Of a stretch of DNA of 64,000 bases, positions 1 through 64,000 are shown in pieces. The stretch is from positions 1 to 64,000 of the forward strand of contig JAAVZI010000036.1 in assembly GCA_022791575.1 (NCBI GenBank). Reading direction: 5' to 3'. A program made the translations under genes and the position numbers. The number at the start of each line of letters is the position of its first letter. Within the stretch, counting starts at the first letter, position 1. Source of the stretch: Lachnospiraceae bacterium (GTDB lineage Bacteria; Bacillota; Clostridia; Lachnospirales; Lachnospiraceae). The notes under the pieces were generated by a model, which was given only the letters and a program-made list of their open reading frames with translations, was not told the origin of the DNA and made no database searches.

Positions 1-131
1 AAATAGTACGTAATCAGTTAAAAGAATATTTCATTTCTTAAGATATGGCATTCTAAATAAAAAAATGATATAATTGATACAATTAATGGGTAATTGCCAA
101 ATTCGTTGCTTTTAATCAGAATTATACAATT
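1..131. repeat. Direct repeat, left copy (131 bp, cut by window edge)
   Basis: Bases 1-131 are identical to bases 258-388. The copy may extend left beyond the window. It is AT-rich and without a convincing ORF. Its last ~35 bases look like a decayed copy of the short palindromic module found intact at 672-710. The 126 bp between the two copies is AT-rich and shows no gene. Confidence 0.95.
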
Positions 132-257
132 CTTTTTGGTTTGGTTTTTATTTGAATATTTTAAATGGTTATCAAAAATAATTATATAAAATTAATAAAA
201 AATTTGAACCAAATCCGTTTTTGTTACACTATATAAGTATACAAACATTTAATAATG

Positions 258-388
258 AAATAGTACGTAATCAGTTAAAAGAATATTTCATTTCTTAAGA
301 TATGGCATTCTAAATAAAAAAATGATATAATTGATACAATTAATGGGTAATTGCCAAATTCGTTGCTTTTAATCAGAATTATACAATT
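258..388. repeat. Direct repeat, right copy (131 bp)
   Basis: Perfect second copy of bases 1-131, at an offset of 257 bp. Identity without a single mismatch points to recent duplication or gene conversion. The match stops at base 389, where the two flanks diverge completely. Confidence 0.95.
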
Positions 389-410
389 ATCTAAATACAT
401 TTTAACATTT

Positions 411-445
411 GTGAGACTCGTTGTCTTGAATACGAGTTTCGCAAT
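411..445 (+). repeat. Short palindromic module A
   Basis: About 35 bp with the form GTGAGACTCG, 12-bp spacer, CGAGTTTCGCA, so the ends are an imperfect inverted repeat. The same module, with a conserved middle TCGCCTTGAATAC, recurs at 672-710, 24795-24835 and 63711-63745, and diverged at 467-502, 830-862 and 14401-14438. All copies are intergenic. Confidence 0.7.
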
Positions 446-466
446 CAATCATAATATTAGGCAGTT

Positions 467-710
467 GTGAAACTCTTATTTTACTGTCAGAGTTTGTGCA
501 ATAGATACAAAAATACAGCGAATCAAGTACTGACACCAGGACTCCTCCCACTTCATGGGTCCCTCCTCATGTCGTATCTCTTCATGTCGTATTTCCTCAT
601 GTCCAATCAACGTCTTTGAGCGGAATTTTTGTATTAAGGTAATTCCCCGATATAAAATCAGGGACAATTTGTTCAAACTCGTCGCTTTGAATACAACTTT
701 CGCAATGATC
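467..710 (-). repeat. Composite palindromic repeat element, copy E1
   Basis: Read on the minus strand the order is: module A (672-710), an arm ATACAAAAAT (rc of 625-634), the core CCGCTCAAAGACG, three tandem 15-bp units GACATGAGGARATAC, an internal hairpin GGGACCCA..TGGGAGGAGTCC, GGTGTCAGTACTTGATTC, then the complementary arm ATTTTTGTAT and a second diverged module (467-502). The whole arrangement is repeated at 14401-14597 with two 15-bp units and different, but still complementary, outer arms. Confidence 0.8.
476..676 (-). other. Micro-ORF inside repeat element E1 (66 codons, doubtful)
   Basis: An open frame runs through the repeat element, with the peptide motif GHEEIRHEEIRHEEGP followed by WEESWCQYLI. 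The 15-bp units equal five codons, so unit-number changes keep the frame, and copy E2 keeps the same frame and stop. Against a real protein: there is no good ribosome site, and nearly all base differences from the E2 copy change the amino acid, which is not the pattern of selection on protein. Most likely a by-product of the repeat. Confidence 0.15.
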
Positions 711-754
711 TCTTAATAATTTTAGATAATTGCGAAACTCAGGATTGAACACCA

Positions 755-833
755 GATTTTAGGCAAATCCTACAAAAACAGAGCGAATTTAAAACGTTTT
801 TGAGCGGCGTTTTTGTAGGATTTGCCTAAAATC
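755..833. repeat. Short palindromic element E0: 25-bp perfect stem
   Basis: Bases 755-779 and 809-833 are perfect reverse complements (25 bp) around a 29-base loop. The loop contains GAGCGAAT and CGTTTTTGAGCGG, the same core that flanks the inside of E1 and E2, so this is the element without its central insert. The stem sequence outside TACAAAAA is different from E1 and E2. It lies about 60 bp before the first exporter gene and could act on its transcript as a terminator or attenuator, although no T-run follows. Confidence 0.8.
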
Positions 834-896
834 GTCGCTTTGATACAGACTTTTGCAAATGCCAAATTAATAATTTTAACAAAAGGAGTGAGCGCA

Positions 897-1772
897 TTGA
901 AGAAGAAACCAATGGCATTCGCTTTATGTTTAAGCATGGGGTTGCTTAGCGGATGCGGTATTTTTCCAAAGGAGGAGGAACTACAGAGAACGCCGATTAT
1001 TCAGGCCTATGAACAAGAGCCGTTTCGTAAGGTGCAGGTTCAGAAAGGCGAATTAAAACAGTATGAAAAGTTGGATGTTGTCTGTATGAGCCTTGGTGAG
1101 AAAAGGTATTCTTTTTCTGTAAATGATATGGCATATAAAGGTATCTATGTCAAGAACGGAGATTATGTTAAGGCGGGGACGCTGCTGGCAGATCTGGTAG
1201 AAACAAATTCTGGTCTGCAGGCAACTAACACAGGTTCGATGAAACTAATTGCAGAAGAAGATGGAAAGGTAACCTTTGTAAAAGGCCTTGAACAGGGTGA
1301 ACGGTCTGTTTCCGGTCAGATTGTTGTTACAACAAACAGCAGAGAGGGCTTTTTTCTGAGCGCCTCTACCAAATACTGGGATCGGTTTACGGTAGGACAG
1401 GAAGTTACCATACGAATCAGAGGTAAAGAATATACCGCTGTAGTGGTGGAAGCACAGGTGCTGGGAATTGAATCACCAATGCGGCCGTCGAATCCAGAAG
1501 AAGAATCGGCGGTATATTTTCATTTGACAGATGAATCGGCGTATTTACAGAGCGGCGACAGTGGTGAAATCAATCTGCTTGTATCCGAGAAAGAGAATGT
1601 TTTGTATATTCCCAATAGAACCGTGACGACGGTGAATGATCGGAAGATTGTCTATGTGGAAGATGAGAATGGCATCCGCGGAGTAAGGGATGTAGAAACC
1701 GGTCTTGTGACAGATAAATATATCGAGATCGTCAGCGGCTTAAAAGAAGGAGACAGTGTGATTGTAGAATAG
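897..1772 (+). CDS. Periplasmic-adaptor-like lipoprotein 1 (HlyD/RND-MFP type)
   Basis: First gene of a six-gene exporter operon. The TTG start at 897 is chosen because AAAAGGAGTG sits just upstream and because it gives a clean lipoprotein signal: KKK, a hydrophobic stretch, then lipobox LLSGC (Cys about residue 20). The 291-residue protein has a short lipoyl-like segment (KNGDYVKAGTLLADL), a beta-barrel region and a C-terminal part (YIPNRTVTTVND, GLKEGDSVIVE) typical of membrane-fusion/adaptor proteins. It lacks the long coiled-coil hairpin of its two neighbours. It is probably anchored outside the membrane and works with the permease at 3923. The substrate is unknown. Confidence 0.8.
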   Translation: MKKKPMAFALCLSMGLLSGCGIFPKEEELQRTPIIQAYEQEPFRKVQVQKGELKQYEKLDVVCMSLGEKRYSFSVNDMAYKGIYVKNGDYVKAGTLLADLVETNSGLQATNTGSMKLIAEEDGKVTFVKGLEQGERSVSGQIVVTTNSREGFFLSASTKYWDRFTVGQEVTIRIRGKEYTAVVVEAQVLGIESPMRPSNPEEESAVYFHLTDESAYLQSGDSGEINLLVSEKENVLYIPNRTVTTVNDRKIVYVEDENGIRGVRDVETGLVTDKYIEIVSGLKEGDSVIVE

Positions 1773-1782
1773 GAGACGGAAA

Positions 1783-2850
1783 ATGAAACGGAAAATGTTA
1801 TTAGGATTGGGTTTATGCTTTCTGCTTGCAGGCTGTTCCGGTTCCAAAGCACCGGAATTGCTGGCTCCTGTAGGAGAAACTGCGGACAGTGCTAAGGTGA
1901 CAAGAGGTGAAATGTATAATATTGCCGCTTATAATTCGGCTGTAACCAGTGAATATAAAGAAGTCCGGCTGCCAAGCGATGCCATTGTAAAACATGTCAA
2001 TGTTCAGATTGGAGATAGTATCAGTGCCGGCAGTCCTATTTTGACATTAGATAATGAGGGAGCTGGAGAGCAGGTTACAGATGTGGATGCGAAGATTGCA
2101 GAATTGGAAGCCAGCAATGCCTATCTAAATCAAATTGAGGAATATGATATTCAGCTTCTGGAATATGAACTGCAGATGATTCGGGAAAACGGAAATAATG
2201 TATATGATATCCAGAAAAAAAGCGGAGAGATTGCTGAACGGCGCAGCAGGTTGGAAACAACCAGGATTGAGCAGCAGAAAGAAATTGCAGAGCTGCAGTT
2301 GAGTAAGACAGAGGGTTCCCTGGTTAACGGGGAAGTACTTTCCCCCTGGGATGGAACGATTGTATACCTGAATACGGGCACAAATGGTTCGATCCTAGAA
2401 TCAGGTACTATTGTAGCAATCGTAGCAAAAAAGGATTCTAAAATCTTATTTGGTGATTATGTAGAAACCGAGGTCGCCCAAAATGCCCATCGTATTTATG
2501 CCAAAATTGGAGATAAAGAGTACAATGTGACACATGTTCCTTATGACCAGATGGTGATGAGCCGGCGGGTATTCTTAGAACAGCCGTTGTATTCCACCTT
2601 TTATCTTGAAGATTCCTCCAGCGTATCGCTGGGAATGTATGCATCCATTGTAGTTATTACCGACTATAAGGAGAATGCACTGCAGATTCCGGAAAATGCA
2701 TTGCTATCCGATAAAGAGGGCTATTATGTATATAAGAAAAAAGGCAAAGAATATGAACGGCAGAATGTCAGTGTTGGACATATGACAGAAACAGCGGTAG
2801 AAATAACGAAAGGACTGGAGGAAGGAGATGAGGTCTATGTCAAATCATAA
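1783..2850 (+). CDS. Periplasmic-adaptor-like lipoprotein 2 (HlyD type)
   Basis: 355 residues. The signal peptide has a lipobox (LLAGC, Cys about residue 18) after a KRK start. It is followed by a barrel-sandwich half (SDAIVKHVNVQIGDSI), a charged coiled-coil hairpin at about residues 100-180, the second sandwich half (SPWDGTIVYLNTG) and a C-terminal adaptor domain ending GLEEGDEVYVKS. This is the full architecture of MacA/HlyD-type adaptors. It starts 10 bp after the previous gene and overlaps the next, so the three are almost certainly translated together. In a monoderm cell such adaptors act as extracytoplasmic partners of an ABC exporter. Confidence 0.85.
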   Translation: MKRKMLLGLGLCFLLAGCSGSKAPELLAPVGETADSAKVTRGEMYNIAAYNSAVTSEYKEVRLPSDAIVKHVNVQIGDSISAGSPILTLDNEGAGEQVTDVDAKIAELEASNAYLNQIEEYDIQLLEYELQMIRENGNNVYDIQKKSGEIAERRSRLETTRIEQQKEIAELQLSKTEGSLVNGEVLSPWDGTIVYLNTGTNGSILESGTIVAIVAKKDSKILFGDYVETEVAQNAHRIYAKIGDKEYNVTHVPYDQMVMSRRVFLEQPLYSTFYLEDSSSVSLGMYASIVVITDYKENALQIPENALLSDKEGYYVYKKKGKEYERQNVSVGHMTETAVEITKGLEEGDEVYVKS

Positions 2851-3910
2851 GAATAAATGTCTGCTTCTGCTGCTGGGTGTACTGGTACTGGGCGGCTGTA
2901 CAGACAGTAAAAAAAGCAGCATTATTTCATCAGAACTTGTCTCTGAAGAGTCCGGTTTCGGAATTGATGAAGCCAAAAACGGGGATTTTGTGGATGAAGT
3001 TACTTTAGAAGCAGAGCGTATGTATCCGATGTCCGATCATATCGCTGTGGAGTATGATGGGGTAAAGCTAAAGGAAATCAATGTTAAGACCGGCCAGACT
3101 GTGAAAAAGGGAGATCTGCTGGTTACGGTAGAACCTGTCACAGAAGCCATTATGGCAGAGAAAGAAGCGGCGATTACCAATAACCAAGAGGAGAGCAGAC
3201 GCGTTCTGGAAAGTTATCAGACTACTATAGATAATCTGAGAAATGATATTGCTGCCTCTACAGGAACACAGCAGAAGTTGTATCAAACACAGCTGGAAAA
3301 GGCTCAGAAACAGTATGAATGGTATGAACAGGAAGCCAGCCGCGCCCAGAAAGAACTAGAAGCGGAACGGGATCGTTTTCGCTCGCTTCCGGCAGATCTG
3401 AATATCTATGCTCCTTATGATGGTGTTGTAGATAAGATCAGTAAGATAGAAAGTGGTATGGAGCTAAGTTCAGATAAAGAGATTATGACCATACATTCAG
3501 AGGAGCAGGTACTTTTGAACATTAAGAAAGGAAGCCAGCTGCGCTATGGACAGCAGGTCAAGGTAGAAACCGGCAGCGGAGAGAACCTCAAGACTTATAA
3601 AGGAACCATTATTTCAGCAGATAATATCAGAGGTGACGACTTTAAGAATGGCAGCGCTATTGTACATATTGAAGATAAAATTCCGTCAGAAGAGCTGGGT
3701 AATGTTCGGGTTAAAGCCAATACCAAAGAACTGCATAATGTGCTGCTTGTCAGAAATTATGCGGTAAATACGGAAAAAGAAAAGGATTACATTTCTATTT
3801 CCGAAGGAGATAAAATTATGAAACGCCGTATTATAACCGGTGGCAGCTGCGGAGGCTATACCTGGGTTTTACAGGGAATCAAAGAAGGCCAGTCCGTATC
3901 AATACAGTAG
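2837..3910 (+). CDS. Periplasmic-adaptor-like lipoprotein 3 (HlyD type)
   Basis: ATG 2837 is preferred over ATG 2828 because AAGGAG (2822-2827) is spaced correctly only for 2837. The 357-residue product starts MSNHKNK, has lipobox VLGGC, a lipoyl half (DGVKLKEINVKTGQTVKKGD), a coiled-coil hairpin at about residues 115-175 rich in Q, E and K, the second half (YAPYDGVVDKI) and a C-terminal adaptor domain (GGSCGGYTWVLQGIKEGQSVSI). It overlaps the previous gene by 14 bp. A third consecutive adaptor for a single permease is unusual; the three may form a mixed ring or serve different states. Confidence 0.85.
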   Translation: MSNHKNKCLLLLLGVLVLGGCTDSKKSSIISSELVSEESGFGIDEAKNGDFVDEVTLEAERMYPMSDHIAVEYDGVKLKEINVKTGQTVKKGDLLVTVEPVTEAIMAEKEAAITNNQEESRRVLESYQTTIDNLRNDIAASTGTQQKLYQTQLEKAQKQYEWYEQEASRAQKELEAERDRFRSLPADLNIYAPYDGVVDKISKIESGMELSSDKEIMTIHSEEQVLLNIKKGSQLRYGQQVKVETGSGENLKTYKGTIISADNIRGDDFKNGSAIVHIEDKIPSEELGNVRVKANTKELHNVLLVRNYAVNTEKEKDYISISEGDKIMKRRIITGGSCGGYTWVLQGIKEGQSVSIQ

Positions 3911-3922
3911 GAGGTGCAGACA

Positions 3923-6799
3923 TTGTTTGAATTTGTAAAACAGAAAATGTTAAATAAAAAGTGGATGATGCTGTGCCTGATTATCGGAAATATTTTTCTG
4001 GTGGCAGTAGCAGGCTGTAATCCCATGTATACCGATGCGATACAGCAGAAGGTTCTGAAGACAGCCATGAGCAATTACATCATTGACCAAAATGAGTATC
4101 CGGGAGAAATCTGTGTGAGTGCAGAAGTATCTGTAAACGGACAAAATACTTCTGCCAAGCGTTTTTTTGAAGCGCAGGATAAGGTAGAAGAGATGAAAAA
4201 GGAGCTGGATTTGAAGCTGGCACAGGAAGTAACGCATTATTACCTTCCTAAAAATACCTGTAAGACCGAATCGGTTTATAATGGCAAGGTGGCTTCTAAA
4301 AAACTGACCGTAGGTATGCTCAAGGAATTAAAAGATCATGTCAAAATGGTCTCTGGGGATATGTATGCAGACGAGGCAGATCAAGATGGCATTGTCGATG
4401 CAATTATCAGCCAGAAAGGGCTTGTATCACAGAAACTGCTGGTAGGAGAGGTGCTGATATTTGACAAATTAAAGGCACCGGACGGCCAGCCGTTGAAAGT
4501 ACGTATCAGCGGTGTATTTGAAAACAGTAAAAAAGAAGACCTCTATTGGGTAAACAGTCCCAATACCTTTACTTCTGAAATACTCATATCTGAAAAAGTA
4601 TTTGAGAAATATTATGGGGATTTTGAACATACTCCCTATAAGACAAAGGGACTCTTTTATCTGCTCTTTGATTATGAACAGATGGATGGCAGCAACAGTG
4701 AAGAGATTTTAGCTCAGGTACAATCCTATGTAAATTTCTTTGGAGGCAATACGGCCTATTCCCTTTATGTACCATTTAAAGGAATTTTAGAGGAACATAT
4801 TGAGAATGCCAGCCGGGTATCTGTCACATTATTTGTATTACAGGTGCCGATATTGGTACTGCTGGCAGCATTTATATTCATGGTCTCCAGACAGATTCTG
4901 GAGATGGAGCAGAATGATATATCCATTATTAAGAGCCGTGGTGCCAGCAGAGGGCAGATTATCCACACCTATCTGATTCAGAGTGGGATTGTGGCAGTGA
5001 TTGGAATTGTGGCTGGTATTCCGCTGAGTATCTTTTTATGCCAGGTATTTGGTTCCGCCAATGCATTTTTGGAATTTGTACAGAGGCGTGCGCTGAGCAT
5101 CCGCATTTCCCTGGAAGTACTTTTGTATATGGCGATTTCCGCTCTGCTGGGAATGATTGCCATGCTGATTCCGGCAGTACAGTTTTCCAGGCTGTCCATT
5201 GTAGAGACAAAACAGAGAAAAGCGCGCAAGAATACAAGGGTCTGGTGGCAGAGGTACTTTATAGATCTGGTGCTGCTCGCTGTTTCCATATATGGCCTTT
5301 ATACATTCAGCAGCCAAAAGCAGGCACTGGCTGCCAAAGTGGAAGCTGGCGGTGCGTTGGATCCATTGCTGTATTTTAGTTCTTCCCTGTTTATTATCGG
5401 AGCGGGGCTGGTAGCGCTAAGGCTGCTTCCCTTTATCAATTCTTTGATATTTAAAATCGGTAAGAAGAAGTGGAAGCCCTCTGGATATACTTCCTTTTTA
5501 CAGGTCATCCGTACCCGTTCCCGCCAGTATTTTATTATGGTATTCCTTATGCTGACGATTGCTCTTGGGATCTTTAATGCGAAATCAGCCAGGACGGTCA
5601 ATACCAATGAGGAAAAGAGAATCAGCTATGCCAACGGCGCGGATATAGTTTTAATGGAGCAGTGGGACGGCATGGAGGAAGAACAACAAGAAGAGGACGA
5701 AGACGAAGATTCAAAAAAGAAAAAAGAAGGCGAAGGAAATACCATTAATGCTGATGATTATACGGAGCCAGACTATGAAAAATTCAAGAAAATTAAAGGC
5801 GTAGAGAAAACAGCAAAGGTATATATCACTAATGAAGCACAGATTTCTGTGGAAAATAAAGAGTCTGGCACAAAGGGGCAGAAGGTGACTTTGATGGGAA
5901 TCCATACAAAGGACTTTGGTGAAACAGCCTGGTTTTCTGATGAACTTCTGGACCAGCACTGGTATCATTACCTGAATGCCATATCTCAGAATACCAGCGC
6001 GGTGTTAGTTTCGTCTAACTTTAAGACCGTACTGGGATATAAGCTGGGAGAAGTAGTAAACTATACAACTGTAACTGGGCAGCAGGTCCGCGGAGTGATC
6101 TATGGATTTGTCGATTACTGGCCAGGCTATAATCCAAAGACAATAGAATACAATGCCGATGGTTCTAAAAATGAATTAGATAGTTTCCTGATTGTTGCCC
6201 ACTTAAGGAAATTGCAAAATGTAGATGGTGTGCTTCCCTATGAAGTCTGGATGAAAGTCACTGATTCTACACAGGGAGTTTATGATTATATTGAAGATAA
6301 AAATATAAAATTGGATCATTTCAAAGATACACGTTCGGATTTGATTGATATGAAAAATAACCCGGTAATACAGGGGACGAATGGTACACTGACGGTAGGC
6401 TTTATTGTGGTGCTGTTGCTGTGCTCGGCAGGATTTTTGATTTACTGGATTTTATCTATTCGTTCTCGAGCGCTGCAGTTTGGTATTTACCGTGCTATGG
6501 GTATGACCATGCAGGAAATACTGCGGATGCTGGTTTATGAACAGATTATGATTACGGTCCCCGCTGTTATTACAGGTACAGTGATCGGCCTGATTGCTTC
6601 CAAATTATATATTCCGCTGATACAGATTGCATATTCAACTTCAGAAGAAATTATTCCTGTTCAGGTGATGGCTGCAGGAATGGATTTATTGAAGATGTAT
6701 ATCGTTGTTATCGTGGTAATCGGCATCTGTATGGGCATTCTGGGCTGGTTGATTTCCAAGATTAAGATTGCACAGGCTTTGAAGCTGGGAGAGGACTAG
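3923..6799 (+). CDS. FtsX/MacB-like ABC transporter permease
   Basis: 958 residues. The TTG start at 3923 follows AGGAGG (3909-3914) by eight bases; the upstream in-frame GTG overlaps that ribosome site. One N-terminal membrane segment is followed by a large extracytoplasmic domain, then clusters of membrane helices at about residues 300-460 and 485-560, a second soluble domain at about 580-830, and three C-terminal helices ending in GWLISKIKIAQALKLGED. This is the doubled FtsX-like fold of MacB/LolC-type permeases. The second soluble domain opens with a very acidic-then-lysine stretch (EEEQQEEDEDEDSKKKK). It has no ATPase of its own; the two downstream ATPases supply it. Confidence 0.85.
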   Translation: MFEFVKQKMLNKKWMMLCLIIGNIFLVAVAGCNPMYTDAIQQKVLKTAMSNYIIDQNEYPGEICVSAEVSVNGQNTSAKRFFEAQDKVEEMKKELDLKLAQEVTHYYLPKNTCKTESVYNGKVASKKLTVGMLKELKDHVKMVSGDMYADEADQDGIVDAIISQKGLVSQKLLVGEVLIFDKLKAPDGQPLKVRISGVFENSKKEDLYWVNSPNTFTSEILISEKVFEKYYGDFEHTPYKTKGLFYLLFDYEQMDGSNSEEILAQVQSYVNFFGGNTAYSLYVPFKGILEEHIENASRVSVTLFVLQVPILVLLAAFIFMVSRQILEMEQNDISIIKSRGASRGQIIHTYLIQSGIVAVIGIVAGIPLSIFLCQVFGSANAFLEFVQRRALSIRISLEVLLYMAISALLGMIAMLIPAVQFSRLSIVETKQRKARKNTRVWWQRYFIDLVLLAVSIYGLYTFSSQKQALAAKVEAGGALDPLLYFSSSLFIIGAGLVALRLLPFINSLIFKIGKKKWKPSGYTSFLQVIRTRSRQYFIMVFLMLTIALGIFNAKSARTVNTNEEKRISYANGADIVLMEQWDGMEEEQQEEDEDEDSKKKKEGEGNTINADDYTEPDYEKFKKIKGVEKTAKVYITNEAQISVENKESGTKGQKVTLMGIHTKDFGETAWFSDELLDQHWYHYLNAISQNTSAVLVSSNFKTVLGYKLGEVVNYTTVTGQQVRGVIYGFVDYWPGYNPKTIEYNADGSKNELDSFLIVAHLRKLQNVDGVLPYEVWMKVTDSTQGVYDYIEDKNIKLDHFKDTRSDLIDMKNNPVIQGTNGTLTVGFIVVLLLCSAGFLIYWILSIRSRALQFGIYRAMGMTMQEILRMLVYEQIMITVPAVITGTVIGLIASKLYIPLIQIAYSTSEEIIPVQVMAAGMDLLKMYIVVIVVIGICMGILGWLISKIKIAQALKLGED

Positions 6800-7492
6800 G
6801 TGAAGGATATGGAAGAAATGATAATACAGGCAAAAGGTGTAGAACGAGCATATCCTCTGCCGGATGGAGAAGTATTCTATGCTTTGAAAAAGATTGATAT
6901 GGAAATTCCTAAAGGAAAGCTGACGATTTTCCGCGGAAAATCCGGTTCCGGGAAAACGACGCTGATGAATCTGCTGGGAGCTTTAGATCAGCCTACAGCT
7001 GGCGAGATTATACTGGATCAGCAGGTGATTACAAAGATGAATGAGGAAGAGTGCGGACAAATCCGCCGTAAAAATATAGGATTTGTCTTTCAGTCCGTAG
7101 CGTTGATTCCCATTATGTCCGCCTATGAAAATGTTGAATATGCTCTGCGTCTGTCCGGCTACGAAGGCGATTATGAAACACGTGTACAGGAATGTCTGAA
7201 AATGGTCGGCCTTGGTTCGAGAATGAATCACATGCCGCAGGAAATGTCCGGCGGAGAACAGCAACGTGTGGCAATTGCACGTGCAATTGCCCATAAGCCG
7301 GGAATTGTCTTTGCAGATGAACCAACGGCAGAGCTAGATACGAATACCGGCCTACAGGTGGTTAAGATTTTTAAAGATCTTGTAGAGCAGGAAGGTGTTA
7401 CGATTGTTATGACCACCCATGATGTGGGGTTGATGGAAGTTGGAGATAAAGTATTCGAGTTAGAGGATGGTGAGATAATTAATGCAGAATGA
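6800..7492 (+). CDS. ABC transporter ATPase (MacB/LolD type), first
   Basis: 230 residues with Walker A (GKSGSGKTTLMNLLGALDQP), Q-loop (FVFQSVALIP), signature MSGGEQQRVAIARAIAH, Walker B (GIVFADEPTAELD) and H-loop (TTHD). This is the standard nucleotide-binding subunit of the LolD/MacB group. GTG 6800 directly follows the permease stop; ATG at 6809 or 6818 is also possible, because the upstream GGGAGAGG can serve more than one of them. It overlaps the next ATPase by 11 bp, consistent with a coupled pair that could form a heterodimer under the permease. Confidence 0.9.
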   Translation: MKDMEEMIIQAKGVERAYPLPDGEVFYALKKIDMEIPKGKLTIFRGKSGSGKTTLMNLLGALDQPTAGEIILDQQVITKMNEEECGQIRRKNIGFVFQSVALIPIMSAYENVEYALRLSGYEGDYETRVQECLKMVGLGSRMNHMPQEMSGGEQQRVAIARAIAHKPGIVFADEPTAELDTNTGLQVVKIFKDLVEQEGVTIVMTTHDVGLMEVGDKVFELEDGEIINAE

Positions 7493-8417
7493 ATCCGTTA
7501 TGCCAGAAGCAATGATCCGCTGCGAGAATCTGGTAAAAATATATAAGACCAGGGATTTGGAAGTACTTGCCCTGCAGGGAATGGATATTAATATTGCGCC
7601 GGGAGAATTGATGGCAATTGTAGGAAACAGCGGAAGCGGTAAATCCACATTTCTGAATATGCTGGGAGGCCTCGACCGTCCGACCGCCGGAAAGCTCTAT
7701 GTAGACGGCAAAAATCTCTTCAAGATGACTGAGAAAGAGCTGGTAGAATATAAGAGAAAAACCGTTGGCTTTGTGTGGCAGAACAATGCCAGGAATCTTC
7801 TGCCTTATCTGTCTGCCAGCCACAATGTCCAGATGCCTATGGTCTTTGATGACAATACTGAAAAGGAAAAGCGGGCACTGGATCTTCTGGACCTGGTGGG
7901 CATGGTTCACAAGAAAGACAGCAAATTAAGCCAGCTTTCCGGTGGAGAACAGCAAAGGATTGCTCTTGCCATAGCACTTGCCAATCATCCGAAGATTCTT
8001 TTGGCTGATGAACCGACAGGTTCAGTAGATACCCGGACCGGAAATTATATTCTGGATGTATTCCGCAAAGTGAACCGGGAAATGGGCATTACGGTTGTTA
8101 TTGTAACCCATGATATGAAGTTGACCAGTAAGGTAAATCGTGTCGTTTCCATCCGCGATGGAAAGACCAGCAGTGAAAAAATAATGCGCCAGAGCTATGC
8201 AAGAGAACTAGAGAATATTCAGATGTTCTCTGAGCAGGATGAAGCGGTAAAGCATTATGAAGAGGCAGCAGACGTTCATGAAGAATATGCGGTGCTTGAC
8301 CGTGCCGGCCGTGTACAGATTCCAAGAGAACTGTTGGATAAAATGGGAATTAAGGATAATCGTATAAAAATGGAGTATAAAGACGGAAAGATTATATTAT
8401 CTTCTGAAGATGAATAA
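7482..8417 (+). CDS. ABC transporter ATPase with C-terminal AbrB-like domain
   Basis: 311 residues. Residues ~10-230 are a complete ABC ATPase: GNSGSGKSTFLNMLGGLDRP, SGGEQQRIALAIAL, ILLADEPTGSVD, THD. After a linker with an acidic helix (MFSEQDEAVKHYEEAADVHEE), the last ~45 residues read AVLDRAGRVQIPRELLDKMG and end GKIILSSEDE, which is the pattern of a SpoVT/AbrB swapped-hairpin domain (GRVxIPKELREKLGI, then G-x-I-x-L). In AbrB/MazE proteins that domain dimerises and often binds DNA. Here it may only dimerise the ATPase, or it may link transport to control of the operon. It overlaps the previous gene by 11 bp. Confidence 0.88.
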   Translation: MQNESVMPEAMIRCENLVKIYKTRDLEVLALQGMDINIAPGELMAIVGNSGSGKSTFLNMLGGLDRPTAGKLYVDGKNLFKMTEKELVEYKRKTVGFVWQNNARNLLPYLSASHNVQMPMVFDDNTEKEKRALDLLDLVGMVHKKDSKLSQLSGGEQQRIALAIALANHPKILLADEPTGSVDTRTGNYILDVFRKVNREMGITVVIVTHDMKLTSKVNRVVSIRDGKTSSEKIMRQSYARELENIQMFSEQDEAVKHYEEAADVHEEYAVLDRAGRVQIPRELLDKMGIKDNRIKMEYKDGKIILSSEDE

Positions 8418-8431
8418 AGGCAAAAAGAATT

Positions 8432-9328
8432 ATGGAACGTACTCTTGTATATTGTATACACGAAGAAAAAACCATACAGGAATTTCTAAGAGAACAGGGA
8501 TTTTCCCGGCATATTATGATTCAGTTAAAAAAGATTCCGCAAAGTGTTCTGGTCGAAGGAATCTGGCAGCGTTTTCATTACCGCTTACAGCCAGGGCAGA
8601 CTTTACGAATTCGATATACAGAAGAAGGAAACCAGAAGATTCTTCCAGTGCCGCTTCCCCTTCATATCGTATATGAAGATGAGGATATTCTGATTCTGGA
8701 CAAACCGAGTAATATGCCGGTTCATCCCTCTCAGGGAAACTATGAGAATACATTGGCCAACGGACTTGCTTATTACTTTAGGGAAAAAGGTGAAAGCTTC
8801 ATTTTCCGTTGTGCCAACCGCTTAGACCGGGATACTACCGGTCTATTAGCTGTAGCAAAACATGGGATTAGTGCCTGTATTCTATCAGGATTTATGAAAG
8901 AACATAAGATTCAAAGAGAATATTATGCCGTTGTTTCAGGAAAGACTCCGCCAAGTGGCCGAATCGACGCTCCGATCGGCCGGGCGGAGGGCTCAACGAT
9001 TGAAAGAAAGATAGATTTCGTGCATGGAGAACGGGCGGTTACCCACTATCGTACTGTCTGTTACGAAAATGGGCATTCCCTGCTGGCAATCCGTCTGGAA
9101 ACCGGGCGAACCCACCAGATCCGTGTGCATATGAAGTATATCGGCCATCCACTTCCCGGAGATTTTCTGTATTGTCCTGATTATCGGATTATCAAGCGGC
9201 AGGCGCTTCACTCAGCCCGCTTAACATTTCCCCATCCGATTACAGGAAAGCAAATGACATTTACTTCTGAATTTCCGAAAGATTTTCAGAATTTTTTCTC
9301 TTTGCATATGACAAAAAGTATGTTATAA
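8432..9328 (+). CDS. RluA-family 23S rRNA-type pseudouridine synthase (paralogue 1)
   Basis: 298 residues. An N-terminal S4-like region (residues 1-65) is followed by the synthase fold, with the motif NRLDRDTTGLL; Asp132 is the expected catalytic residue. Other family marks are LDKPSNMPVHPS and ETGRTHQIRVHMKYIGHPLPGD. It isomerises uridine in rRNA or tRNA; the exact site cannot be told from sequence. ATG 8432 follows the exporter operon by 14 bp, so it may be read through from it. A sigma-A promoter for the next gene lies inside its last codons. Confidence 0.9.
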   Translation: MERTLVYCIHEEKTIQEFLREQGFSRHIMIQLKKIPQSVLVEGIWQRFHYRLQPGQTLRIRYTEEGNQKILPVPLPLHIVYEDEDILILDKPSNMPVHPSQGNYENTLANGLAYYFREKGESFIFRCANRLDRDTTGLLAVAKHGISACILSGFMKEHKIQREYYAVVSGKTPPSGRIDAPIGRAEGSTIERKIDFVHGERAVTHYRTVCYENGHSLLAIRLETGRTHQIRVHMKYIGHPLPGDFLYCPDYRIIKRQALHSARLTFPHPITGKQMTFTSEFPKDFQNFFSLHMTKSML

Positions 9329-9329
9329 T
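9302..9329 (+). promoter_or_regulatory. Sigma-A promoter for the GH13-like gene
   Basis: TTGCAT (9302-9307), 16-bp spacer, TATAAT (9324-9329) with an upstream TG making an extended -10. It overlaps the 3' end of the RluA gene, 60 bp before the next start codon. Confidence 0.7.
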
Positions 9330-9388
9330 GAAATAGAAAGACAAATCAGTTATTTATAAAGAAAATTATGACATCGGATGGATAGACA

Positions 9389-11266
9389 ATGGGAAAAAAA
9401 GTACAATGGACAATAAAAAAAGGATGGATGGAACCCCTGGGAATCAGTCGAAACCAGCAAGGGGTTAATTTTGCTATAGAAGTAAGGAAAGGCGTTTGCT
9501 GTGAGCTGATTTTGTATAAAAAAGGAGAAAAGAAGCAAGCTGCAGTTCTGCCGTTTTCAGAGGAATTTAGATTTGGCAATGTACTGTCATTATTTATTGA
9601 ATCGTTCCCCTATAAAGAATATGAATATACATATCGAATCAATGGTGTAGAATGTCTGGACCCTTACGGCCTATCATTAGAAGGAAAAAGGCGTTTTGGA
9701 AAATGGGATTCGTATCACAACGGTTTTTTTGCAGAAGAATTTGACTGGAACGAAGATCAAAAGCCGGGGCTTGCGCTGAATGAAGTAATCTTGTACTGTA
9801 TGCACCTGCGGGGATATACCAAACACTTTTCCTCAAAAGTGGAGAAAAAGGGGACTTTTCTAGGTCTGATCGAGAAGATTCCCTATCTAAAGGACTTTGG
9901 TATTAATCAAGTAGAATTAATGCCGATTTATGAATTTGTAGAAGTAATCAGTGAAGATCAAATCCTGTATCCAGAGTTTCAGAAAAAGACGGAACATCCC
10001 TGTGTAAATTATTGGGGGTATGCGGATGAGAATTATTATTTTGCAGTGAAGAAAACCTATGCTGCAGGTTCTGACGAACGTACAGAGTTTAAAAGCCTGG
10101 TGCGGGAGCTTCATAAAAATGGAATAGAACTGATACTAGAGTTTCATTTTAAGAAAGAGACAAGAATCAGTTTTATCATAGAATGTTTAAAATATTGGGT
10201 ATCCGAATATCATATCGATGGCTTTCATCTGACCGGAGACTGGTTTATGGTGGAAGAATTATTAAGAGAGCCTCTGCTGGCAGATGTTAAGATCTATGCA
10301 CCTTCACTGGATATGAGTCGAATCACCTTGGAGAATAAGGATACCGACTCCAGGCGTGCCGCTGTCTATTCCATAGACTATTTGATTAATATGCGCAGTT
10401 TTCTAAAAGGGGATTCCGGAAAAGTCAGGGATGCTTCTTATTTCATGCGTAGAAATGGCGATAAGGCAGGTTTTATAAACTATTTCACCTGCCATGATGG
10501 ATTTACCATGATGGATATGGTGTCTTATGACCATAAACATAACGAAGCCAATGGAGAAGGCAATCAAGATGGATGGAAATATAATTTCACCTGGAACTGC
10601 GGAGCAGAAGGCAGATCCAGAAAAGGCATCACCTATGACCGCCGCCGGCAGCAGATGAAAAATGCTTGGGTGATGCTTTTACTCAGCCAGGGAATTCCGG
10701 CAATTTTGGCTGGCGATGAATTCTGTAATACCCAAGAGGGCAATAATAATGCTTACTGTCAGGATAATGCAATAGGCTGGATAAACTGGAAAGTTCTGAC
10801 CAACTATAAAGAATTGCATGAGCTGATAAAACAATTGATACGGATTCGTAAAGAACATCCGATTTTTCATCTGCCGGGAGAATTGAAGATGCTGGATGAG
10901 AAGGGAATTGGTTATCCAGATTTATCCTATCACAGTGAAAAAGCTTGGTATATTGATTATCGCAGCGCCAATCATTGTCTGGGAGCACTGTACTGCGGTG
11001 AGTATGCTGAATGTCAGAAGGGCACAGATGACTATTTTTATATCGCCTATAATATGAACTGGAATTCCCAGTCCTTTGCTCTTCCGGATTTGCCGAAGAA
11101 CCGCGGCTGGTATATGCTTGTGAACACCTACGAAAGAATTAGTATCAAAGAAGACCGGCCTATCGATAAAAGAATTCTCAAAGTGAGGCCCCGAAGTATT
11201 ATTGTGCTGATTGGCAAAAAGGTGCAGGAGAAACCGAAAAATGGAAAGAAAGCAAAGAGGACTTGA
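9389..11266 (+). CDS. GH13 glycogen-debranching-like protein lacking catalytic residues
   Basis: 625 residues resembling GlgX/isoamylase-type proteins: CBM48-like N-terminus (residues 15-120), LYCMHLRGYTKHFS, YLKDFGINQVELMPIYEF, NYWGYADENYYFA, and NYFTCHDGFTMMDMVSYDHK with HNEANGEGNQDGW. The catalytic segments are altered. Region I reads LILEFHFKK where D-x-x-x-N-H is expected. Region II reads GFHLT, with Thr282 where the Asp nucleophile should be. Region III reads KIYAPSLD with no acid/base Glu. Region IV His369-Asp370 is kept. As a glycosidase it should be inactive; a glycan-binding or regulatory role is possible. It has its own promoter and overlaps the run-in to the TraX-like gene. Confidence 0.85.
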   Translation: MGKKVQWTIKKGWMEPLGISRNQQGVNFAIEVRKGVCCELILYKKGEKKQAAVLPFSEEFRFGNVLSLFIESFPYKEYEYTYRINGVECLDPYGLSLEGKRRFGKWDSYHNGFFAEEFDWNEDQKPGLALNEVILYCMHLRGYTKHFSSKVEKKGTFLGLIEKIPYLKDFGINQVELMPIYEFVEVISEDQILYPEFQKKTEHPCVNYWGYADENYYFAVKKTYAAGSDERTEFKSLVRELHKNGIELILEFHFKKETRISFIIECLKYWVSEYHIDGFHLTGDWFMVEELLREPLLADVKIYAPSLDMSRITLENKDTDSRRAAVYSIDYLINMRSFLKGDSGKVRDASYFMRRNGDKAGFINYFTCHDGFTMMDMVSYDHKHNEANGEGNQDGWKYNFTWNCGAEGRSRKGITYDRRRQQMKNAWVMLLLSQGIPAILAGDEFCNTQEGNNNAYCQDNAIGWINWKVLTNYKELHELIKQLIRIRKEHPIFHLPGELKMLDEKGIGYPDLSYHSEKAWYIDYRSANHCLGALYCGEYAECQKGTDDYFYIAYNMNWNSQSFALPDLPKNRGWYMLVNTYERISIKEDRPIDKRILKVRPRSIIVLIGKKVQEKPKNGKKAKRT

Positions 11267-11918
11267 TGGATTTACTCTAAAGCTGATTGCGGCTTTTGCT
11301 ATGCTGTGCTCCCATGTCTATCGAGCATTGCTCTTTTCTCATAAAGAATTCTTAATATTAGATTTATTTGGGCGGCTATCCTTTCCGATCTTTTGTTTTT
11401 TGCTGGCAGAAGGTTTCTGCTATACCAAAGACAGGAATGCTTATCTGATAAGGCTTTGGGTATTTGCGGTAGTATCAGAGATTCCGTTTAATCTGGTTTT
11501 CTTTGGGCGCATGTTTGCTCCAGAAAAACAAAATGTATTATTTACCATGTTTACCGGTCTTTTAGTACTTTGGGGAATGGAAAAAATGGGTAAAATGTGG
11601 CGCATGCTGCCGATTTTGGCTGGGATGGCCTGTGCGTATTGGCTGCATATGGATTATGGATTCTATGGAATCTGGATCATTGTATTGTTTGGTATCCTGC
11701 AAGGGATGAAAAAGGAGTTGTTGTATCTTCAAGCGGGCAGCCAGTTCTGTTCCGTTCTTCTATATGGCTGGATACAGATTTTTTCGCTGCTTTCCCTACC
11801 GCTGATTTATTTTTATAATGGCAGCCGTGGAAGAAGCTGGAAATATTTCTTTTATCTGTTTTATCCGCTGCATTTATTGCTATTGGTTGGTATCCGTCTG
11901 TTATGTATGCAGTACTAA
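11241..11918 (+). CDS. TraX-family multi-pass membrane protein
   Basis: 225 residues, starting at ATG 11241 behind AGGAG (11226-11230), inside the 3' end of the GH13-like gene. It opens with GFTLKLIAAFAMLCSHVYRA and contains DLFGRLSFPIFCFLLAEGF and LWVFAVVSEIPFNLVF, the marks of the TraX family (a multi-helix membrane family named after the F-pilin acetylation protein and related to acyltransferase-type membrane proteins). Six to eight helices fill the chain. No conjugation genes are nearby, so the TraX name should not be read as evidence for transfer. The biochemical role is unknown. Confidence 0.85.
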   Translation: MERKQRGLDGFTLKLIAAFAMLCSHVYRALLFSHKEFLILDLFGRLSFPIFCFLLAEGFCYTKDRNAYLIRLWVFAVVSEIPFNLVFFGRMFAPEKQNVLFTMFTGLLVLWGMEKMGKMWRMLPILAGMACAYWLHMDYGFYGIWIIVLFGILQGMKKELLYLQAGSQFCSVLLYGWIQIFSLLSLPLIYFYNGSRGRSWKYFFYLFYPLHLLLLVGIRLLCMQY

Positions 11919-11947
11919 TAAATATACATAAATTTGCAGGAAAAAAG

Positions 11948-11976
11948 TTGATAAATTTGTAAAAAAGTGTTAAACT
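11948..11976 (+). promoter_or_regulatory. Sigma-A promoter for the sirtuin-like gene
   Basis: TTGATA (11948-11953), 17-bp spacer, TAAACT (11971-11976), about 50 bp before the ATG at 12025. Confidence 0.6.
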
Positions 11977-12024
11977 GATATCATAAATTGGTAATAAATA
12001 AGGTTACGAAAGGAGTGGGGCATT

Positions 12025-12759
12025 ATGGGAATTGAACAGAAAGTTGAGCAGCTGAAGAAGATTATTGAAGCAAGCAGTTATCTGGTCTGCATATGCGAAA
12101 AGGGCATGCTGGAAGAAACCGGCTACAAAGATCTGGAATATTCAGACACCGCTTATGATGTAGAAGAAAAATATGGTTATGCTACAGAAGAAATATTTAA
12201 CTCTGCATTTTATGCAACCAGAAAAGAACAGTTTTTTGATTTTTACAAAACTGAAATTCTGTCTGCAGATGTAAATCCCAATGATGGCTACAAGGTATTA
12301 AAAGTATTAGAGGACAGAGGAAAACTGAAAAGCATTATTACGACAGGCATTTATTCTCTTCCACAGAGAGTTGGCTGCAAATCAGTGATTGAGCTGCACG
12401 GCAATATTAACAGCAATGAATGTCCCCACTGCCATAAAAAATATACGATTGATTTTATGAAAAATAACAATAAGGTTCCGCTTTGTACCGAGTGTGGTTC
12501 TGTAGTTCGTCCTGGTGTGTATCTATATGGAGAGATGCTTGATAACAGCGTTATGACAAGTGCTATGCAGGAGACTGAGCGTGCGGATGTACTGATGATC
12601 TGCGGTTCCAGCTTCAATGGGTTGACCTGTACAAATTGTGTACAATATTTTAATGGAAATAAGATTGTTCTTATTAATAGAGAACCTAATTATGCAGACA
12701 GCAAAGCAGATCTGGTGATTTACGGCGAGGTCAGCGAGATATTGTCAATGCTTGTATAA
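12025..12759 (+). CDS. Sir2-family protein with degenerate NAD pocket
   Basis: 244 residues collinear with sirtuins. The catalytic His is kept (VIELHGNI, His125), as are the four zinc cysteines (CPHC at 133-136, CTEC at 154-157) and the GSVVRPGVYLYGE segment. The NAD-binding GAGxS..GIPDFR loop is replaced by CEKG..ETGYKDL (residues 24-37), and the TQNID motif reads TTGIY (106-110), so the ribose/nicotinamide-contacting Asn and Asp are absent. I expect no ordinary NAD-dependent deacylation, but ADP-ribose or ligand binding remains possible. Ribosome site AAAGGAGTGGGG; own promoter at 11948. The UPF0303 gene follows 33 bp later, probably in the same transcript. Confidence 0.85.
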   Translation: MGIEQKVEQLKKIIEASSYLVCICEKGMLEETGYKDLEYSDTAYDVEEKYGYATEEIFNSAFYATRKEQFFDFYKTEILSADVNPNDGYKVLKVLEDRGKLKSIITTGIYSLPQRVGCKSVIELHGNINSNECPHCHKKYTIDFMKNNNKVPLCTECGSVVRPGVYLYGEMLDNSVMTSAMQETERADVLMICGSSFNGLTCTNCVQYFNGNKIVLINREPNYADSKADLVIYGEVSEILSMLV

Positions 12760-12792
12760 ATAGGAATCTGACAGGAATTGGAGGCATGAAAT

Positions 12793-13293
12793 ATGACAAG
12801 AGAAGAATTGATGAAGGCTTTGGAAATGCAGGAGGAAGTTCTGCAGTTTGTCCATTTTTCAAATGAGGATGCCTGGGAATTAGGAAATCTTCTGGTAAAA
12901 GAAGCAAAGAGGCTGGGGATTTCCATTGCAGTTCAGATCAGACGGAATAATAACATGAATATATTTACTTACGCAATGCCTGGGATAACCGGTTATAATA
13001 TGGAACGGCTTTTACGTAAACATAATACCGTGCAGATGATGGAGAAAAGCAGTTTGTATATGTATATGCTGTTGCAGGAATCAAAAGAGGGAGTACAAGG
13101 GCTCCAGCTGCCGCTGAACGACTTTGGATTTTATGGGGGTGCGTTTCCTATTCGGATTGAAGAAGCAGGCGTAATCGGAAGCGTGGCAATTTCCGGAATC
13201 GGACATGTTGCAGATCATGATTTTCTGATTAAGACTATTAGTAAATATCTGCATATTGATGAGGTTCCCCGAATCAGTACAGATAAAATGTGA
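12793..13293 (+). CDS. GlcG/UPF0303-family (HbpS-like) protein
   Basis: 166 residues matching the UPF0303/GlcG family of small alpha/beta proteins: an N-terminal helix, then AWELGNLLVKEAKRLGISIAVQIRR, MPGITGYNMERLLRKHNTVQ and a C-terminal glycine-rich segment GFYGGAFPIRIE..GVIGSVAISG, which is the family's best-kept part. Some relatives bind haem or cobalamin-like cofactors or small acids; nothing here fixes a ligand. It is preceded by TTGGAGGC and lies between the sirtuin-like and lactonase genes with short gaps, so these three are likely co-transcribed. Confidence 0.8.
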   Translation: MTREELMKALEMQEEVLQFVHFSNEDAWELGNLLVKEAKRLGISIAVQIRRNNNMNIFTYAMPGITGYNMERLLRKHNTVQMMEKSSLYMYMLLQESKEGVQGLQLPLNDFGFYGGAFPIRIEEAGVIGSVAISGIGHVADHDFLIKTISKYLHIDEVPRISTDKM

Positions 13294-13336
13294 AAATTCG
13301 CCAGAAACGGCACTTGGATATAAAAGGAGAATGGGA

Positions 13337-14386
13337 ATGGCTGAGAGTAAATATATTGCATATGTAGGAACTTATACACATGGAAGCAGCAAGGGAATTC
13401 ATATTTTTGATTTGGACGTGGAACAGGGACGTATGACAGAACGAAAAGTCGTTCCGATTAATAATCCGTCTTATGTAACCATTGCCAACAATGGAAAATT
13501 TCTGTATTCCATTGCGGACGAAGGGGTTGAAGTATTTCAGATTGAAGAGAACGGGGACTTAATTCCTGTTGATACGGCTTCCATACAGGGAATGAGAGGA
13601 TGTTACCTGGAAACAGATTCAAAAGACCAGCTTCTTTTTATAGGCGGATATCATGATGGTAAGATTACCGTTATGCGTCTGAACGAAGATGGAACGTTTG
13701 GGCCAATTCTGGATGGTATCTTCCATAAAGGTCTAGGAAGTGTGGCAGAACGTAACTTCCGCCCTCATATCAGCTGTGCGACATTGACGCCGGATGAGAA
13801 ATATCTGTGCGTAGTAGATTCCGGTGTAGATCATGTCAATATATACAGAATTGATCCGCATAATGGTAAATTAAGTCTGATTGACATGCTGCACTGTGAG
13901 CTGGAGGCGGCGCCTAGACATATGCTGTTCAGTGATGACGGCAGATTTGCCTATTTGATCTGTGAACGAAAGAATTATGTCATGGTATATAGCTATGATG
14001 GTTCAGATAAAAATCCTCAGTTTGAGATGATTCAGATGACAAGTACTTTGGATGATATCCATGCGACAGGCTGTGCAGCTGCAGCAATGAAATTCAGTCC
14101 AACAAGAGATTATCTGATGTGTTCTAATGCAGGAGACAACAGCGTATGTGCCTTTAAGGTAAACAAAGAGACCGGGATGCTAAAACGGGAATTTGTTCTT
14201 CCTGTCAGCGGAGAGTATCCTAAAGATATTGATATGTTTCCAGACAGCAGACATCTGTTTTCTCTAAACCATGAATCCAATACGATTACATTTTTCCGGG
14301 TAAATTATGAGAAAAAAACAATGGTAATGAATGGAAAAGGGATTCCAATTGAAACACCGAATTGTGTTGTAGTTAAGAAGTTATAA
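13337..14386 (+). CDS. Lactonase-family seven-bladed beta-propeller protein
   Basis: 349 residues from ATG 13337, chosen because AAAGGAGA ends seven bases upstream. Start YIAYVGTYTHGSSKGIHIFD is typical of the YkgB/Pgl-like lactonase family (6-phosphogluconolactonase of the propeller type). Repeated blade motifs follow: NPSYVTIANNGKFLYSI, RPHISCATLTPDEKYLCVVD, PRHMLFSDDGRFAYLICE and YPKDIDMFPDSRHLFSLNHE. The likely role is hydrolysis of a sugar lactone in the cytosol, with 6-phosphogluconolactone the usual guess. No other oxidative pentose-phosphate gene is in the window. Repeat element E2 and a terminator follow it. Confidence 0.85.
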   Translation: MAESKYIAYVGTYTHGSSKGIHIFDLDVEQGRMTERKVVPINNPSYVTIANNGKFLYSIADEGVEVFQIEENGDLIPVDTASIQGMRGCYLETDSKDQLLFIGGYHDGKITVMRLNEDGTFGPILDGIFHKGLGSVAERNFRPHISCATLTPDEKYLCVVDSGVDHVNIYRIDPHNGKLSLIDMLHCELEAAPRHMLFSDDGRFAYLICERKNYVMVYSYDGSDKNPQFEMIQMTSTLDDIHATGCAAAAMKFSPTRDYLMCSNAGDNSVCAFKVNKETGMLKREFVLPVSGEYPKDIDMFPDSRHLFSLNHESNTITFFRVNYEKKTMVMNGKGIPIETPNCVVVKKL

Positions 14387-14400
14387 AATAGATGGTTAAG

Positions 14401-14597
14401 GTAATTGCGAAGGTCGTATTTAAGGTGACGAGTTGAAACAATCCATACAAAAATTCCGCTCAAAGACGTTGATTGGACATGAGGAGATACGACATGAGGA
14501 GGGACCCACAAGGTGGGAGGAGTCCTGGTGTCAGTACTTGATTCACTTTATTTTTGTATGGATTGTCCAAACTCTGATAGTGAAATAAGAGTTTCGT
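14401..14597 (+). repeat. Composite palindromic repeat element, copy E2
   Basis: Same order as E1 but on the plus strand: reversed module A (14401-14438), left arm 14438-14454, core, two 15-bp GACATGAGGAGATAC-type units, internal hairpin (GGGACCCACAAGGTGGGAGG), right arm 14550-14566, and a second diverged module to 14597. The two arms are a perfect 17-bp inverted repeat (ACAATCCATACAAAAAT), longer than and different from the E1 arms beyond the shared ATACAAAAAT. Confidence 0.8.
14433..14588 (+). other. Micro-ORF inside repeat element E2 (51 codons, doubtful)
   Basis: TTG-started frame with the motif GHEEIRHEEGPTRWEESW and the same stop position as the frame in E1, one five-residue unit shorter. 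Seven of the ~47 shared residues differ, and almost every base change is non-synonymous; several fall in the arm and keep base pairing instead. There is no clear ribosome site. I treat it as a shadow of a structured repeat. Confidence 0.15.
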
Positions 14598-14623
14598 ATA
14601 TGCCTAAAATAGATTTTGAACAT

Positions 14624-14660
14624 AAAGAGCGAAAACCATTCTTCGGGCTTTCGCTTTTTT
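14624..14660. terminator. Intrinsic terminator after the lactonase gene
   Basis: Stem AGCGAAA/TTTCGCT (with partial ACC/GGC pairing inside) followed by a T-run at 14655-14660. An A-run on the other side lets it also serve the convergent aroC gene. Confidence 0.75.
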
Positions 14661-14678
14661 GATGTATAAAAATGAAAT

Positions 14679-15782
14679 TTATTTTAAATAGATATCTTTC
14701 AGATATTCCATACGAGAGCTCATGCCCATAAGCAGCAGATCCAGTATTGTCAATGCAGTCATGGCTTCAACAACTACGACCGCACGTGGAACAATAATTG
14801 GGTCATGGCGTCCCTTGATGCTTACTTCGATATTCTCGCCGGATTGATTTACTGTTTTCTGCGGAGTAGAGATCGAGGGGGTGGGTTTAAAATATGCCCG
14901 AAGCAGGATCTCACTTCCATCACTGATTCCTCCCAGGATTCCACCCGCATGATTAGTCAGTTTTTGGAGCTTTCCATCCGAATCATACTGATAGGCATCG
15001 TTATTAATGGAACCGACTGTCTGAGCTGCCTCGATTCCATCGCCGATTTCAAAAGCCTTGACGGCACCGATCGACAAAATACCTTTGGCAAGACAGGCAT
15101 CTAGTTTATCGAACACAGGTTCTCCTATGCCGGCAGGAATTCCTTTTACAACACATTCTACACAACCGCCGGCACTGTCATGCCTAGCCATGCATTGGCT
15201 TAAATATTCTTCTGCTTTTTGGGCAGCCTCTTTATCTGGCATACAGACCGGATTTTCCAAGCATTCTTCCAGAGAAAAAGAAGCCGGATTGATTTGAACT
15301 GGGCCGATTGATTTGGTATAGGCAAACAGCTCAACTCCCAGTTGTTTGAGGATTTTTGCTGCAATTGCACCGGCTGCAACACGGCCAATCGTTTCACGGC
15401 CGGAGGAACGTCCACCGCCTCGGTAATCCCGAAAACCATATTTCATATCAAAGGTCAGGTCTGCATGTCCGGGACGATAATAACTTGCAATTTCACTATA
15501 GTCCCTAGAGCGTTGTTCTTCGTTATGGACTATAAGGGAGATGGGGGTTCCGGTTGTTTTTCCTTCAAATACTCCAGATAGAATAGAGACCGCATCGCTT
15601 TCTTTTCTGGGTGTGGCAAATTTGGAATGTCCCGGTCGGCGGCGATTTAAATAAACCTGAATATCTTCTTCACTTAATGCAAGGCCGGCCGGACATCCAT
15701 CCACGACAACACCAATCCCTTTTCCATGGGATTCTCCCCAGGTTGTGATCTTAAAAATAGTTCCATAGGTTGATCCAGACAT
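14679..15782 (-). CDS. aroC: Chorismate synthase
   Basis: 367 residues, full length. It converts 5-enolpyruvylshikimate-3-phosphate to chorismate using reduced FMN, the last common step to aromatic amino acids and folate. Visible signatures are TTWGESHGKGIGVVVDGCPAG at the N-terminus, RRRPGHSKFATPRKESD, GVFEGKTTGTPIS, the FMN-site segment RDYRGGGRSSGRETIGRVAAGAIA, and GGISDGSEI near the C-terminus. Ribosome site AGGAGAAAGG precedes the ATG, and a good minus-strand promoter lies at 15830-15858. It stands alone, convergent with the lactonase gene and divergent from the cyclic-nucleotide-domain gene. Confidence 0.97.
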   Translation of the reverse strand: MSGSTYGTIFKITTWGESHGKGIGVVVDGCPAGLALSEEDIQVYLNRRRPGHSKFATPRKESDAVSILSGVFEGKTTGTPISLIVHNEEQRSRDYSEIASYYRPGHADLTFDMKYGFRDYRGGGRSSGRETIGRVAAGAIAAKILKQLGVELFAYTKSIGPVQINPASFSLEECLENPVCMPDKEAAQKAEEYLSQCMARHDSAGGCVECVVKGIPAGIGEPVFDKLDACLAKGILSIGAVKAFEIGDGIEAAQTVGSINNDAYQYDSDGKLQKLTNHAGGILGGISDGSEILLRAYFKPTPSISTPQKTVNQSGENIEVSIKGRHDPIIVPRAVVVVEAMTALTILDLLLMGMSSRMEYLKDIYLK

Positions 15783-15829
15783 AATATGATTCCTTTCTCC
15801 TGTACGCAGGACTTATGTATTTTGTTATG

Positions 15830-15858
15830 ATTATATAGGAAAAAGAAACAGATCTCAA
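15830..15858 (-). promoter_or_regulatory. Sigma-A promoter for aroC
   Basis: On the minus strand: TTGAGA (complement of 15853-15858), 17-bp spacer, TATAAT (complement of 15830-15835), 48 bp before the aroC start. Confidence 0.7.
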
Positions 15859-15910
15859 GGGGATTCGCTCTATAATTCATTTTTTTACATTATTTTTATT
15901 TTTCTTCTAG

Positions 15911-15940
15911 TTTACACCAGGGGTTGTATTATGTTATACT
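15911..15940 (+). promoter_or_regulatory. Probable sigma-A promoter for the cyclic-nucleotide-domain gene
   Basis: TTTACA (15911-15916), 18-bp spacer, TATACT (15935-15940), about 40 bp before the GTG start at 15982. Confidence 0.55.
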
Positions 15941-15981
15941 AAATCAATATGGGTAATTTACTAATTAAGGGAGGTTTTCTT

Positions 15982-18297
15982 GTGTCAGAAACAACAGAAC
16001 AGATCGTAGAAACAAAGAATTATGCAAAAGGTGATATCCTGGCTAAGAAAGGGGAACCTATCCAGCATATTTCAATCATTATAAGCGGAACTGCATCGGC
16101 CAGTGACGGGCATATTACTATTAAAAATGTTCCGGGCTCCATTATTGGATTATTCGGCATGTCTAATGGAACCTACTTGATGGACTATACCGCTACGGAT
16201 GATGTCGTTGTGAAATCTGTCGATTATACAAATATAGAAGATATTCAGCATATTTTTCATGAAGGTAAAAATTACCGTCAATTTACAATGAACGGCAGCT
16301 GCAGGGAGATGGAACAGCTGGTAACTGTTTATAATATGGAACAGGTACTGATTAAGCAGTCTTGTCTATATGTAAAGAAAAAATATGCAAGTTATCTGAA
16401 TCTGTGCGGCCAGGCTGGTATTACTCCAGTGCAGAGCCATAAACTTCAGAATGCAGAAGCAGATTTGCAGAATACAGTGGAAGAAGGAGAATTAATACAG
16501 TATTTTACAGAATTTGCCAGTCTGTCCAGAGAGGTTCAGCAGGCATATTTCGAAGGTGGCGATACACTGGCAGTTCGGTATCTGCGGGATTGTATCAGCA
16601 TAGCTGGAGGACTGCTAGAAGGCTGTGAAAAACAGTTACGGGCTTTAGAGGACAAATTAGAACTGCTTTGCGGAGGAGGGCTGGAGAATCTCTTCTCACT
16701 CTATTTGCGACTGATTAAAATCCGTCAGATTCCAGAAGAGGTTAGAAAAGAATTGACGGAAACTCTGCAGGGACTTGTGAATCTGCATGAAAGAATCGAA
16801 CAGACGGTGACTAATAAATTAAATCTATCCATCAAAGAAACCAGCCAGCAGTACAGAGAGTCCTTTGAAAAGACAATGAAACAGCTGGCAGAAGGCGGTG
16901 CAGATGAAAACTTCCACTTGGAAGAGCCACTGGATGATGTCAGCGGATTATTAAGCAAGCTTTTAGAATATTCCGAATTAGAAGCCGGATTCCGGGAAGA
17001 TTTCCGTGGATATCTGCAGAAATATAAAGATATGAAGGATCGCTCTTCTTCTGACAATGAAGACCGGACGACCCGTAAAAAGCTGACAGATTTATTCTAT
17101 GAACTGTATCAGGCAGTCTTTTTCAAGGCTGAGAAGGAAGAGTGCCATAATACTTGTATTCGTCTGCTTTTGGACTACGGTATTGTAGATGAAACCATGT
17201 TCAAACCTTCGGTTCTGGAATCATTAGCGAACTGCCAGCCTGGATTTGATAGCGCTCTGCCGGTTCGTGTATACACGATCCGGCAATGGCTGCATGAAAT
17301 CTATATAGGAGAAAAAGAACCTTCCAGAAATGATTTTGACCAAGATTATCAGGAATATTTAAGAGAGCTGAATAAAAATAATGTAGGTATTTCTGAAGCT
17401 GAACTGGAACTTCAGAACGCTCCAGAAGCCAAGGTGAAATTCGAGATGGAGAATTTCTTTGCTATGAATAACCGACTGGTGAGCGGCAGACTGCTTAGCT
17501 TCTGTCCGGTTCTGACAGGAGAGGATCTGAATGAAAATATAGAAGATCAGATTGTTACTGCTCATAAAGTAAATCAGGCCTTTAAAAAAGTGCTGGATGT
17601 TGATTTTTCTGTTTTCTATCGGGATGTTATGTATGATGACCGGGATAATGGAATTACCAATCTGGTGATTCATCAGGAGATTCTGCCAGATGTTGTCTGT
17701 CTGCCGAATGTAGGTACATTGGGCAGAATGTGGCAGGAGATCAGCGGTAAGAAGCGTGCGACTCCGGGACGTTTCTCATTGCCAGTACTGCTTAAAGATG
17801 ATATAGATAAGATTACACTTCACATGATTGGCAATTTCCGTTGGGAGATCTGCAAACGTGTACAGGGAAATTACTGGAATGATGTTAGCGAGCCTTCATT
17901 GACTTCTGAATTCTGTGATTATCTTCAGTTCTACAAGAAGAACCGGGATTTATCCGAAAAGGCCAAAGAAAAACTGGGACAGCTGATGACAAAGAGCAGA
18001 GGAAGTTATGGAGAAGTATTTGCCAATCAGTATACGACATGGGTTACCGGCGAATCGGCTGGAAATGTCCGGTTAGATAAAGTGGCCCGGTATATCTTAG
18101 GCTGCTATTGTCCGTTTACAAAGGCCATCCGGGAGAAATTGATTGAACAGCCCATGTTTACGGAATCTATAAACCGTTATGAACGGGAACGGAAAAAACA
18201 TTTAAAGGAATTAAACAACCGGCGGGCTGGTATTCGTAACTGCGGCGGTACAGAGACAGAAGAATTCCTGCAGGAAATAGAATTTTATGAAATGTAG
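15982..18297 (+). CDS. Large protein with N-terminal cyclic-nucleotide-binding-like domain
   Basis: 771 residues. GTG 15982 is preferred to the upstream ATG 15949 because AAGGGAGG (15967-15974) is spaced for it. Residues ~5-110 resemble a cNMP-binding/Crp beta-roll (KNYAKGDILAKKGEPIQHISIIISGTAS, later PGSIIGLFGM). The remaining ~650 residues are mostly helical, with no HTH, kinase, membrane segment or known enzyme motif that I can recognise, so this is not a Crp-type regulator. The phosphate-binding RxA motif of true cNMP domains is not evident. It may be a sensor-scaffold protein. It sits 27 bp before tgt and may share its transcript. Confidence 0.75.
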   Translation: MSETTEQIVETKNYAKGDILAKKGEPIQHISIIISGTASASDGHITIKNVPGSIIGLFGMSNGTYLMDYTATDDVVVKSVDYTNIEDIQHIFHEGKNYRQFTMNGSCREMEQLVTVYNMEQVLIKQSCLYVKKKYASYLNLCGQAGITPVQSHKLQNAEADLQNTVEEGELIQYFTEFASLSREVQQAYFEGGDTLAVRYLRDCISIAGGLLEGCEKQLRALEDKLELLCGGGLENLFSLYLRLIKIRQIPEEVRKELTETLQGLVNLHERIEQTVTNKLNLSIKETSQQYRESFEKTMKQLAEGGADENFHLEEPLDDVSGLLSKLLEYSELEAGFREDFRGYLQKYKDMKDRSSSDNEDRTTRKKLTDLFYELYQAVFFKAEKEECHNTCIRLLLDYGIVDETMFKPSVLESLANCQPGFDSALPVRVYTIRQWLHEIYIGEKEPSRNDFDQDYQEYLRELNKNNVGISEAELELQNAPEAKVKFEMENFFAMNNRLVSGRLLSFCPVLTGEDLNENIEDQIVTAHKVNQAFKKVLDVDFSVFYRDVMYDDRDNGITNLVIHQEILPDVVCLPNVGTLGRMWQEISGKKRATPGRFSLPVLLKDDIDKITLHMIGNFRWEICKRVQGNYWNDVSEPSLTSEFCDYLQFYKKNRDLSEKAKEKLGQLMTKSRGSYGEVFANQYTTWVTGESAGNVRLDKVARYILGCYCPFTKAIREKLIEQPMFTESINRYERERKKHLKELNNRRAGIRNCGGTETEEFLQEIEFYEM

Positions 18298-18324
18298 AAG
18301 CCGGCGTATAGAAAGGGTAAGAAT

Positions 18325-19461
18325 ATGTATACAATATTAGCGACAGACGGCGCTGCCAAAAGAGGACAGGTAGAAACGGTTCATGGAGTGATCCAGACAC
18401 CAGTGTTTATGAATGTAGGAACGGTAGCTGCCATTAAGGGCGCTGTTTCAACAGAAGATCTGGAACGGATTGGAACTCAGGTGGAATTATCCAATACGTA
18501 TCATCTTCATGTCCGGCCTGGTGATACCATCATTAAGCAAATGGGCGGCCTGCATTCATTTATGTCCTGGAAACGACCGATTTTGACGGATTCTGGCGGA
18601 TTTCAGGTGTTTTCGCTGGCAGGTCTGCGAAAGATCAAGGAAGAGGGCGTATATTTTAACTCTCATATTGACGGCAGAAAGATTTTTATGGGACCGGAAG
18701 AGAGCATGCAGATTCAATCCAATCTGGCTTCGACCATTGCCATGGCATTTGATGAATGTCCGCCCCACCCGGCAGAACGAAAGTATATGCAGGATTCTGT
18801 GGATCGTACTACCAGATGGCTGGCACGATGTAAGGCGAAAATGCAGGAATTGAATCAAAGAGAAGATACGATTAATCGGCAGCAGCTTTTATTTGGTATT
18901 AATCAGGGCGGTACATATGAGGACATCCGCATTGCTCATGCCCAGGCGATTTCAGAGATGGATTTGGACGGCTATGCGCTGGGCGGTCTGGCAGTGGGAG
19001 AATCTCATGAAGAAATGTATGATATAATTGAAAAAACCGTACCGCATCTGCCCAAGCATAAGCCGACGTATCTAATGGGTGTGGGCACTCCGGCCAATAT
19101 TTTGGAGAGCGTAGAGCGTGGAGTGGACTTCTTTGATTGTGTTTATCCCAGCCGCAACGGCAGACATGGACATGTCTATACCAATCAAGGCAAGTTAAAT
19201 CTGTTTAATCAGAAGTATGAATTGGATCATCAACCAATAGAAGAGGGCTGTCAGTGTCCGGCATGCTTAAGATACAGCCGTGCTTATATCCGGCATCTGC
19301 TAAAAGCAAAGGAAATGCTGGGAATGCGTCTGTGTGTGCTTCATAATTTGTACTTCTATAACACGATGATGGCTGAGATTCGAACAGCCATTGAGGAAGG
19401 CCATTATAAAGAGTATAAAAGACAGAAGCTGGACGGATTTCTGGAAAATGATAAACGATAG
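18325..19461 (+). CDS. tgt: tRNA-guanine transglycosylase (queuine tRNA-ribosyltransferase)
   Basis: 378 residues. It exchanges guanine-34 in GUN-anticodon tRNAs for preQ1 or queuine. Marks are TPVFMNVGTVAAIKG, LSNTYHLHVRPG, ILTDSGGFQVFSL (the Asp of DSGGF is general acid/base), GGLAVGES, DCVYPSRNGRHGHVYT (the conserved RNG-type loop and second catalytic Asp), and the zinc site CQCPACLRYSRAYIRHL with a downstream His. It precedes yajC, the usual clostridial order. Confidence 0.96.
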   Translation: MYTILATDGAAKRGQVETVHGVIQTPVFMNVGTVAAIKGAVSTEDLERIGTQVELSNTYHLHVRPGDTIIKQMGGLHSFMSWKRPILTDSGGFQVFSLAGLRKIKEEGVYFNSHIDGRKIFMGPEESMQIQSNLASTIAMAFDECPPHPAERKYMQDSVDRTTRWLARCKAKMQELNQREDTINRQQLLFGINQGGTYEDIRIAHAQAISEMDLDGYALGGLAVGESHEEMYDIIEKTVPHLPKHKPTYLMGVGTPANILESVERGVDFFDCVYPSRNGRHGHVYTNQGKLNLFNQKYELDHQPIEEGCQCPACLRYSRAYIRHLLKAKEMLGMRLCVLHNLYFYNTMMAEIRTAIEEGHYKEYKRQKLDGFLENDKR

Positions 19462-19496
19462 AATCATTAAAATTTTATCAAATCTGCAAAAAATGC

Positions 19497-19525
19497 TTGA
19501 TGTTTCAGCGGTAATTGTGTACAAT
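19497..19525 (+). promoter_or_regulatory. Sigma-A promoter for yajC
   Basis: TTGATG (19497-19502), 17-bp spacer, TACAAT (19520-19525) with a TG extension, 74 bp before the yajC start. It suggests yajC can be expressed independently of tgt. Confidence 0.6.
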
Positions 19526-19598
19526 GAAGTTTATGTAATGTATATGCTGGAAAACATTGGCATACACAAAATAGATCATCATTCTAGGAGGAAAACAG

Positions 19599-19928
19599 AT
19601 GTTGAATATGTTGGCAGCGGAGAAAGCAGCGGCAACTGCAGGCGGTGGAGTAGGCGGAACCATGTTTATGCTGGTTTACATTGTTATCATTGTGGCAGTG
19701 GGATATTTCCTAATGTACCGTCCCAATAAAAAGGAAAAAACCAGGGTGGCTGCTATGCTGGCCGAGATGGAGGTCGGTGATACAGTATTGACAAGCAGTG
19801 GCTTCTATGGTGAAATTATTGATATTACAGATGAAGATGTGATTGTAGAATTCGGCAATAACAAAAACTGCAGAATTCCCATGCAGAAGTCAGCCATTGT
19901 AGAAGTAGAAAAGGCAGGCGGAGAATAA
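19599..19928 (+). CDS. yajC: Sec translocon accessory subunit YajC
   Basis: 109 residues: a short N-terminal segment, one membrane helix (about residues 23-43, TMFMLVYIVIIVAVGYFLMY), then the conserved RPNKKEKTRVAAMLAEMEVGD and VLTSSGFYGEIIDI of YajC. It binds SecDF/SecYEG and helps protein export. The usual secD and secF genes do not follow here. Ribosome site CTAGGAGG. Confidence 0.95.
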   Translation: MLNMLAAEKAAATAGGGVGGTMFMLVYIVIIVAVGYFLMYRPNKKEKTRVAAMLAEMEVGDTVLTSSGFYGEIIDITDEDVIVEFGNNKNCRIPMQKSAIVEVEKAGGE

Positions 19929-19942
19929 GAGATCAAGAAGAT

Positions 19943-19987
19943 AACACAAAACTGGAAAAGAACTTTCTTTTCCTTTTTGTGTTATTT
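19943..19987 (+). terminator. Intrinsic terminator after yajC
   Basis: Long stem pairing AACACAAAA..GGAAAAG with CTTTTCC..TTTTGTGTT, then a T-rich tail. The right arm lies just before the DUF1294 gene. Confidence 0.8.
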
Positions 19988-20012
19988 TTATGAAAAGAGG
20001 GGTATGAGTTCT

Positions 20013-20279
20013 ATGAAGTTGACTATGATACTATTTTATCTTCTTTTTATTAATCTGGTCGGAATGCTTCTGATGGGGATGGACAAGCACAGAGCCAGAA
20101 AGCATCTGTGGAGAATTCCAGAAAAAACTTTGTTTTTCGTCAGTCTGATCGGCGGCAGTATCGGAACCTGGCTTGGTATGTATCTGTTCCGTCATAAGAC
20201 CAGACATTGGTATTTTGTAGTGGGAATGCCGCTGATTCTGGTGATACAGTGCGTTACGGCATTTTGGGTGCTTCGATGA
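20013..20279 (+). CDS. DUF1294 small membrane protein
   Basis: 88 residues from ATG 20013, which is well spaced from AGAGGGG; ATG 20004 lies too close to it. Pattern MGMDKHRARKHLWRIPE, LFFVSLIGGSIGTWLGMYLF and RHKTRHWYFVVGMP is that of the DUF1294 family, with about three membrane segments. Function unknown. Charged HRARKHLWRIPE and RHKTRH loops are the family's conserved positions and probably face the cytoplasm. Confidence 0.85.
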   Translation: MKLTMILFYLLFINLVGMLLMGMDKHRARKHLWRIPEKTLFFVSLIGGSIGTWLGMYLFRHKTRHWYFVVGMPLILVIQCVTAFWVLR

Positions 20280-20323
20280 GCATAACTGAAGGCTGTTTGA
20301 ATATAAAGACACAGGAGGATTTC

Positions 20324-20764
20324 ATGATTTATTCACCAATGACACGTAAAGCTTTGCAAATTGCCTACAAAGCACATGAGAAACAGATAGACAAATCTGG
20401 ACTTCCCTACATTTTTCATCCCTATCATGTGGCGGAGCAGATGGAAGATGAATTGACGGCCTGTATTGCGATTCTTCATGATGTGTTGGAGGATACAAAT
20501 ATAACAAAAGAAGAATTAGACGCTGTATTTCCAGCTGCGGTGATGGAACCGCTTCTTCTTTTAACCCATGATCCGTCGGTTCCCTACATAGAGTACATTC
20601 GAAAGATCAAACAAAATCCTATAGCCAGAAAGGTCAAGCTGGCAGATATTGCCCACAATATGGATGAAAGCCGTTTAAGCGGGGTGGAAATATCAGAAAA
20701 ACAGCTGCAGCACTGGCGCAGGAAATATAGGGAAGCCTTAGAAATACTGAATCAGTCTGAATAA
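20324..20764 (+). CDS. HD-domain phosphohydrolase (RelA/SpoT HD-like, single domain)
   Basis: 146 residues from ATG 20324 behind AGGAGG. It shows the (p)ppGpp-hydrolase-type HD layout: ALQIAYKAHEKQIDKSGLPYIFHPYHVA (first His), ILHDVLEDT (the HD pair) and KVKLADIAHNMD (last Asp). There is no synthetase, TGS or ACT domain, so it resembles small alarmone hydrolases or other nucleotide phosphohydrolases. Mn2+-dependent hydrolysis is inferred from the family. It lies 44 bp after the DUF1294 gene, probably co-transcribed. Confidence 0.8.
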   Translation: MIYSPMTRKALQIAYKAHEKQIDKSGLPYIFHPYHVAEQMEDELTACIAILHDVLEDTNITKEELDAVFPAAVMEPLLLLTHDPSVPYIEYIRKIKQNPIARKVKLADIAHNMDESRLSGVEISEKQLQHWRRKYREALEILNQSE

Positions 20765-20863
20765 TTTACCAATAAAGTGTAAATGCTTATGAAAGATAGC
20801 AGAACGTATTTGAAAAACGTTTTGCAAAGTAAGAGAAAACAAATAGAAATTTCAAAATAATAC

Positions 20864-20892
20864 TTGAATTTTTTCCATTAATTAGTTAAAAT
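20864..20892 (+). promoter_or_regulatory. Sigma-A promoter for gap
   Basis: TTGAAT (20864-20869), 17-bp spacer, TAAAAT (20887-20892). It implies a ~130-base leader before gap, containing a small GC hairpin (TCGGGC/GTCCGA) near 20970. I recognise no riboswitch in it. Confidence 0.6.
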
Positions 20893-21031
20893 ATCTAATA
20901 GGTTGATGTTTTTGTGCGTATATCGTTCTAATGGCTGTAAGCTTAATAGGAAATATATGTACAGTCGGGCTCGGCTTTTGTCCGATGAAAGAAACATAAC
21001 AAATAAATTATACTAGGAGGAATTAATAATC

Positions 21032-22048
21032 ATGGCAGTAAAAGTAGCAATCAATGGTTTTGGACGTATTGGACGTCTTGCATTCAGACAGATGTTCGGA
21101 GCAGAGGGATATGAAGTAGTGGCAATCAATGACCTGACAAGCCCTAAGATGCTTGCTCATTTGTTAAAGTATGACTCTTCACAGGGTAAATATGAGAAGG
21201 CTGAGACTGTATCCTCCAGCGAAGATTCCATTACCGTAGACGGCAAAGAAATCAAAATCTACGCGTTCCCGGATGCAAACAACTGTCCTTGGGGCGACTT
21301 AGGAGTAGACGTAGTACTGGAGTGCTCCGGTTTCTATACCTCCAAGGAAAAAGCTCAGGCTCATATCAATGCAGGCGCACGTAAGGTTGTTATCTCTGCA
21401 CCGGCAGGAAATGATCTTCCTACAGTTGTTTTCAATACTAACCATACGACACTGAAGCCAGAGGATACCATCATTTCCGCAGCTTCTTGTACAACAAACT
21501 GCCTTGCACCTATGGCAGACGCACTCAACAAATATGCAGCAATCCAGTCCGGTATCATGTGCACCATCCATGCTTACACAGGCGATCAGATGACACTTGA
21601 TGGACCTCAGAGAAAAGGCGATTTAAGAAGATCCCGTGCAGCAGCAGTGAACATCGTTCCGAACAGTACTGGCGCAGCAAAGGCAATCGGCCTTGTAATC
21701 CCAGAGTTAAACGGCAAGTTAATCGGTTCTGCACAGCGTGTACCAACCCCTACAGGTTCTACAACGATCCTTACAGCAGTTGTAAAGGGCAATGATGTAA
21801 CAGTTGAGGGAATCAACGCAGCTATGAAAGCAGCAGCCAACGAGTCCTTCGGATACAACGAAGACGAAATCGTTTCCAGCGATGTAATCGGTATGAGATT
21901 CGGTTCTTTATTCGATGCAACTCAGACCATGGTAAACAAAGTATCTGATGATTTATACGAAGTACAGGTTGTTTCCTGGTATGACAATGAGAACAGCTAC
22001 ACAAGCCAGATGGTTCGTACAATTAAGTATTTCTCAGAGTTAGCTTAA
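21032..22048 (+). CDS. gap: Glyceraldehyde-3-phosphate dehydrogenase
   Basis: 338 residues. NAD-dependent oxidation and phosphorylation of glyceraldehyde 3-phosphate. Rossmann motif [13 protein letters not shown] at the N-terminus, catalytic Cys153 in [12 protein letters not shown], His180 in [10 protein letters not shown], and C-terminal [16 protein letters not shown]. Strong TAGGAGGAA ribosome site and marked preference for C-ending and other optimal codons compared with neighbouring genes, as expected for a very highly expressed glycolytic gene. First gene of the gap-pgk-tpiA-gpmI cluster. Confidence 0.98.
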
Positions 22049-22127
22049 TTTTTTCAGAAATTTGCTTGTGTGTTTGGTCCAGTGTTGGACGAAAGCTTTT
22101 ATATTGAATTTGTTATGACTCAACATG

Positions 22128-22162
22128 GGTCCGGTCTTATGGATATGGGACCGGACCTTATT
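22128..22162 (+). terminator. Hairpin between gap and pgk
   Basis: Perfect 9-bp GC-rich stem (GGTCCGGTC 22128-22136, GACCGGACC 22149-22157) followed by TTATTATAT. It may be a leaky terminator or 3' stabiliser that lets gap be made in excess over pgk. Confidence 0.55.
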
Positions 22163-22198
22163 ATATGTTCTATATGATGAATTATAAGGAGGAAAACC

Positions 22199-23410
22199 AT
22201 GTCATTAAACAAAAAATCCGTAGATGATATCAACGTAGCCGGAAAAAGAGTGCTCTGCAGATGCGACTTCAACGTACCATTAAAGGACGGCAAAATCACA
22301 GATGAAAACCGTCTTGTAGCTGCACTGCCTACCATCAAAAAATTAATCGCAGATGGCGGAAAAGTCATTCTCTGCTCTCATCTTGGCAAGGTAAAAACCG
22401 AAGAGGATAAAGCTTCGAAGACCCTTGCACCAGTTGCCGAGAGATTATCCGAATTACTCGGACAGGAAGTGAAATTCGCAGCAGACCCAGAAGTAGTCGG
22501 AGCAAATGCAAAGGCTGCAGTAGAAGCCATGAAAGATGGCGAAGTCGTTTTACTGGAGAACACCCGTTTCCGTCCAGAAGAGACTAAGAACGGCGAAGCA
22601 TTCAGCAAAGACCTTGCTTCCCTCTGCGATGTATTTGTCAACGATGCATTCGGCACCGCACATCGTGCGCACTGCTCAAACGTAGGTGTGACACAGTACG
22701 TAGATACCGCAGTCGTTGGATACTTAATGCAGAAAGAAATTGATTTCCTGGGAAATGCAGTTGAGAACCCGACACGTCCGTTCGTAGCAATCTTAGGCGG
22801 CGCCAAAGTAGCCGACAAGTTAAATGTAATCAACAACCTGCTTGAAAAATGCGACACCTTAATCATCGGTGGCGGTATGGCATTTACCTTCTTAAAGGCC
22901 AAAGGCTATGAAGTAGGAAATTCCCTTGTAGATAACGAAAAAGTAGATTACTGTAAAGAAATGATGGAAAAAGCCGAAAAACTCGGCAAGAAATTACTGC
23001 TTCCGGTAGATACTACCATTGCCGATGGATTCCCCAACCCAATTGATGCAGAAATCGCAGTAGAAACCGTAGATTCCGACAAGATTCCTGCCAATAAGGA
23101 AGGCTTAGATATCGGAACCAAGACGGCACAGCTCTATGCAGACGCTGTAAAATCTGCAAAAACCGTTGTTTGGAACGGACCCATGGGCGTATTTGAGAAC
23201 CCGATTCTGGCAAAAGGAACCATTGCCGTAGCTAAGAGCCTTGCAGAGACCGATGCAACGACAATCATCGGCGGCGGCGATTCCGCAGCAGCAGTGAATC
23301 AGTTAGGCTTCGGCGACAAAATGTCCCATATCTCCACAGGCGGCGGCGCTTCCTTAGAATTCTTAGAGGGCAAGGAACTGCCGGGTGTGGCAGCAGCCAA
23401 TGATAAATAG
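22199..23410 (+). CDS. pgk: Phosphoglycerate kinase
   Basis: 403 residues, the usual length. It transfers phosphate from 1,3-bisphosphoglycerate to ADP. Visible marks: [54 protein letters not shown], and C-terminal [15 protein letters not shown] and [22 protein letters not shown] precedes the ATG. Codon use is highly biased, as in gap. Spaced 38 bp from tpiA, probably the same transcript. Confidence 0.98.
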
Positions 23411-23448
23411 GCAGAACGCAAAAACGTTGATAAGAAAGGATAAGTAAA

Positions 23449-24198
23449 ATGGCAAGAAAGAAAATTGTAGCCGGCAACTGGAAAATGAACATGACACCAA
23501 GTCAGGCAGTTGCTTTGGTTGACGAGTTAAAACCACTTGTGCAGAGTGATGAGGTAGAAGTTGTATACTGTGTTCCGGCAATTGATATTGTGCCGGTAGT
23601 AGAGGCAGTAAAGGGAACCAATGTAGTGGTTGGTGCTGAAAATATGTATTATGAGGAAAAAGGAGCTTACACGGGAGAGATCTCTCCGGAAATGCTTGTC
23701 GATGCAGGTGTAAAATACGTAATTATCGGACATTCCGAGAGACGCGATTATTTCAAAGAGTGCGACTGCATGTTAAACAAAAAAGTTAAGAAAGCATTTG
23801 AGCATAACTTAATTCCGATCCTCTGCTGTGGTGAGACATTAGAGCAGAGAGAAATGGGAGTTACCTTAGACTGGATTCGTCTGCAGATTAAATCCGATTT
23901 ACAGGGAGTGACAGCAGAACAGGCTGCCTCCATGGTAATCGCTTATGAGCCGATCTGGGCAATCGGAACCGGTAAGACTGCTACAACCGAGCAGGCACAG
24001 GAAGTCTGCAAGGCTGTCCGTGAGTGCGTAGCTGAAATCTACGACCAGAATACCGCAGACAAGGTGCGCATTCAGTACGGCGGTTCGGTCAATGCAGGCA
24101 ATGCAGCAGAATTATTTGCACAGCCGGATATTGACGGCGGTCTGGTAGGCGGCGCTTCCTTAAAAGCTGATTTTGGTAAGATTGTAAACTACAAATAA
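23449..24198 (+). CDS. tpiA: Triose-phosphate isomerase
   Basis: 249 residues. Interconverts dihydroxyacetone phosphate and glyceraldehyde 3-phosphate. Lys12 (AGNWKMN), His95 (IIGHSERR) and Glu167 ([11 protein letters not shown]) are the catalytic set, with the phosphate loop YGGSVNAGN and GGLVGGASL near the end. Followed by an intrinsic terminator at 24229-24256. Confidence 0.98.
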
Positions 24199-24228
24199 TT
24201 CGGCGTAAGCTGAATATACAGGCTTTAT

Positions 24229-24256
24229 GAGGCTATCCAAAGGGTAGCCTCTTTTA
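24229..24256 (+). terminator. Intrinsic terminator after tpiA
   Basis: Stem GAGGCTATCC / GGGTAGCCTC (one G-T pair) with a three-base loop, then TTTTA. It separates gap-pgk-tpiA from the next two genes. Confidence 0.85.
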
Positions 24257-24272
24257 CTCACGGAGGTTCAAA

Positions 24273-24779
24273 ATGAGCAAACTAATCGACCGAACCGAAT
24301 TTATCCCCCAAAGCGGGACTGCGGCTGAAATTCCTGACGGTATAGCGGTAAAATACTACCAATACTGGCCGGAACAACTGCAGGAAATCACCCCGGACAG
24401 CTGTCGGGAAATTATGAAAAATCTGCGGTCTGGCCAGCGGGAAAACATCTATCTCTCCAATAACCCAGACCTGGAAGTAGATATTATGGTACTGGAGAGT
24501 GGAAATGGCCTATTTGCTTTGGAGTATATAAGGGATAATACTGGTATGGTAGGTGAGGAAGCCGCCTGGTTTTCTACCTACGACCCAGAGTATCTGGATT
24601 CAGACGAAGAGACGGATATTGAATGCTCCGACGGCCAGTCCATCCTCCTTCGCAAATACACCATAGCAGATAAAGAGGCCGTAATGACTGCCATAGAATA
24701 TTTCATACGAACCGGAACGCTTTGGGACGGAATCCCCTGGATGAAAAGCTGGCGTGAAATCGCCAAGGAAGATCAATAG
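24273..24779 (+). CDS. Unknown acidic 168-residue protein
   Basis: Not confidently recognised. The protein is acidic (PEYLDSDEETDIECSDG) with no signal peptide or membrane helix. The C-terminal stretch AIEYFIRTGTLWDGIPWMKSW faintly recalls the FLxTGxxP..xxW ending of Imm1-type immunity proteins, but this is a weak likeness and no toxin gene is adjacent. It starts 17 bp after the tpiA terminator behind ACGGAGG and is followed by a module-A repeat, then gpmI. Its place inside a glycolytic cluster looks accidental or recently acquired. Confidence 0.6.
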   Translation: MSKLIDRTEFIPQSGTAAEIPDGIAVKYYQYWPEQLQEITPDSCREIMKNLRSGQRENIYLSNNPDLEVDIMVLESGNGLFALEYIRDNTGMVGEEAAWFSTYDPEYLDSDEETDIECSDGQSILLRKYTIADKEAVMTAIEYFIRTGTLWDGIPWMKSWREIAKEDQ

Positions 24780-24794
24780 GCGCTTGCGGTTTTT

Positions 24795-24835
24795 GTTCAA
24801 CCCCTTTGCCTTGAATGCGACTTTCGCAATGATCG
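24795..24835 (+). repeat. Short palindromic module A between unknown gene and gpmI
   Basis: GTTCAACCCCTTTGCCTTGA, then ATGCGACTTTCGCAATGATC, closely matches 672-710. It occupies most of the 89-bp gap before gpmI. Confidence 0.7.
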
Positions 24836-24868
24836 AATCGTTTAAAAATATAGAAAGGAACTAACAAC

Positions 24869-26410
24869 ATGAGTAAGAAACCTACAGTTTTAATGATTTT
24901 AGACGGATACGGATTAAACAGCAAATCCGACGGAAATGCCGTATCCCTGGCCAATACCCCGGTTATGGACAATCTGATGAAAGAGTATCCATTTGTAGAG
25001 GGCAATGCCAGCGGAATGGCAGTCGGGCTTCCTGACGGCCAGATGGGCAACTCCGAGGTAGGACACCTGAATATGGGCGCCGGCCGAATTGTCTACCAGG
25101 AGCTGACAAGAATTACCAAGGAAATCGAAGACGGCGATTTCTTCCGCAACGAGGCGCTTTTAAAAGCCGTCAACAATGCCAAGAAGAATCGGTCCAGCCT
25201 GCATTTGTTCGGCCTGCTGTCCGACGGCGGCGTACACAGCCACAATACCCATCTGTACGGCCTGCTGGATCTGGCCAAGAAAAACGGTCTGGAACAGGTA
25301 TATGTACACTGCTTCCTGGATGGCAGAGATACGCCCCCGGCTTCCGGCAAACAATTTGTTATAGATTTAATGGAGAAGATGAAAGAGATCGGCGTTGGCC
25401 AGGTGGCTTCCGTGATGGGACGCTACTATGCGATGGACCGCGACAACCGCTGGGACCGTGTAGAAAAGGCATATAATGCTATGGTAAAGGGCGAGGGTCT
25501 GACTGCTGCCTGCGGAAAATGTGCAGTGCAGAACTCCTATGATGACGATAAAACAGATGAATTTGTAGTGCCGACGGTAATTGTTGATGATAATGGAAAG
25601 CCGCTGACAACGATTCAGGATAAAGATTCTGTTATTTTCTTTAATTTCCGTCCTGACCGGGCCAGAGAGATTACAAGAGCGTTCTGCGCAGACAAATTTG
25701 ACGGCTTTGCCAGAGATAAACGGCTGGATCTGACCTATATCTGCTTTACCGAATATGATGTGACCATTCCTAATAAAGAGGTAGCTTTCCACAAAGTGGA
25801 GCTGCACAACACATTTGGTGAATATCTGGCACGTCATGGCAAAACTCAGGCCCGGATTGCAGAAACCGAAAAATACGCGCATGTTACATTTTTCTTTAAC
25901 GGCGGTGTTGAGGAACCGAACAAGGGCGAGGACCGCATTCTGGTTAATTCTCCCAAGGTGGCAACCTACGACCTGCAGCCGGAGATGAGCGCGTATGAAG
26001 TCTGTGATAAATTAGTCGAGGCGATTCGTTCTGAAAAATATGATATCATTATTATTAATTTTGCCAATCCAGATATGGTTGGACATACAGGAATTATTGA
26101 TGCGGCAGTCAAGGCGGTTGAAACCGTGGACGAGTGTGTGGGAAAGGCGGTTGCAGCTATTAAGGAAGTGGACGGCCAGATGTTCATCTGCGCAGACCAT
26201 GGCAATGCAGAGCAGTTGATTGATTATGAGAATGGAGGAAGCTTTACGGCGCATACGATTAATCCAGTGCCGTTTATTCTGGTAAATGCCGATCCAGCCT
26301 ACCAATTAAGAGAGGGCGGCTGCCTGGCTGATATTATCCCTACGCTGATTGAGCTGATGGGAATGGAGCAGCCGGAAGAAATGACTGGGAAATCCTTGCT
26401 GGTAAAATAG
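24869..26410 (+). CDS. gpmI: Cofactor-independent phosphoglycerate mutase
   Basis: 513 residues, the normal length. Mn2+-dependent interconversion of 3- and 2-phosphoglycerate through a phosphoserine. LMILDGYGLN (first metal Asp) and MGNSEVGHLNMGAGR with nucleophile Ser62 are at the N-terminus; HCFLDGRDTPP and VMGRYYAMDRDNRW lie in the transferase domain; NFANPDMVGHTG and ICADHGNAEQ carry the remaining metal ligands. RBS GAAAGGA. Eno is not in this window. Confidence 0.98.
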   Translation: MSKKPTVLMILDGYGLNSKSDGNAVSLANTPVMDNLMKEYPFVEGNASGMAVGLPDGQMGNSEVGHLNMGAGRIVYQELTRITKEIEDGDFFRNEALLKAVNNAKKNRSSLHLFGLLSDGGVHSHNTHLYGLLDLAKKNGLEQVYVHCFLDGRDTPPASGKQFVIDLMEKMKEIGVGQVASVMGRYYAMDRDNRWDRVEKAYNAMVKGEGLTAACGKCAVQNSYDDDKTDEFVVPTVIVDDNGKPLTTIQDKDSVIFFNFRPDRAREITRAFCADKFDGFARDKRLDLTYICFTEYDVTIPNKEVAFHKVELHNTFGEYLARHGKTQARIAETEKYAHVTFFFNGGVEEPNKGEDRILVNSPKVATYDLQPEMSAYEVCDKLVEAIRSEKYDIIIINFANPDMVGHTGIIDAAVKAVETVDECVGKAVAAIKEVDGQMFICADHGNAEQLIDYENGGSFTAHTINPVPFILVNADPAYQLREGGCLADIIPTLIELMGMEQPEEMTGKSLLVK

Positions 26411-26417
26411 AATGAAT

Positions 26418-26449
26418 GAAAGGGGCGGAATAATCGCCTCTTTTATTTT
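26418..26449 (+). terminator. Intrinsic terminator after gpmI
   Basis: Stem AAAGGGGCG / CGCCTCTTTT around GAATAAT, followed by ATTTTG. Confidence 0.85.
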
Positions 26450-26524
26450 GTCTTACTTTTACCATTCATTTTTCAATATATGGAAGAAAAATCATAATTT
26501 CATCATAAATTCTTAAGAATCGTA

Positions 26525-26533
26525 TGGTATAAT
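26525..26533 (+). promoter_or_regulatory. Extended -10 promoter for the VanR-like gene
   Basis: TGGTATAAT, a TGnTATAAT extended -10; no good -35 is visible, so an activator (possibly the regulator itself) may be needed. Downstream an 8-bp inverted repeat AAAACGCG (26549-26556) / CGCGTTTT (26584-26591) lies in the leader. Confidence 0.5.
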
Positions 26534-26617
26534 ATCTTTAAATTTACAAAAACGCGCGAGAATTTATTTTCCGATTATTGATACGCGTTTTCTGACCAAG
26601 TTCTAGGAGGGATCTAT

Positions 26618-27313
26618 ATGAAAGAGAAAATCCTGATTGTGGATGATGAAAAAGAAATTGCAGATTTACTGGAGTTGTATCTGGGAAATGATGGCTATGA
26701 AGTCTATAAATTCTACAATGGCAGCGATGCTTGGGACTGTCTAACGCAGACACCGATTGACCTAGCGCTGCTAGATATTATGCTGCCGGATATGGACGGC
26801 TTTGCACTGTGCCGCAAGATTCGGGAACAATGGTATTTTCCGATTATTATGCTGACGGCGCGGACAGAAGCCAGTGATAAAATTCAGGGAATTACTATGG
26901 GTGCGGATGATTATATTACAAAGCCATTTCACCCACTGGAAGTGATTGCTAGAGTAAGGGCACAGCTGCGCCGTATGCAGGACTATAACAGCCGCCTGCC
27001 TAGAAAGCAGGAACAGGAAATCTATGATATCCATGGACTGGAACTGAATGTAGATATGCATACTTGTACGTTATATGGAGAATCCGTCACATTGACGCCG
27101 ATTGAATTCTCGATTGTACATTATCTGTGCAGCAAGAAAGGTAGTGTAGTTTCTTCGGAAGAGTTGTTTGAACAGGTCTGGGGTGAAAAATATCTGGACA
27201 GTAACAATACCATTATGGCACATATTGCTAAAATTCGCGAGAAATTTCATGAAAATTCCAGAAAACCCAAATTTCTGAAAACGGTTTGGGGAGTGGGGTA
27301 TAAAATTGAATAA
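26618..27313 (+). CDS. OmpR/PhoB-family response regulator, VanR-like
   Basis: 231 residues. Receiver domain with acidic pair Asp9-Asp10, phosphoacceptor Asp53 (LALLDIMLPDMDG), LTAR switch Thr80 and Lys102 (DYITKPF). The C-terminal winged helix (residues ~130-230) ends in HIAKIREKF and KTVWGVGYKIE. The sequence style is that of the VanR group, though no vancomycin-resistance genes are near. It overlaps its kinase by 8 bp. TAGGAGG ribosome site. Confidence 0.93.
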   Translation: MKEKILIVDDEKEIADLLELYLGNDGYEVYKFYNGSDAWDCLTQTPIDLALLDIMLPDMDGFALCRKIREQWYFPIIMLTARTEASDKIQGITMGADDYITKPFHPLEVIARVRAQLRRMQDYNSRLPRKQEQEIYDIHGLELNVDMHTCTLYGESVTLTPIEFSIVHYLCSKKGSVVSSEELFEQVWGEKYLDSNNTIMAHIAKIREKFHENSRKPKFLKTVWGVGYKIE

Positions 27314-28496
27314 ATTACAAAATTCTTTATCTGGAGGAAACCGGCATAAAAACCTGTATTTTAATATGGAATTGCAAAAAAAACGCCTGAAGAAAGAGCT
27401 GACTCGAAATATGCTGCATCGGTTTTATATAGAGTCGGCATTATATGCTTTTGGTATTATTTTTCTGTTTGCAGTCGGATACTATGTATGTTCACAGAAA
27501 ATCTGGTATGAATCAACACCATTTTATGATCTGGTTCATTTGCTGCATTATAAATGGTTTGAGGTATTTCTAATTTTCTTTGCGGCTGGGCTTTTATTTC
27601 TGACCTTTCGATATTTTCGGAAATTCATCTGGATTTTGGAATATATTCTAAACGAGGTAGAGCAGATGGCCAATGAACCGGAAGGTGTGGCTCAAAACAA
27701 CACAGAACAGGTTCCTACGGAACTGACGGAGGTGCATCTGCAGATCGAGCGAATCCGAGAGCAGATGGAACAGAATCGTCTGGCAGCCAAAGAAGCTGAA
27801 AAACGAAAAAATGACCTGATTGTCTATATGGCACATGATCTTAAGACTCCCCTGACCTCGGTTATTGGATATCTTAATTTGCTGCGTGATGAGCAGGAGA
27901 TCTCTTCTAAGCTTCAGGAAAAATATCTAGGCATTGCCCTTCATAAAGCCGAGCGGCTAGAAGATTTGATCAATGAATTTTTTGAAATTACACGACTGCA
28001 GCTTTCTAATCTGGTATTGCAGAAATCGAAAGTTAATTTGGGACGGATGCTGGAACAAATCGCCTATGAATTTCGACCTCAGCTGATGGAAAAGCAAATA
28101 GAGTACGAACTGCATTTAGAGCCTGGTTTGGAAATTAATTGTGATATCGATAAAATAGAACGCGTGTTTGATAATTTGCTGAAAAATGCCTTTCACTATA
28201 GTTATGAACAATCCACAATCCATATTTCCACCTATCAGGAAACCATCCAAAAGCCGGATGGATGGAAACCAGCAGCAGCGATTCAATTTGATAACCGCGG
28301 AAAAACGATACCAGCGGAAAAATTAAGCCAAATTTTTGAACAGTTTTTCCGTATGGATCATTCCAGAGCTTCTTATTCCGGCGGTGCCGGTTTAGGGCTG
28401 GCAATTGCCAAGGAAATTGTAGAAGCGCATGGAGGCACGATTAACTGCACCAGCGAACAGGAACACATTTGTTTTAAGATTGTACTGCCATTTTGA
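27306..28496 (+). CDS. Sensor histidine kinase, VanS-like
   Basis: 396 residues from TTG 27306, placed behind GGGGAGTGGGG at the end of the regulator gene. Two membrane helices (about residues 44-62 and 84-104) bracket only a short external loop of ~20 residues, so the stimulus is probably sensed in or at the membrane. HAMP-like linker, H-box with His177 (YMAHDLKTPLTSVIGYL), N-box (FDNLLKNAFHYS), G-boxes (DNRGKTIPAEKL, GGAGLGLAIAKEI). Partner of the regulator just upstream. The C39 peptidase gene that follows is a candidate target. Confidence 0.93.
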   Translation: MNKLQNSLSGGNRHKNLYFNMELQKKRLKKELTRNMLHRFYIESALYAFGIIFLFAVGYYVCSQKIWYESTPFYDLVHLLHYKWFEVFLIFFAAGLLFLTFRYFRKFIWILEYILNEVEQMANEPEGVAQNNTEQVPTELTEVHLQIERIREQMEQNRLAAKEAEKRKNDLIVYMAHDLKTPLTSVIGYLNLLRDEQEISSKLQEKYLGIALHKAERLEDLINEFFEITRLQLSNLVLQKSKVNLGRMLEQIAYEFRPQLMEKQIEYELHLEPGLEINCDIDKIERVFDNLLKNAFHYSYEQSTIHISTYQETIQKPDGWKPAAAIQFDNRGKTIPAEKLSQIFEQFFRMDHSRASYSGGAGLGLAIAKEIVEAHGGTINCTSEQEHICFKIVLPF

Positions 28497-28548
28497 GAAA
28501 AATATAAGATTTATCAAAGAATTCCTTGAAATATCTTTTTTGTTTGTA

Positions 28549-28557
28549 TGTTATAGT
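28549..28557 (+). promoter_or_regulatory. Extended -10 promoter for the C39 peptidase gene
   Basis: TGTTATAGT, an extended -10, 36 bp before the start; a TTGAAA at 28526 is too far (20-bp spacing) to be a good -35. Confidence 0.45.
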
Positions 28558-28592
28558 AAGAATAACTAAAAAACAAACAAAAGGGAGGAATT

Positions 28593-29393
28593 ATGATGAA
28601 TCAGGAATTATATAGGAAAAAACGTAGACAGAGGAAGAAACGCAGAAGGCTGCTGACTAGAGTATGTCTGCTGTTTGTCATTATAGGACTGGGAACCGTA
28701 GCTGTTAGGCTTGCCGAACAGTATGACAAAGGTCTGTTTGGTTTATCAGACAGAACGACCTTTTCCGACTCGTTTGATACTCAAAATTGCCCGGAAAGCC
28801 TGTTAGAAATTGCCCGGAAAAATCCAGAAACCATTGAATTTGTAGAAAATTATGCTAAAGAAAAGACGAAAAAGCATACGATCAATTTATCTGGTGAAGT
28901 GAATAAAGGAACGATTCCGCTTTTTATGCAGTGGGATACCCGGTGGGGGTATGAAATGTACGGCGATGATATGATGGCTGTGACTGGCTGTGGTCCAACT
29001 TGTCTTTCTATGGTTGTATGCGGGCTTAGCGGCAGTTTAGAATGGTCCCCGCTGAAGGTAGCACAGATGGCAGAAGAAAAAGGTTATTATGTCAGCGGTT
29101 CCGGTTCCTCTTGGAACCTGATGTCCGAAGGGGCCGGGGAGTTAGGCCTGACAGTTCATAAAATCCGCTTTGAAGAATCGGCGATTAAGAACAGTCTCAA
29201 AAATCATCAGCCAGTGATTTGTATTATGGGGCCAGGTGATTTTACGACAACTGGACATTTCATTGTATTAAGCGGCCTGGATTCAAGCGGAAAGGTTGAA
29301 GTGCGTGACCCTTTCCGCAGGAAAAACAGCAAAGCATGGGAGCTGGAAGAGATTATGGGACAGGTCCGGGAGCTGTGGGCCTATAGTTATTAG
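28593..29393 (+). CDS. Membrane-anchored C39-family cysteine peptidase
   Basis: 266 residues. Very basic N-terminus (RKKRRQRKKRRR), one membrane helix at about residues 21-40, then an external papain-like C39 domain: IPLFMQWDTRWGYEMYGDD, TGCGPTCLSMV with Cys133, TTTGHFIVLSG with His222, VRDPF with Asp239. Such proteins act on the cell surface on peptides or peptidoglycan cross-links; substrate not shown. It has no ABC or bacteriocin partner, unlike C39 peptidases of bacteriocin exporters. GGGAGG ribosome site, two adjacent ATGs. Confidence 0.87.
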   Translation: MMNQELYRKKRRQRKKRRRLLTRVCLLFVIIGLGTVAVRLAEQYDKGLFGLSDRTTFSDSFDTQNCPESLLEIARKNPETIEFVENYAKEKTKKHTINLSGEVNKGTIPLFMQWDTRWGYEMYGDDMMAVTGCGPTCLSMVVCGLSGSLEWSPLKVAQMAEEKGYYVSGSGSSWNLMSEGAGELGLTVHKIRFEESAIKNSLKNHQPVICIMGPGDFTTTGHFIVLSGLDSSGKVEVRDPFRRKNSKAWELEEIMGQVRELWAYSY

Positions 29394-29406
29394 CATTTTA
29401 GGAATG

Positions 29407-29451
29407 AGCTGCACAAAAGATCATTTTACGGGTTTTCGGTGCAGCTTTTTT
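29407..29451. terminator. Bidirectional terminator between C39 peptidase and spoVB genes
   Basis: AGCTGCAC (29407-29414) pairs with GTGCAGCT (29439-29446) and is followed by a T-run. It overlaps the 3' end of the convergent spoVB-like gene. Confidence 0.7.
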
Positions 29452-30983
29452 ATGGAAGGAAAAGCACCATAATACCAGGCAAATCCTATGTATACTAACG
29501 TAACCAGCATTCCTTTGCTGCAAAGTACTGCAAATGGCGGCAGGGAAGTATCCAGTATAGGATCAAGGAGCCGGCACAGGGAGATACTGACAAGGATACC
29601 GCACACAGGTACTAAAATATACCGTGCTGGGCGGAAGTGAATCTGGTATTCCCGATTCAGACACCGCAGCAGAAGCAGAGTTAAAAACAGCTGGCTTGCC
29701 AGTATGCCCCAGAGATAGCCAAGAATACCAATTCTTGGAATCGAAAAGGTGACAAAACCAATGCGGATCAGCAGACTTATGGAATTGTATACAAAATATA
29801 AAAATGTCTTTCCCAGGCCATGTACAATGCTTCCCAGTGTGGTTGTAATATAGAGAAAAGGACAAATCCAGGCTAGGGTTACAATGAAACGGCCGGCTTC
29901 TTCATTGTGATACAGCACCATTCCCATATCATTTCCAAGAAAAAGAAAGATGCCAGTACAATAGATCCCAAGCAGCAGACAGTATTTTAATGACTGTTCC
30001 ACAGCGTTCTGTATGGACGCTGTTTTTTGTTCTGCCTGGGCCTGGGCAATGGTAGGCAGAAGCATAACCGATACCGAATTCGTAAGGGCAGAGGGAAAGA
30101 GAATCAACGGAAGAGCCATTCCAGTCAAAATGCCATAAGTACTTAAAGCGGTCCCTGTACTTAGACCATATTGCTTTAACATTGACGGAATCAAAATAGC
30201 TTCTACACTTTGCAGCAGATTAATAAACAGTCGGTTCATGGTTAGAGGAACAGACTGTCGAAGCAATAGGGACAGTAAGGCTGCTTTGGAAGGTTTATGA
30301 CCGATTATGACGTTTTCTGACGCTTTTCTTTGCTTGTTTTTCACTTTTTCCATATGGAATTTGACAGCAGTGACTGAGAAGAGGGTAGAGGTAGCTTCTC
30401 CCAATACCAGCCCCCATACGGCTAGGTCAATGGTAATTGGACTTTGATTCTTTCTTAAAATTTCCACAATTAAAAAGACGCCGCCGACTCGGACAATCTG
30501 TTCTGCAAGCTGTGTCAGAGAAGGAATGGATGCATTTTTGATCCCATAATAATAGCCGCATACTACAGAATGGACAGCTGACAGGGGAAGAGCATAAGCT
30601 AGAATTCGAAGCAGACTGCTGCATCGTTCTTCCTGCAAAAAGTATACGGCAATCCAATCGGCCTGGAAATATAAGAATAGAGAGGCCGCAGCGGCAAGGG
30701 ATACCGATAGAACCAATCCCAGACGATAGACTGTAAACTGCTGGTCCCGCCTTTCTTTTGTATCATTAGCGGCAACTAACCTTGAAACGGCTGTCTGTAT
30801 ACCTGCTGAAGAAAGCGAATGGCACAAAGCATAAACAGGAAAGATTAGCTGATAGATTCCAATTCCTTCTGCACCAATTGCATGGGTAAGGAATACTCTA
30901 TAATAGAACCCTATCAGTCTGCTAATCATTCCGGCTGCAGTCAGCAGGAACGTTCCTTTGATCAATGTACGTCGGATACTCAT
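29421..30983 (-). CDS. spoVB: SpoVB-type MOP-superfamily flippase
   Basis: 520 residues with about 14 membrane helices. N-terminal KGTFLLTAAGMISRLIGFYYRVFLTHAIGAEGIGIYQL and AGIQTAVSRLVA are typical of stage V sporulation protein B/YtgP-type polysaccharide-lipid flippases. In Bacillus, SpoVB is needed for cortex peptidoglycan in spores, probably moving lipid II or a related lipid; the YtgP/MurJ-like relatives act in growing cells, and the two cannot be separated by eye. AGGTG ribosome site before the ATG. Confidence 0.85.
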   Translation of the reverse strand: MSIRRTLIKGTFLLTAAGMISRLIGFYYRVFLTHAIGAEGIGIYQLIFPVYALCHSLSSAGIQTAVSRLVAANDTKERRDQQFTVYRLGLVLSVSLAAAASLFLYFQADWIAVYFLQEERCSSLLRILAYALPLSAVHSVVCGYYYGIKNASIPSLTQLAEQIVRVGGVFLIVEILRKNQSPITIDLAVWGLVLGEATSTLFSVTAVKFHMEKVKNKQRKASENVIIGHKPSKAALLSLLLRQSVPLTMNRLFINLLQSVEAILIPSMLKQYGLSTGTALSTYGILTGMALPLILFPSALTNSVSVMLLPTIAQAQAEQKTASIQNAVEQSLKYCLLLGIYCTGIFLFLGNDMGMVLYHNEEAGRFIVTLAWICPFLYITTTLGSIVHGLGKTFLYFVYNSISLLIRIGFVTFSIPRIGILGYLWGILASQLFLTLLLLRCLNREYQIHFRPARYILVPVCGILVSISLCRLLDPILDTSLPPFAVLCSKGMLVTLVYIGFAWYYGAFPSIKKLHRKPVK

Positions 30984-31006
30984 AATTCACCTATTGAAAG
31001 AGCGCT

Positions 31007-31038
31007 GTAACCCTTCGGACAAACAACAGGAAGGTTAC
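31007..31038. other. Inverted repeat between spoVB and the cysteine desulfurase gene
   Basis: GTAACCCTTC (31007-31016) pairs with GAAGGTTAC (31030-31038) apart from one bulged C. It lies in the 132-bp divergent gap and is followed by GTGTTTTTATC. It could be an operator or a weak terminator. Confidence 0.4.
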
Positions 31039-31115
31039 GTGTTTTTATCAGTATATTCAACAGGCTGGATTTTTAGCATAGGTTTTATCAATGACAAAGG
31101 GAAGGAAGGAAAAAA

Positions 31116-32279
31116 ATGATATATCTGGATAATGCAGCAACTACCAAAGTATCTGAAACTGTAGTGGAAGGGATGCTTCCCTTTATGAATCGGAAATACG
31201 GCAATCCTTCAGGAATTTATGAATTCGCGGATCAGTCAGGAAAAGCAGTAGAACATGCCAGAGAACAGGTTGCCTCTTTAATTGGAGCGCAGAAAAAAGA
31301 AATTTATTTTACCTCCGGCGGCAGCGAATCCGATAACTGGGCATTAAAATCAGTTATGGAGCAATACAAAGATAAGGGGCGTCATCTGATTACAAGTAAA
31401 ATCGAACATCATGCGATATTAGAGACCTGCGCCTGGCTGGAAAAGCAAGGCTGCGATATCACTTATCTGGACGTGGACGAAAATGGATTTGTCAAAATGA
31501 ATCAGCTGGAAAAAAGCATACGCAAAGATACCGTCTGTATTTCCATTATGACTGCAAATAATGAAATCGGCACCATTCAGCCTCTTTATGAGATCGGAAG
31601 ACTTGCTAGGAGACATAACCTGATCTTTCATACAGACGCGGTACAGGCATACGGACATATTCCCATTGATGTACGGGAATGCAATATTCATTTGCTGAGC
31701 GCTAGTGCCCATAAGCTACATGGTCCCAAAGGAGTAGGCTGTCTCTATATCAATGACACCATTGATGTTCCCTCCATGATCTATGGGGGAGGGCAAGAGA
31801 GCGGACATCGTGCCGGTACAGAAAATGTTCCTGGCATCGTTGGCTTTGGCATAGCTGCCGAAGAAGCCAGCAGAAATATGAACCTGCGCCGCGAAAAGGA
31901 ATTGAAGCTTCGCAATTACCTGATGAAACGTATTCTCTGGGAGATTCCCTATGTACGCATCAATGGTTCAGTAAAACGCAGGCTTCCCAATAATGCTAAT
32001 TTCAGTTTCCAGTTCGTAGATGGAGAATCACTGCTGATTCTGCTGGACAGTGCTGGAATCTGTGCTTCGGCGGCTTCCGCCTGTTCTGCTGGTTCTAAGG
32101 AACCTTCACACGTATTAATGGCGCTTGGAATGCCGGAGGAACTAGCTTACGGAACGTTAAGGCTGACTGTCAGTGCTGACAATACTAAGCAGGAGATGGA
32201 TATCGTGGTAGAAAAAATCAAAGAAAGCGTCTCCCGGCTGCGGGAAATGTCCTCTGAAATGGCGGATGTGGAACAATGA
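31116..32279 (+). CDS. Cysteine desulfurase (NifS/IscS-like)
   Basis: 387 residues. PLP enzyme that moves sulfur from cysteine to a protein persulfide. YLDNAATTKVSE start, PLP Lys200 in LLSASAHKLHGPKG, TSGGSESDNWALKS, EHHAILE, and the sulfur-accepting Cys323 in ASACSAGS within a group-I-type active-site loop. No iscU, thiI or tRNA sulfurtransferase follows directly, so the acceptor pathway is open; in Clostridia this type often sits before thiI. GGAAGGAAGG ribosome site. Confidence 0.93.
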   Translation: MIYLDNAATTKVSETVVEGMLPFMNRKYGNPSGIYEFADQSGKAVEHAREQVASLIGAQKKEIYFTSGGSESDNWALKSVMEQYKDKGRHLITSKIEHHAILETCAWLEKQGCDITYLDVDENGFVKMNQLEKSIRKDTVCISIMTANNEIGTIQPLYEIGRLARRHNLIFHTDAVQAYGHIPIDVRECNIHLLSASAHKLHGPKGVGCLYINDTIDVPSMIYGGGQESGHRAGTENVPGIVGFGIAAEEASRNMNLRREKELKLRNYLMKRILWEIPYVRINGSVKRRLPNNANFSFQFVDGESLLILLDSAGICASAASACSAGSKEPSHVLMALGMPEELAYGTLRLTVSADNTKQEMDIVVEKIKESVSRLREMSSEMADVEQ

Positions 32280-32377
32280 GTCATATCATAAATAAAGGCG
32301 AAAACCGAGAATTGTCTGAGAAATTCTGCTATACAGGGAAATTACAAGGACAAAGCCAATGACGATTCACTTGTGTA

Positions 32378-32406
32378 TTGAAATCTATCGGATTATTCGA
32401 TATAAT
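32378..32406 (+). promoter_or_regulatory. Strong sigma-A promoter upstream of the Rpn-like gene
   Basis: TTGAAA (32378-32383), 17-bp spacer, TATAAT (32401-32406). It gives a ~160-base leader before the ATG at 32569; the rest of this 289-bp gap is AT-rich (repeated TATATA/ATATATGG near 32451-32481) with no ORF. Confidence 0.7.
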
Positions 32407-32568
32407 AATTGTAGAGATAAGAAATACATGAGAAAAACATTGTTTGATGGATATAACATATATACCTTGTATATATGGTGTGAAGTACATTTAACGTAGA
32501 ATGCTCTTTTAGGCTACAAAGTACAGAGTAATTTTTGAATAAGGTTGCCAGCAGACAAAGGAGGAAGA

Positions 32569-33393
32569 ATGGAAAAACAAATGGAAATAGAAGATTTTGA
32601 TAAACAATGGGAAGAATTAGGGATATCCAATGATTTCCTGTTTATGAAAGTCATGCAGAACCCAGAACTTTGCAAAGAATTATTACATCGGATTCTGCCA
32701 GATTTGGATATAGACCATATTGAATATCCAGAACTGCAGAAAGAGATAAAAGAAGATATGGAAGCCAAAAGTATCCGACTAGATGTATACGTAAAAGGCA
32801 GTAAGGACATTATTTATAACATTGAAATGCAGGCGGCGGATACAAAAGAATTGCCAAAAAGAAGCCGCTATTATCAGGCTATGATAGATCTGCAGTTGCT
32901 GGACAAGGGAGATAAAAGCTACAATGAGCTGAACAGAACTTACATTATCTTCATTTGCCTGTTTGATTTGTTTGGTCAGGGGAGGCATATTTATACCTTT
33001 GAAAACCTCTGCAAAGAAGACACCAGCCTTGTTATGGGCGATGAAGCAACAAAGATTTTCTTAAATGCTAAGGGAAGCATAAATGATATAAGTAATGAAT
33101 TAAAAGTATTCTTAGATTATGTGGCTGGAAAGAAATCAAATGATGTATTTGTTGATAAATTAGAAGAAGCAGTCCAAAAAGCCAAGAAAAACAGGGAATG
33201 GAGGCATGATTATATGACGTTAATGATGAGAGATAGAGTAAATGTTGAAAAGGGTGAAAAACGTGGTGAAATTCGTGGTACCATTAAAACCTATAAAAGA
33301 ATGAATGTACCAGATGATATTATTATTGAAAACCTACAAGATATTTATAACTTATCAGAACAGGAAGCAGAGGAGTATTTGCAAAACATTTAA
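32569..33393 (+). CDS. Rpn-family PD-(D/E)XK nuclease / putative transposase
   Basis: 274 residues from ATG 32569 behind AAAGGAGGAA. It has the Rpn/PDDEXK-family layout: NDFLFMKVMQNPELCKELLHRIL, then SIRLDVYVKG, with the D-xn-E-x-Q active site (Asp in RLDVYV, and NIEMQAAD), and RSRYYQAMIDLQLLDKGDKYNELN-like region plus YIIFICLFDLFG. The C-terminal part KGEKRGEIRGTIKTYKRM is the usual basic tail. Family members are DNA endonucleases promoting RecA-independent recombination, often in many copies and fast-evolving. More AT-rich than its neighbours, suggesting acquisition. Terminator follows. Confidence 0.87.
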   Translation: MEKQMEIEDFDKQWEELGISNDFLFMKVMQNPELCKELLHRILPDLDIDHIEYPELQKEIKEDMEAKSIRLDVYVKGSKDIIYNIEMQAADTKELPKRSRYYQAMIDLQLLDKGDKSYNELNRTYIIFICLFDLFGQGRHIYTFENLCKEDTSLVMGDEATKIFLNAKGSINDISNELKVFLDYVAGKKSNDVFVDKLEEAVQKAKKNREWRHDYMTLMMRDRVNVEKGEKRGEIRGTIKTYKRMNVPDDIIIENLQDIYNLSEQEAEEYLQNI

Positions 33394-33420
33394 TAGAAAG
33401 AAATATTTCGTTGTAAAATA

Positions 33421-33464
33421 GAATGCGACAGGAGTTATTAAACTCTATCGCATTTTATTTTTTG
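33421..33464 (+). terminator. Intrinsic terminator after the Rpn-like gene
   Basis: Stem AATGCGAC..GGAGTT / AACTC..ATCGCATT, then TTATTTTTTG. Confidence 0.8.
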
Positions 33465-33474
33465 TAGAAAAATA

Positions 33475-33488
33475 GTACTGGCCAGTAC
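33475..33488. other. 14-bp perfect palindrome
   Basis: GTACTGGCCAGTAC, about 100 bp before the unknown coiled-coil gene. It has the shape of a dimeric repressor site, but no matching regulator can be named. Confidence 0.4.
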
Positions 33489-33590
33489 GGAAATTATTAT
33501 CAGTAAATGTGAATGGAGGTGGTTTGTATCAAAACAACTCGAAAGTCTCATAAGTTTTTGAATTATGAAGATACGAAGGAAATTGAAAGA

Positions 33591-33998
33591 ATGAACAACA
33601 GAGGGGAAAGGAAGATGGCTGGTCCGGCAGAAAAAGAACCCAGCCAGATTAATTTTGGAAAGTATTTGAAGTTAAGGGAAGGAGAAGGAAATTATGACAT
33701 TACAGGAACGGCTAAGGAGGATAATAAGAAAAATGAACTCCTACAGAACTATTATGCAGAAATGGAAAGAAGGCAGGGTATTGAGGATGAAGCCTTTGGT
33801 ATCCTGCATCCTGGATGGAGCGATATTGTGATCTTAACTGAACCGGATACAGAAAAAGCAAGGCAGATTTTTTCAGGGTGGATTGACCAGACACTTGCCA
33901 TGAAGGAAAAAGAAATTGAAAACAAACAAAAAGAAATCGCAGAACTGGAGAAAAAATTAGAGGTTGTTCAGAGTTTCAAAGATCCTTGGCAGGAATAA
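33591..33998 (+). CDS. Unknown protein with C-terminal coiled coil
   Basis: Not recognised. The open frame runs from 33513; ATG 33591 (AAGGA upstream) and ATG 33615 (GGGGAAAGGA upstream) are both plausible starts, giving 135 or 127 residues. Middle motif AFGILHPGWSDIVILTEPDTEKARQIF, then a charged heptad helix KEKEIENKQKEIAELEKKLE. No signal or membrane segment. Its position next to the Rpn-like gene and a gene remnant suggests a small accessory patch. Confidence 0.55.
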   Translation: MNNRGERKMAGPAEKEPSQINFGKYLKLREGEGNYDITGTAKEDNKKNELLQNYYAEMERRQGIEDEAFGILHPGWSDIVILTEPDTEKARQIFSGWIDQTLAMKEKEIENKQKEIAELEKKLEVVQSFKDPWQE

Positions 33999-34081
33999 AA
34001 AGGGCTGACATCCAAACCATTAAAAGGATATCACATTGAGAAAAGAAAGCTTGATAAGGTATTAATGGAGGTTGGAATAAC

Positions 34082-34186
34082 ATGAAGTTAAAAATAACAG
34101 TAGATATTGATTTAGAAAGGTCTGGATTAGATTCAGATGAGGTAAAAGATAATATTGTGCAGTTTACAGAAGATCTGGTTAGCTAA
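34082..34186 (+). pseudogene. 34-codon ORF, probable N-terminal remnant of a phage/ICE-type protein
   Basis: ATG 34082 follows TGGAGGT with good spacing and encodes 34 residues (MKLKITVDIDLERSG, ending EDLVS). The sequence looks like the start of a longer small protein of the kind seen in mobile elements, cut by a TAA at 34184; a few more codons with no stop follow in frame before the next stop. The rest of the 33999-34353 gap holds nothing else that I can support. Confidence 0.4.
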
Positions 34187-34353
34187 ATTGATATAATTGA
34201 AGGAAATAGAACGTTTTTATGACTTGGGCATATTATGGTTAGCCATGACAAATTTTACAAAAAGTATTGAATTCTCCAAGTAAAAAGACTATACTAGAAA
34301 GAGTATGGCAAATACAAAAGAAATGTAAAGACAATCATAGGGGACGGATGGAT

Positions 34354-34974
34354 ATGGCTGTAAATTTGGAAGATAAGTATAAACAATTACTAAGGGGAAA
34401 GAAAATACCGCTTCTGGTACTGGATAATAAGTGGCATCAATTATTTCTGGTAGAGAAGAAAAACCGTACCATTAAGAAACTGGAAGCCGAATTAAATCAG
34501 CTTCTGCAGCGTCAGGGCAAGCTGGGAACCGATATTAAAGATATGAAAAAGATTAAGTCCGGGCTTCTGCAGGAGATTCAGGAAAATATGGAGGAAGCGG
34601 AAAAAAGCAGTAAAGTACAGAAAAAACAGGAAAAGAACCAGCGTATGATTGTAGAAATCAATGATAAAACCAATGCGTATGAAGCAGAACTGGAGGACAT
34701 ACCGGATAAACTGGAAGAAGTCAATGAACAGCTTATGCTGGAAACCATGAATGTATTCTACAATCTAATGAAGAAAAATGATGAACGAATCGAAGAAATA
34801 GTTACCTGGGTTAAGGAGATCCGAGAGCAGGTCAAAGATAATATGGTACAGAAAACGACATTAGAAGAGTACAATACAACCATATATGGTTATCTGCACG
34901 ATGTGCTTGGCGCGGATGTGGTCAATATCTTTGATTTGAAGTATTTGAAAAAGCAGGAAAATGACGGAGACTAG
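34354..34974 (+). CDS. Unknown coiled-coil protein upstream of acpS
   Basis: 206 residues from ATG 34354 (AGGGGACGG upstream; ATG 34348 is an alternative). After a compact start KYKQLLRGKKIPLLVLDNKWHQLF the chain is almost all heptad helix rich in K, E and Q (LEAELNQLLQRQGKLGTDIKDMKKI, YEAELEDIPDKLEEVNEQL), ending LHDVLGADVVNIFDLKYL. No signal or membrane segment. It ends five bases before acpS starts, so the two are likely translated together, and its job may be tied to lipid or envelope synthesis. Function unknown. Confidence 0.75.
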   Translation: MAVNLEDKYKQLLRGKKIPLLVLDNKWHQLFLVEKKNRTIKKLEAELNQLLQRQGKLGTDIKDMKKIKSGLLQEIQENMEEAEKSSKVQKKQEKNQRMIVEINDKTNAYEAELEDIPDKLEEVNEQLMLETMNVFYNLMKKNDERIEEIVTWVKEIREQVKDNMVQKTTLEEYNTTIYGYLHDVLGADVVNIFDLKYLKKQENDGD

Positions 34975-34978
34975 AGAA

Positions 34979-35359
34979 ATGATCATTGGTATCGGAACGG
35001 ATATGATAGAAATAGAACGAGTCTTAAAGTCCTGTCAGAATCCCCGGTTTTTGGAACGATATTATACCCAGGCAGAACGGGAGTTGATTCAGAAACGTAA
35101 GTGCCGCTGTGCTACTCATTTCGCAGCAAAAGAAGCAGTTTCTAAAGTATTGGGAACGGGATTTCGTTCGTTCACACCCAAAGAGATTGAGGTGCTTAGA
35201 AATGAACTTGGCAAACCGTATGTAGTTCTATATGGCCGTGCTTTGGAATTATCCCGTTCTCTTGGAATTGAACGGATTCATATCAGTCTGACAGATACGA
35301 AGGAATATGCAGCAGCTTTTGCCATAGGAGAAGGAGCAGATTCATGCAATATATCGTAA
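34979..35359 (+). CDS. acpS: Holo-[acyl-carrier-protein] synthase
   Basis: 126 residues from ATG 34979, with GACGGAGA eight bases upstream. Transfers 4'-phosphopantetheine from CoA to the serine of acyl carrier protein. IGIGTDMIEIERV carries the metal-binding Asp, FAAKEAVSKVLGTGF the Glu and Lys of the active site, and HISLTDTKEYAAAFAI the C-terminal strand pair. Overlaps nnr by 16 bp, the common Firmicute order acpS-nnr-alr. Confidence 0.96.
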   Translation: MIIGIGTDMIEIERVLKSCQNPRFLERYYTQAERELIQKRKCRCATHFAAKEAVSKVLGTGFRSFTPKEIEVLRNELGKPYVVLYGRALELSRSLGIERIHISLTDTKEYAAAFAIGEGADSCNIS

Positions 35360-36918
35360 ATGCCCAAGAAATGAAGGAATGCGATGCGAGGACAATAGAA
35401 TATTATGGTGTTCCTTCCCTTGTATTAATGGAGCGTGCAGCATTGGCCTGTGCCGAAGAGCTTCTTCAGGGCAGCTATGACCTCTCTCGTGTAACCATTG
35501 TCTGTGGCATGGGAAATAATGGCGGTGACGGTTTGGCTCTGGCAAGACTTCTATATCAGAAACAAATATCCGTACAAATTATTTTAACAGGAGATCAAGT
35601 CAAAGCTTCTGAACAGACCAAACGCCAGCTTTCTATTGTGCAGAACTATCAGATTCCGTTTAGTCAGGCAGATTTATCTGCCGGAACAGAATGGAAAAGG
35701 GCATTAGAACAGAGTACATTGTTGGTAGATGCATTATTCGGCGTTGGCCTTTCCCGTGAAATAACAGGGATTTATGCAGAACTCATTCATATGATGAATA
35801 AATGTTCTGCACCGGTTTTCGCCCTGGATATCCCTTCCGGCATTGAGGCAGGCAGCGGACAGGTGCTGGGCTGTGCCGTTCAGGCATTAACAACGGTTAC
35901 CTTTGCCTTTTGTAAATCTGGCTTGGTGCTGTATCCGGGAGCGGATTATGCGGGAACCGTTATAGTACGAGATATCGGCATTACCAAGGAAAGTTTTGAG
36001 GAACAGACACCATATTTATATACTTGTTCCACCAAAGAAATCAAAAACTGGCTGCCCAGACGACCAGCCTATTCGAATAAGGGGACATTTGGCAAAACTG
36101 TGTTAGTCTGCGGCTGTAAAGGAATGGCAGGAGCCGCCTACCTTTCCGCAATGTCAGCCTACCGTGCAGGATGCGGGCTGGTTCGGCTTATTACGCCGGA
36201 AGACAATCGTGAAATTCTTCAGACTCTGCTTCCAGAAGCAGTTTTAACTACCTACTCACCGGAAGCTGTGGCTAACTCAGATCAGGACGAACTAAACCAG
36301 CTGTCAAAAGCCCTGCAGTGGGGAACCGTGATCGGTATAGGTTCTGGCCTTGGAACAAGTCAAGCAGCCAAACAGTTATTGGAATTGGCTGTCACCAGCA
36401 CAAATGTTCCGATTGTGCTGGATGGGGACGGACTGAATATTCTGGCAGTGAAAAAAGAATTATTCCAGACTCTTGCAAAAAGGCCGTCTGCTATTACGCC
36501 TCATTTGGCGGAAATGTCACGGTTAACCGGAAGGCCCATCAAGGAGATTCAGCAGAATCTGGTAGAGACAGCAGCGGATTTTACAAAAAAGCATGGTGTG
36601 TGTTGTGTATTAAAAGATGCCAGGACAGTAGTTACCAGTCCGCTTATGAACGAAGCAGATGACGCTTTGTACGGTCCAGGGCATGCTTATCTGAATCTGA
36701 CAGGGAATCATGGTATGGCAGCTGGAGGGAGCGGAGATATTCTGACAGGTATGATCTGTGGATTGGCTGCCCAGGGAATGGATCTGGCGCAGGCAGCCAT
36801 TGCGGGTGTACATCTGCATGGCTGTGCCGGAGATTCTGCCGCCGCGGCAGCAGGAGCACGCAGTATGACTGCTAGGGATATCCTGGATCATATTTCTACT
36901 GTTTTAAAAGGAGTTTAA
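35344..36918 (+). CDS. nnr: Bifunctional NAD(P)H-hydrate epimerase / ADP-dependent dehydratase
   Basis: 524 residues. N-terminal YjeF_N epimerase domain (to about residue 215): MKECDARTIEYYGVPSLVLMERAA, CGMGNNGGDGLALARLL, DALFGVGLSREI. C-terminal ribokinase-like dehydratase (about 230-524): GTFGKTVLVCGCKGMAGAAYLSA, IPIVLDGDGLN-like VPIVLDGDGLNIL, ITPHLAEMSRLTG, and the catalytic AAGGSGDILTGMICGL. Together they repair damaged NADH and NADPH hydrates. Followed by alr after two bases. Confidence 0.96.
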   Translation: MQYIVNAQEMKECDARTIEYYGVPSLVLMERAALACAEELLQGSYDLSRVTIVCGMGNNGGDGLALARLLYQKQISVQIILTGDQVKASEQTKRQLSIVQNYQIPFSQADLSAGTEWKRALEQSTLLVDALFGVGLSREITGIYAELIHMMNKCSAPVFALDIPSGIEAGSGQVLGCAVQALTTVTFAFCKSGLVLYPGADYAGTVIVRDIGITKESFEEQTPYLYTCSTKEIKNWLPRRPAYSNKGTFGKTVLVCGCKGMAGAAYLSAMSAYRAGCGLVRLITPEDNREILQTLLPEAVLTTYSPEAVANSDQDELNQLSKALQWGTVIGIGSGLGTSQAAKQLLELAVTSTNVPIVLDGDGLNILAVKKELFQTLAKRPSAITPHLAEMSRLTGRPIKEIQQNLVETAADFTKKHGVCCVLKDARTVVTSPLMNEADDALYGPGHAYLNLTGNHGMAAGGSGDILTGMICGLAAQGMDLAQAAIAGVHLHGCAGDSAAAAAGARSMTARDILDHISTVLKGV

Positions 36919-36920
36919 CC

Positions 36921-38093
36921 ATGAAAAAATATAGCAGAGTCTATGCACAGGTAGATTTGGATGCAATTCTATATAATCTGCAGCAAATGAAACAGCATAT
37001 CAATGAAAACACTCAGATCATGGCTGTAATTAAAACTGATGGTTATGGACACGGTGCAGTTCCCATTGCTGAAAAAATCCAGAATATTCCCTATATCTGG
37101 GGATTTGCTACAGCAACTGCGGAAGAAGCTCTGATATTAAGGCATCATCAGATTACACGGCCGATTCTGGTATTGGGTGCAGTATTCGAAGAGCAGCTGG
37201 AGGAACTCATTCGCAATGAGGTGCGAATCAGCATTTTTCAAATCGAATTAGCGCATAAAATTCAGGATATTGCGCACCGGCTGGGTCGACAGGCATATAT
37301 ACATATTAAACTGGATACAGCTATGAGCCGTCTGGGGCTTCGTCCGGAACAGGAAGAAAGCATGGCGGCTGTACAGACGATTGCAGCATTTCCCAATCTT
37401 ATATTAGAAGGGATTTATACTCATTTTTCCAAAGCGGATGAGAGAGATAAACAGACTTCTCATGTACAGATAACTAAATTCCAAGATTTTATTGAACGCA
37501 TGGAAACACTGGGGATTACATTTCCATTGAAGCACTGTGCAAATAGTGCCGGAATTATTGACCTGAAAGAGTATGGATTTGACATGGTTCGAGCTGGAAT
37601 TGCCTTATACGGTCTCTACCCATCCGAGGACGTACAAAAAGAACAGGTAAAGCTGCGGCCGGCCATGAGCCTCCATAGCCAGATTGTCTGTCTGAAAGAA
37701 GTAGAAGCTGGTGTCAGTGTAAGCTACGGCGGCACTTATACTACAACAGGGAATACATGGATTGCAACGGTTCCGGTTGGATATGGAGACGGGTATCCAA
37801 GACTGCTGTCCAACAAAGGCTTCGTCTTAGTTCATGGACAGAAAGCTCCCATCCTAGGGCGAATCTGCATGGACCAGTTTATGATTGATGTCACTGCGAT
37901 TCCAGATGTTCAAGAAGGGGACGAAGTAGTACTGTTTGGACCAAGCCGGGAAAGTTATCTTTCAGTAGAAACACTTAGCCGTCTGAGCGGCCGTTTTCAT
38001 TATGAATTTGTCTGTGACCTGGGCCGGCGGATTCCACGGGTTTATGTCAGCGGCGGTAAAATAATCGGAACAAAAGACTGGTTTCACGAATAG
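36921..38093 (+). CDS. alr: Alanine racemase
   Basis: 390 residues. PLP enzyme making D-alanine for peptidoglycan. PLP Lys38 in AVIKTDGYGHGAV; second catalytic Tyr269 in VSVSYGGTYTTTG; MSRLGLRPEQ and PVGYGDGYPRLLSNKG and GRICMDQFMIDVT are the other family marks. AAAAGGAG ribosome site inside the end of nnr. A MazF-type toxin gene follows, as in many Firmicutes, but without an antitoxin gene between. Confidence 0.97.
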   Translation: MKKYSRVYAQVDLDAILYNLQQMKQHINENTQIMAVIKTDGYGHGAVPIAEKIQNIPYIWGFATATAEEALILRHHQITRPILVLGAVFEEQLEELIRNEVRISIFQIELAHKIQDIAHRLGRQAYIHIKLDTAMSRLGLRPEQEESMAAVQTIAAFPNLILEGIYTHFSKADERDKQTSHVQITKFQDFIERMETLGITFPLKHCANSAGIIDLKEYGFDMVRAGIALYGLYPSEDVQKEQVKLRPAMSLHSQIVCLKEVEAGVSVSYGGTYTTTGNTWIATVPVGYGDGYPRLLSNKGFVLVHGQKAPILGRICMDQFMIDVTAIPDVQEGDEVVLFGPSRESYLSVETLSRLSGRFHYEFVCDLGRRIPRVYVSGGKIIGTKDWFHE

Positions 38094-38192
38094 AATGTGT
38101 TGAATCCCCCTCCTTTTGGTCGGCGGATCATAAATTAATTTTACAAAAAGCCAATGCATTGAATATACGCGAAGATATTGGTACATACTTAA

Positions 38193-38256
38193 GTAAGCAA
38201 GAGCTTACATGAAAGGTACCAGTCAGCATGTTTTAACATGCTTCTTGAACTTTCAT
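38193..38256 (+). promoter_or_regulatory. Structured leader before the MazF gene
   Basis: Three nested hairpins: GTAAGC/GCTTAC (38193-38208); ATGAAAG (38209-38215) pairing with CTTTCAT (38250-38256); and inside that a perfect 8-bp AGCATGTT/AACATGCT (38225-38242). The next T-run is missing, so it is not a standard terminator; it could control toxin expression or bind the toxin. The 194-bp gap after alr is too short for a normal antitoxin ORF with a ribosome site, and I see none. Confidence 0.5.
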
Positions 38257-38287
38257 AGAATTTATATCGAAAGTGAAGGTTTTATTT

Positions 38288-38632
38288 ATGATTAAACGCG
38301 GTGATATATTTTATGCAGACTTACGGCCGGTGATTGGTTCAGAACAAGGGGGAATCCGGCCTGTACTTATTATACAGAATGATGTGGGCAACAAGCACAG
38401 TCCAACGGTGATCTGTGCTGCCATTACTTCCCAGATGCATAAGGCAAAGCTTCCTACCCATATTGAATTAAATGCAAGGCAGTATGATTTGATGAAAGAT
38501 TCAGTCATTCTGCTGGAGCAGCTTCGTACCATTGATAAAAAAAGGCTTAAGGACCGGGTATGCCATCTTGGGGAAGATGTTATGCAGAGAGTGGAAGAGG
38601 CACTTTGTATCAGTCTGCAGCTGCATACATAA
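38288..38632 (+). CDS. ndoA: MazF/PemK-family endoribonuclease toxin (EndoA type), no antitoxin seen
   Basis: 114 residues from ATG 38288, with GAAGG eight bases upstream. [30 protein letters not shown] and [21 protein letters not shown] are the MazF/EndoA signatures, including the catalytic Arg of the [11 protein letters not shown] loop and the Thr of AAITSQ; the C-terminus [17 protein letters not shown] is standard. It cleaves mRNA at short sites and would be toxic when free. In Bacillus, the antitoxin gene ndoAI lies between alr and ndoA; here there is no such gene. Confidence 0.9.
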
Positions 38633-38649
38633 GAAAGCGGAGGATACAT

Positions 38650-39597
38650 ATGATTGACATGACAAAAGTAATTATGAAGATGGGTATGCTCTTCATAATT
38701 ATGATGACTGGCTATCTAGGCAATAAGCTTGGTGTGCTGGACGATGAGGGAAATAAGAAATATTCTTCCCTGGTAGTGAATATTACGGCTCCGGCCCTGA
38801 TCTTAGCTTCTGCCTCAGACAGCAATCTTACTGGTTCTAAGGGAGAAGCGTTATCCGTTCTAATCATTGCCGTGGGCATGTATGGGTTCCTAACCCTAGC
38901 GTCTCTTCTGGTGCGCGTTCTCTTTCGGATTCCCAGAGGCAAAGAGGGCGTGTACCAGTTTATGACTATTTTCGGCAATAACGCATTTATGGGGATTCCT
39001 GTTGTAGAAGCTGTCTTTGGAAATGTATTTTATGCTGCCCTGTTTAATCTTCCGAATAATATTCTGATTTATTCCTTTGGCGGCTATCTGCTTGGAAAAC
39101 ATCAGCGGTCAAAGGATCAAGAAGTGAATCACGCTGCATTTTCCTGGAAAAACATCTGTAATCCTGGTGTAATATCAGCAGTTACAGCATTGCTCATGTT
39201 CCTTTCCGGCCTGAAATTCCCGGTGCTGGTTACCGATACGCTGAATTGTATAGGTTCGATTACTACACCGCTTTCCATGCTGGTAATTGGTTCTTCACTG
39301 GCCAATTTGTCCTTAAAGGATACATTTGTAAATGTCCGGGTATATGCATTCAGTCTGTACAAGCTGGTAATTCTGCCGGTTCTCATCTGGCTGATTGGAC
39401 GTATGTTTATCACCAGCTTTACTGTTCTTGGCGTGCTGGTTATTATATCAGCCATGCCCTGCGCAGCAGTTACGGTTATGCTGTGCAATGAATATGGAAA
39501 TGACGCCGGATTAGCAGCCCGATATGTCTTCGTATCAACCATTTTGTCCGTATTAACCATACCGGTTCTGGCGTATGTGATGTCTGTATCAGCCTGA
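38650..39597 (+). CDS. AEC-family (auxin efflux carrier-like) transporter
   Basis: 315 residues from ATG 38650 behind CGGAGG. About ten membrane helices with the AEC-family features LFIIMMTGYLGNKLGVLDDEGNKKYSSLVVNITAPALIL, FGNNAFMGIPVVEAVFG (the half-helix FGNxxFMGIPV), TTPLSMLVIGSSLANLSL, and a C-terminal GNDAGLAARYVFVSTILSVLTIP. Bacterial members move organic acids such as malate; the substrate here is not shown. It follows mazF by 17 bp. Confidence 0.88.
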   Translation: MIDMTKVIMKMGMLFIIMMTGYLGNKLGVLDDEGNKKYSSLVVNITAPALILASASDSNLTGSKGEALSVLIIAVGMYGFLTLASLLVRVLFRIPRGKEGVYQFMTIFGNNAFMGIPVVEAVFGNVFYAALFNLPNNILIYSFGGYLLGKHQRSKDQEVNHAAFSWKNICNPGVISAVTALLMFLSGLKFPVLVTDTLNCIGSITTPLSMLVIGSSLANLSLKDTFVNVRVYAFSLYKLVILPVLIWLIGRMFITSFTVLGVLVIISAMPCAAVTVMLCNEYGNDAGLAARYVFVSTILSVLTIPVLAYVMSVSA

Positions 39598-39655
39598 TGC
39601 CATCATATGATTTCCAAGAATAATCGTTCATCACTTATGAAAAGAGGAGAAACTT

Positions 39656-40621
39656 ATGATTAATTATATTACAGATAATAATAGTCTGCAGATCATTTCT
39701 TTTTTGGGAATTTTAGCAGCATTTTTGGGAACTTGTTTTCTTACTGCCTCCTGCAGCAAATTTCTTCCAAAAGATCAAGGACGTGACTTTGCTGTAAATG
39801 GAAAGCTTTCTGCCGGAAAACCGCGAGGGGCAGGATTTATATTTATTCTGGTATTTATTGCCGCCTTTGCTTTATTTGGCATCATAAGAACCGAATATCT
39901 GATTTATCTGATTTTAGTAGCAGCGGCTATGATAACAGGGTTTTTAGATGATGCTTCTAAGTCGCCTTGGGGAGAGTATAAAAAGGGCTTATTGGATCTG
40001 ATTATAGCAGTTATGCTGGCAGTTACATTTTTGAATTTTAACGATTCCACGATTACAATTGAGCTGCTGGATCAGACATTTACCATGCATCCGGTTGTAT
40101 TTGGAATCTTGACAGTTGTCCTTGTGTGGACCTCAATTAATGTCACGAATTGTGCCGACGGAGTGGATGGCTTATCGGGAACGCTTACGATTATTACTCT
40201 GATGACGATTTATGTCATCGATCTCATAAAGGGGCAGGGCGGTTCCTTTACTTATATGATTCTTCTGTTTGTTGTATGCATATTGGGCTATCTATGGTTC
40301 AATGCAGCTCCAAGTACACTAATGATGGGAGATGCAGGCTCTAGGGCCATGGGGCTTTTTATCAGCATTGCTGTGTTAAAGACTGGTTCGCCATTTCTCT
40401 ATCTGCTGGTTGCACTGGTATTGATGTTAGACGGCGGACTGGGATTGGTAAAAGTGTCGCTGCTTCGTTTCCTAAAGATACATATTCTGACAAACACCCG
40501 AACGCCGCTGCACGATCATGTAAGAAAGGTCTGGAACTGGTCGAATACTCATACCGTGTTTCGGTTTGCAATTATTCAGATCGTAATTTCCATTGCGGCG
40601 GTTTATTTGGTTATGATATAG
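39656..40621 (+). CDS. mraY: MraY-type phospho-MurNAc-pentapeptide transferase
   Basis: 321 residues with about ten helices. GAGFIFILVFIAAFAL, ITGFLDDASKSPWGEYKK (catalytic Asp pair FxDD), NVTNCADGVDGLSG, TLMMGDAGSRAMG and TPLHDHVRKVWNWSNTHTVFRF follow MraY in order. MraY joins phospho-MurNAc-pentapeptide to undecaprenyl phosphate (lipid I). The usual HHH loop reads H-D-H, and it is not in a division-cell-wall cluster, so it may be a paralogue or the only copy with a family-specific loop. Confidence 0.85.
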   Translation: MINYITDNNSLQIISFLGILAAFLGTCFLTASCSKFLPKDQGRDFAVNGKLSAGKPRGAGFIFILVFIAAFALFGIIRTEYLIYLILVAAAMITGFLDDASKSPWGEYKKGLLDLIIAVMLAVTFLNFNDSTITIELLDQTFTMHPVVFGILTVVLVWTSINVTNCADGVDGLSGTLTIITLMTIYVIDLIKGQGGSFTYMILLFVVCILGYLWFNAAPSTLMMGDAGSRAMGLFISIAVLKTGSPFLYLLVALVLMLDGGLGLVKVSLLRFLKIHILTNTRTPLHDHVRKVWNWSNTHTVFRFAIIQIVISIAAVYLVMI

Positions 40622-40673
40622 AACAACCAGTGTGTTGTTAAAATATAAAATAAAGTCAATCAGGAGGGTTTTC

Positions 40674-41438
40674 ATGAAAAAGATAGCAATTGTAACAGGT
40701 GCTTCATCAGGAATGGGAAAAGAATTTGTATTACAATTGGATCAGCTTGCACATCATGTAGAGGAGATTTGGGTCATTGCCAGACGAACTGGAAAATTAT
40801 TTGAATTGGATCAGCAGACCGAACATAAGATCGTAGTCTGCCCCGCAGATTTAACAAAAGAATCCGATATGCGGACTTTTGAAAACCTGTTAAAGAAGGA
40901 AGCACCGGTGATCTCAATTCTTGTGAATGCGGCTGGATACGGCGTTCATGGAAGTGTGGCCGACAGTGAGCCTGGAACTACTTTGGGCATGATCGATGTA
41001 AACTGCCGGGCACTGACATTTATGACTAAGCTTTGCCTTCCTTATATGGCAAAGGGCGGAAGAATTATCAATATGGCTTCTTCTGCAGCCTTTGTCCCCC
41101 AACCTAAATTCGCAGTCTATGCAGCCAGCAAATCTTATGTATTAAGCTTTTCCAGAGCTTTGCATACAGAACTGGAGAACAGAAAAATCTCTGTTACAGC
41201 AGTCTGTCCTGGGCCGGTAGATACAGAGTTTTTCAAACATGATGACTGTGATATTAATCAAACATTTTATAAGCGCATGGTTATGGCAAAGCCGGAAGCG
41301 GTTGTAAAACAGGCGCTGTCAGATGCGAACAGCCGCAGAACCGTATCCGTTTACGGAAGCAGCATAAAGGGGCTGCGGATTCTGGCTAAGATTGTGCCTC
41401 ATAAATGGATCCTTGGCATTATGAAATGGATTCTGTAA
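40674..41438 (+). CDS. Short-chain dehydrogenase/reductase
   Basis: 254 residues from ATG 40674 behind CAGGAGG. Classical SDR: nucleotide loop IVTGASSGMGKEF, NAAGYG, catalytic Ser in NMASSAAFVPQP, Tyr and Lys in YAASKSYVLSFS, and PGPVDTEFF. The C-terminus is basic (GLRILAKIVPHKWILGIMKWIL) and may lie on the membrane. Such YqjQ-like SDRs act on unknown short-chain or acyl substrates. The stop is 20 bp before the next gene. Confidence 0.9.
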   Translation: MKKIAIVTGASSGMGKEFVLQLDQLAHHVEEIWVIARRTGKLFELDQQTEHKIVVCPADLTKESDMRTFENLLKKEAPVISILVNAAGYGVHGSVADSEPGTTLGMIDVNCRALTFMTKLCLPYMAKGGRIINMASSAAFVPQPKFAVYAASKSYVLSFSRALHTELENRKISVTAVCPGPVDTEFFKHDDCDINQTFYKRMVMAKPEAVVKQALSDANSRRTVSVYGSSIKGLRILAKIVPHKWILGIMKWIL

Positions 41439-41458
41439 ATCAGACCGCGGAGTTTACT

Positions 41459-42049
41459 ATGGAGAAAAAACATTTGCAAAAAGGAATGTATGGATTTCAT
41501 GCATATAAAAAGAAAACAGAAATTATAAAAACACTTATTTTATTCGGAATCGCACTGGCAGTATATTTTACTGGACTGCTGCATACAAAGACCAATAAAA
41601 ACCTTCTAACAGTCGTAGCAATTGTCGGTATGCTTCCAGCAAGCAAATCTGCCGTCAGTATGCTGATGTTTCTGCGTTTTAAATCCGCAGCAGCCAGCCT
41701 GCATGACCAATTAACCGATTATTGGAAACAGTCTGGAAAACAGGGGATTTTATTATACGACCTGATTTTGGTAATCAAAGAAAAGGTAGTAAAAACAGAC
41801 TGCATATGGATTCAAAATACGACGGTTCTAGTATATACGGTCAATACACAGCTTTCGCAGCAGGACATTTCCAAAGAACTGAAGAATTTTCTGTCCAATC
41901 ATGGAAAAGGCGGTTGCACGATTAAAGTATGTAAAACAGAAAAAACTTTTCTGGAATTTCTAAAGAACCACTCTGCCGAAGAGCCAGAGGAACAGGCTGT
42001 ACAAAATCAAGAAAAGATCAGAGAAATGCTGCTTGGATACAGTATGTAA
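41459..42049 (+). CDS. Unknown membrane protein with soluble C-terminus
   Basis: 196 residues from ATG 41459. A basic N-terminus (GFHAYKKKTEIIK) leads to two adjacent membrane helices (LILFGIALAVYFTGL and LLTVVAIVGMLPASKSAVSML), then a ~115-residue cytoplasmic part with YDLILVIKEKVVKTDCIWIQ and an acidic tail. Not recognised. It lies between an SDR gene and recU in a tight plus-strand run, so it is likely to be expressed with recU. Confidence 0.7.
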   Translation: MEKKHLQKGMYGFHAYKKKTEIIKTLILFGIALAVYFTGLLHTKTNKNLLTVVAIVGMLPASKSAVSMLMFLRFKSAAASLHDQLTDYWKQSGKQGILLYDLILVIKEKVVKTDCIWIQNTTVLVYTVNTQLSQQDISKELKNFLSNHGKGGCTIKVCKTEKTFLEFLKNHSAEEPEEQAVQNQEKIREMLLGYSM

Positions 42050-42069
42050 AGTAAAGGAGAATCTATGTA

Positions 42070-42600
42070 ATGGCTGCATGGACTTCGAGAGGGCTTCGGG
42101 GCTCTTCATTAGAGGATCTGATTAACCGTTCTAATGAAAAATACCAAGAAATGGGGCTGGCGCTGATTCAGAAGATTCCAACCCCGATTACGCCGATTAA
42201 AATTGATAAGGATCACCGACATATTACGCTTGCTTACTTTGAGCAGAAGAGTACCGTAGACTATATCGGTGCCGTGCAAGGATATCCAGTCTGCTTCGAT
42301 GCCAAGGAATGTCATACCGATACATTTCCACTGCAGAACATTCATCCTCACCAAATGCAGTTTATGAAGCAGTTTGAACAGCAGCAGGGAATTGCTTTTT
42401 TAATTCTCTATTATTCACATAAAGACTATTTTTATTATATGACCTGCCGCCAACTGGAAATCTTCTGGATGCGTATGGAAACAGGAGGGCGAAAAAGCTT
42501 CCGCTTTGACGAACTGGAAGAGGGCTTTCAGATTCAATCAAAAAACGGCATTTTCGTTCACTATTTGGAAATGCTGGAAAAAGATTTAGAAGCACGGTAA
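42070..42600 (+). CDS. recU: Holliday-junction resolvase RecU
   Basis: 176 residues. RecU signatures: GxxLEDLINRSNEKYQEMGLALIQKIPTPI and the nuclease core STVDYIGAVQGYPVCFDAKEC (Asp, Glu and Lys positions of the PD-(D/E)xK fold), then QMQFMKQFEQQQGIAFLILYY. It resolves Holliday junctions in recombination and segregation. In Bacillus it is next to ponA; here it is not. Confidence 0.93.
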   Translation: MAAWTSRGLRGSSLEDLINRSNEKYQEMGLALIQKIPTPITPIKIDKDHRHITLAYFEQKSTVDYIGAVQGYPVCFDAKECHTDTFPLQNIHPHQMQFMKQFEQQQGIAFLILYYSHKDYFYYMTCRQLEIFWMRMETGGRKSFRFDELEEGFQIQSKNGIFVHYLEMLEKDLEAR

Positions 42601-42620
42601 GGCAGGAGGAAGGAGTATCT

Positions 42621-42944
42621 ATGACTGTATTTATGATCGTGGCACTAATGGGACTTATGTTTATTGGTAGGGGAGTCTATGTATTTCGTTCTGAAAAGGC
42701 AAAGCCATTTGGCTTCTGGGCGAATGCCGAGACGCCGCCGATATCGGATGTTCGGGAATACAATAGGGCGCTTGGAAAATTATGGATCGTCTTTGGAAGT
42801 TTCTTTATCCTGTTTGGAATTCCTTTGATTGCCGGACAGAATTCTCCATTTGCGGTTCTTTCCATATTGGGCATTGTGCTCGAATCTATCATTGCTTTGG
42901 GTGTATATACAATAGGCATTGAAGGGAAATACAGAGATAAATAA
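42621..42944 (+). CDS. Small three-helix membrane protein
   Basis: 107 residues with membrane segments near residues 2-18, 53-70 and 76-98. The loop KAKPFGFWANAETPPISDVREYNRALGKLW between helices 1 and 2 is the most conserved-looking part (PFGFWAN..P, DV..YN.A.GKLW), a pattern I associate with small uncharacterised Firmicute membrane proteins. Function unknown. Strong GGAGGAAGGAG ribosome site. Confidence 0.75.
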   Translation: MTVFMIVALMGLMFIGRGVYVFRSEKAKPFGFWANAETPPISDVREYNRALGKLWIVFGSFFILFGIPLIAGQNSPFAVLSILGIVLESIIALGVYTIGIEGKYRDK

Positions 42945-42982
42945 GCGCAATAAAAAATGTTTGTTCAAGCTTTGGAGGAGTT

Positions 42983-44026
42983 ATGAAATCTATTATTATT
43001 ACTGAAAATCAAGCTGGCCAGCGCCTGGATAAATTTCTTGCCAAATATTTGGCTCAAGCCTCCAAGGGCTTTATTTATAAAATGTTGCGAAAAAAGAATA
43101 TTGTGCTCAATGGAAAGAAAGCAGCCGGCAGTGAAAAATTAAATCAGAACGATGAAGTAAAGCTGTTTTTGGCAGATGAGACGATAGAAAAATTTTCGGC
43201 AGCTGCAACTTCCCCCAATACAAGCTCAAGAACCATTCCCAGCGCAGAGGTTCTATTTGAAAATAAACAGATCTGCTTAATGAATAAACCCTGGAATCTG
43301 CTGTCCCAGAAAGCAGAGCCCAACGATATCTCTATGAACGAAGTCTTTATAGAATATCTGCTGAATTCCGGCCAGCTTCCGCAGGAGAGGGCATTTTCTC
43401 CGGCGGTCTGCAACCGTCTGGACCGCAATACGACTGGGATCATTATGGGAGGTAAGACATTATACGGCCTGCAGCGCATGTCAGAGCTTCTGAAAGACCG
43501 TTCTATACATAAATATTACCTCTGTCTCTGCGTCGATCCTATGTTGGAAGAGCAGATGCTGGAAGGTTTTCTGGTCAAGAATCCTGACACGAATCAGGTA
43601 ACCGTCATTCCCCCGGATAGAAAAGGAGAATTACCTCCGGGTGCTTCTTTGATAAAAACTTCTTATCGAACGCTGGCTGATAATGGCCGGTATTCCCTCT
43701 TGGAAGTACAGCTGATTACTGGAAGGACCCACCAGATCCGCGCACATTTAGCCGCAATCGGTCATCCAATAGCCGGAGACAGTAAATATGGAAATTCAGC
43801 TATCAATGAAGAATTAAGAAAGAAATACCGGTTGAAATATCAGCTGCTGCACAGCTGGCGTCTGGAATTCCCTAAGCTTGATGGTAAATTAGCCGATTTA
43901 TCAGAACAAACGTTTACTGCACCAGTCCCGCCACTTTTCTACAAGATCTTAGAAGAAGAGAAGCTATTAGATACAAACTTGAAAAGAAAAATTATTTGTG
44001 GTAGGATGAATACAAATGGTAATTAA
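42983..44026 (+). CDS. RluA/RluC-family pseudouridine synthase (paralogue 2)
   Basis: 347 residues. S4 RNA-binding domain at the N-terminus (GQRLDKFLAKYLAQASKGFIYKMLRKKNIVLNG), then the synthase with Asp147 in NRLDRNTTGIIMGGK, and LITGRTHQIRAHLAAIGHPIAGDSKYG. RluC/RluD-like modification of 23S rRNA is likely. The catalytic Asp context (NTT) is normal for the family. It ends 17 bp before hisZ. Confidence 0.92.
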   Translation: MKSIIITENQAGQRLDKFLAKYLAQASKGFIYKMLRKKNIVLNGKKAAGSEKLNQNDEVKLFLADETIEKFSAAATSPNTSSRTIPSAEVLFENKQICLMNKPWNLLSQKAEPNDISMNEVFIEYLLNSGQLPQERAFSPAVCNRLDRNTTGIIMGGKTLYGLQRMSELLKDRSIHKYYLCLCVDPMLEEQMLEGFLVKNPDTNQVTVIPPDRKGELPPGASLIKTSYRTLADNGRYSLLEVQLITGRTHQIRAHLAAIGHPIAGDSKYGNSAINEELRKKYRLKYQLLHSWRLEFPKLDGKLADLSEQTFTAPVPPLFYKILEEEKLLDTNLKRKIICGRMNTNGN

Positions 44027-44043
44027 CAGAAAGGAACATCATC

Positions 44044-45324
44044 ATGGAAAATCAATTATTACATACCCCTGAGGGAGTCAGGGATATTTACAGTCAGGAA
44101 TGCAGCCGGAAACTATACCTGCAGGATGGACTGCATAAGGTGTTTCACCAGTACGGGTTCCGGGATATTCAGACGCCCACCTTTGAATTTTTTGATGTAT
44201 TCAGCAAAGAGGTCGGCACCATTCCCTCTAAGGATTTGTATAAATTCTTTGACCGTGAGGGCAGCACACTTGTATTAAGGCCAGATTATACGCCGTCGAT
44301 TGCCCGCTGTGCTGCCAAATATTATCCAGACGAGCAGCTGCCTCTCCGGTTCTGTTATTGTGGAAATGTATTCATTAATGAGACAGCCGTATATCAGGGG
44401 CGTCTCAAGGAGACAACCCAGATGGGTGCGGAAATGATTGGAGATACTTCTGTACAGGCCGACAGTGAAATGATTTCTTTGGTGATTCATCTGCTGAGAA
44501 AGGCTGGGCTTGAGAACTTCCAAGTAGAGATCGGACAGGTAGAATTTTTCAAAGGACTGTTGGAAGAGGGCAGCATCCGTGAAGAAATTGCTGTACAGTT
44601 AAGAGAACAGATTTCACAGAAAAATTATTTTGGAGTCGAAGAAGTACTGGCGCACCAGAACATCAGTTCTGGATTAAAAGAGCTTTTTATGAAGCTTCCT
44701 GAGTTATTCGGTTCAGTGGAAGTAATAACAAAAGCACGGGAGCTTACCAATAATCCCCGTTCTTTAGCAGCGCTTGACCGGTTAATGGAGATTTATGAGA
44801 TTCTGAAAATGAGCGGCCTGGAAACCTATGTTTCATTTGATCTGGGAATGCTGAGTAAATATATGTATTATACAGGCATTATTTTTAAAAGCTATACCAT
44901 GGGAACAGGTGAAGCCTTGGTAAAAGGAGGACGTTATGATAACCTGCTGGGCCTGTTTGGAAAAAACAGTCCGGCAATCGGTTTTACCTTAATGGCAGAT
45001 ACCCTGATTCTGGCCTTATCCCGTCAGAAAATTCATATTCCTTCAGAGACAAAGAATTATATTTATCTATATAAAAAAGAGTTTATAAAGGAAGCCCTTT
45101 TATCGGCTGCCCCTAAAAGAGAACAGGGAGAGCGCATTGCCTTAATCTGTATGGATGAAACGAAATCTCTGAAAGATTATTTGGCATATGCAGGCAATCA
45201 ACAGATTGACGTTTTGTACTTCTTTGACAGCAGCAAGGAAGTCCGTTGTTTTGACATGAAAACCGAAGAGGAACATACAGAGAAACTCTCGATTCTGCCA
45301 GAGGGAAGCAGGGAAAGGAATTAG
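44044..45324 (+). CDS. hisZ: ATP phosphoribosyltransferase regulatory subunit
   Basis: 426 residues, histidyl-tRNA-synthetase-like: [11 protein letters not shown], a class II core ([30 protein letters not shown]), [21 protein letters not shown], and motif-3-like FTLMADTL. It lacks the tRNA-binding C-terminal domain. It is the catalytically silent partner that short HisG needs for activity and histidine feedback. First gene of the his cluster; no T-box or His leader peptide is visible in the 17-bp gap before it. Confidence 0.93.
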
Positions 45325-45326
45325 CT

Positions 45327-45962
45327 ATGGAATATATTACATTTGCCCTTGGGAAGGGTCGTCTGGCGAAAAAGACGCTGGAATTGTTTGAGAAAATTGG
45401 TATCACTTGTGAGGAAATGAAAGATCCGGATTCCCGGAAGCTGATTTTTGCAAATGAAGAATTAAAACTAAAGTTTTTTCTCTCAAAGGGACCAGATGTT
45501 CCTACTTATGTAGAATACGGTGCTGCCGATATTGGAATTGTTGGAAAAGATACGATATTAGAAGAGGGAAGGCGGCTCTTCGAAGTGCTGGATTTAGGCT
45601 TTGGCAAATGCCGCATGTGTGTCTGCGGGCCGGAGCAGGCCCAAGAGCGTCTGCAGCATCATGAGTTAATTCGGGTTGCCACCAAATATCCCAATATCGC
45701 CAAGGATTATTTCTATAATAAAAAGCATCAGACAGTAGAAATTATTAAGTTAAACGGTTCCATTGAGCTAGCGCCGATTGTAGGACTCTCGGAAGTAATT
45801 GTAGATATTGTGGAGACTGGCTCTACGCTGCGGGAAAACGGACTTGTGGTATTGGAAGAAGTCTGCCCCTTGTCAGCCAGAATGGTCGTCAACCAGGTTA
45901 GTATGAAAATGGAAAACGAACGAATTACTAAAATTATCAACGATTTGAAACATGTGATATAA
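45327..45962 (+). CDS. hisG: ATP phosphoribosyltransferase, short form
   Basis: 211 residues, the HisZ-dependent short type without the C-terminal regulatory domain. [56 protein letters not shown] and the PRPP loop [15 protein letters not shown] are clear. First step of histidine synthesis (ATP + PRPP). Starts two bases after hisZ, as expected for an obligate pair. Confidence 0.97.
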
Positions 45963-46013
45963 CAGTGCCGAGAGATACATTTGCAGTGGAGCAAACAGCA
46001 GAAAGGATTGGTT

Positions 46014-47306
46014 ATGAAGACAGTAAAACTGACAGAGGAAACGAAGAAACATTTATTAGAAGACTTGTTAAAGAGAAGCCCGAACAATTATGGAGAATAT
46101 ACCGCCCAGGTACAGGAAATTCTGGACGAAGTTAAAGAAAAGAAAGATCAGGCGTTATTTGCATATACCAAAAAATTCGACGGAGCAGACATTTCGGCAG
46201 ACAATATTCTGGTAAGTGAAGAGGAAATCGAAGAGGCCTATACCCAGGTAGATCAAAAACTTCTGGATGTCATTCGTAAAGCTAAAGTCAATATTGAGGA
46301 TTATCATCAGAAACAAAAGCAGTACAGCTGGTTTGACAGTCAGCCGGAAGGAATTATTCTGGGACAGAAAATCACTCCATTAGAGAGGGCCGGCGTGTAT
46401 GTGCCCGGCGGTAAGGCTGTGTATCCCTCTTCGGTACTTATGAACGTCATACCGGCCAAAGTAGCCGGAGTGAGTGAAATTATTATGACAACTCCTCCAG
46501 GAAGAGATGGTAAAGTATATCCGGTCACATTGGCAGCTGCCAAAGAAGCAGGCGTTGATAAAATCTATAAAGCCGGCGGCGCCCAGGCTATTGGCGCTCT
46601 GGCCTATGGAACAGAATCCATTCCTAAAGTAGATAAAATTGTAGGTCCCGGCAATATTTATGTAGCACTTGCTAAAAAGGCTGTTTACGGACATGTCAGT
46701 ATTGATTCGATAGCCGGTCCCAGTGAGATTCTGGTTCTTGCTGATGAAACAGCTAATCCAAGATTTATAGCCGCCGACTTGCTGTCCCAGGCGGAGCATG
46801 ATGAGATGGCTTCTGCCATTCTGGTTACTACTAGTGAGCAGCTGGCGAAAAAGGTCTCTGAAGAAGTCGAACGGTTGGTGTCCCAACTTTCCAGAAAAGA
46901 GATCATTCAAAAGTCCCTGGATCATTATGGTTATATTCTTCTGGCAGAACATATGGAAGAGGCAATAGATGCGGTGAATGCCATTGCTTCCGAACATCTG
47001 GAAATCGTAACAAAGGACCCCTTCATGGTAATGACAAGGATCCGCAATGCCGGAGCTATTTTTATCGGAGAATACAGCAGTGAACCACTGGGAGATTATT
47101 TTGCCGGACCGAATCATGTGCTGCCAACCAATGGAACTGCAAAATTCTTCTCCGCACTAAGCGTAGATGATTTTATTAAGAAATCCAGTATTATTTCTTA
47201 TTCCAGAGAGGCATTGGAAACCATTCATCAAGATATCATCCAGTTTGCGGAATCAGAGCAGCTGACTGCACATGCCAATTCTATTCGGGTTCGTTTTGAG
47301 AAATAA
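46014..47306 (+). CDS. hisD: Histidinol dehydrogenase
   Basis: 430 residues from ATG 46014 (AGAAAGGA upstream). Oxidises L-histidinol to histidine with two NAD. ERAGVYVPGGKAVYPSSVLMNVIPAKVAGV, IYKAGGAQAIGALAYGTE, DSIAGPSEILVLAD, LLSQAEHDEMASAI (zinc ligands Gln and His) and NHVLPTNGTA are the diagnostic runs. Normal length. Confidence 0.97.
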   Translation: MKTVKLTEETKKHLLEDLLKRSPNNYGEYTAQVQEILDEVKEKKDQALFAYTKKFDGADISADNILVSEEEIEEAYTQVDQKLLDVIRKAKVNIEDYHQKQKQYSWFDSQPEGIILGQKITPLERAGVYVPGGKAVYPSSVLMNVIPAKVAGVSEIIMTTPPGRDGKVYPVTLAAAKEAGVDKIYKAGGAQAIGALAYGTESIPKVDKIVGPGNIYVALAKKAVYGHVSIDSIAGPSEILVLADETANPRFIAADLLSQAEHDEMASAILVTTSEQLAKKVSEEVERLVSQLSRKEIIQKSLDHYGYILLAEHMEEAIDAVNAIASEHLEIVTKDPFMVMTRIRNAGAIFIGEYSSEPLGDYFAGPNHVLPTNGTAKFFSALSVDDFIKKSSIISYSREALETIHQDIIQFAESEQLTAHANSIRVRFEK

Positions 47307-47338
47307 TGGCAAAATCTAAGGAGAAAGAAGGAGACAAA

Positions 47339-47929
47339 ATGAATAAGAGGACTGCCACGATAAGTAGAAAAACGAAGGAAACCGATATCAAATGCACACT
47401 GAATCTGGACGGAAGCGGAACCGGGAACATCCAGACTGGCATCGGCTTTTTTGACCATATGCTGGAAAGTTTTGCCCGGCACGGATTATTTGACCTGGAA
47501 ATGAAGGTAAAGGGAGATCTGGTTGTAGACTGTCATCATACCATCGAAGATACAGGAATTGTGCTGGGTGAAGCGATTAAACAGGCTGCCGGCAGTAAAA
47601 AAGGAATCCGTCGCTTTGGAAGCTGTATTCTTCCTATGGACGAAACGCTGGTCATGTGTGCCCTGGATTTATCGAATCGTCCCTATCTGGCTTTTGACGA
47701 TGTATTTACTACGGACCGCGTCGGTTATATGGATACCGAGATGATTCGTGAATTCTTTTATGCCATCTCGTATTCAGCAGCTATGAATCTGCATGTCAAG
47801 GTACTGACACCTGGTAATAATCACCATATGGCAGAAGCTATGTTTAAAGCCTTTGCAAAAGCACTGGATGAAGCCATGTGTTATGATCCTCGTATTACCG
47901 ATGTGCTTTCCACTAAAGGAAGTTTATAG
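47339..47929 (+). CDS. hisB: Imidazoleglycerol-phosphate dehydratase
   Basis: 196 residues from ATG 47339 behind GAAGGAGAC. Mn-dependent dehydration of imidazole glycerol phosphate. GIGFFDHMLESFARHG, DCHHTIEDTGIVLGEA and NNHHMAEAMFKAFAKALD hold the metal-binding His clusters. Single-domain form, not fused to histidinol phosphatase. Confidence 0.97.
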   Translation: MNKRTATISRKTKETDIKCTLNLDGSGTGNIQTGIGFFDHMLESFARHGLFDLEMKVKGDLVVDCHHTIEDTGIVLGEAIKQAAGSKKGIRRFGSCILPMDETLVMCALDLSNRPYLAFDDVFTTDRVGYMDTEMIREFFYAISYSAAMNLHVKVLTPGNNHHMAEAMFKAFAKALDEAMCYDPRITDVLSTKGSL

Positions 47930-47964
47930 ATTTAAAAGCAATCCCCTGAAAGAAGGAGCTCATT

Positions 47965-49320
47965 ATGCAGAAAAATATGACAACAGGAAATCCTTTGTCC
48001 ATTATTTTAGCTTTTACCGTTCCCCTGTTTATCGGCAATTTGTGCCAGCAGATCTATAATACGGTAGATACGATGATTGTAGGCCAGTATCTGGGCGAAC
48101 GTCCATTGGCTGCGGTTGGTTCCACTGGTACGCTGATGTTTATGATTATTGGACTGGCCAATGGATTGTGTACGGGTTTTACTGTGCTGGTTTCACAGAA
48201 GTTTGGGGAAGGAAATGAAGACGGCACCCGCAGAAGTGTGGCAAACGGCACGATTCTGTCAGCAATTCTGATTGTAGTAATGACAGTGCTGTCCCTAGTA
48301 CTTTTACCATTTATCTTAACATGGATGCATACGCCAAAGGAGATTTATCAAGATGCCTATATTTATATTCAGGTCATCTGTATAGGAATTTTTGCCAATG
48401 TTGCCTATAACTATCTAGCTTCCTGCCTCCGTGCCATTGGCAATAGCCGCATTCCATTATATATGTTGATATTTTCTTCTGTATTAAATATTATATTGGA
48501 TTTCGCATTTATTGGCGGACTTGGAACTGGAGTGGCCGGTGCTGCATGGGCGACGGTTATTTCACAGGGTGCTTCTGCCGTCCTCTGTCTGTTATATATT
48601 GTAAAGAGAGAACCACTCCTGCAACCGTCAGCCTCTATGTTCCGACTGAACCGCTCCATTACAAGAAATCAGCTGACCGTTGGCGTGCCGATGGCACTTC
48701 AGTTTGGAATTACAGGTTCAGGAACTGTCATTATGCAGTCAGCAGTCAATTTGTTCGGAGCAACAGCAGTCGCTGCGTATTCGGCTGCTGGGAAGATTAC
48801 CAGCCTTTCTATGCAGGGAGCTATATCTTTAGGGCAGACCATGGCCACATATGCAGGACAGAACTTCGGCGCCAGAAAGGTCTCGCGCATCCGACAGGGA
48901 GTCCGTTATGCTTTAGTGATCAATGTGATTTATTCTATAGCAGCCGGTCTGCTGGTTTATCTGGGCCTGCCATTCTTTATGAAGCTGTTTTTTAATGAGC
49001 AGACAGATATGACAGAAATTATGAAATATGCACGACAGTATATTGCGGTCTGTGTATCATTCTATATCCCACTTAGTGTGATCTTTACGTTCCGTAATAC
49101 CATGCAGGGCTGCGGATATGGATTTTTACCAATGATGGGCGGGGTAGTGGAATTATTTGCCAGATTGGCCTGCGCCATGCTTGCTATGCGGACATTCAGC
49201 TATATACTAGCCTGCTTTTGTGATCCGGCAGCTTGGCTTGCCGCCGGCATCTTTACTATGGTGTCCTACCTGATTGTAATTCGAAAGATCCTGCGTCTAC
49301 CAGGTATGGCCGAAACATAA
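47965..49320 (+). CDS. MATE-family multidrug efflux protein inside the his cluster
   Basis: 451 residues with twelve helices. [61 protein letters not shown] and the second-half repeat [39 protein letters not shown] follow the MATE (DinF/NorM-like) pattern. Uses a Na+ or H+ gradient to expel cationic drugs or metabolites. It lies 35 bp after hisB and 29 bp before hisIE, where hisH-hisA-hisF are normally found, so it is probably co-transcribed. Confidence 0.9.
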
Positions 49321-49349
49321 GAATTGTAAATAATAAGGAGGAAGTATCC

Positions 49350-50648
49350 ATGAATCAAAAGCAGTTGCTGGCTACTATTTTTTTATTTGAAGGAAAACCA
49401 GTGAAAGGGTTAGGGAATCACGAACCAATTGCAGACTATGAAGATGCAGCAGAACTAGCTGCTTATTATAATCATTGCGGTGCAGACGGAATGATACTAC
49501 TGGATCTGGAATCAGATACGGACCAGGCTCATGAAAAGAATATTGACAGTATGAAAGAAGTGATTCGCGTCTGCGATATACCGGTATATGCAGGCGGAAC
49601 GTTTCATCGTTTTGAGGATGCAAAAAAATATCTATATACCGGAGCTGCACAGGCTATTCTTTACTACACTCAGGATACTTCTGCAGAGGAACTGGAAGAA
49701 GCACAAGCGCGATTTGGGAAAGAAAAGCTGATGCTGTGCACAGATTCTCTGGATCAATTGTTGACGGCAGATAGAGAACTTCTGGAACGAATTACGGATC
49801 AGGTACTGGTTTTGAATTATCAGTCAAGTTCCAGCGAGCAGTTAGTCCTGTCTAATCATCAAAAGATTCTCACATTGCATACAGATCAGACCAAGGAGCT
49901 GTTGAACGCATTGAAACAAGATTCGGTCATTGGCATTACTGGCGCTTGGGCGCAGTTTACGAATCCGGATCTAATGGCTTTTAAATCAGCGTGCCAGTCA
50001 GATGGGATTTCTATGGAAATGCTGGAAAGCAGAATCAGCTGGAACGAACTGAAATTAAACAGCGAGGGTATGATTCCGGTAATTGTCCAGGATTATAAAA
50101 CCAATGAGGTGTTAATGCTGGCCTATATGAATGATGAGGCCTTTCACGAAACGCTTTCGTCTGGTAAAATGACTTATTGGAGCCGCAGCCGCAACGAACT
50201 ATGGAAAAAAGGAATGACTTCTGGTCATTTTCAATCAGTCAAATCCCTGACAGCGGATTGTGACAAGGATACCATTCTGGCCAAAGTATTTCAAGTTGGC
50301 GCTGCCTGCCATACCGGCAGTCGTTCCTGCTTTTTTAACGAAATGGTGAAGAAGGATTATACAGATACCAATCCTCTGAAGGTATTTGAAGATGTTTATG
50401 CAGTCATTCTGGACCGCAAGGAGCATCCAAAGAAAGGTTCCTATACCAATTATCTTTTTGATAAAGGAATTGACAAGATTCTGAAAAAAGTAGGAGAAGA
50501 GGCAACTGAGATTGTGATTGCTGCAAAGAATCCTAATCCTGAAGAAATTAAATATGAAATTTCTGATTTTCTGTACCATGTAATGGTACTGATGGCAGAA
50601 CGCGGCGTAACGTGGGAGGATATTACAAGGGAACTTGCTCAGCGATAA
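49350..50648 (+). CDS. hisIE: HisIE with extra N-terminal HisA/HisF-like domain
   Basis: 432 residues from ATG 49350 behind AAGGAGGAA. Residues ~1-225 follow a HisA/HisF half-barrel ([55 protein letters not shown]) but lack the catalytic Asp of the first strand (C-L-D-V reads IFLF) and the second Asp. Residues ~230-330 are phosphoribosyl-AMP cyclohydrolase ([29 protein letters not shown], Asp303/305/307, [12 protein letters not shown]). Residues ~345-430 are phosphoribosyl-ATP pyrophosphatase ([19 protein letters not shown]). The N-terminal domain is probably structural or regulatory. Confidence 0.9.
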
Positions 50649-50708
50649 CATGCATACCTGATTGCCGGTATGTATAAAATAGGAATAAGAAAAAATCAGG
50701 AGCAGCCT

Positions 50709-51098
50709 ATGAGCAGTTTATCCATTGATGAAAAAATGCTGCTGATCCAGAAAATGCGCAGTCAGTCAGCACAGAAACCCAATGCATACATAAGGGAGCA
50801 TTCTCGCTATCAAGGGGAGCCATCTCTATATCAGAATGGATATTCATCCAACAGTTCCGCTATAGAGGGAGAGATACCAGAAGAGACAGCAGATGTATTC
50901 CGTTCACTGAAGCTTCGTTTCTTTGTATGTTTAATTCTTTTTGCTTGCTTTTTTGGCATGTATAAAGCAGATTTTAAGGTAAAGGGACATAAAGTAACAG
51001 AAGTCAATGCCGTACTGCAGGAAAATATGCTTCCCAAACCGATGCAGGATTCGTTAGAAACCATAAGCCAGAAATTAACAGAATCCCAAACACAGTAA
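50709..51098 (+). CDS. Unknown single-helix membrane protein
   Basis: 129 residues from ATG 50709 (AGGAGCAGCC upstream). The first ~80 residues are polar and rich in Ser, Tyr, Gln and Asn; one membrane helix follows (RFFVCLILFACFFGMYKADF), then a short external tail with KVTEVNAVLQENMLPKPMQDSLETI. The N-terminal basic/helical part suggests a cytoplasmic head. Not recognised. A strong hairpin follows. Confidence 0.65.
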   Translation: MSSLSIDEKMLLIQKMRSQSAQKPNAYIREHSRYQGEPSLYQNGYSSNSSAIEGEIPEETADVFRSLKLRFFVCLILFACFFGMYKADFKVKGHKVTEVNAVLQENMLPKPMQDSLETISQKLTESQTQ

Positions 51099-51106
51099 TA
51101 CCGATT

Positions 51107-51134
51107 CAGTCCTGCCGATTCTACGGCAGGACTG
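51107..51134 (+). terminator. 11-bp perfect hairpin (terminator-like, no T-run)
   Basis: CAGTCCTGCCG (51107-51117) pairs with CGGCAGGACTG (51124-51134) round a 6-base loop. The following bases are CTATAG, so intrinsic termination is uncertain. Confidence 0.5.
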
Positions 51135-51155
51135 CTATAGAACACAGGAGTCATT

Positions 51156-52067
51156 ATGGAAATTTATTTAAAGAAAAGCTGGATCGTTATTCTTCTTGCC
51201 GTATTCTGTAATGTTTTATGGGGAAGTGCATTTCCATTTGTAAAAATCGGATATCATCAGTTCCAAATCAGCGGAACAGCAGACCAAATCCTATTTGCAG
51301 GCATGCGTTTTACGATTGCCGGCTGCTTGCTGCTTTTCATATATAGTATACGAAATCGGAAAGTTCCTGCGATTCGAAAAGATAACCGAAAATATGTAGG
51401 AGCTATGGCATTAATTCAAACAACGATCGAATATGTGTTCTTCTATATTGGATTGTCCCATACAGCAGCCTCTAATGGTTCTATTATCAATTCCTGCAGC
51501 GTGTTCTGGGGTGTATTGCTGGCTCATGTGGTCTATAAAGATGACAAGCTTTCCTGGAATAAAATTATTGGCTGTCTAGTTGGATTTTTGGGGGTTCTTC
51601 TGGTAACTATGGAAGATTCTGCCCTGCATTTTGCCTGGAATGGCGAGGGCTTTATTGTGCTGGCGTCCTTAGCGTTTGCTCTAGGCAGTATGTTTGGGAA
51701 AAAGGCCAGCCGTGTAGATGACCCAGTTGTCGTAACAGGCTATAACCTATCGACCGGTGGAGGCCTTCTTTTGCTTTTGGGGCTGTTTTTCGGCGGTACA
51801 CTGCCCAGAGTGACTCCAGCAGGTGTCGCTGTGTTGCTTTATCTTGCTCTATTATCGGCCCTTGCTTTCAGTATCTGGACCCTGCTGTTAAAATACAATC
51901 CTGTCGGCAGAATTGCCTTCTATAATTTTGTAATTCCAGTATCTGGAACGATATTGTCGGCATTCGTTCTCAAAGAAAATATTTTGAAATGGAATTATGC
52001 AGCCGCGCTGTTTCTTGTAACTCTAGGAATATACTGTATTCAAAAACTCCAAAGTCCATCGCCATAA
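51156..52067 (+). CDS. EamA/DMT-superfamily permease
   Basis: 303 residues with ten helices arranged as two EamA repeats: VFCNVLWGSAFPFVKIGY and AGMRFTIAGCLLLF in the first half, HTAASNGSIINSCSVFWGVLLAHVVYKDDKLSWNKIIGCLVGFLGVLL, then ASLAFALGSMFGKKAS and LKENILKWNYAAALFLVTLGIY in the second. Drug/metabolite exporter family (RhaT/YdcZ-like); substrate unknown. CAGGAG ribosome site. Confidence 0.9.
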   Translation: MEIYLKKSWIVILLAVFCNVLWGSAFPFVKIGYHQFQISGTADQILFAGMRFTIAGCLLLFIYSIRNRKVPAIRKDNRKYVGAMALIQTTIEYVFFYIGLSHTAASNGSIINSCSVFWGVLLAHVVYKDDKLSWNKIIGCLVGFLGVLLVTMEDSALHFAWNGEGFIVLASLAFALGSMFGKKASRVDDPVVVTGYNLSTGGGLLLLLGLFFGGTLPRVTPAGVAVLLYLALLSALAFSIWTLLLKYNPVGRIAFYNFVIPVSGTILSAFVLKENILKWNYAAALFLVTLGIYCIQKLQSPSP

Positions 52068-52083
52068 AAGAAAGGAATAAATT

Positions 52084-53955
52084 ATGATAAAACCAGCCCT
52101 GTCTGATGAAATTTTACTCAGTATTGACAAGCCCGCCCGTTATATCGGCAATGAAGTAAATATGGTCAAAAAAGATCCCCAAAAAGCAGCTATCCGCTTT
52201 GCTATGTGTTTTCCCGATGTATATGAGATTGGAATGTCCCATCTTGGCATTCAGATTTTGTATGATATGTTCAACCGCCAGGAGGATATCTATTGTGAAC
52301 GCGTCTATTCTCCATGGATGGACTTAGACCAGGTAATGAGAGAGCAGCACATTCCTCTGTTTGCCTTAGAAAGCCAGGAGCCAGTAAAGGATTTTGATTT
52401 TCTCGGAATCACCATCCAATACGAAATGTGCTACACCAATATTCTGCAGATTCTGGATCTAAGCCAGATTCCACTGATGGCCTGTGATCGTACTATCGAA
52501 CATCCGTTTGTGATTGGCGGCGGTCCTTGTACTTATAATCCAGAACCACTGGCAGACTTTTTTGATCTTTTTTATATCGGAGAGGGAGAAACCGTTTATT
52601 TTCGGCTAATGGACCTTTATAAAGAGTGGAAGTGTTCAAAGAGTACCGATAGACAAGCATTTCTGCGGATGGCTGCTCATGTGCCGGGAATTTATGTCCC
52701 GTCTCTGTATGAAGTATGCTATCAGGAAGACGGGACGTTGGCCTCTTTCGAACCCAAAGAAGAGCAGATTCCCAGAACCGTTGAAAAACAAGTAGTTATG
52801 GAGGTCAGCAATACCTATTATCCAACTCGGCCAGTGGTTCCATTTCTAAAAGTGACTCAAGACCGGGTAGTCTTGGAAATCCAACGTGGCTGTATCCGCG
52901 GCTGTCGTTTCTGCCAGGCAGGTATGCTCTATCGGCCTACTCGTGAACGGGATGTGGAAGTATTGAAGAATTATGCATACGAAATGCTGAAGTCTACCGG
53001 TCATGAAGAGATTTCTCTAAGTTCCTTAAGTTCCAGCGATTATTCTTCCTTAAAAGAACTGGTGACCTTTCTAATTGAAGAATTCAAGGGAAAAGGGGTC
53101 AATATCTCTCTGCCGTCTCTGCGTATTGATGCATTTTCTCTGGATGTTATGAGCAAGGTGCAGGATGTGAAAAAGAGCAGCCTGACTTTTGCGCCGGAAG
53201 CCGGTTCTCAGAGGCTGCGGAATGTGATTAATAAGGGCCTGACAGAAGAGGTGATATTAAAAGGAGCTCAAGAGGCATTCAAGGGCGGATGGAATAAAGT
53301 AAAACTATACTTTATGCTGGGATTACCTACCGAAACAGAAGAGGATATGAAAGGGATTGCACATCTTTCGGAACAGGTAGCGGAAGTCTATTATGATACA
53401 GTTCCCAAAAGTGAGCGCCACGGCAAATGTCAGATTACGGCCAGTTCTTCCTTTTTTGTTCCCAAGCCTTTTACGCCATTTCAGTGGGCATCAATGAATA
53501 CAGCAGAACAGTTTTTAACGAAAGCACATATGGTAAATGATGAATTTAAGGCTCAATTAAACCGCAAAAGCCTGAAATACAACTGGCATGATGCACAGAC
53601 AACCATACTGGAAGGGGTATTGGCCAGAGGTGACCGCCGGGTTGGTGCTGTGATTTTAAATGCCTACCACAGAGGCTGTATCTATGATGCCTGGTCGGAA
53701 TATTTTGATTATGATAAATGGCTGGCAGCATTTGCAGAAGAGGGTGTGGATATGGATTTTTATACAACCCGCGAACGAGAATTGGACGAGCTGCTTCCAT
53801 GGGATTTTATTAACATTGGGGTAACGAAAGCATTTTTAAAAAAAGAATGGCAAAAAGCCAAAAGAGAAGAAATAACTGCGAACTGCAGACAGAGTTGTTC
53901 TGGCTGCGGGGCATTGATCTACGAAGGAGGTGTATGCATTGAAAATCAGAATTAA
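52084..53955 (+). CDS. B12-binding-like radical SAM protein (TIGR03960 type)
   Basis: 623 residues. N-terminal B12-binding-like fold (residues ~40-180: FAMCFPDVYEIGMSHLGIQILYD, VIGGGPCTYNPEPLADFFDLFYIGEGE) lacking the classic DxHxxG. The radical SAM core has the CxxxCxxC cluster Cys270/274/277 in IQRGCIRGCRFCQAGM. The C-terminus has further cysteines (Cys601, 605, 608, 618). This family is always next to the small partner gene that follows and to RNase G. Its reaction is unknown; tRNA/rRNA or cofactor modification is often supposed. It overlaps its partner by 17 bp. Confidence 0.92.
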   Translation: MIKPALSDEILLSIDKPARYIGNEVNMVKKDPQKAAIRFAMCFPDVYEIGMSHLGIQILYDMFNRQEDIYCERVYSPWMDLDQVMREQHIPLFALESQEPVKDFDFLGITIQYEMCYTNILQILDLSQIPLMACDRTIEHPFVIGGGPCTYNPEPLADFFDLFYIGEGETVYFRLMDLYKEWKCSKSTDRQAFLRMAAHVPGIYVPSLYEVCYQEDGTLASFEPKEEQIPRTVEKQVVMEVSNTYYPTRPVVPFLKVTQDRVVLEIQRGCIRGCRFCQAGMLYRPTRERDVEVLKNYAYEMLKSTGHEEISLSSLSSSDYSSLKELVTFLIEEFKGKGVNISLPSLRIDAFSLDVMSKVQDVKKSSLTFAPEAGSQRLRNVINKGLTEEVILKGAQEAFKGGWNKVKLYFMLGLPTETEEDMKGIAHLSEQVAEVYYDTVPKSERHGKCQITASSSFFVPKPFTPFQWASMNTAEQFLTKAHMVNDEFKAQLNRKSLKYNWHDAQTTILEGVLARGDRRVGAVILNAYHRGCIYDAWSEYFDYDKWLAAFAEEGVDMDFYTTRERELDELLPWDFINIGVTKAFLKKEWQKAKREEITANCRQSCSGCGALIYEGGVCIENQN

Positions 53956-54664
53956 GTTTGAAAGAAACGGGGTAATGAAATTCGTTGGTCATCTGGACAT
54001 TATGAGATATTTCCAAAAGGCCATCCGACGAGCTGATTTTGATATTGCCTATTCAGAAGGCTACAGCCCGCATCAAATTATGTCATTTGCTGCACCTCTA
54101 GGCGTAGGAATTACAAGCAGCGGTGAATATCTGGATATTCAGGTACATTCCACTCGTTCCTCTTTAGAAAGTGTAGAGCGGCTAAATCAGGTATCTGTAG
54201 ATGGAATCCTAGTGAAATCCTACCGAAAACTCGAAGATTCCGCCCCGAATGCAATGTCTATTGTCGCGGCGGCAGATTATGAGGTGCGCTTTCGGATTCC
54301 GCCGTCATTTGCAGACTGGCAGGAAAAGCTTCTGGCTTTTTATCGCCAGCCATCGATTCTGATTACCAAAAAAACAAAGAAGAGTGAGCGGGAAATAGAT
54401 TTAAAACCATTGATACTAGCTCTGGATCTAAAAGACAGCCAAGTGAATATGCGCTTATCAACAGGAAGTGTAGATAATATCAAACCGGAACTGGTAATGG
54501 AGGCTTTTTATCATAGCTTAGGACTTACACTGCCGGAATTCTGCCTTCTGATTCACCGTCAGGAGTTATATGCACGGACAGACGACAGCAGTTCCTGCGA
54601 CGGTTCAAACGCAGAGAAAACCGTTTTTACAGCATTAGAGGATTTAGGTGAAGAAATTGAATGA
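53939..54664 (+). CDS. TIGR03936-family radical-SAM-associated protein
   Basis: 241 residues from TTG 53939, which is eight bases after AAGGAGG (53924-53930); the GTG at 53930 lies on the ribosome site. The start KIRIKFERNGVMKFVGHLDIMRYFQKAIRRADFDIAYSEGYSPHQIMSFAAPLGVGITS is the family signature. It has no SAM cluster of its own, and presumably forms a complex with the upstream enzyme. Overlap at both ends (with the radical SAM gene and RNase G gene) marks one translational unit. Confidence 0.92.
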   Translation: MKIRIKFERNGVMKFVGHLDIMRYFQKAIRRADFDIAYSEGYSPHQIMSFAAPLGVGITSSGEYLDIQVHSTRSSLESVERLNQVSVDGILVKSYRKLEDSAPNAMSIVAAADYEVRFRIPPSFADWQEKLLAFYRQPSILITKKTKKSEREIDLKPLILALDLKDSQVNMRLSTGSVDNIKPELVMEAFYHSLGLTLPEFCLLIHRQELYARTDDSSSCDGSNAEKTVFTALEDLGEEIE

Positions 54665-55934
54665 TAAGACAATTCCTCCTGCACAGCCGGATCACAGCCG
54701 GATTCTTGTTACCAGAATGATTCCCAATCGCTGCAGCAAAGAAGTGATCGCCAGTGTTCTTCTGGAACATGGAAAACCTGCGGAAATCTATCTGGAAGAC
54801 GTTGAACAGCAGTCTTTATTAAAAGCCATATATGTCGGTAAAGTGCAGAATATTGTAAAAAATATCAATGCCGCATTTATTGAATTTGAAAAAGGCCAGG
54901 TTGGCTATTATCCGCTGGAAGAGCTTCCTACAGCGGTTTTTACTAAAAAACTGGGTAAACAATCGCTGGTAATCGGTGATGAGCTTCTTGTACAGGTGGT
55001 CAAGGAGCCAATGAAAACCAAGACTGCTGTACTGACCACAAATCTGAATTTTGCCGGCAAATACTTTGTACTTACTACCGGAAGAAAGGAAATTGGAATT
55101 TCCGGTAAAATTAAAGGAGAGCGGAAGAAGTGGCTAAAAGAGTTAGTTAAGACTAACATGAGGAGCAGTAAAACTTATGGTGTGATTGTAAGAACGAATG
55201 CCCAAGAAGCAGCAGAAGAACAGCTGGTGTTGGAATTGAATACGCTTGAACAATCCGTTGACCGACTTTTGAAAACAGTTTCCTACCGTACAGCATTTTC
55301 CAGAATCACCGAAGCGGATTATGAATATATCCGGCTTTTAAAAAATGTTTCTTTTGGTCCTCAATCACCCGATCCTCCGCTCAAGAATTCCTATGTAGAA
55401 GAGATTGTAACCGACGATTTGAAATTATATCATCAGATGAAAACTTATCTGGAAGAATTTCAGCCTCAGGATATCAAGCGTCTGCGTCTATATGAGGACC
55501 CAATGCTTCCTTTAAAAAAGCTTTATAATCTGGAATTGGGTCTGGAGCGGGCGCTGGAATCGCGTGTCTGGCTGAAATCAGGAGCTTATCTGGTCATTGA
55601 ACCAACGGAAGCATTTACTGTGATTGATGTCAATACTGGCAAATTTGACGGCAGAAAGCAAAAGAGCGATACATTTCTTAAAATTAATCTGGAAGCTGCT
55701 CTGGAGACCGCCCGCCAGATGCGGCTTCGAAATCTTTCTGGTATTATTCTGATTGACTTTATCAATATGGAAAAAGAAGAAGACAACCAGCGGCTGTTAA
55801 ATGAATTCCGGCATTATGTCAAAGCAGACCGGATTCAGACGCAAGTAGTAGATATGACAGAGCTTGGGATCGTTGAAGTTACCCGTAAGAAAGAAAGATG
55901 CAGTCTGGCGGAAACTTGGAAACATTTAGTATAA
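54648..55934 (+). CDS. rng: Ribonuclease E/G family, lacking Zn-link
   Basis: 428 residues. GTG 54648 with AGAGGA five bases upstream; TTG 54657 is an alternative. S1 domain at residues ~58-140 (KAIYVGKVQNIVKNINAAFIEFEKGQVGYYPLEEL), then the catalytic part with metal Asp327 (TVIDVNTGKFDG) and Asp370 (IILIDFINM). It stops at VTRKKERCSLAETWKHLV and lacks the CPxCxGxG zinc-link that builds E. coli tetramers. Endonuclease for AU-rich single-stranded RNA and rRNA processing. The common downstream neighbours rplU-rpmA are absent. Confidence 0.93.
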   Translation: MKKLNDKTIPPAQPDHSRILVTRMIPNRCSKEVIASVLLEHGKPAEIYLEDVEQQSLLKAIYVGKVQNIVKNINAAFIEFEKGQVGYYPLEELPTAVFTKKLGKQSLVIGDELLVQVVKEPMKTKTAVLTTNLNFAGKYFVLTTGRKEIGISGKIKGERKKWLKELVKTNMRSSKTYGVIVRTNAQEAAEEQLVLELNTLEQSVDRLLKTVSYRTAFSRITEADYEYIRLLKNVSFGPQSPDPPLKNSYVEEIVTDDLKLYHQMKTYLEEFQPQDIKRLRLYEDPMLPLKKLYNLELGLERALESRVWLKSGAYLVIEPTEAFTVIDVNTGKFDGRKQKSDTFLKINLEAALETARQMRLRNLSGIILIDFINMEKEEDNQRLLNEFRHYVKADRIQTQVVDMTELGIVEVTRKKERCSLAETWKHLV

Positions 55935-55968
55935 TTATGAATATTTTTTTAAGTAAATGATAATATAG

Positions 55969-55997
55969 TTGATTTTTCAGTACGATTGTGCTAACAT
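55969..55997 (+). promoter_or_regulatory. Sigma-A promoter for the NatAB-like operon
   Basis: TTGATT (55969-55974), 17-bp spacer, TAACAT (55992-55997), 52 bp before the start at 56049. Confidence 0.55.
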
Positions 55998-56048
55998 AAT
56001 CATACAGTTTTGTTTTATTCAATTTTGAAGTCAGGAGGATACAAGTTT

Positions 56049-56966
56049 ATGAAACTGGAACTGAACGATATTTATAAAAGTTTCGGAACCAAAGAAGTTC
56101 TTCATGGAATTTCCTTTTCAGTAGAAAGCGGAAAAGCCCTGGGACTTCTGGGACGAAACGGTGCGGGTAAAACAACCACAATCCGTATTATTATGGATGT
56201 GTTCCGAGCCAATAAGGGAAGCATTACCATTGATGGCAGACCCTTTAAGTCAAGCGAGCACAGTGTCGGCTATCTGCCGGAAGAACGGGGATTATATCCC
56301 AAAAAGACGGTAATAGAACAGATGATTTATCTGGCGCAGCTTCGCGGCGTCAGTAAAGCTGAAGCCAAAAAGAACAGTCAGAAATGGCTGAAACGGCTGG
56401 AAATTCAAGAATATGAGACCAAGAAGCTGGAGACGCTTTCAAAAGGAAACCAGCAGAAGGTACAGCTTGCTTCTACACTAGTTGCCAATCCTCAGATTGT
56501 TATTCTGGATGAACCATTCAGTGGTCTTGATCCAGTCAATGCTCAGATTCTCAAGGATGTTGTGTCTGAATTGATTGCAGAAGGCCGGATTGTTATCTTC
56601 TCCAGCCATCAGATGAGTTACGTAGAAGAATTCTGTGAAGATATTGCAGTAATCAATAAGGGAGAAGTTGTACTGGCTGGTCAATTAAGCCAGATTAAGA
56701 AAGAATTTGGACATAATCAGCTGGTTATTAATGCCGAAAACCAGACTCCAGAAGAATTAAAAGGTGCTTTGGAACAGCAATTTGGAGAGTTATTAAAAGT
56801 CAATATGGTGAAAAAAGAAGGCTGTATTGTAGAACGTAATCCTGGAATTACCTCAAAAGATATTTTAAAACGGCTGTTAGAAACCTCTATTAATCTGGAG
56901 CATTTCGAGAATTATAAACCCAGTCTAAATGATATTTTCGTAGCAAAGGTAGGTGATGAGTCATGA
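56049..56966 (+). CDS. ABC transporter ATPase, NatA-like
   Basis: 305 residues from ATG 56049 behind CAGGAGG. Walker A GLLGRNGAGKTTTIRI, signature LSKGNQQKVQLAS, Walker B IVILDEPFSGLDP, H-loop SSHQM. The motif EERGLYPKKTVIEQMIYLAQLRG and the extended C-terminal domain ending SLNDIFVAKVG are typical of ATPases for Na+-exporting (NatA) and related ABC-2 exporters. It overlaps the permease gene by 4 bp (ATGA). Confidence 0.9.
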   Translation: MKLELNDIYKSFGTKEVLHGISFSVESGKALGLLGRNGAGKTTTIRIIMDVFRANKGSITIDGRPFKSSEHSVGYLPEERGLYPKKTVIEQMIYLAQLRGVSKAEAKKNSQKWLKRLEIQEYETKKLETLSKGNQQKVQLASTLVANPQIVILDEPFSGLDPVNAQILKDVVSELIAEGRIVIFSSHQMSYVEEFCEDIAVINKGEVVLAGQLSQIKKEFGHNQLVINAENQTPEELKGALEQQFGELLKVNMVKKEGCIVERNPGITSKDILKRLLETSINLEHFENYKPSLNDIFVAKVGDES

Positions 56967-58246
56967 AGAAATTCTCAACCGTATTAATGTTTGAACTTTC
57001 AAACTATATAAAAAGTAAGAGCTATGCTGTTACAACCGCTTTGATTGCATTGCTGATTGCAGTAATTATGTTTCTTCCACGATTTATTGACATGTCGGAT
57101 TTTCTGGGAACCAGCGATGATACCACACAGTCAGCGGATGGAACTGGAACCGACGAAAGTTCTAAGGATTCTGATGATGTGGAAAAAGTAAACTATATTA
57201 TTTATGATCAGGCAAAAGTCTTTGAAAGTCTGGAGCCATTAAAAACAAGTTTTTCTGGTTCTGAATGGTCTACTGCAGATTCAGCAAAAGAGGTTCAGGA
57301 ACAGGTGAAAGCTCAGAACGTAGAAGCAGGCTTTGTTGTTAAGAGCGCTACCGAGTATGAATATTACGTATACAATAAAAGTCTTTCTGATATGGATATG
57401 AGCATCTTTAATGAGCTTATGGCTCAGTCTTACCGCAATTCCTATTGTGATGAACATAATCTGGATATTAAAGAGGTTATGCAGCTGGTCAACGTAGATG
57501 TTACAGGAGAAGAACAGGTACTTGGCAAGGATATGGGTAAGAGCTATGCTTACTGTTATATCCTGGTGATTGCTATATTTATGATTATTGTTCTCTATTG
57601 TATCATGATTGCTACATCGGTTACCAATGAGAAGAGCAATCGTTCTATAGAAGTATTAGTAACGTCTACCACTCCGAACAGCCTGATCTTTGGTAAAGTA
57701 GTGGCAGGAACTATAGCAAGTTTTGTTCAGGTAGCTCTGATTCTTGCAGCGGCATTGGGCGGATATGCACTGAATCGTGACTATTGGGGCGGTATGTTGG
57801 ATAATGTATTAGATATTCCGGCAAATGTACTAACTGTATTTTTCTTATTTGCTATTGCTGGTTTTGTATTTTATGCATTTATCTATGCAGCAGTGGGAGC
57901 ACTATGTTCCAAGACAGAAGATCTCAACAAAAGTGCAAGCGGTGTACAGATGGTTATTATGATTGTATATTTCATTGTATTATTCCAAATGTCCAATATT
58001 GATGGTGCTGCTATGAAAGTATTATCTTTCCTCCCTGTCAGCTCTTATTCGGCCATGTATATCCGCGTAGCTATGGGAGAAGTAGCTACATGGGAAATTA
58101 TTGTATCTTTTATTATATTAGTGGTATCAATCTTTGGAATCGGCTGGATTGCAGCGAAGATTTATCGTATGGGAACTCTGCGTTACGGCAATCCAATCAG
58201 CATTCGTTCCGCTTTAAAATCATTAAAGGATAAGTCTGCTGAATAG
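56963..58246 (+). CDS. ABC-2 type permease, NatB-like
   Basis: 427 residues. One N-terminal helix (AVTTALIALLIAVIMFLPRF), a ~160-residue external domain opening with an acidic stretch (DDTTQSADGTGTDESSKDSDDVEKV), then five or six helices including YCYILVIAIFMIIVLYCIMIATSVTNEKSNRSIEVLVTSTTPNSLIFGK, which is the conserved ABC-2 coupling segment. Works with the upstream ATPase; Na+ or a drug/peptide export is the family guess. A strong bidirectional terminator follows. Confidence 0.88.
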   Translation: MKKFSTVLMFELSNYIKSKSYAVTTALIALLIAVIMFLPRFIDMSDFLGTSDDTTQSADGTGTDESSKDSDDVEKVNYIIYDQAKVFESLEPLKTSFSGSEWSTADSAKEVQEQVKAQNVEAGFVVKSATEYEYYVYNKSLSDMDMSIFNELMAQSYRNSYCDEHNLDIKEVMQLVNVDVTGEEQVLGKDMGKSYAYCYILVIAIFMIIVLYCIMIATSVTNEKSNRSIEVLVTSTTPNSLIFGKVVAGTIASFVQVALILAAALGGYALNRDYWGGMLDNVLDIPANVLTVFFLFAIAGFVFYAFIYAAVGALCSKTEDLNKSASGVQMVIMIVYFIVLFQMSNIDGAAMKVLSFLPVSSYSAMYIRVAMGEVATWEIIVSFIILVVSIFGIGWIAAKIYRMGTLRYGNPISIRSALKSLKDKSAE

Positions 58247-58271
58247 TTTCTACTATTTGCAAACAACATAT

Positions 58272-58323
58272 AAAAATACCCCATAGTAAGTAAACGAGAC
58301 TTGTACTTACTGGGGTATTTTTT
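58272..58323. terminator. Bidirectional intrinsic terminator
   Basis: Long stem pairing AAAAATACCCC..AGTAAGTA with TACTTACT..GGGGTATTTTT, with an A-run on one side and a T-run on the other. It serves both the NatAB-like operon and the convergent lexA. Confidence 0.9.
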
Positions 58324-58364
58324 ATGCATTCTTTATAACGAATTTGTAAAATTCGATGGTATGT

Positions 58365-58979
58365 TTATTTCAGAATCCTTAATACAGCGAATACTTTACC
58401 AAGAATATCGACTTGATCAACAATAATGGGATCCATATTATCATTTTCAGGCTGAAGCCGATAGTGTCCATTTTCTTTATAAAAAGTCTTTACAGTCGAA
58501 GAATCATCCACAAGTGCCACAATCATATCTCCATTTTTAGCAGTAGACTGCTGTTTTACAAAGATCTGGTCACCATCAAAGATTCCTGCATTAATCATGC
58601 TGTCTCCCTTAACTTTTAAAATAAAACTCTGCTGATTTGGCATATTCTCTACCGGCATAGGAAAATAGCCTTCAATATTCTCTGTAGCAAGAATCGGTAC
58701 GCCTGCCGCAACTGTACCAACAATTGGTACATTAACCGTCTCACGTCTGGTAAGATTAAAATCATCGTCAATAATTTCAATTGCTCTTGGCTTTGTCGGG
58801 TCTCTTCGAATATATCCGTTTTTCTCCAGGGTCTCTAAATGAGAATGGACAGAAGAAGTAGACTTAAGGCCAACAGCTTCACAAATCTCGCGCACTGCCG
58901 GCGGATATCCTTTACTCAAAATTTCCTGTTTAATAAATTCTAAAATCTCACTTTGTTTGGTACTGATTTTTCCTGGCAT
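58365..58979 (-). CDS. lexA: LexA SOS repressor
   Basis: 204 residues starting at 58979, since AAGGAGGGT lies just upstream; an upstream in-frame ATG has no ribosome site. N-terminal winged helix (KQSEILEFIKQEILSKGYPPAVREICEAVGLKSTSSVHSHLETLEKNGYIRRD), self-cleavage site Ala92-Gly93 (VGTVAAGVPIL), catalytic Ser127 (VKGDSMINAGI) and Lys164 (TVKTFY). Represses the SOS genes until RecA filaments trigger cleavage. It reads away from a shared control region holding about eight LexA boxes, so it is probably self-repressed. Confidence 0.98.
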   Translation of the reverse strand: MPGKISTKQSEILEFIKQEILSKGYPPAVREICEAVGLKSTSSVHSHLETLEKNGYIRRDPTKPRAIEIIDDDFNLTRRETVNVPIVGTVAAGVPILATENIEGYFPMPVENMPNQQSFILKVKGDSMINAGIFDGDQIFVKQQSTAKNGDMIVALVDDSSTVKTFYKENGHYRLQPENDNMDPIIVDQVDILGKVFAVLRILK

Positions 58980-59073
58980 ATAAAACACCCTCCTTGAATT
59001 TTGTAATTGAATTGCAATTGAAATCAGAGTTTGCACAATCGGCTGAAGAATCATTTATTGTATATCTAAAGGT

Positions 59074-59102
59074 ATTATAACATACCTTTTTTCAAAATGC
59101 AA
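59074..59102 (-). promoter_or_regulatory. Sigma-A promoter for lexA
   Basis: On the minus strand: TTGCAT (complement of 59097-59102), 17-bp spacer, TATAAT (complement of 59074-59079) with a TG extension. The first LexA box (59100-59113) overlaps its -35. Confidence 0.75.
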
Positions 59103-59242
59103 ACAAATGTTCATAATTTTCGAAAATTTGTTCCAAACATATATTCCGAATATTTGTTCGAAAATATATTGACAAACAAATGTTCTTATATTATAATCAA
59201 TGTAAACAAATGTTCGGAATATATGTTCGGAATATATGTTCG
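59100..59242. promoter_or_regulatory. Array of about eight LexA (SOS) boxes
   Basis: Matches to CGAAC-N4-GTTCG: 59100-59113, 59121-59134, 59134-59147 (weak), 59147-59160 (CGAATATTTGTTCG), 59173-59186, 59203-59216, 59216-59229 and 59229-59242 (both GGAATATATGTTCG). Starts at 59121/59134/59147 and 59203/59216/59229 are exactly 13 bp apart, so adjacent boxes share their end base; 59147 to 59173 is two such steps. The array covers the -35 of lexA, the spacer of the yneA-like promoter and its early transcribed region. Confidence 0.85.
59169..59197 (+). promoter_or_regulatory. Perfect sigma-A promoter for the YneA-like gene
   Basis: TTGACA (59169-59174), 17-bp spacer, TATAAT (59192-59197), full consensus. 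A LexA box lies in the spacer (59173-59186) and three more lie just downstream, so it should be silent until SOS induction and very strong afterwards. Confidence 0.85.
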
Positions 59243-59341
59243 AATAATAACGAAAAATTTCTGTATCGTTGTCATATGGAAATAAGAGAGTTTTCATCCA
59301 TATTGATTAGCAGAGTGAAAATTATAAAGGAGGTCTCCATT

Positions 59342-59677
59342 ATGGAACAGACGTTACCAAAAATAAAACATAAACGTCATCAGAGAGTAAAGCCAAACTA
59401 TGTATTTATACTGCTTAGCATCTTTGTTATATGTTGTATATTCTTGTTAGGTCATAAGATTGTCAGTTCTGCTTCTAAAGAACCTTCTTATACTAAATGT
59501 TATAAATCTGTACAAATCCAAGCAGGGGATTCCTTATGGGGCATTGCACAGAGATATTATTCAGATGAATGGGGCAGTGTCCGTACCTTTATGGAAGAAA
59601 TTAAATCACTAAATGGCATATCGAATGACGGCATTCATTACGGAAATTATCTGGCAATCCCATATTATAAAGAATAA
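59342..59677 (+). CDS. yneA: YneA-like SOS cell-division inhibitor (membrane anchor + LysM)
   Basis: 111 residues from ATG 59342 behind AAAGGAGGT. A basic start (PKIKHKRHQRVKPN), one membrane helix (about residues 20-39, YVFILLSIFVICCIFLLG), then an external LysM-like domain (KSVQIQAGDSLWGIAQRYYS..GSVRTFMEEIKSLNGI..IHYGNYLAIPYY). This layout and the position divergent from lexA under SOS boxes match YneA, which delays division after DNA damage and is then degraded. The C-terminus YYKE could be a proteolysis signal. Confidence 0.88.
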   Translation: MEQTLPKIKHKRHQRVKPNYVFILLSIFVICCIFLLGHKIVSSASKEPSYTKCYKSVQIQAGDSLWGIAQRYYSDEWGSVRTFMEEIKSLNGISNDGIHYGNYLAIPYYKE

Positions 59678-59706
59678 GGTTTACATAATTTAATTATGTA
59701 AACCTT
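59676..59706. other. 31-bp perfect palindrome after the YneA-like gene
   Basis: AAGGTTTACATAATT and its exact reverse complement, separated by a single base. It begins at the stop codon and has no T-run. It may form a terminator or RNA-stabilising stem, or an operator. A smaller GTAACT/AGTTAC repeat lies at 59713-59727. The rest of the gap to 59875 is AT-rich with nothing clear. Confidence 0.6.
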
Positions 59707-59875
59707 GAAATGTAACTACCAGTTACTATTATAAGAAATTAAAAACTGCTTATTATATTATTTTCATAAAATATTAAAAGAATAGTAGTAGAAGTTTTAA
59801 ATGGTTTGTGATAAAATGTAGGTGTTCCAAATTTAGGTAGTGCTAAGACAGGAGAACAGGAGATGTTCATAGATC

Positions 59876-61237
59876 ATGAAATTCAATATCAATAAAAAAT
59901 ATGTATATTGGGGAATTACCGCTTTTTTGGTTCTGGCGGCAGCAATTATATTTAATTACGGAGTTTCCAGACTGGCTATACTGGGAGATTTTTTATCTAC
60001 ATTACTGAAGATTTTAACGCCTATTATCTATGGTTTTATTATTGCATACCTACTTACACCTGCAGTTAATTTTATTGAAAGAAAGATATTGTATCGGATC
60101 GCAGGGCTATTCCATATTAACGCAGCTGAAAGAAAAAAATTAAAATCCGTACTGCGTATGGTTTCCATTTTTATAACTCTGGCAATAACCATTTTTATAT
60201 TATATCAGTTGTTATATATGCTGATTCCTGAATTGGTAAACAGCATTTCCAGTATGATCTCTTCTGCACCTGATTATTGGAATAAATCCAAAGGATGGAT
60301 CGAAAAGCTATTTAAAAATCAGCCGGTAATAGAAGAGGCCTTTTTAAAATATTCTGATTCCGTGTTGAATTATTTGACCAAAGATCTGCTTCCGCACATC
60401 AATGATATATTAATGAATTTTTCGGTCGGAATCTGGGATTTTGTAGTTGGCGTGAAAAATGTTGCTATTGGAGCAATTGTTTCTATTTATATTTTAAATA
60501 GCAAAGAGAAGTTTGCCGCAGGTAGTAAAAAAGCATTATATTCCATTCTTAGCTGTAATAAATCCAATTTGTTTCTGCATAATCTGCGTTTTGTGCATAC
60601 GAAATTCGGCGGCTTTATTATTGGTAAGATTATTGATTCATTTATTATTGGAGTTATTTGTTTTATTGTCATTTCCTTTATGGATATGCCCTATGAGATC
60701 CTGATCAGTGTAATCATCGGAGTAACAAATGTCATTCCTTTTTTTGGACCATATATTGGAGCAATTCCTTGTGCCTTTTTGATTTTAATTGTAAATCCAG
60801 TACAATGTATCTATTTTATTATCTTTATTCTGATTTTGCAGACCTTTGACGGAAATGTACTTGGACCTAAAATTTTAAGTGAATCTACTGATTTAACGAG
60901 TTTTTGGATTATTTTTTCTATATTGGTCGGCGGTGGATTATTCGGTGTCGTTGGAATGTTTATTGGGGTTCCGTTTTTTGCAGTTATTTATGCTGTAGTC
61001 AATTTACTCATCGACCGTTCTTTAACCAGCCGGGAACTGACAACAGATACAGAAAAATATATCAATTTAAAATCCATTGATATGCAGCCTGACAGTGAAT
61101 CAGATAAAATAGAATATACTTTTCATTATCTGGAAGAGGATAACGATGAATTTAAAACTTTAAAAATGTCAACTAATACAAAATCTCATTTTTCCAGTTA
61201 TTTGAAAAAATGGAAGGATTCTCATAAAAAGTCATAG
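59876..61237 (+). CDS. AI-2E (TqsA/PerM) family transporter
   Basis: 453 residues with about eight helices: paired helices near the N-terminus ([26 protein letters not shown]), a ~130-residue central soluble part, then the family core [51 protein letters not shown] and [14 protein letters not shown].. with [33 protein letters not shown]. Members export small molecules or ions; AI-2 itself is not implied. The ~65-residue acidic tail is cytoplasmic. Confidence 0.9.
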
Positions 61238-61257
61238 AAAGTAAAGGAATAACTATT

Positions 61258-61722
61258 ATGAAATTATTAATTCAACGGGTAACCCAAGCCAGCGTCGCGC
61301 TGAAAGAAAATTCTGCATCTTCGGTATCTGGACAGCCTGAAATGATCGGAAAAATTAATAAAGGATTTCTGGTTCTTTTAGGTGTTGGACAAGAAGATAC
61401 AAAAGAAGATGCAGATCGTCTTGTAAAGAAAATGCTCCAGCTGCGGATTTTTGAAGACGAGCAAGGAAAAACCAATCGTTCCATCCAAGATGTTCAGGGC
61501 GAATTATTGATTGTTTCACAGTTTACTTTATACGCAGACTGCCGTAAAGGAAACCGGCCCAGTTTTATTAATGCAGCTAAACCCGAAACTGCCAATGAAT
61601 TATATCAATATTTTATAGAAAAATGCAGAGAGACTATTTCTAAAGTTGAAACGGGAAGCTTTGGTGCAGGAATGGAAGTTTCTTTGATCAATGATGGACC
61701 ATTTACCATTATGTTAGAATGA
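61258..61722 (+). CDS. dtd: D-aminoacyl-tRNA deacylase
   Basis: 154 residues. [14 protein letters not shown] start, the [17 protein letters not shown] motif with catalytic Thr, and [20 protein letters not shown] (cross-subunit GP motif, here GPF). Removes D-amino acids and glycine from mischarged tRNAs. There is a short insert ([11 protein letters not shown]) in the first hairpin. The TGA stop lies inside the truncated repeat element E3. Confidence 0.96.
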
Positions 61723-61803
61723 GGAGGGACCCACGAAGTGGGAGGACTCCTGGTGTCAGTATTGGATTCATATCACGTCGCAAAATCCGAGTTTTACGAC
61801 GTT
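61722..61803 (+). repeat. Truncated palindromic repeat element, copy E3
   Basis: GAGGAGGGACCCACGAAGTG and the rest of the central hairpin of E1/E2 (GGGAGGACTCC, then CTGGTGTCAGTATTGGATTC), without the outer arms or 15-bp units. It is followed by its own small inverted repeat CGTCGCAAAA/TTTTACGACG (61776-61803). It directly abuts the dtd stop and fills the gap to the recombinase gene. Confidence 0.75.
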
Positions 61804-61822
61804 GAAGAAAGGAAATAAACCT

Positions 61823-62884
61823 ATGCAGGAAAAAACATATAAAGAATTAAACGATCTGGAGAACATCCGCAAGCTGCGCGAAGTATTAAAGTCTTTGCCA
61901 GCATTTTTAAAAACCTATTTCCGTTCCCTGGAAACAACAAAAAGTACACGGACCCGTCTGTCTTATGCATATGACTTAAGCATCTTTTTTGAGTTTCTAC
62001 GGCAGAACAATCCGCAATTTGCCAAACAGGAACCTGCCTCCATGAAAATTCCGGCGGATATACTAGATGGACTGACTAAGATTGATATCGAAGAATATAT
62101 GTCTTTCTTACAGGAATATCAGAATAAAGATGGAAAAAATCGCTCTAATAAAGATTCTGGAATTCTTCGTAAAATGGCTGCACTGCGCTCTATGTATCAC
62201 TATTATTATATTAATGAAGATATTAAAAATAATGCACCGGCTCAGATTGTAATTCCGAAAAAGCATACCAAAAACATTATCCGGTTGGATGTGGACGAAG
62301 TTGCCGATATGATTGATTATGTAGAGTCAGGCGAAAAATTAACCGCCGCTCAGCGAAGAACCCATGAAAAGACTAAATTAAGAGATACTGCCATAGTGAC
62401 TCTGCTGTTAGGCACCGGTATTCGTGTATCGGAATGTGTAGGATTGGATTTATCTGATGTTGACTTTCGAAATAATCGGATTCGTATTATACGAAAAGGT
62501 GGAAACGAAGATATCGTTTACTTTGGAGATGAAGTTGAGGATGCATTAAAAGCCTACATCAATCTGGACCGCAATCAGATCGAACCTCTCGAAGAACACA
62601 GACAGGCACTCTTCATCTCTTTAAAGAAACAGCGTATGTCCGTGCGTTCTGTAGAGCGTATGGTGAAAAAGTATGCCAGCCAGGTCACGACTGTGAAAAA
62701 GATAACCCCCCATAAACTCCGCAGTACTTATGGAACTAACCTCTATAATGAAACAGGTGATATCTATCTGGTTGCTGAAGTTCTGGGACATAAAGATGTC
62801 AATACAACCCAAAAGCATTATGCAGCCTCCTCCGAAGACCGAAAACGCAGAGCCGCTTCGATTGTCAGACTAAGAGAAGAATAA
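61823..62884 (+). CDS. Tyrosine recombinase, XerC/XerD type
   Basis: 353 residues from ATG 61823 behind AGAAAGGA (an upstream in-frame TTG at 61802 lies in the repeat). SAM-like core-binding domain at the N-terminus (TRTRLSYAYDLSIFFEFLRQ), catalytic domain with Arg201 (LLGTGIRVSECVGLDLSDVD), Lys in RIIRKGGNEDIVYF, His297 and Arg300 (TPHKLRSTYGT), His323 (LGHKDVNTTQKHY) and Tyr333. All catalytic residues are kept. Slightly longer than standard Xer (~300). No attachment sites, excisionase or phage genes are near, so a chromosomal Xer-like role is more likely than an integrase. Confidence 0.92.
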   Translation: MQEKTYKELNDLENIRKLREVLKSLPAFLKTYFRSLETTKSTRTRLSYAYDLSIFFEFLRQNNPQFAKQEPASMKIPADILDGLTKIDIEEYMSFLQEYQNKDGKNRSNKDSGILRKMAALRSMYHYYYINEDIKNNAPAQIVIPKKHTKNIIRLDVDEVADMIDYVESGEKLTAAQRRTHEKTKLRDTAIVTLLLGTGIRVSECVGLDLSDVDFRNNRIRIIRKGGNEDIVYFGDEVEDALKAYINLDRNQIEPLEEHRQALFISLKKQRMSVRSVERMVKKYASQVTTVKKITPHKLRSTYGTNLYNETGDIYLVAEVLGHKDVNTTQKHYAASSEDRKRRAASIVRLREE

Positions 62885-62919
62885 TTAATATCCTAATTAT
62901 CAAAATCTCAATTCAATCA

Positions 62920-62978
62920 GAAAACTGTTTATGAAACCAAAACGGCATTTAGGTTCGTTTAGCTTCATAAACAGTTTC
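62920..62978. terminator. Long hairpin between convergent recombinase and kinase-like genes
   Basis: AAACTGTTTATGAA (62922-62935) pairs exactly with TTCATAAACAGTTT (62964-62977); an inner AAACG/CGTTT stem extends it. Probably a bidirectional terminator. Confidence 0.65.
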
Positions 62979-63030
62979 TATTCATAAGTATTCTGCTATA
63001 GTTTTCTTTTCATAAAAATCTATCATTCTA

Positions 63031-63663
63031 CTACTGTCTATTTTTTGCTTTCAACTCTCCGAATTGAATGAGGATATCTACTGCCCCATCTGTTCCCACC
63101 TGCGTACTATCAATACAAATGTGATAGCTGTGAACATCGCCCCACTTCTTATTCGAATAGTAATTATAATAACTTGCACGACGCTTATCCGTTTTTACTA
63201 CAGTATCAGTCGCCTTAGACAGAGACATATTATATAATTTGGAAATCCGTTTGGCACGTGTTTCCAAGTCTGCAAGAATAAATGCATTTACACAATTATC
63301 AAATTCCTCTAACGCATAATCTGCACAACGCCCTACGATCACGCATGGTCCTTCAGAAGCTAGTTTTTTAATGGTATCAAACTGTGCGAGAAATACTTTA
63401 TGATTAATGGGAATATCCATATAAGGTGATGAAGAATAGCCCATAGAATATGTATCCATAACTAATGAATACAGAAAACTATTTGTAGGTTTTTCATCAT
63501 GATTTTCAAATAATTCTTGACAAAGTCCGCTTTCTTTAGAAGCACGTTCCAGCAGTTCTCTATCATAACATTTTATACCAAGTTTTTCTGCCAGTTTCAT
63601 ACCAATTTCTTTTCCGCCGCTGCCATATTGGCGTCCAATTGTATAAATCATATTTTTTGCCAT
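63031..63663 (-). CDS. Cytidylate-kinase-like family protein
   Basis: 210 residues. P-loop start MIYTIGRQYGSGGKEIGMKLAEKLGIKCYDRELLERAS, then VFLAQFDTIKKLASEGPCVIVGRCADYAL, FILADLETRAKRI, and DKRRASYYNYYSNKKWGDVHSYHICIDS. This is the AAK/cytidylate-kinase-like family common in Clostridia, distinct from Cmk itself, which has a different NMP domain. The substrate is not established; a nucleoside or small-molecule kinase is likely. AAAGGAGAG ribosome site. Confidence 0.9.
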   Translation of the reverse strand: MAKNMIYTIGRQYGSGGKEIGMKLAEKLGIKCYDRELLERASKESGLCQELFENHDEKPTNSFLYSLVMDTYSMGYSSSPYMDIPINHKVFLAQFDTIKKLASEGPCVIVGRCADYALEEFDNCVNAFILADLETRAKRISKLYNMSLSKATDTVVKTDKRRASYYNYYSNKKWGDVHSYHICIDSTQVGTDGAVDILIQFGELKAKNRQ

Positions 63664-63710
63664 AAAAACTCTCCTTTCTCTATATCAAATATCTAGTGTA
63701 CTGACACATT

Positions 63711-63745
63711 TGTGAAACTCGTCGCCTTGAATACAACTTTCACAC
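63711..63745 (+). repeat. Short palindromic module A, right end
   Basis: TGTGAAACTCGTCGCCTTGA then ATACAACTTTCACACG, close to 672-710. The bases just before it, TACTGACAC, also occur in E1, hinting that it is a deletion derivative of the composite element. It lies upstream of the cytidylate-kinase-like gene; the rest of the 63664-63865 gap is AT-rich with no ORF that I can support. Confidence 0.7.
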
Positions 63746-63865
63746 GCACCTATACTCTATAAAATAAAAGATTAATTATTTTATACATTATAACATATTT
63801 CTGTTAAAAATACTACAATTATTCAAAAAACAGACCCATATTTTTATACTATTTGTCCAATTATA

Positions 63866-64000
63866 TTATGAATTAGCTCTTAATTTTAGCAAAAGCTTCT
63901 GAAAATATTCTGGTAAGGGAGCCTCAAATTCCATATACTCTTTTGTTTTAGGATGGATAAATCCAAAAACGGAAGCATGTAAGGTCTGTCCCTCCAGCCG
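63866..64000 (-). CDS. RluD-type pseudouridine synthase, C-terminal 44 codons (cut by window edge)
   Basis: The minus-strand frame ends at a TAA (complement of 63866-63868) and reads LEGQTLHASVFGFIHPKTKE, then YMEFEAPLPEYFQKLLLKLR. This is the typical C-terminus of RluD-like synthases (LHAxxLGFxHPxTxExMxFEAPLPEYF). The catalytic domain lies beyond the window. It would be a third RluA-family paralogue in this region and the one most like RluD (helix 69 of 23S rRNA). Confidence 0.85.
   Translation of the reverse strand, partial: RLEGQTLHASVFGFIHPKTKEYMEFEAPLPEYFQKLLLKLRANS

Follow-up and report, generated by a model that had tools for sequence, protein, structure and literature searches.

Eight LexA boxes were found at 59100–59242 in the window (the whole 64,000 nt stretch of DNA analysed), all in the intergenic region between lexA and a divergently transcribed yneA-like gene, and six of them form two triplets with an exact 13 bp step, such that neighbouring 14 bp boxes share one base. 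Pairing of LexA boxes at this step is a conserved habit of the Lachnospiraceae that is well supported by comparison of loci and almost absent outside the family. It is probable (roughly 0.6) that the region forms a shared bidirectional lexA/yneA operator, in which LexA dimers would sit next to each other at the 13 bp step and repress both genes tightly together.

The lexA-yneA intergenic region

The features of the region are listed in Table 1. The LexA protein includes the Pfam LexA_DNA_bind and Peptidase_S24 domains. The product of the divergent gene contains a Pfam LysM domain (4.5e-9) and matches the NCBIfam YneA model PRK14125 (7.9e-16) with 57.8 bits, slightly under the cut-off of 60, and 'YneA-like' is therefore the right name. 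The adjacent and divergent placement of a gene for a small division suppressor with membrane and LysM segments is that of a divergent lexA-yneA locus. No Rfam element was found within the 64,000 nt window, and the genes downstream (59876–62884), encoding an AI-2E family transporter, a D-Tyr-tRNA deacylase and a tyrosine recombinase, are ordinary.

Table 1. Features of the lexA-yneA intergenic region and flanking genes (window coordinates)
Feature	Coordinates	Strand	Sequence	Remarks
lexA, SOS repressor, 204 aa	58368..58979	-		NCBIfam TIGR00498 equivalog, 232 bits vs cut-off 111
lexA promoter	59074..59103	-	TTTGCA-N18-TATAAT (or TTGCAT-N17)	Sequence consensus only
LexA box 1	59100..59113		CAAACAAATGTTCA	Over lexA -35; start -34 from lexA -10, commonest slot in relatives
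LexA box 2	59121..59134		CGAAAATTTGTTCC	First of triplet 1
LexA box 3	59134..59147		CAAACATATATTCC	Second of triplet 1 (13 bp step from box 2); left half of conserved 27 bp composite
LexA box 4	59147..59160		CGAATATTTGTTCG	13 bp after box 3
yneA promoter	59169..59197	+	TTGACA-N17-TATAAT	Perfect consensus
LexA box 5	59173..59186		CAAACAAATGTTCT	Covers last two bases of yneA -35 and spacer; start -19 from yneA -10, commonest slot in relatives
LexA box 6	59203..59216		TAAACAAATGTTCG	Over expected yneA transcription start
LexA box 7	59216..59229		GGAATATATGTTCG	13 bp after box 6
LexA box 8	59229..59242		GGAATATATGTTCG	13 bp after box 7; same sequence as box 7
Ribosome-binding site of yneA-like gene	59327-59334		AAGGAGGT	
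yneA-like cell-division suppressor, 111 aa	59342..59677	+		N-terminal membrane segment and LysM

The boxes resemble the Gram-positive palindrome CGAAC-N4-GTTCG and not the enteric box CTGT-N8-ACAG. The sequence features of a Gram-positive SOS-box operator, namely a palindromic 14 bp box, overlap with or adjacency to the promoter of an SOS gene and a lexA gene in the genome, are present, and the shared base of overlapping LexA operators is seen at six boxes. Those six, at 59121, 59134, 59147, 59203, 59216 and 59229, had been reported with exact 13 bp spacing in a first-pass annotation of the sequence, and all were recovered, including the identity of the last two. Addition of the solitary boxes at 59100, which overlaps the lexA -35, and 59173, inside the yneA promoter spacer, brings the number to the eight that had been estimated, and the boxes overlap both the lexA promoter and the yneA promoter as described. 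A strong promoter in the yneA direction is also present in 158 of 170 relatives. The description of the boxes as a phased array holds within each triplet but not for the region as a single array, as the triplets are 56 bp apart (59147 to 59203), which is no multiple of 13, and scores at the intervening slots, 59160 and 59186, fall well short of the threshold. The slot at 59160, between the boxes at 59147 and 59173, is empty, and the remaining distances are 21 bp (59100 to 59121), 26 bp (59147 to 59173) and 30 bp (59173 to 59203).

When the scoring matrix was derived exclusively from LexA boxes in other orders, the eight boxes ranged from 10.3 to 17.2 against a maximum of 21.9, and several are weak, with those at 59121 and 59134 scoring ~10–11. 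Dinucleotide shuffles of the intergenic region (2000) gave a mean of 0.08 boxes and at most 2, compared with the 8 observed. Across the 3.48 Mb of the genome, the overlapping-pair pattern was found without mismatch only in the lexA/yneA region.

The 13 bp step in Lachnospiraceae and other groups

Regions upstream of lexA were collected from relatives and from named genomes (Roseburia, Anaerocolumna, Mediterraneibacter, Blautia and other Lachnospiraceae), and after removal of near-duplicates the set comprised 159 Lachnospiraceae loci, with 27 loci representing the remaining families of the order and 69 the remaining orders of the phylum. The mean number of boxes per locus was 4.1, 2.3 and 2.5, respectively, whereas reversed sequences gave totals of only 20, 1 and 5 boxes for the three sets. 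Among the 159 Lachnospiraceae loci, the steps between neighbouring boxes were 12 bp in 2 cases, 13 bp in 163, 14 bp in 26, 15 bp in 9 and 16 bp in 6, with none at 5–11 bp and none at 17–19 bp. A step of 13 bp was present at least once in 109 of the 159 Lachnospiraceae loci and lacking in the other 50. Outside the family it was seen in 1 locus among the 69 of other orders and in none of the 27 of other families in the order; the layout in these groups is typically three solitary boxes 28–40 bp apart. The period is thus kept in relatives, and the view that the spacing is peculiar to this genome gives way to a family-wide rule. The locus studied stands out for its triplets and for its eight boxes, the highest count of all loci compared.

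When the set was reduced to one locus per genus (79 Lachnospiraceae loci), 70 13 bp steps remained, whereas random re-placement of the boxes within an unchanged span gave 20.9 on average and never more than 35. With the matrix trained only on other orders and a threshold of 8, 146 13 bp steps were found, in 104 of 159 loci. At a strict threshold of 12, 14 steps of 13 bp were left vs 12 of 14 bp, and of 150 Lachnospiraceae genomes, 11 had a pattern of two strong boxes at 13 bp, 12 at 14 bp and 2 at 12 bp. One partner of a 13 bp pair is nearly always weak, and the loss of the excess at the strict threshold indicates that the rule concerns composite pairs of a strong and a weak box.

Boxes 7 and 8 are the only Lachnospiraceae 13 bp pair with identity at 13 of 13 positions, and a recent 13 bp duplication is probable there. 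This case would fit an origin of most of the extra boxes as by-products of 13 bp slippage and shared descent, with three or four boxes functional, and shared descent does explain part of the pattern. In a FastTree tree of LexA (133 rows), at least 16 changes of the 13 bp trait are required (14 for the lexA side, 21 for the yneA side), such that locus counts are not independent, though this tree cannot separate gains from losses. However, the members of 13 bp pairs are alike at 8.7 of 13 positions vs 9.0 of 13 for other boxes of the same locus, suggesting that the pairs are old and retained rather than the product of fresh slippage, and recent slippage is therefore not supported as a general source of pairs. 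Slippage could duplicate 14 or 15 bp units just as easily, and the half-site bases A, A, T and T of both boxes are 98–100% kept across genera. An origin as by-products is accordingly very unlikely.

Within the Lachnospiraceae, no LexA residue was significantly associated with presence of the step (best Fisher p 0.0016 in 250 tests). Lachnospiraceae LexA proteins differ from those of other orders at many positions of the DNA-binding domain (C33, E34, K39, T41, S43, E49, T50 and N54); the differences at residues 33–54 are a lead for inter-dimer contact that is not tied to the spacing.

Box slots and a conserved 27 bp composite

Boxes in relatives occupy recurrent slots. Relative to the yneA -10, these are in the spacer (start -19 or -15), on the lexA side (about -46 and -59, or -55/-56 and -69) and downstream (about +11 to +16 and +24 to +29), and with the lexA -10 as reference, boxes most often start at -34 (93) and -47 (57), 13 bp apart. 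The 13 bp steps are divided between a lexA-side group (93) and a yneA-side group (66), and pairs lie at variable distances from each other whereas their internal step does not vary. Lachnospiraceae carry doubled boxes at a rigid 13 bp step on both the lexA side and the yneA side, an apparent elaboration of the older three-box layout.

The consensus of the lexA-side pair is a 27 bp composite, CAAACATATATTCCGAAAATTTGTTCG, in which the outer half-sites are near consensus and the inner half-sites carry a fixed non-consensus A (frequency 0.70 at column 10 and 0.74 at column 18). Boxes 3 and 4 (CAAACATATATTCCGAATATTTGTTCG) match the composite. As the lexA -35 sits farther left, in box 1, the lexA side here appears to have extra boxes. 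In many relatives the -35 TTG of lexA comes from the composite itself, where CAAAC is the complement of GTTTG. The conserved composite helps to locate the operator in common gut bacteria.

The fixed inner A, the location of the composite directly upstream of the yneA -35 and the complementarity of its CAA to the TTG of the lexA -35 could all be understood if the weak partners served other purposes, as an A/T-rich UP element before the yneA -35 or as the source of the lexA -35 within CAAAC, and only resembled LexA boxes. This is very unlikely, as the TTCCGAA centre of the composite is nearly fixed and is not A/T-rich, and the yneA-side pair, which is downstream of the -10 and beyond the action of an UP element, has the same 13 bp step.

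Comparison with known LexA operators

Three LexA sites are reported upstream of lexA, next to a divergent yneA-like gene, in Clostridium thermocellum and Bacillus subtilis (PMC8457756). The gene pair, the CGAAC-N4-GTTCG box and the sharing of boxes by two promoters are the same as here, but there are three sites rather than eight boxes, and 13 bp overlapping pairs were almost absent from the loci scanned outside the Lachnospiraceae, a set without B. subtilis. In enteric colicin operons, two overlapping LexA boxes are reported to keep a dangerous product off and to be bound by two LexA dimers cooperatively (PMC2994835, PMC11332147). These boxes are of the CTGT-N8-ACAG type and serve plasmid toxin genes in twos, whereas the operator described here is at chromosomal lexA/yneA and has up to eight boxes with a fixed 13 bp step. 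Multi-box and overlapping LexA operators are thus already known, and it is the 13 bp arrangement that is new; no description of 13 bp LexA pairs, and no published LexA assembly of side-by-side helical clusters, was found in the literature searched, which covered few subscription papers.

A Gram-positive example is dinBox1/dinBox1b of phage GIL01, in which a strong site is overlapped by a weak one close to a transcription start. On this pair, Bacillus thuringiensis LexA showed no cooperativity and perhaps no simultaneous binding (PMC4551915). That pair differs in having an 11 bp step (our reading of CGAACaagcGTTTTataagtGTTCG in PMC4551915), only one half-site, and a need for gp7 for stable binding. 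The avoidance of steps below 12 bp in the Lachnospiraceae fits this non-cooperative result. If overlapping boxes were likewise mutually exclusive at 13 bp, one dimer would bind each pair and the weak site would raise local LexA or slow its escape without cooperativity. The behaviour of the GIL01 pair in EMSA, SPR and footprints and a LexA footprint of 18–20 bp, which exceeds 13 (PMC4551915), together with the weakness of one partner in most pairs, argue for exclusive binding. However, a sharp peak at exactly 13 bp with 12 bp avoided is not predicted, since rebinding should tolerate steps of 11–16 bp, and exclusive binding is considered rather unlikely, if less so than the other alternatives.

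Geometry of the 13 bp step and the proposed packing

Consensus boxes placed at a 12 bp step share CG without conflict, and there is none at 14 bp, whereas at 13 bp the shared base is subject to a C/G conflict. As the 12 bp step would be the better fit to the consensus but is hardly ever used, the choice of 13 bp looks geometric and not a matter of sequence convenience. B-DNA has 10.5 bp per turn. On this geometry, half-site centres are separated by 8 bp inside one box and by 5 bp across the 13 bp junction, and as 5 bp is about half a helical turn, the facing DNA-binding domains would be on opposite faces. Successive dimers would be turned by ~86 degrees, in agreement with the earlier proposal that they lie on different faces of the DNA, and adjacent DNA-binding domains could grip opposite faces without clash.

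In the joint repression favoured here, LexA dimers would occupy boxes over both promoters and the yneA start, silencing the division inhibitor and autoregulating lexA, until LexA cleavage after DNA damage led to release from the operator. Boxes that are individually weak would probably together give high local occupancy and tighter, steeper repression, which may be switch-like as the first-pass annotation suggested, and cooperativity of LexA at 13 bp pairs is plausible. A more specific form of this model, in which Lachnospiraceae LexA packs by direct inter-dimer contact at a 13 bp quarter-turn step, so that short helical clusters, each with as many as three dimers, flank the yneA promoter and make the lexA/yneA switch cooperative, is put forward only tentatively. 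The usual view takes each SOS operator as a single, independent box, with affinity setting the timing. The exact, family-wide 13 bp packing at the lexA/yneA hub suggests selection on operator geometry and not only on box strength, and the natural variation (12, 13 or 14 bp steps; one, two or three boxes; a family with the step and others without) is a comparative system for LexA cooperativity.

In Clostridioides difficile, operator-bound LexA cannot contact RecA filaments, and dissociation of LexA is slowest at the operators of lexA, recA and uvrB (PMC4234289). By analogy, as bound LexA is barred from RecA, extra boxes may plausibly delay induction.

LexA boxes elsewhere in the genome and in relatives

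A genome-wide 13 bp habit was rejected, as the genome contains no other perfect pair and only a pair with one mismatch upstream of recA (C86:26668-26692; recA at C86:25776-26564). The recA promoter of a genus mate also has a 13 bp overlapping LexA pair, and most recA promoters of relatives have a single box. A strong 12 bp pair at C12:12702 is inside a gatB-like reading frame and was for that reason taken as chance. Good matches to the LexA box at 52497, 15110 and 28157 of the window are inside reading frames that appear by eye to be radical-SAM-like, chorismate-synthase-like and histidine-kinase-like, respectively, and are probably also chance.

In a second genome of the same genus (G001, 78% complete), no match to lexA was found and the best DNA match was to another box-bearing promoter. 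Promoters with boxes in that genome (G001:C5) and in a further relative (G281:C95:4918-4942) precede a gene for a protein starting MEKLGILTDAAKYDVACTSSG or similar, which resembles a radical-SAM DNA-repair protein, and the boxes in the latter form a strict 13 bp pair.
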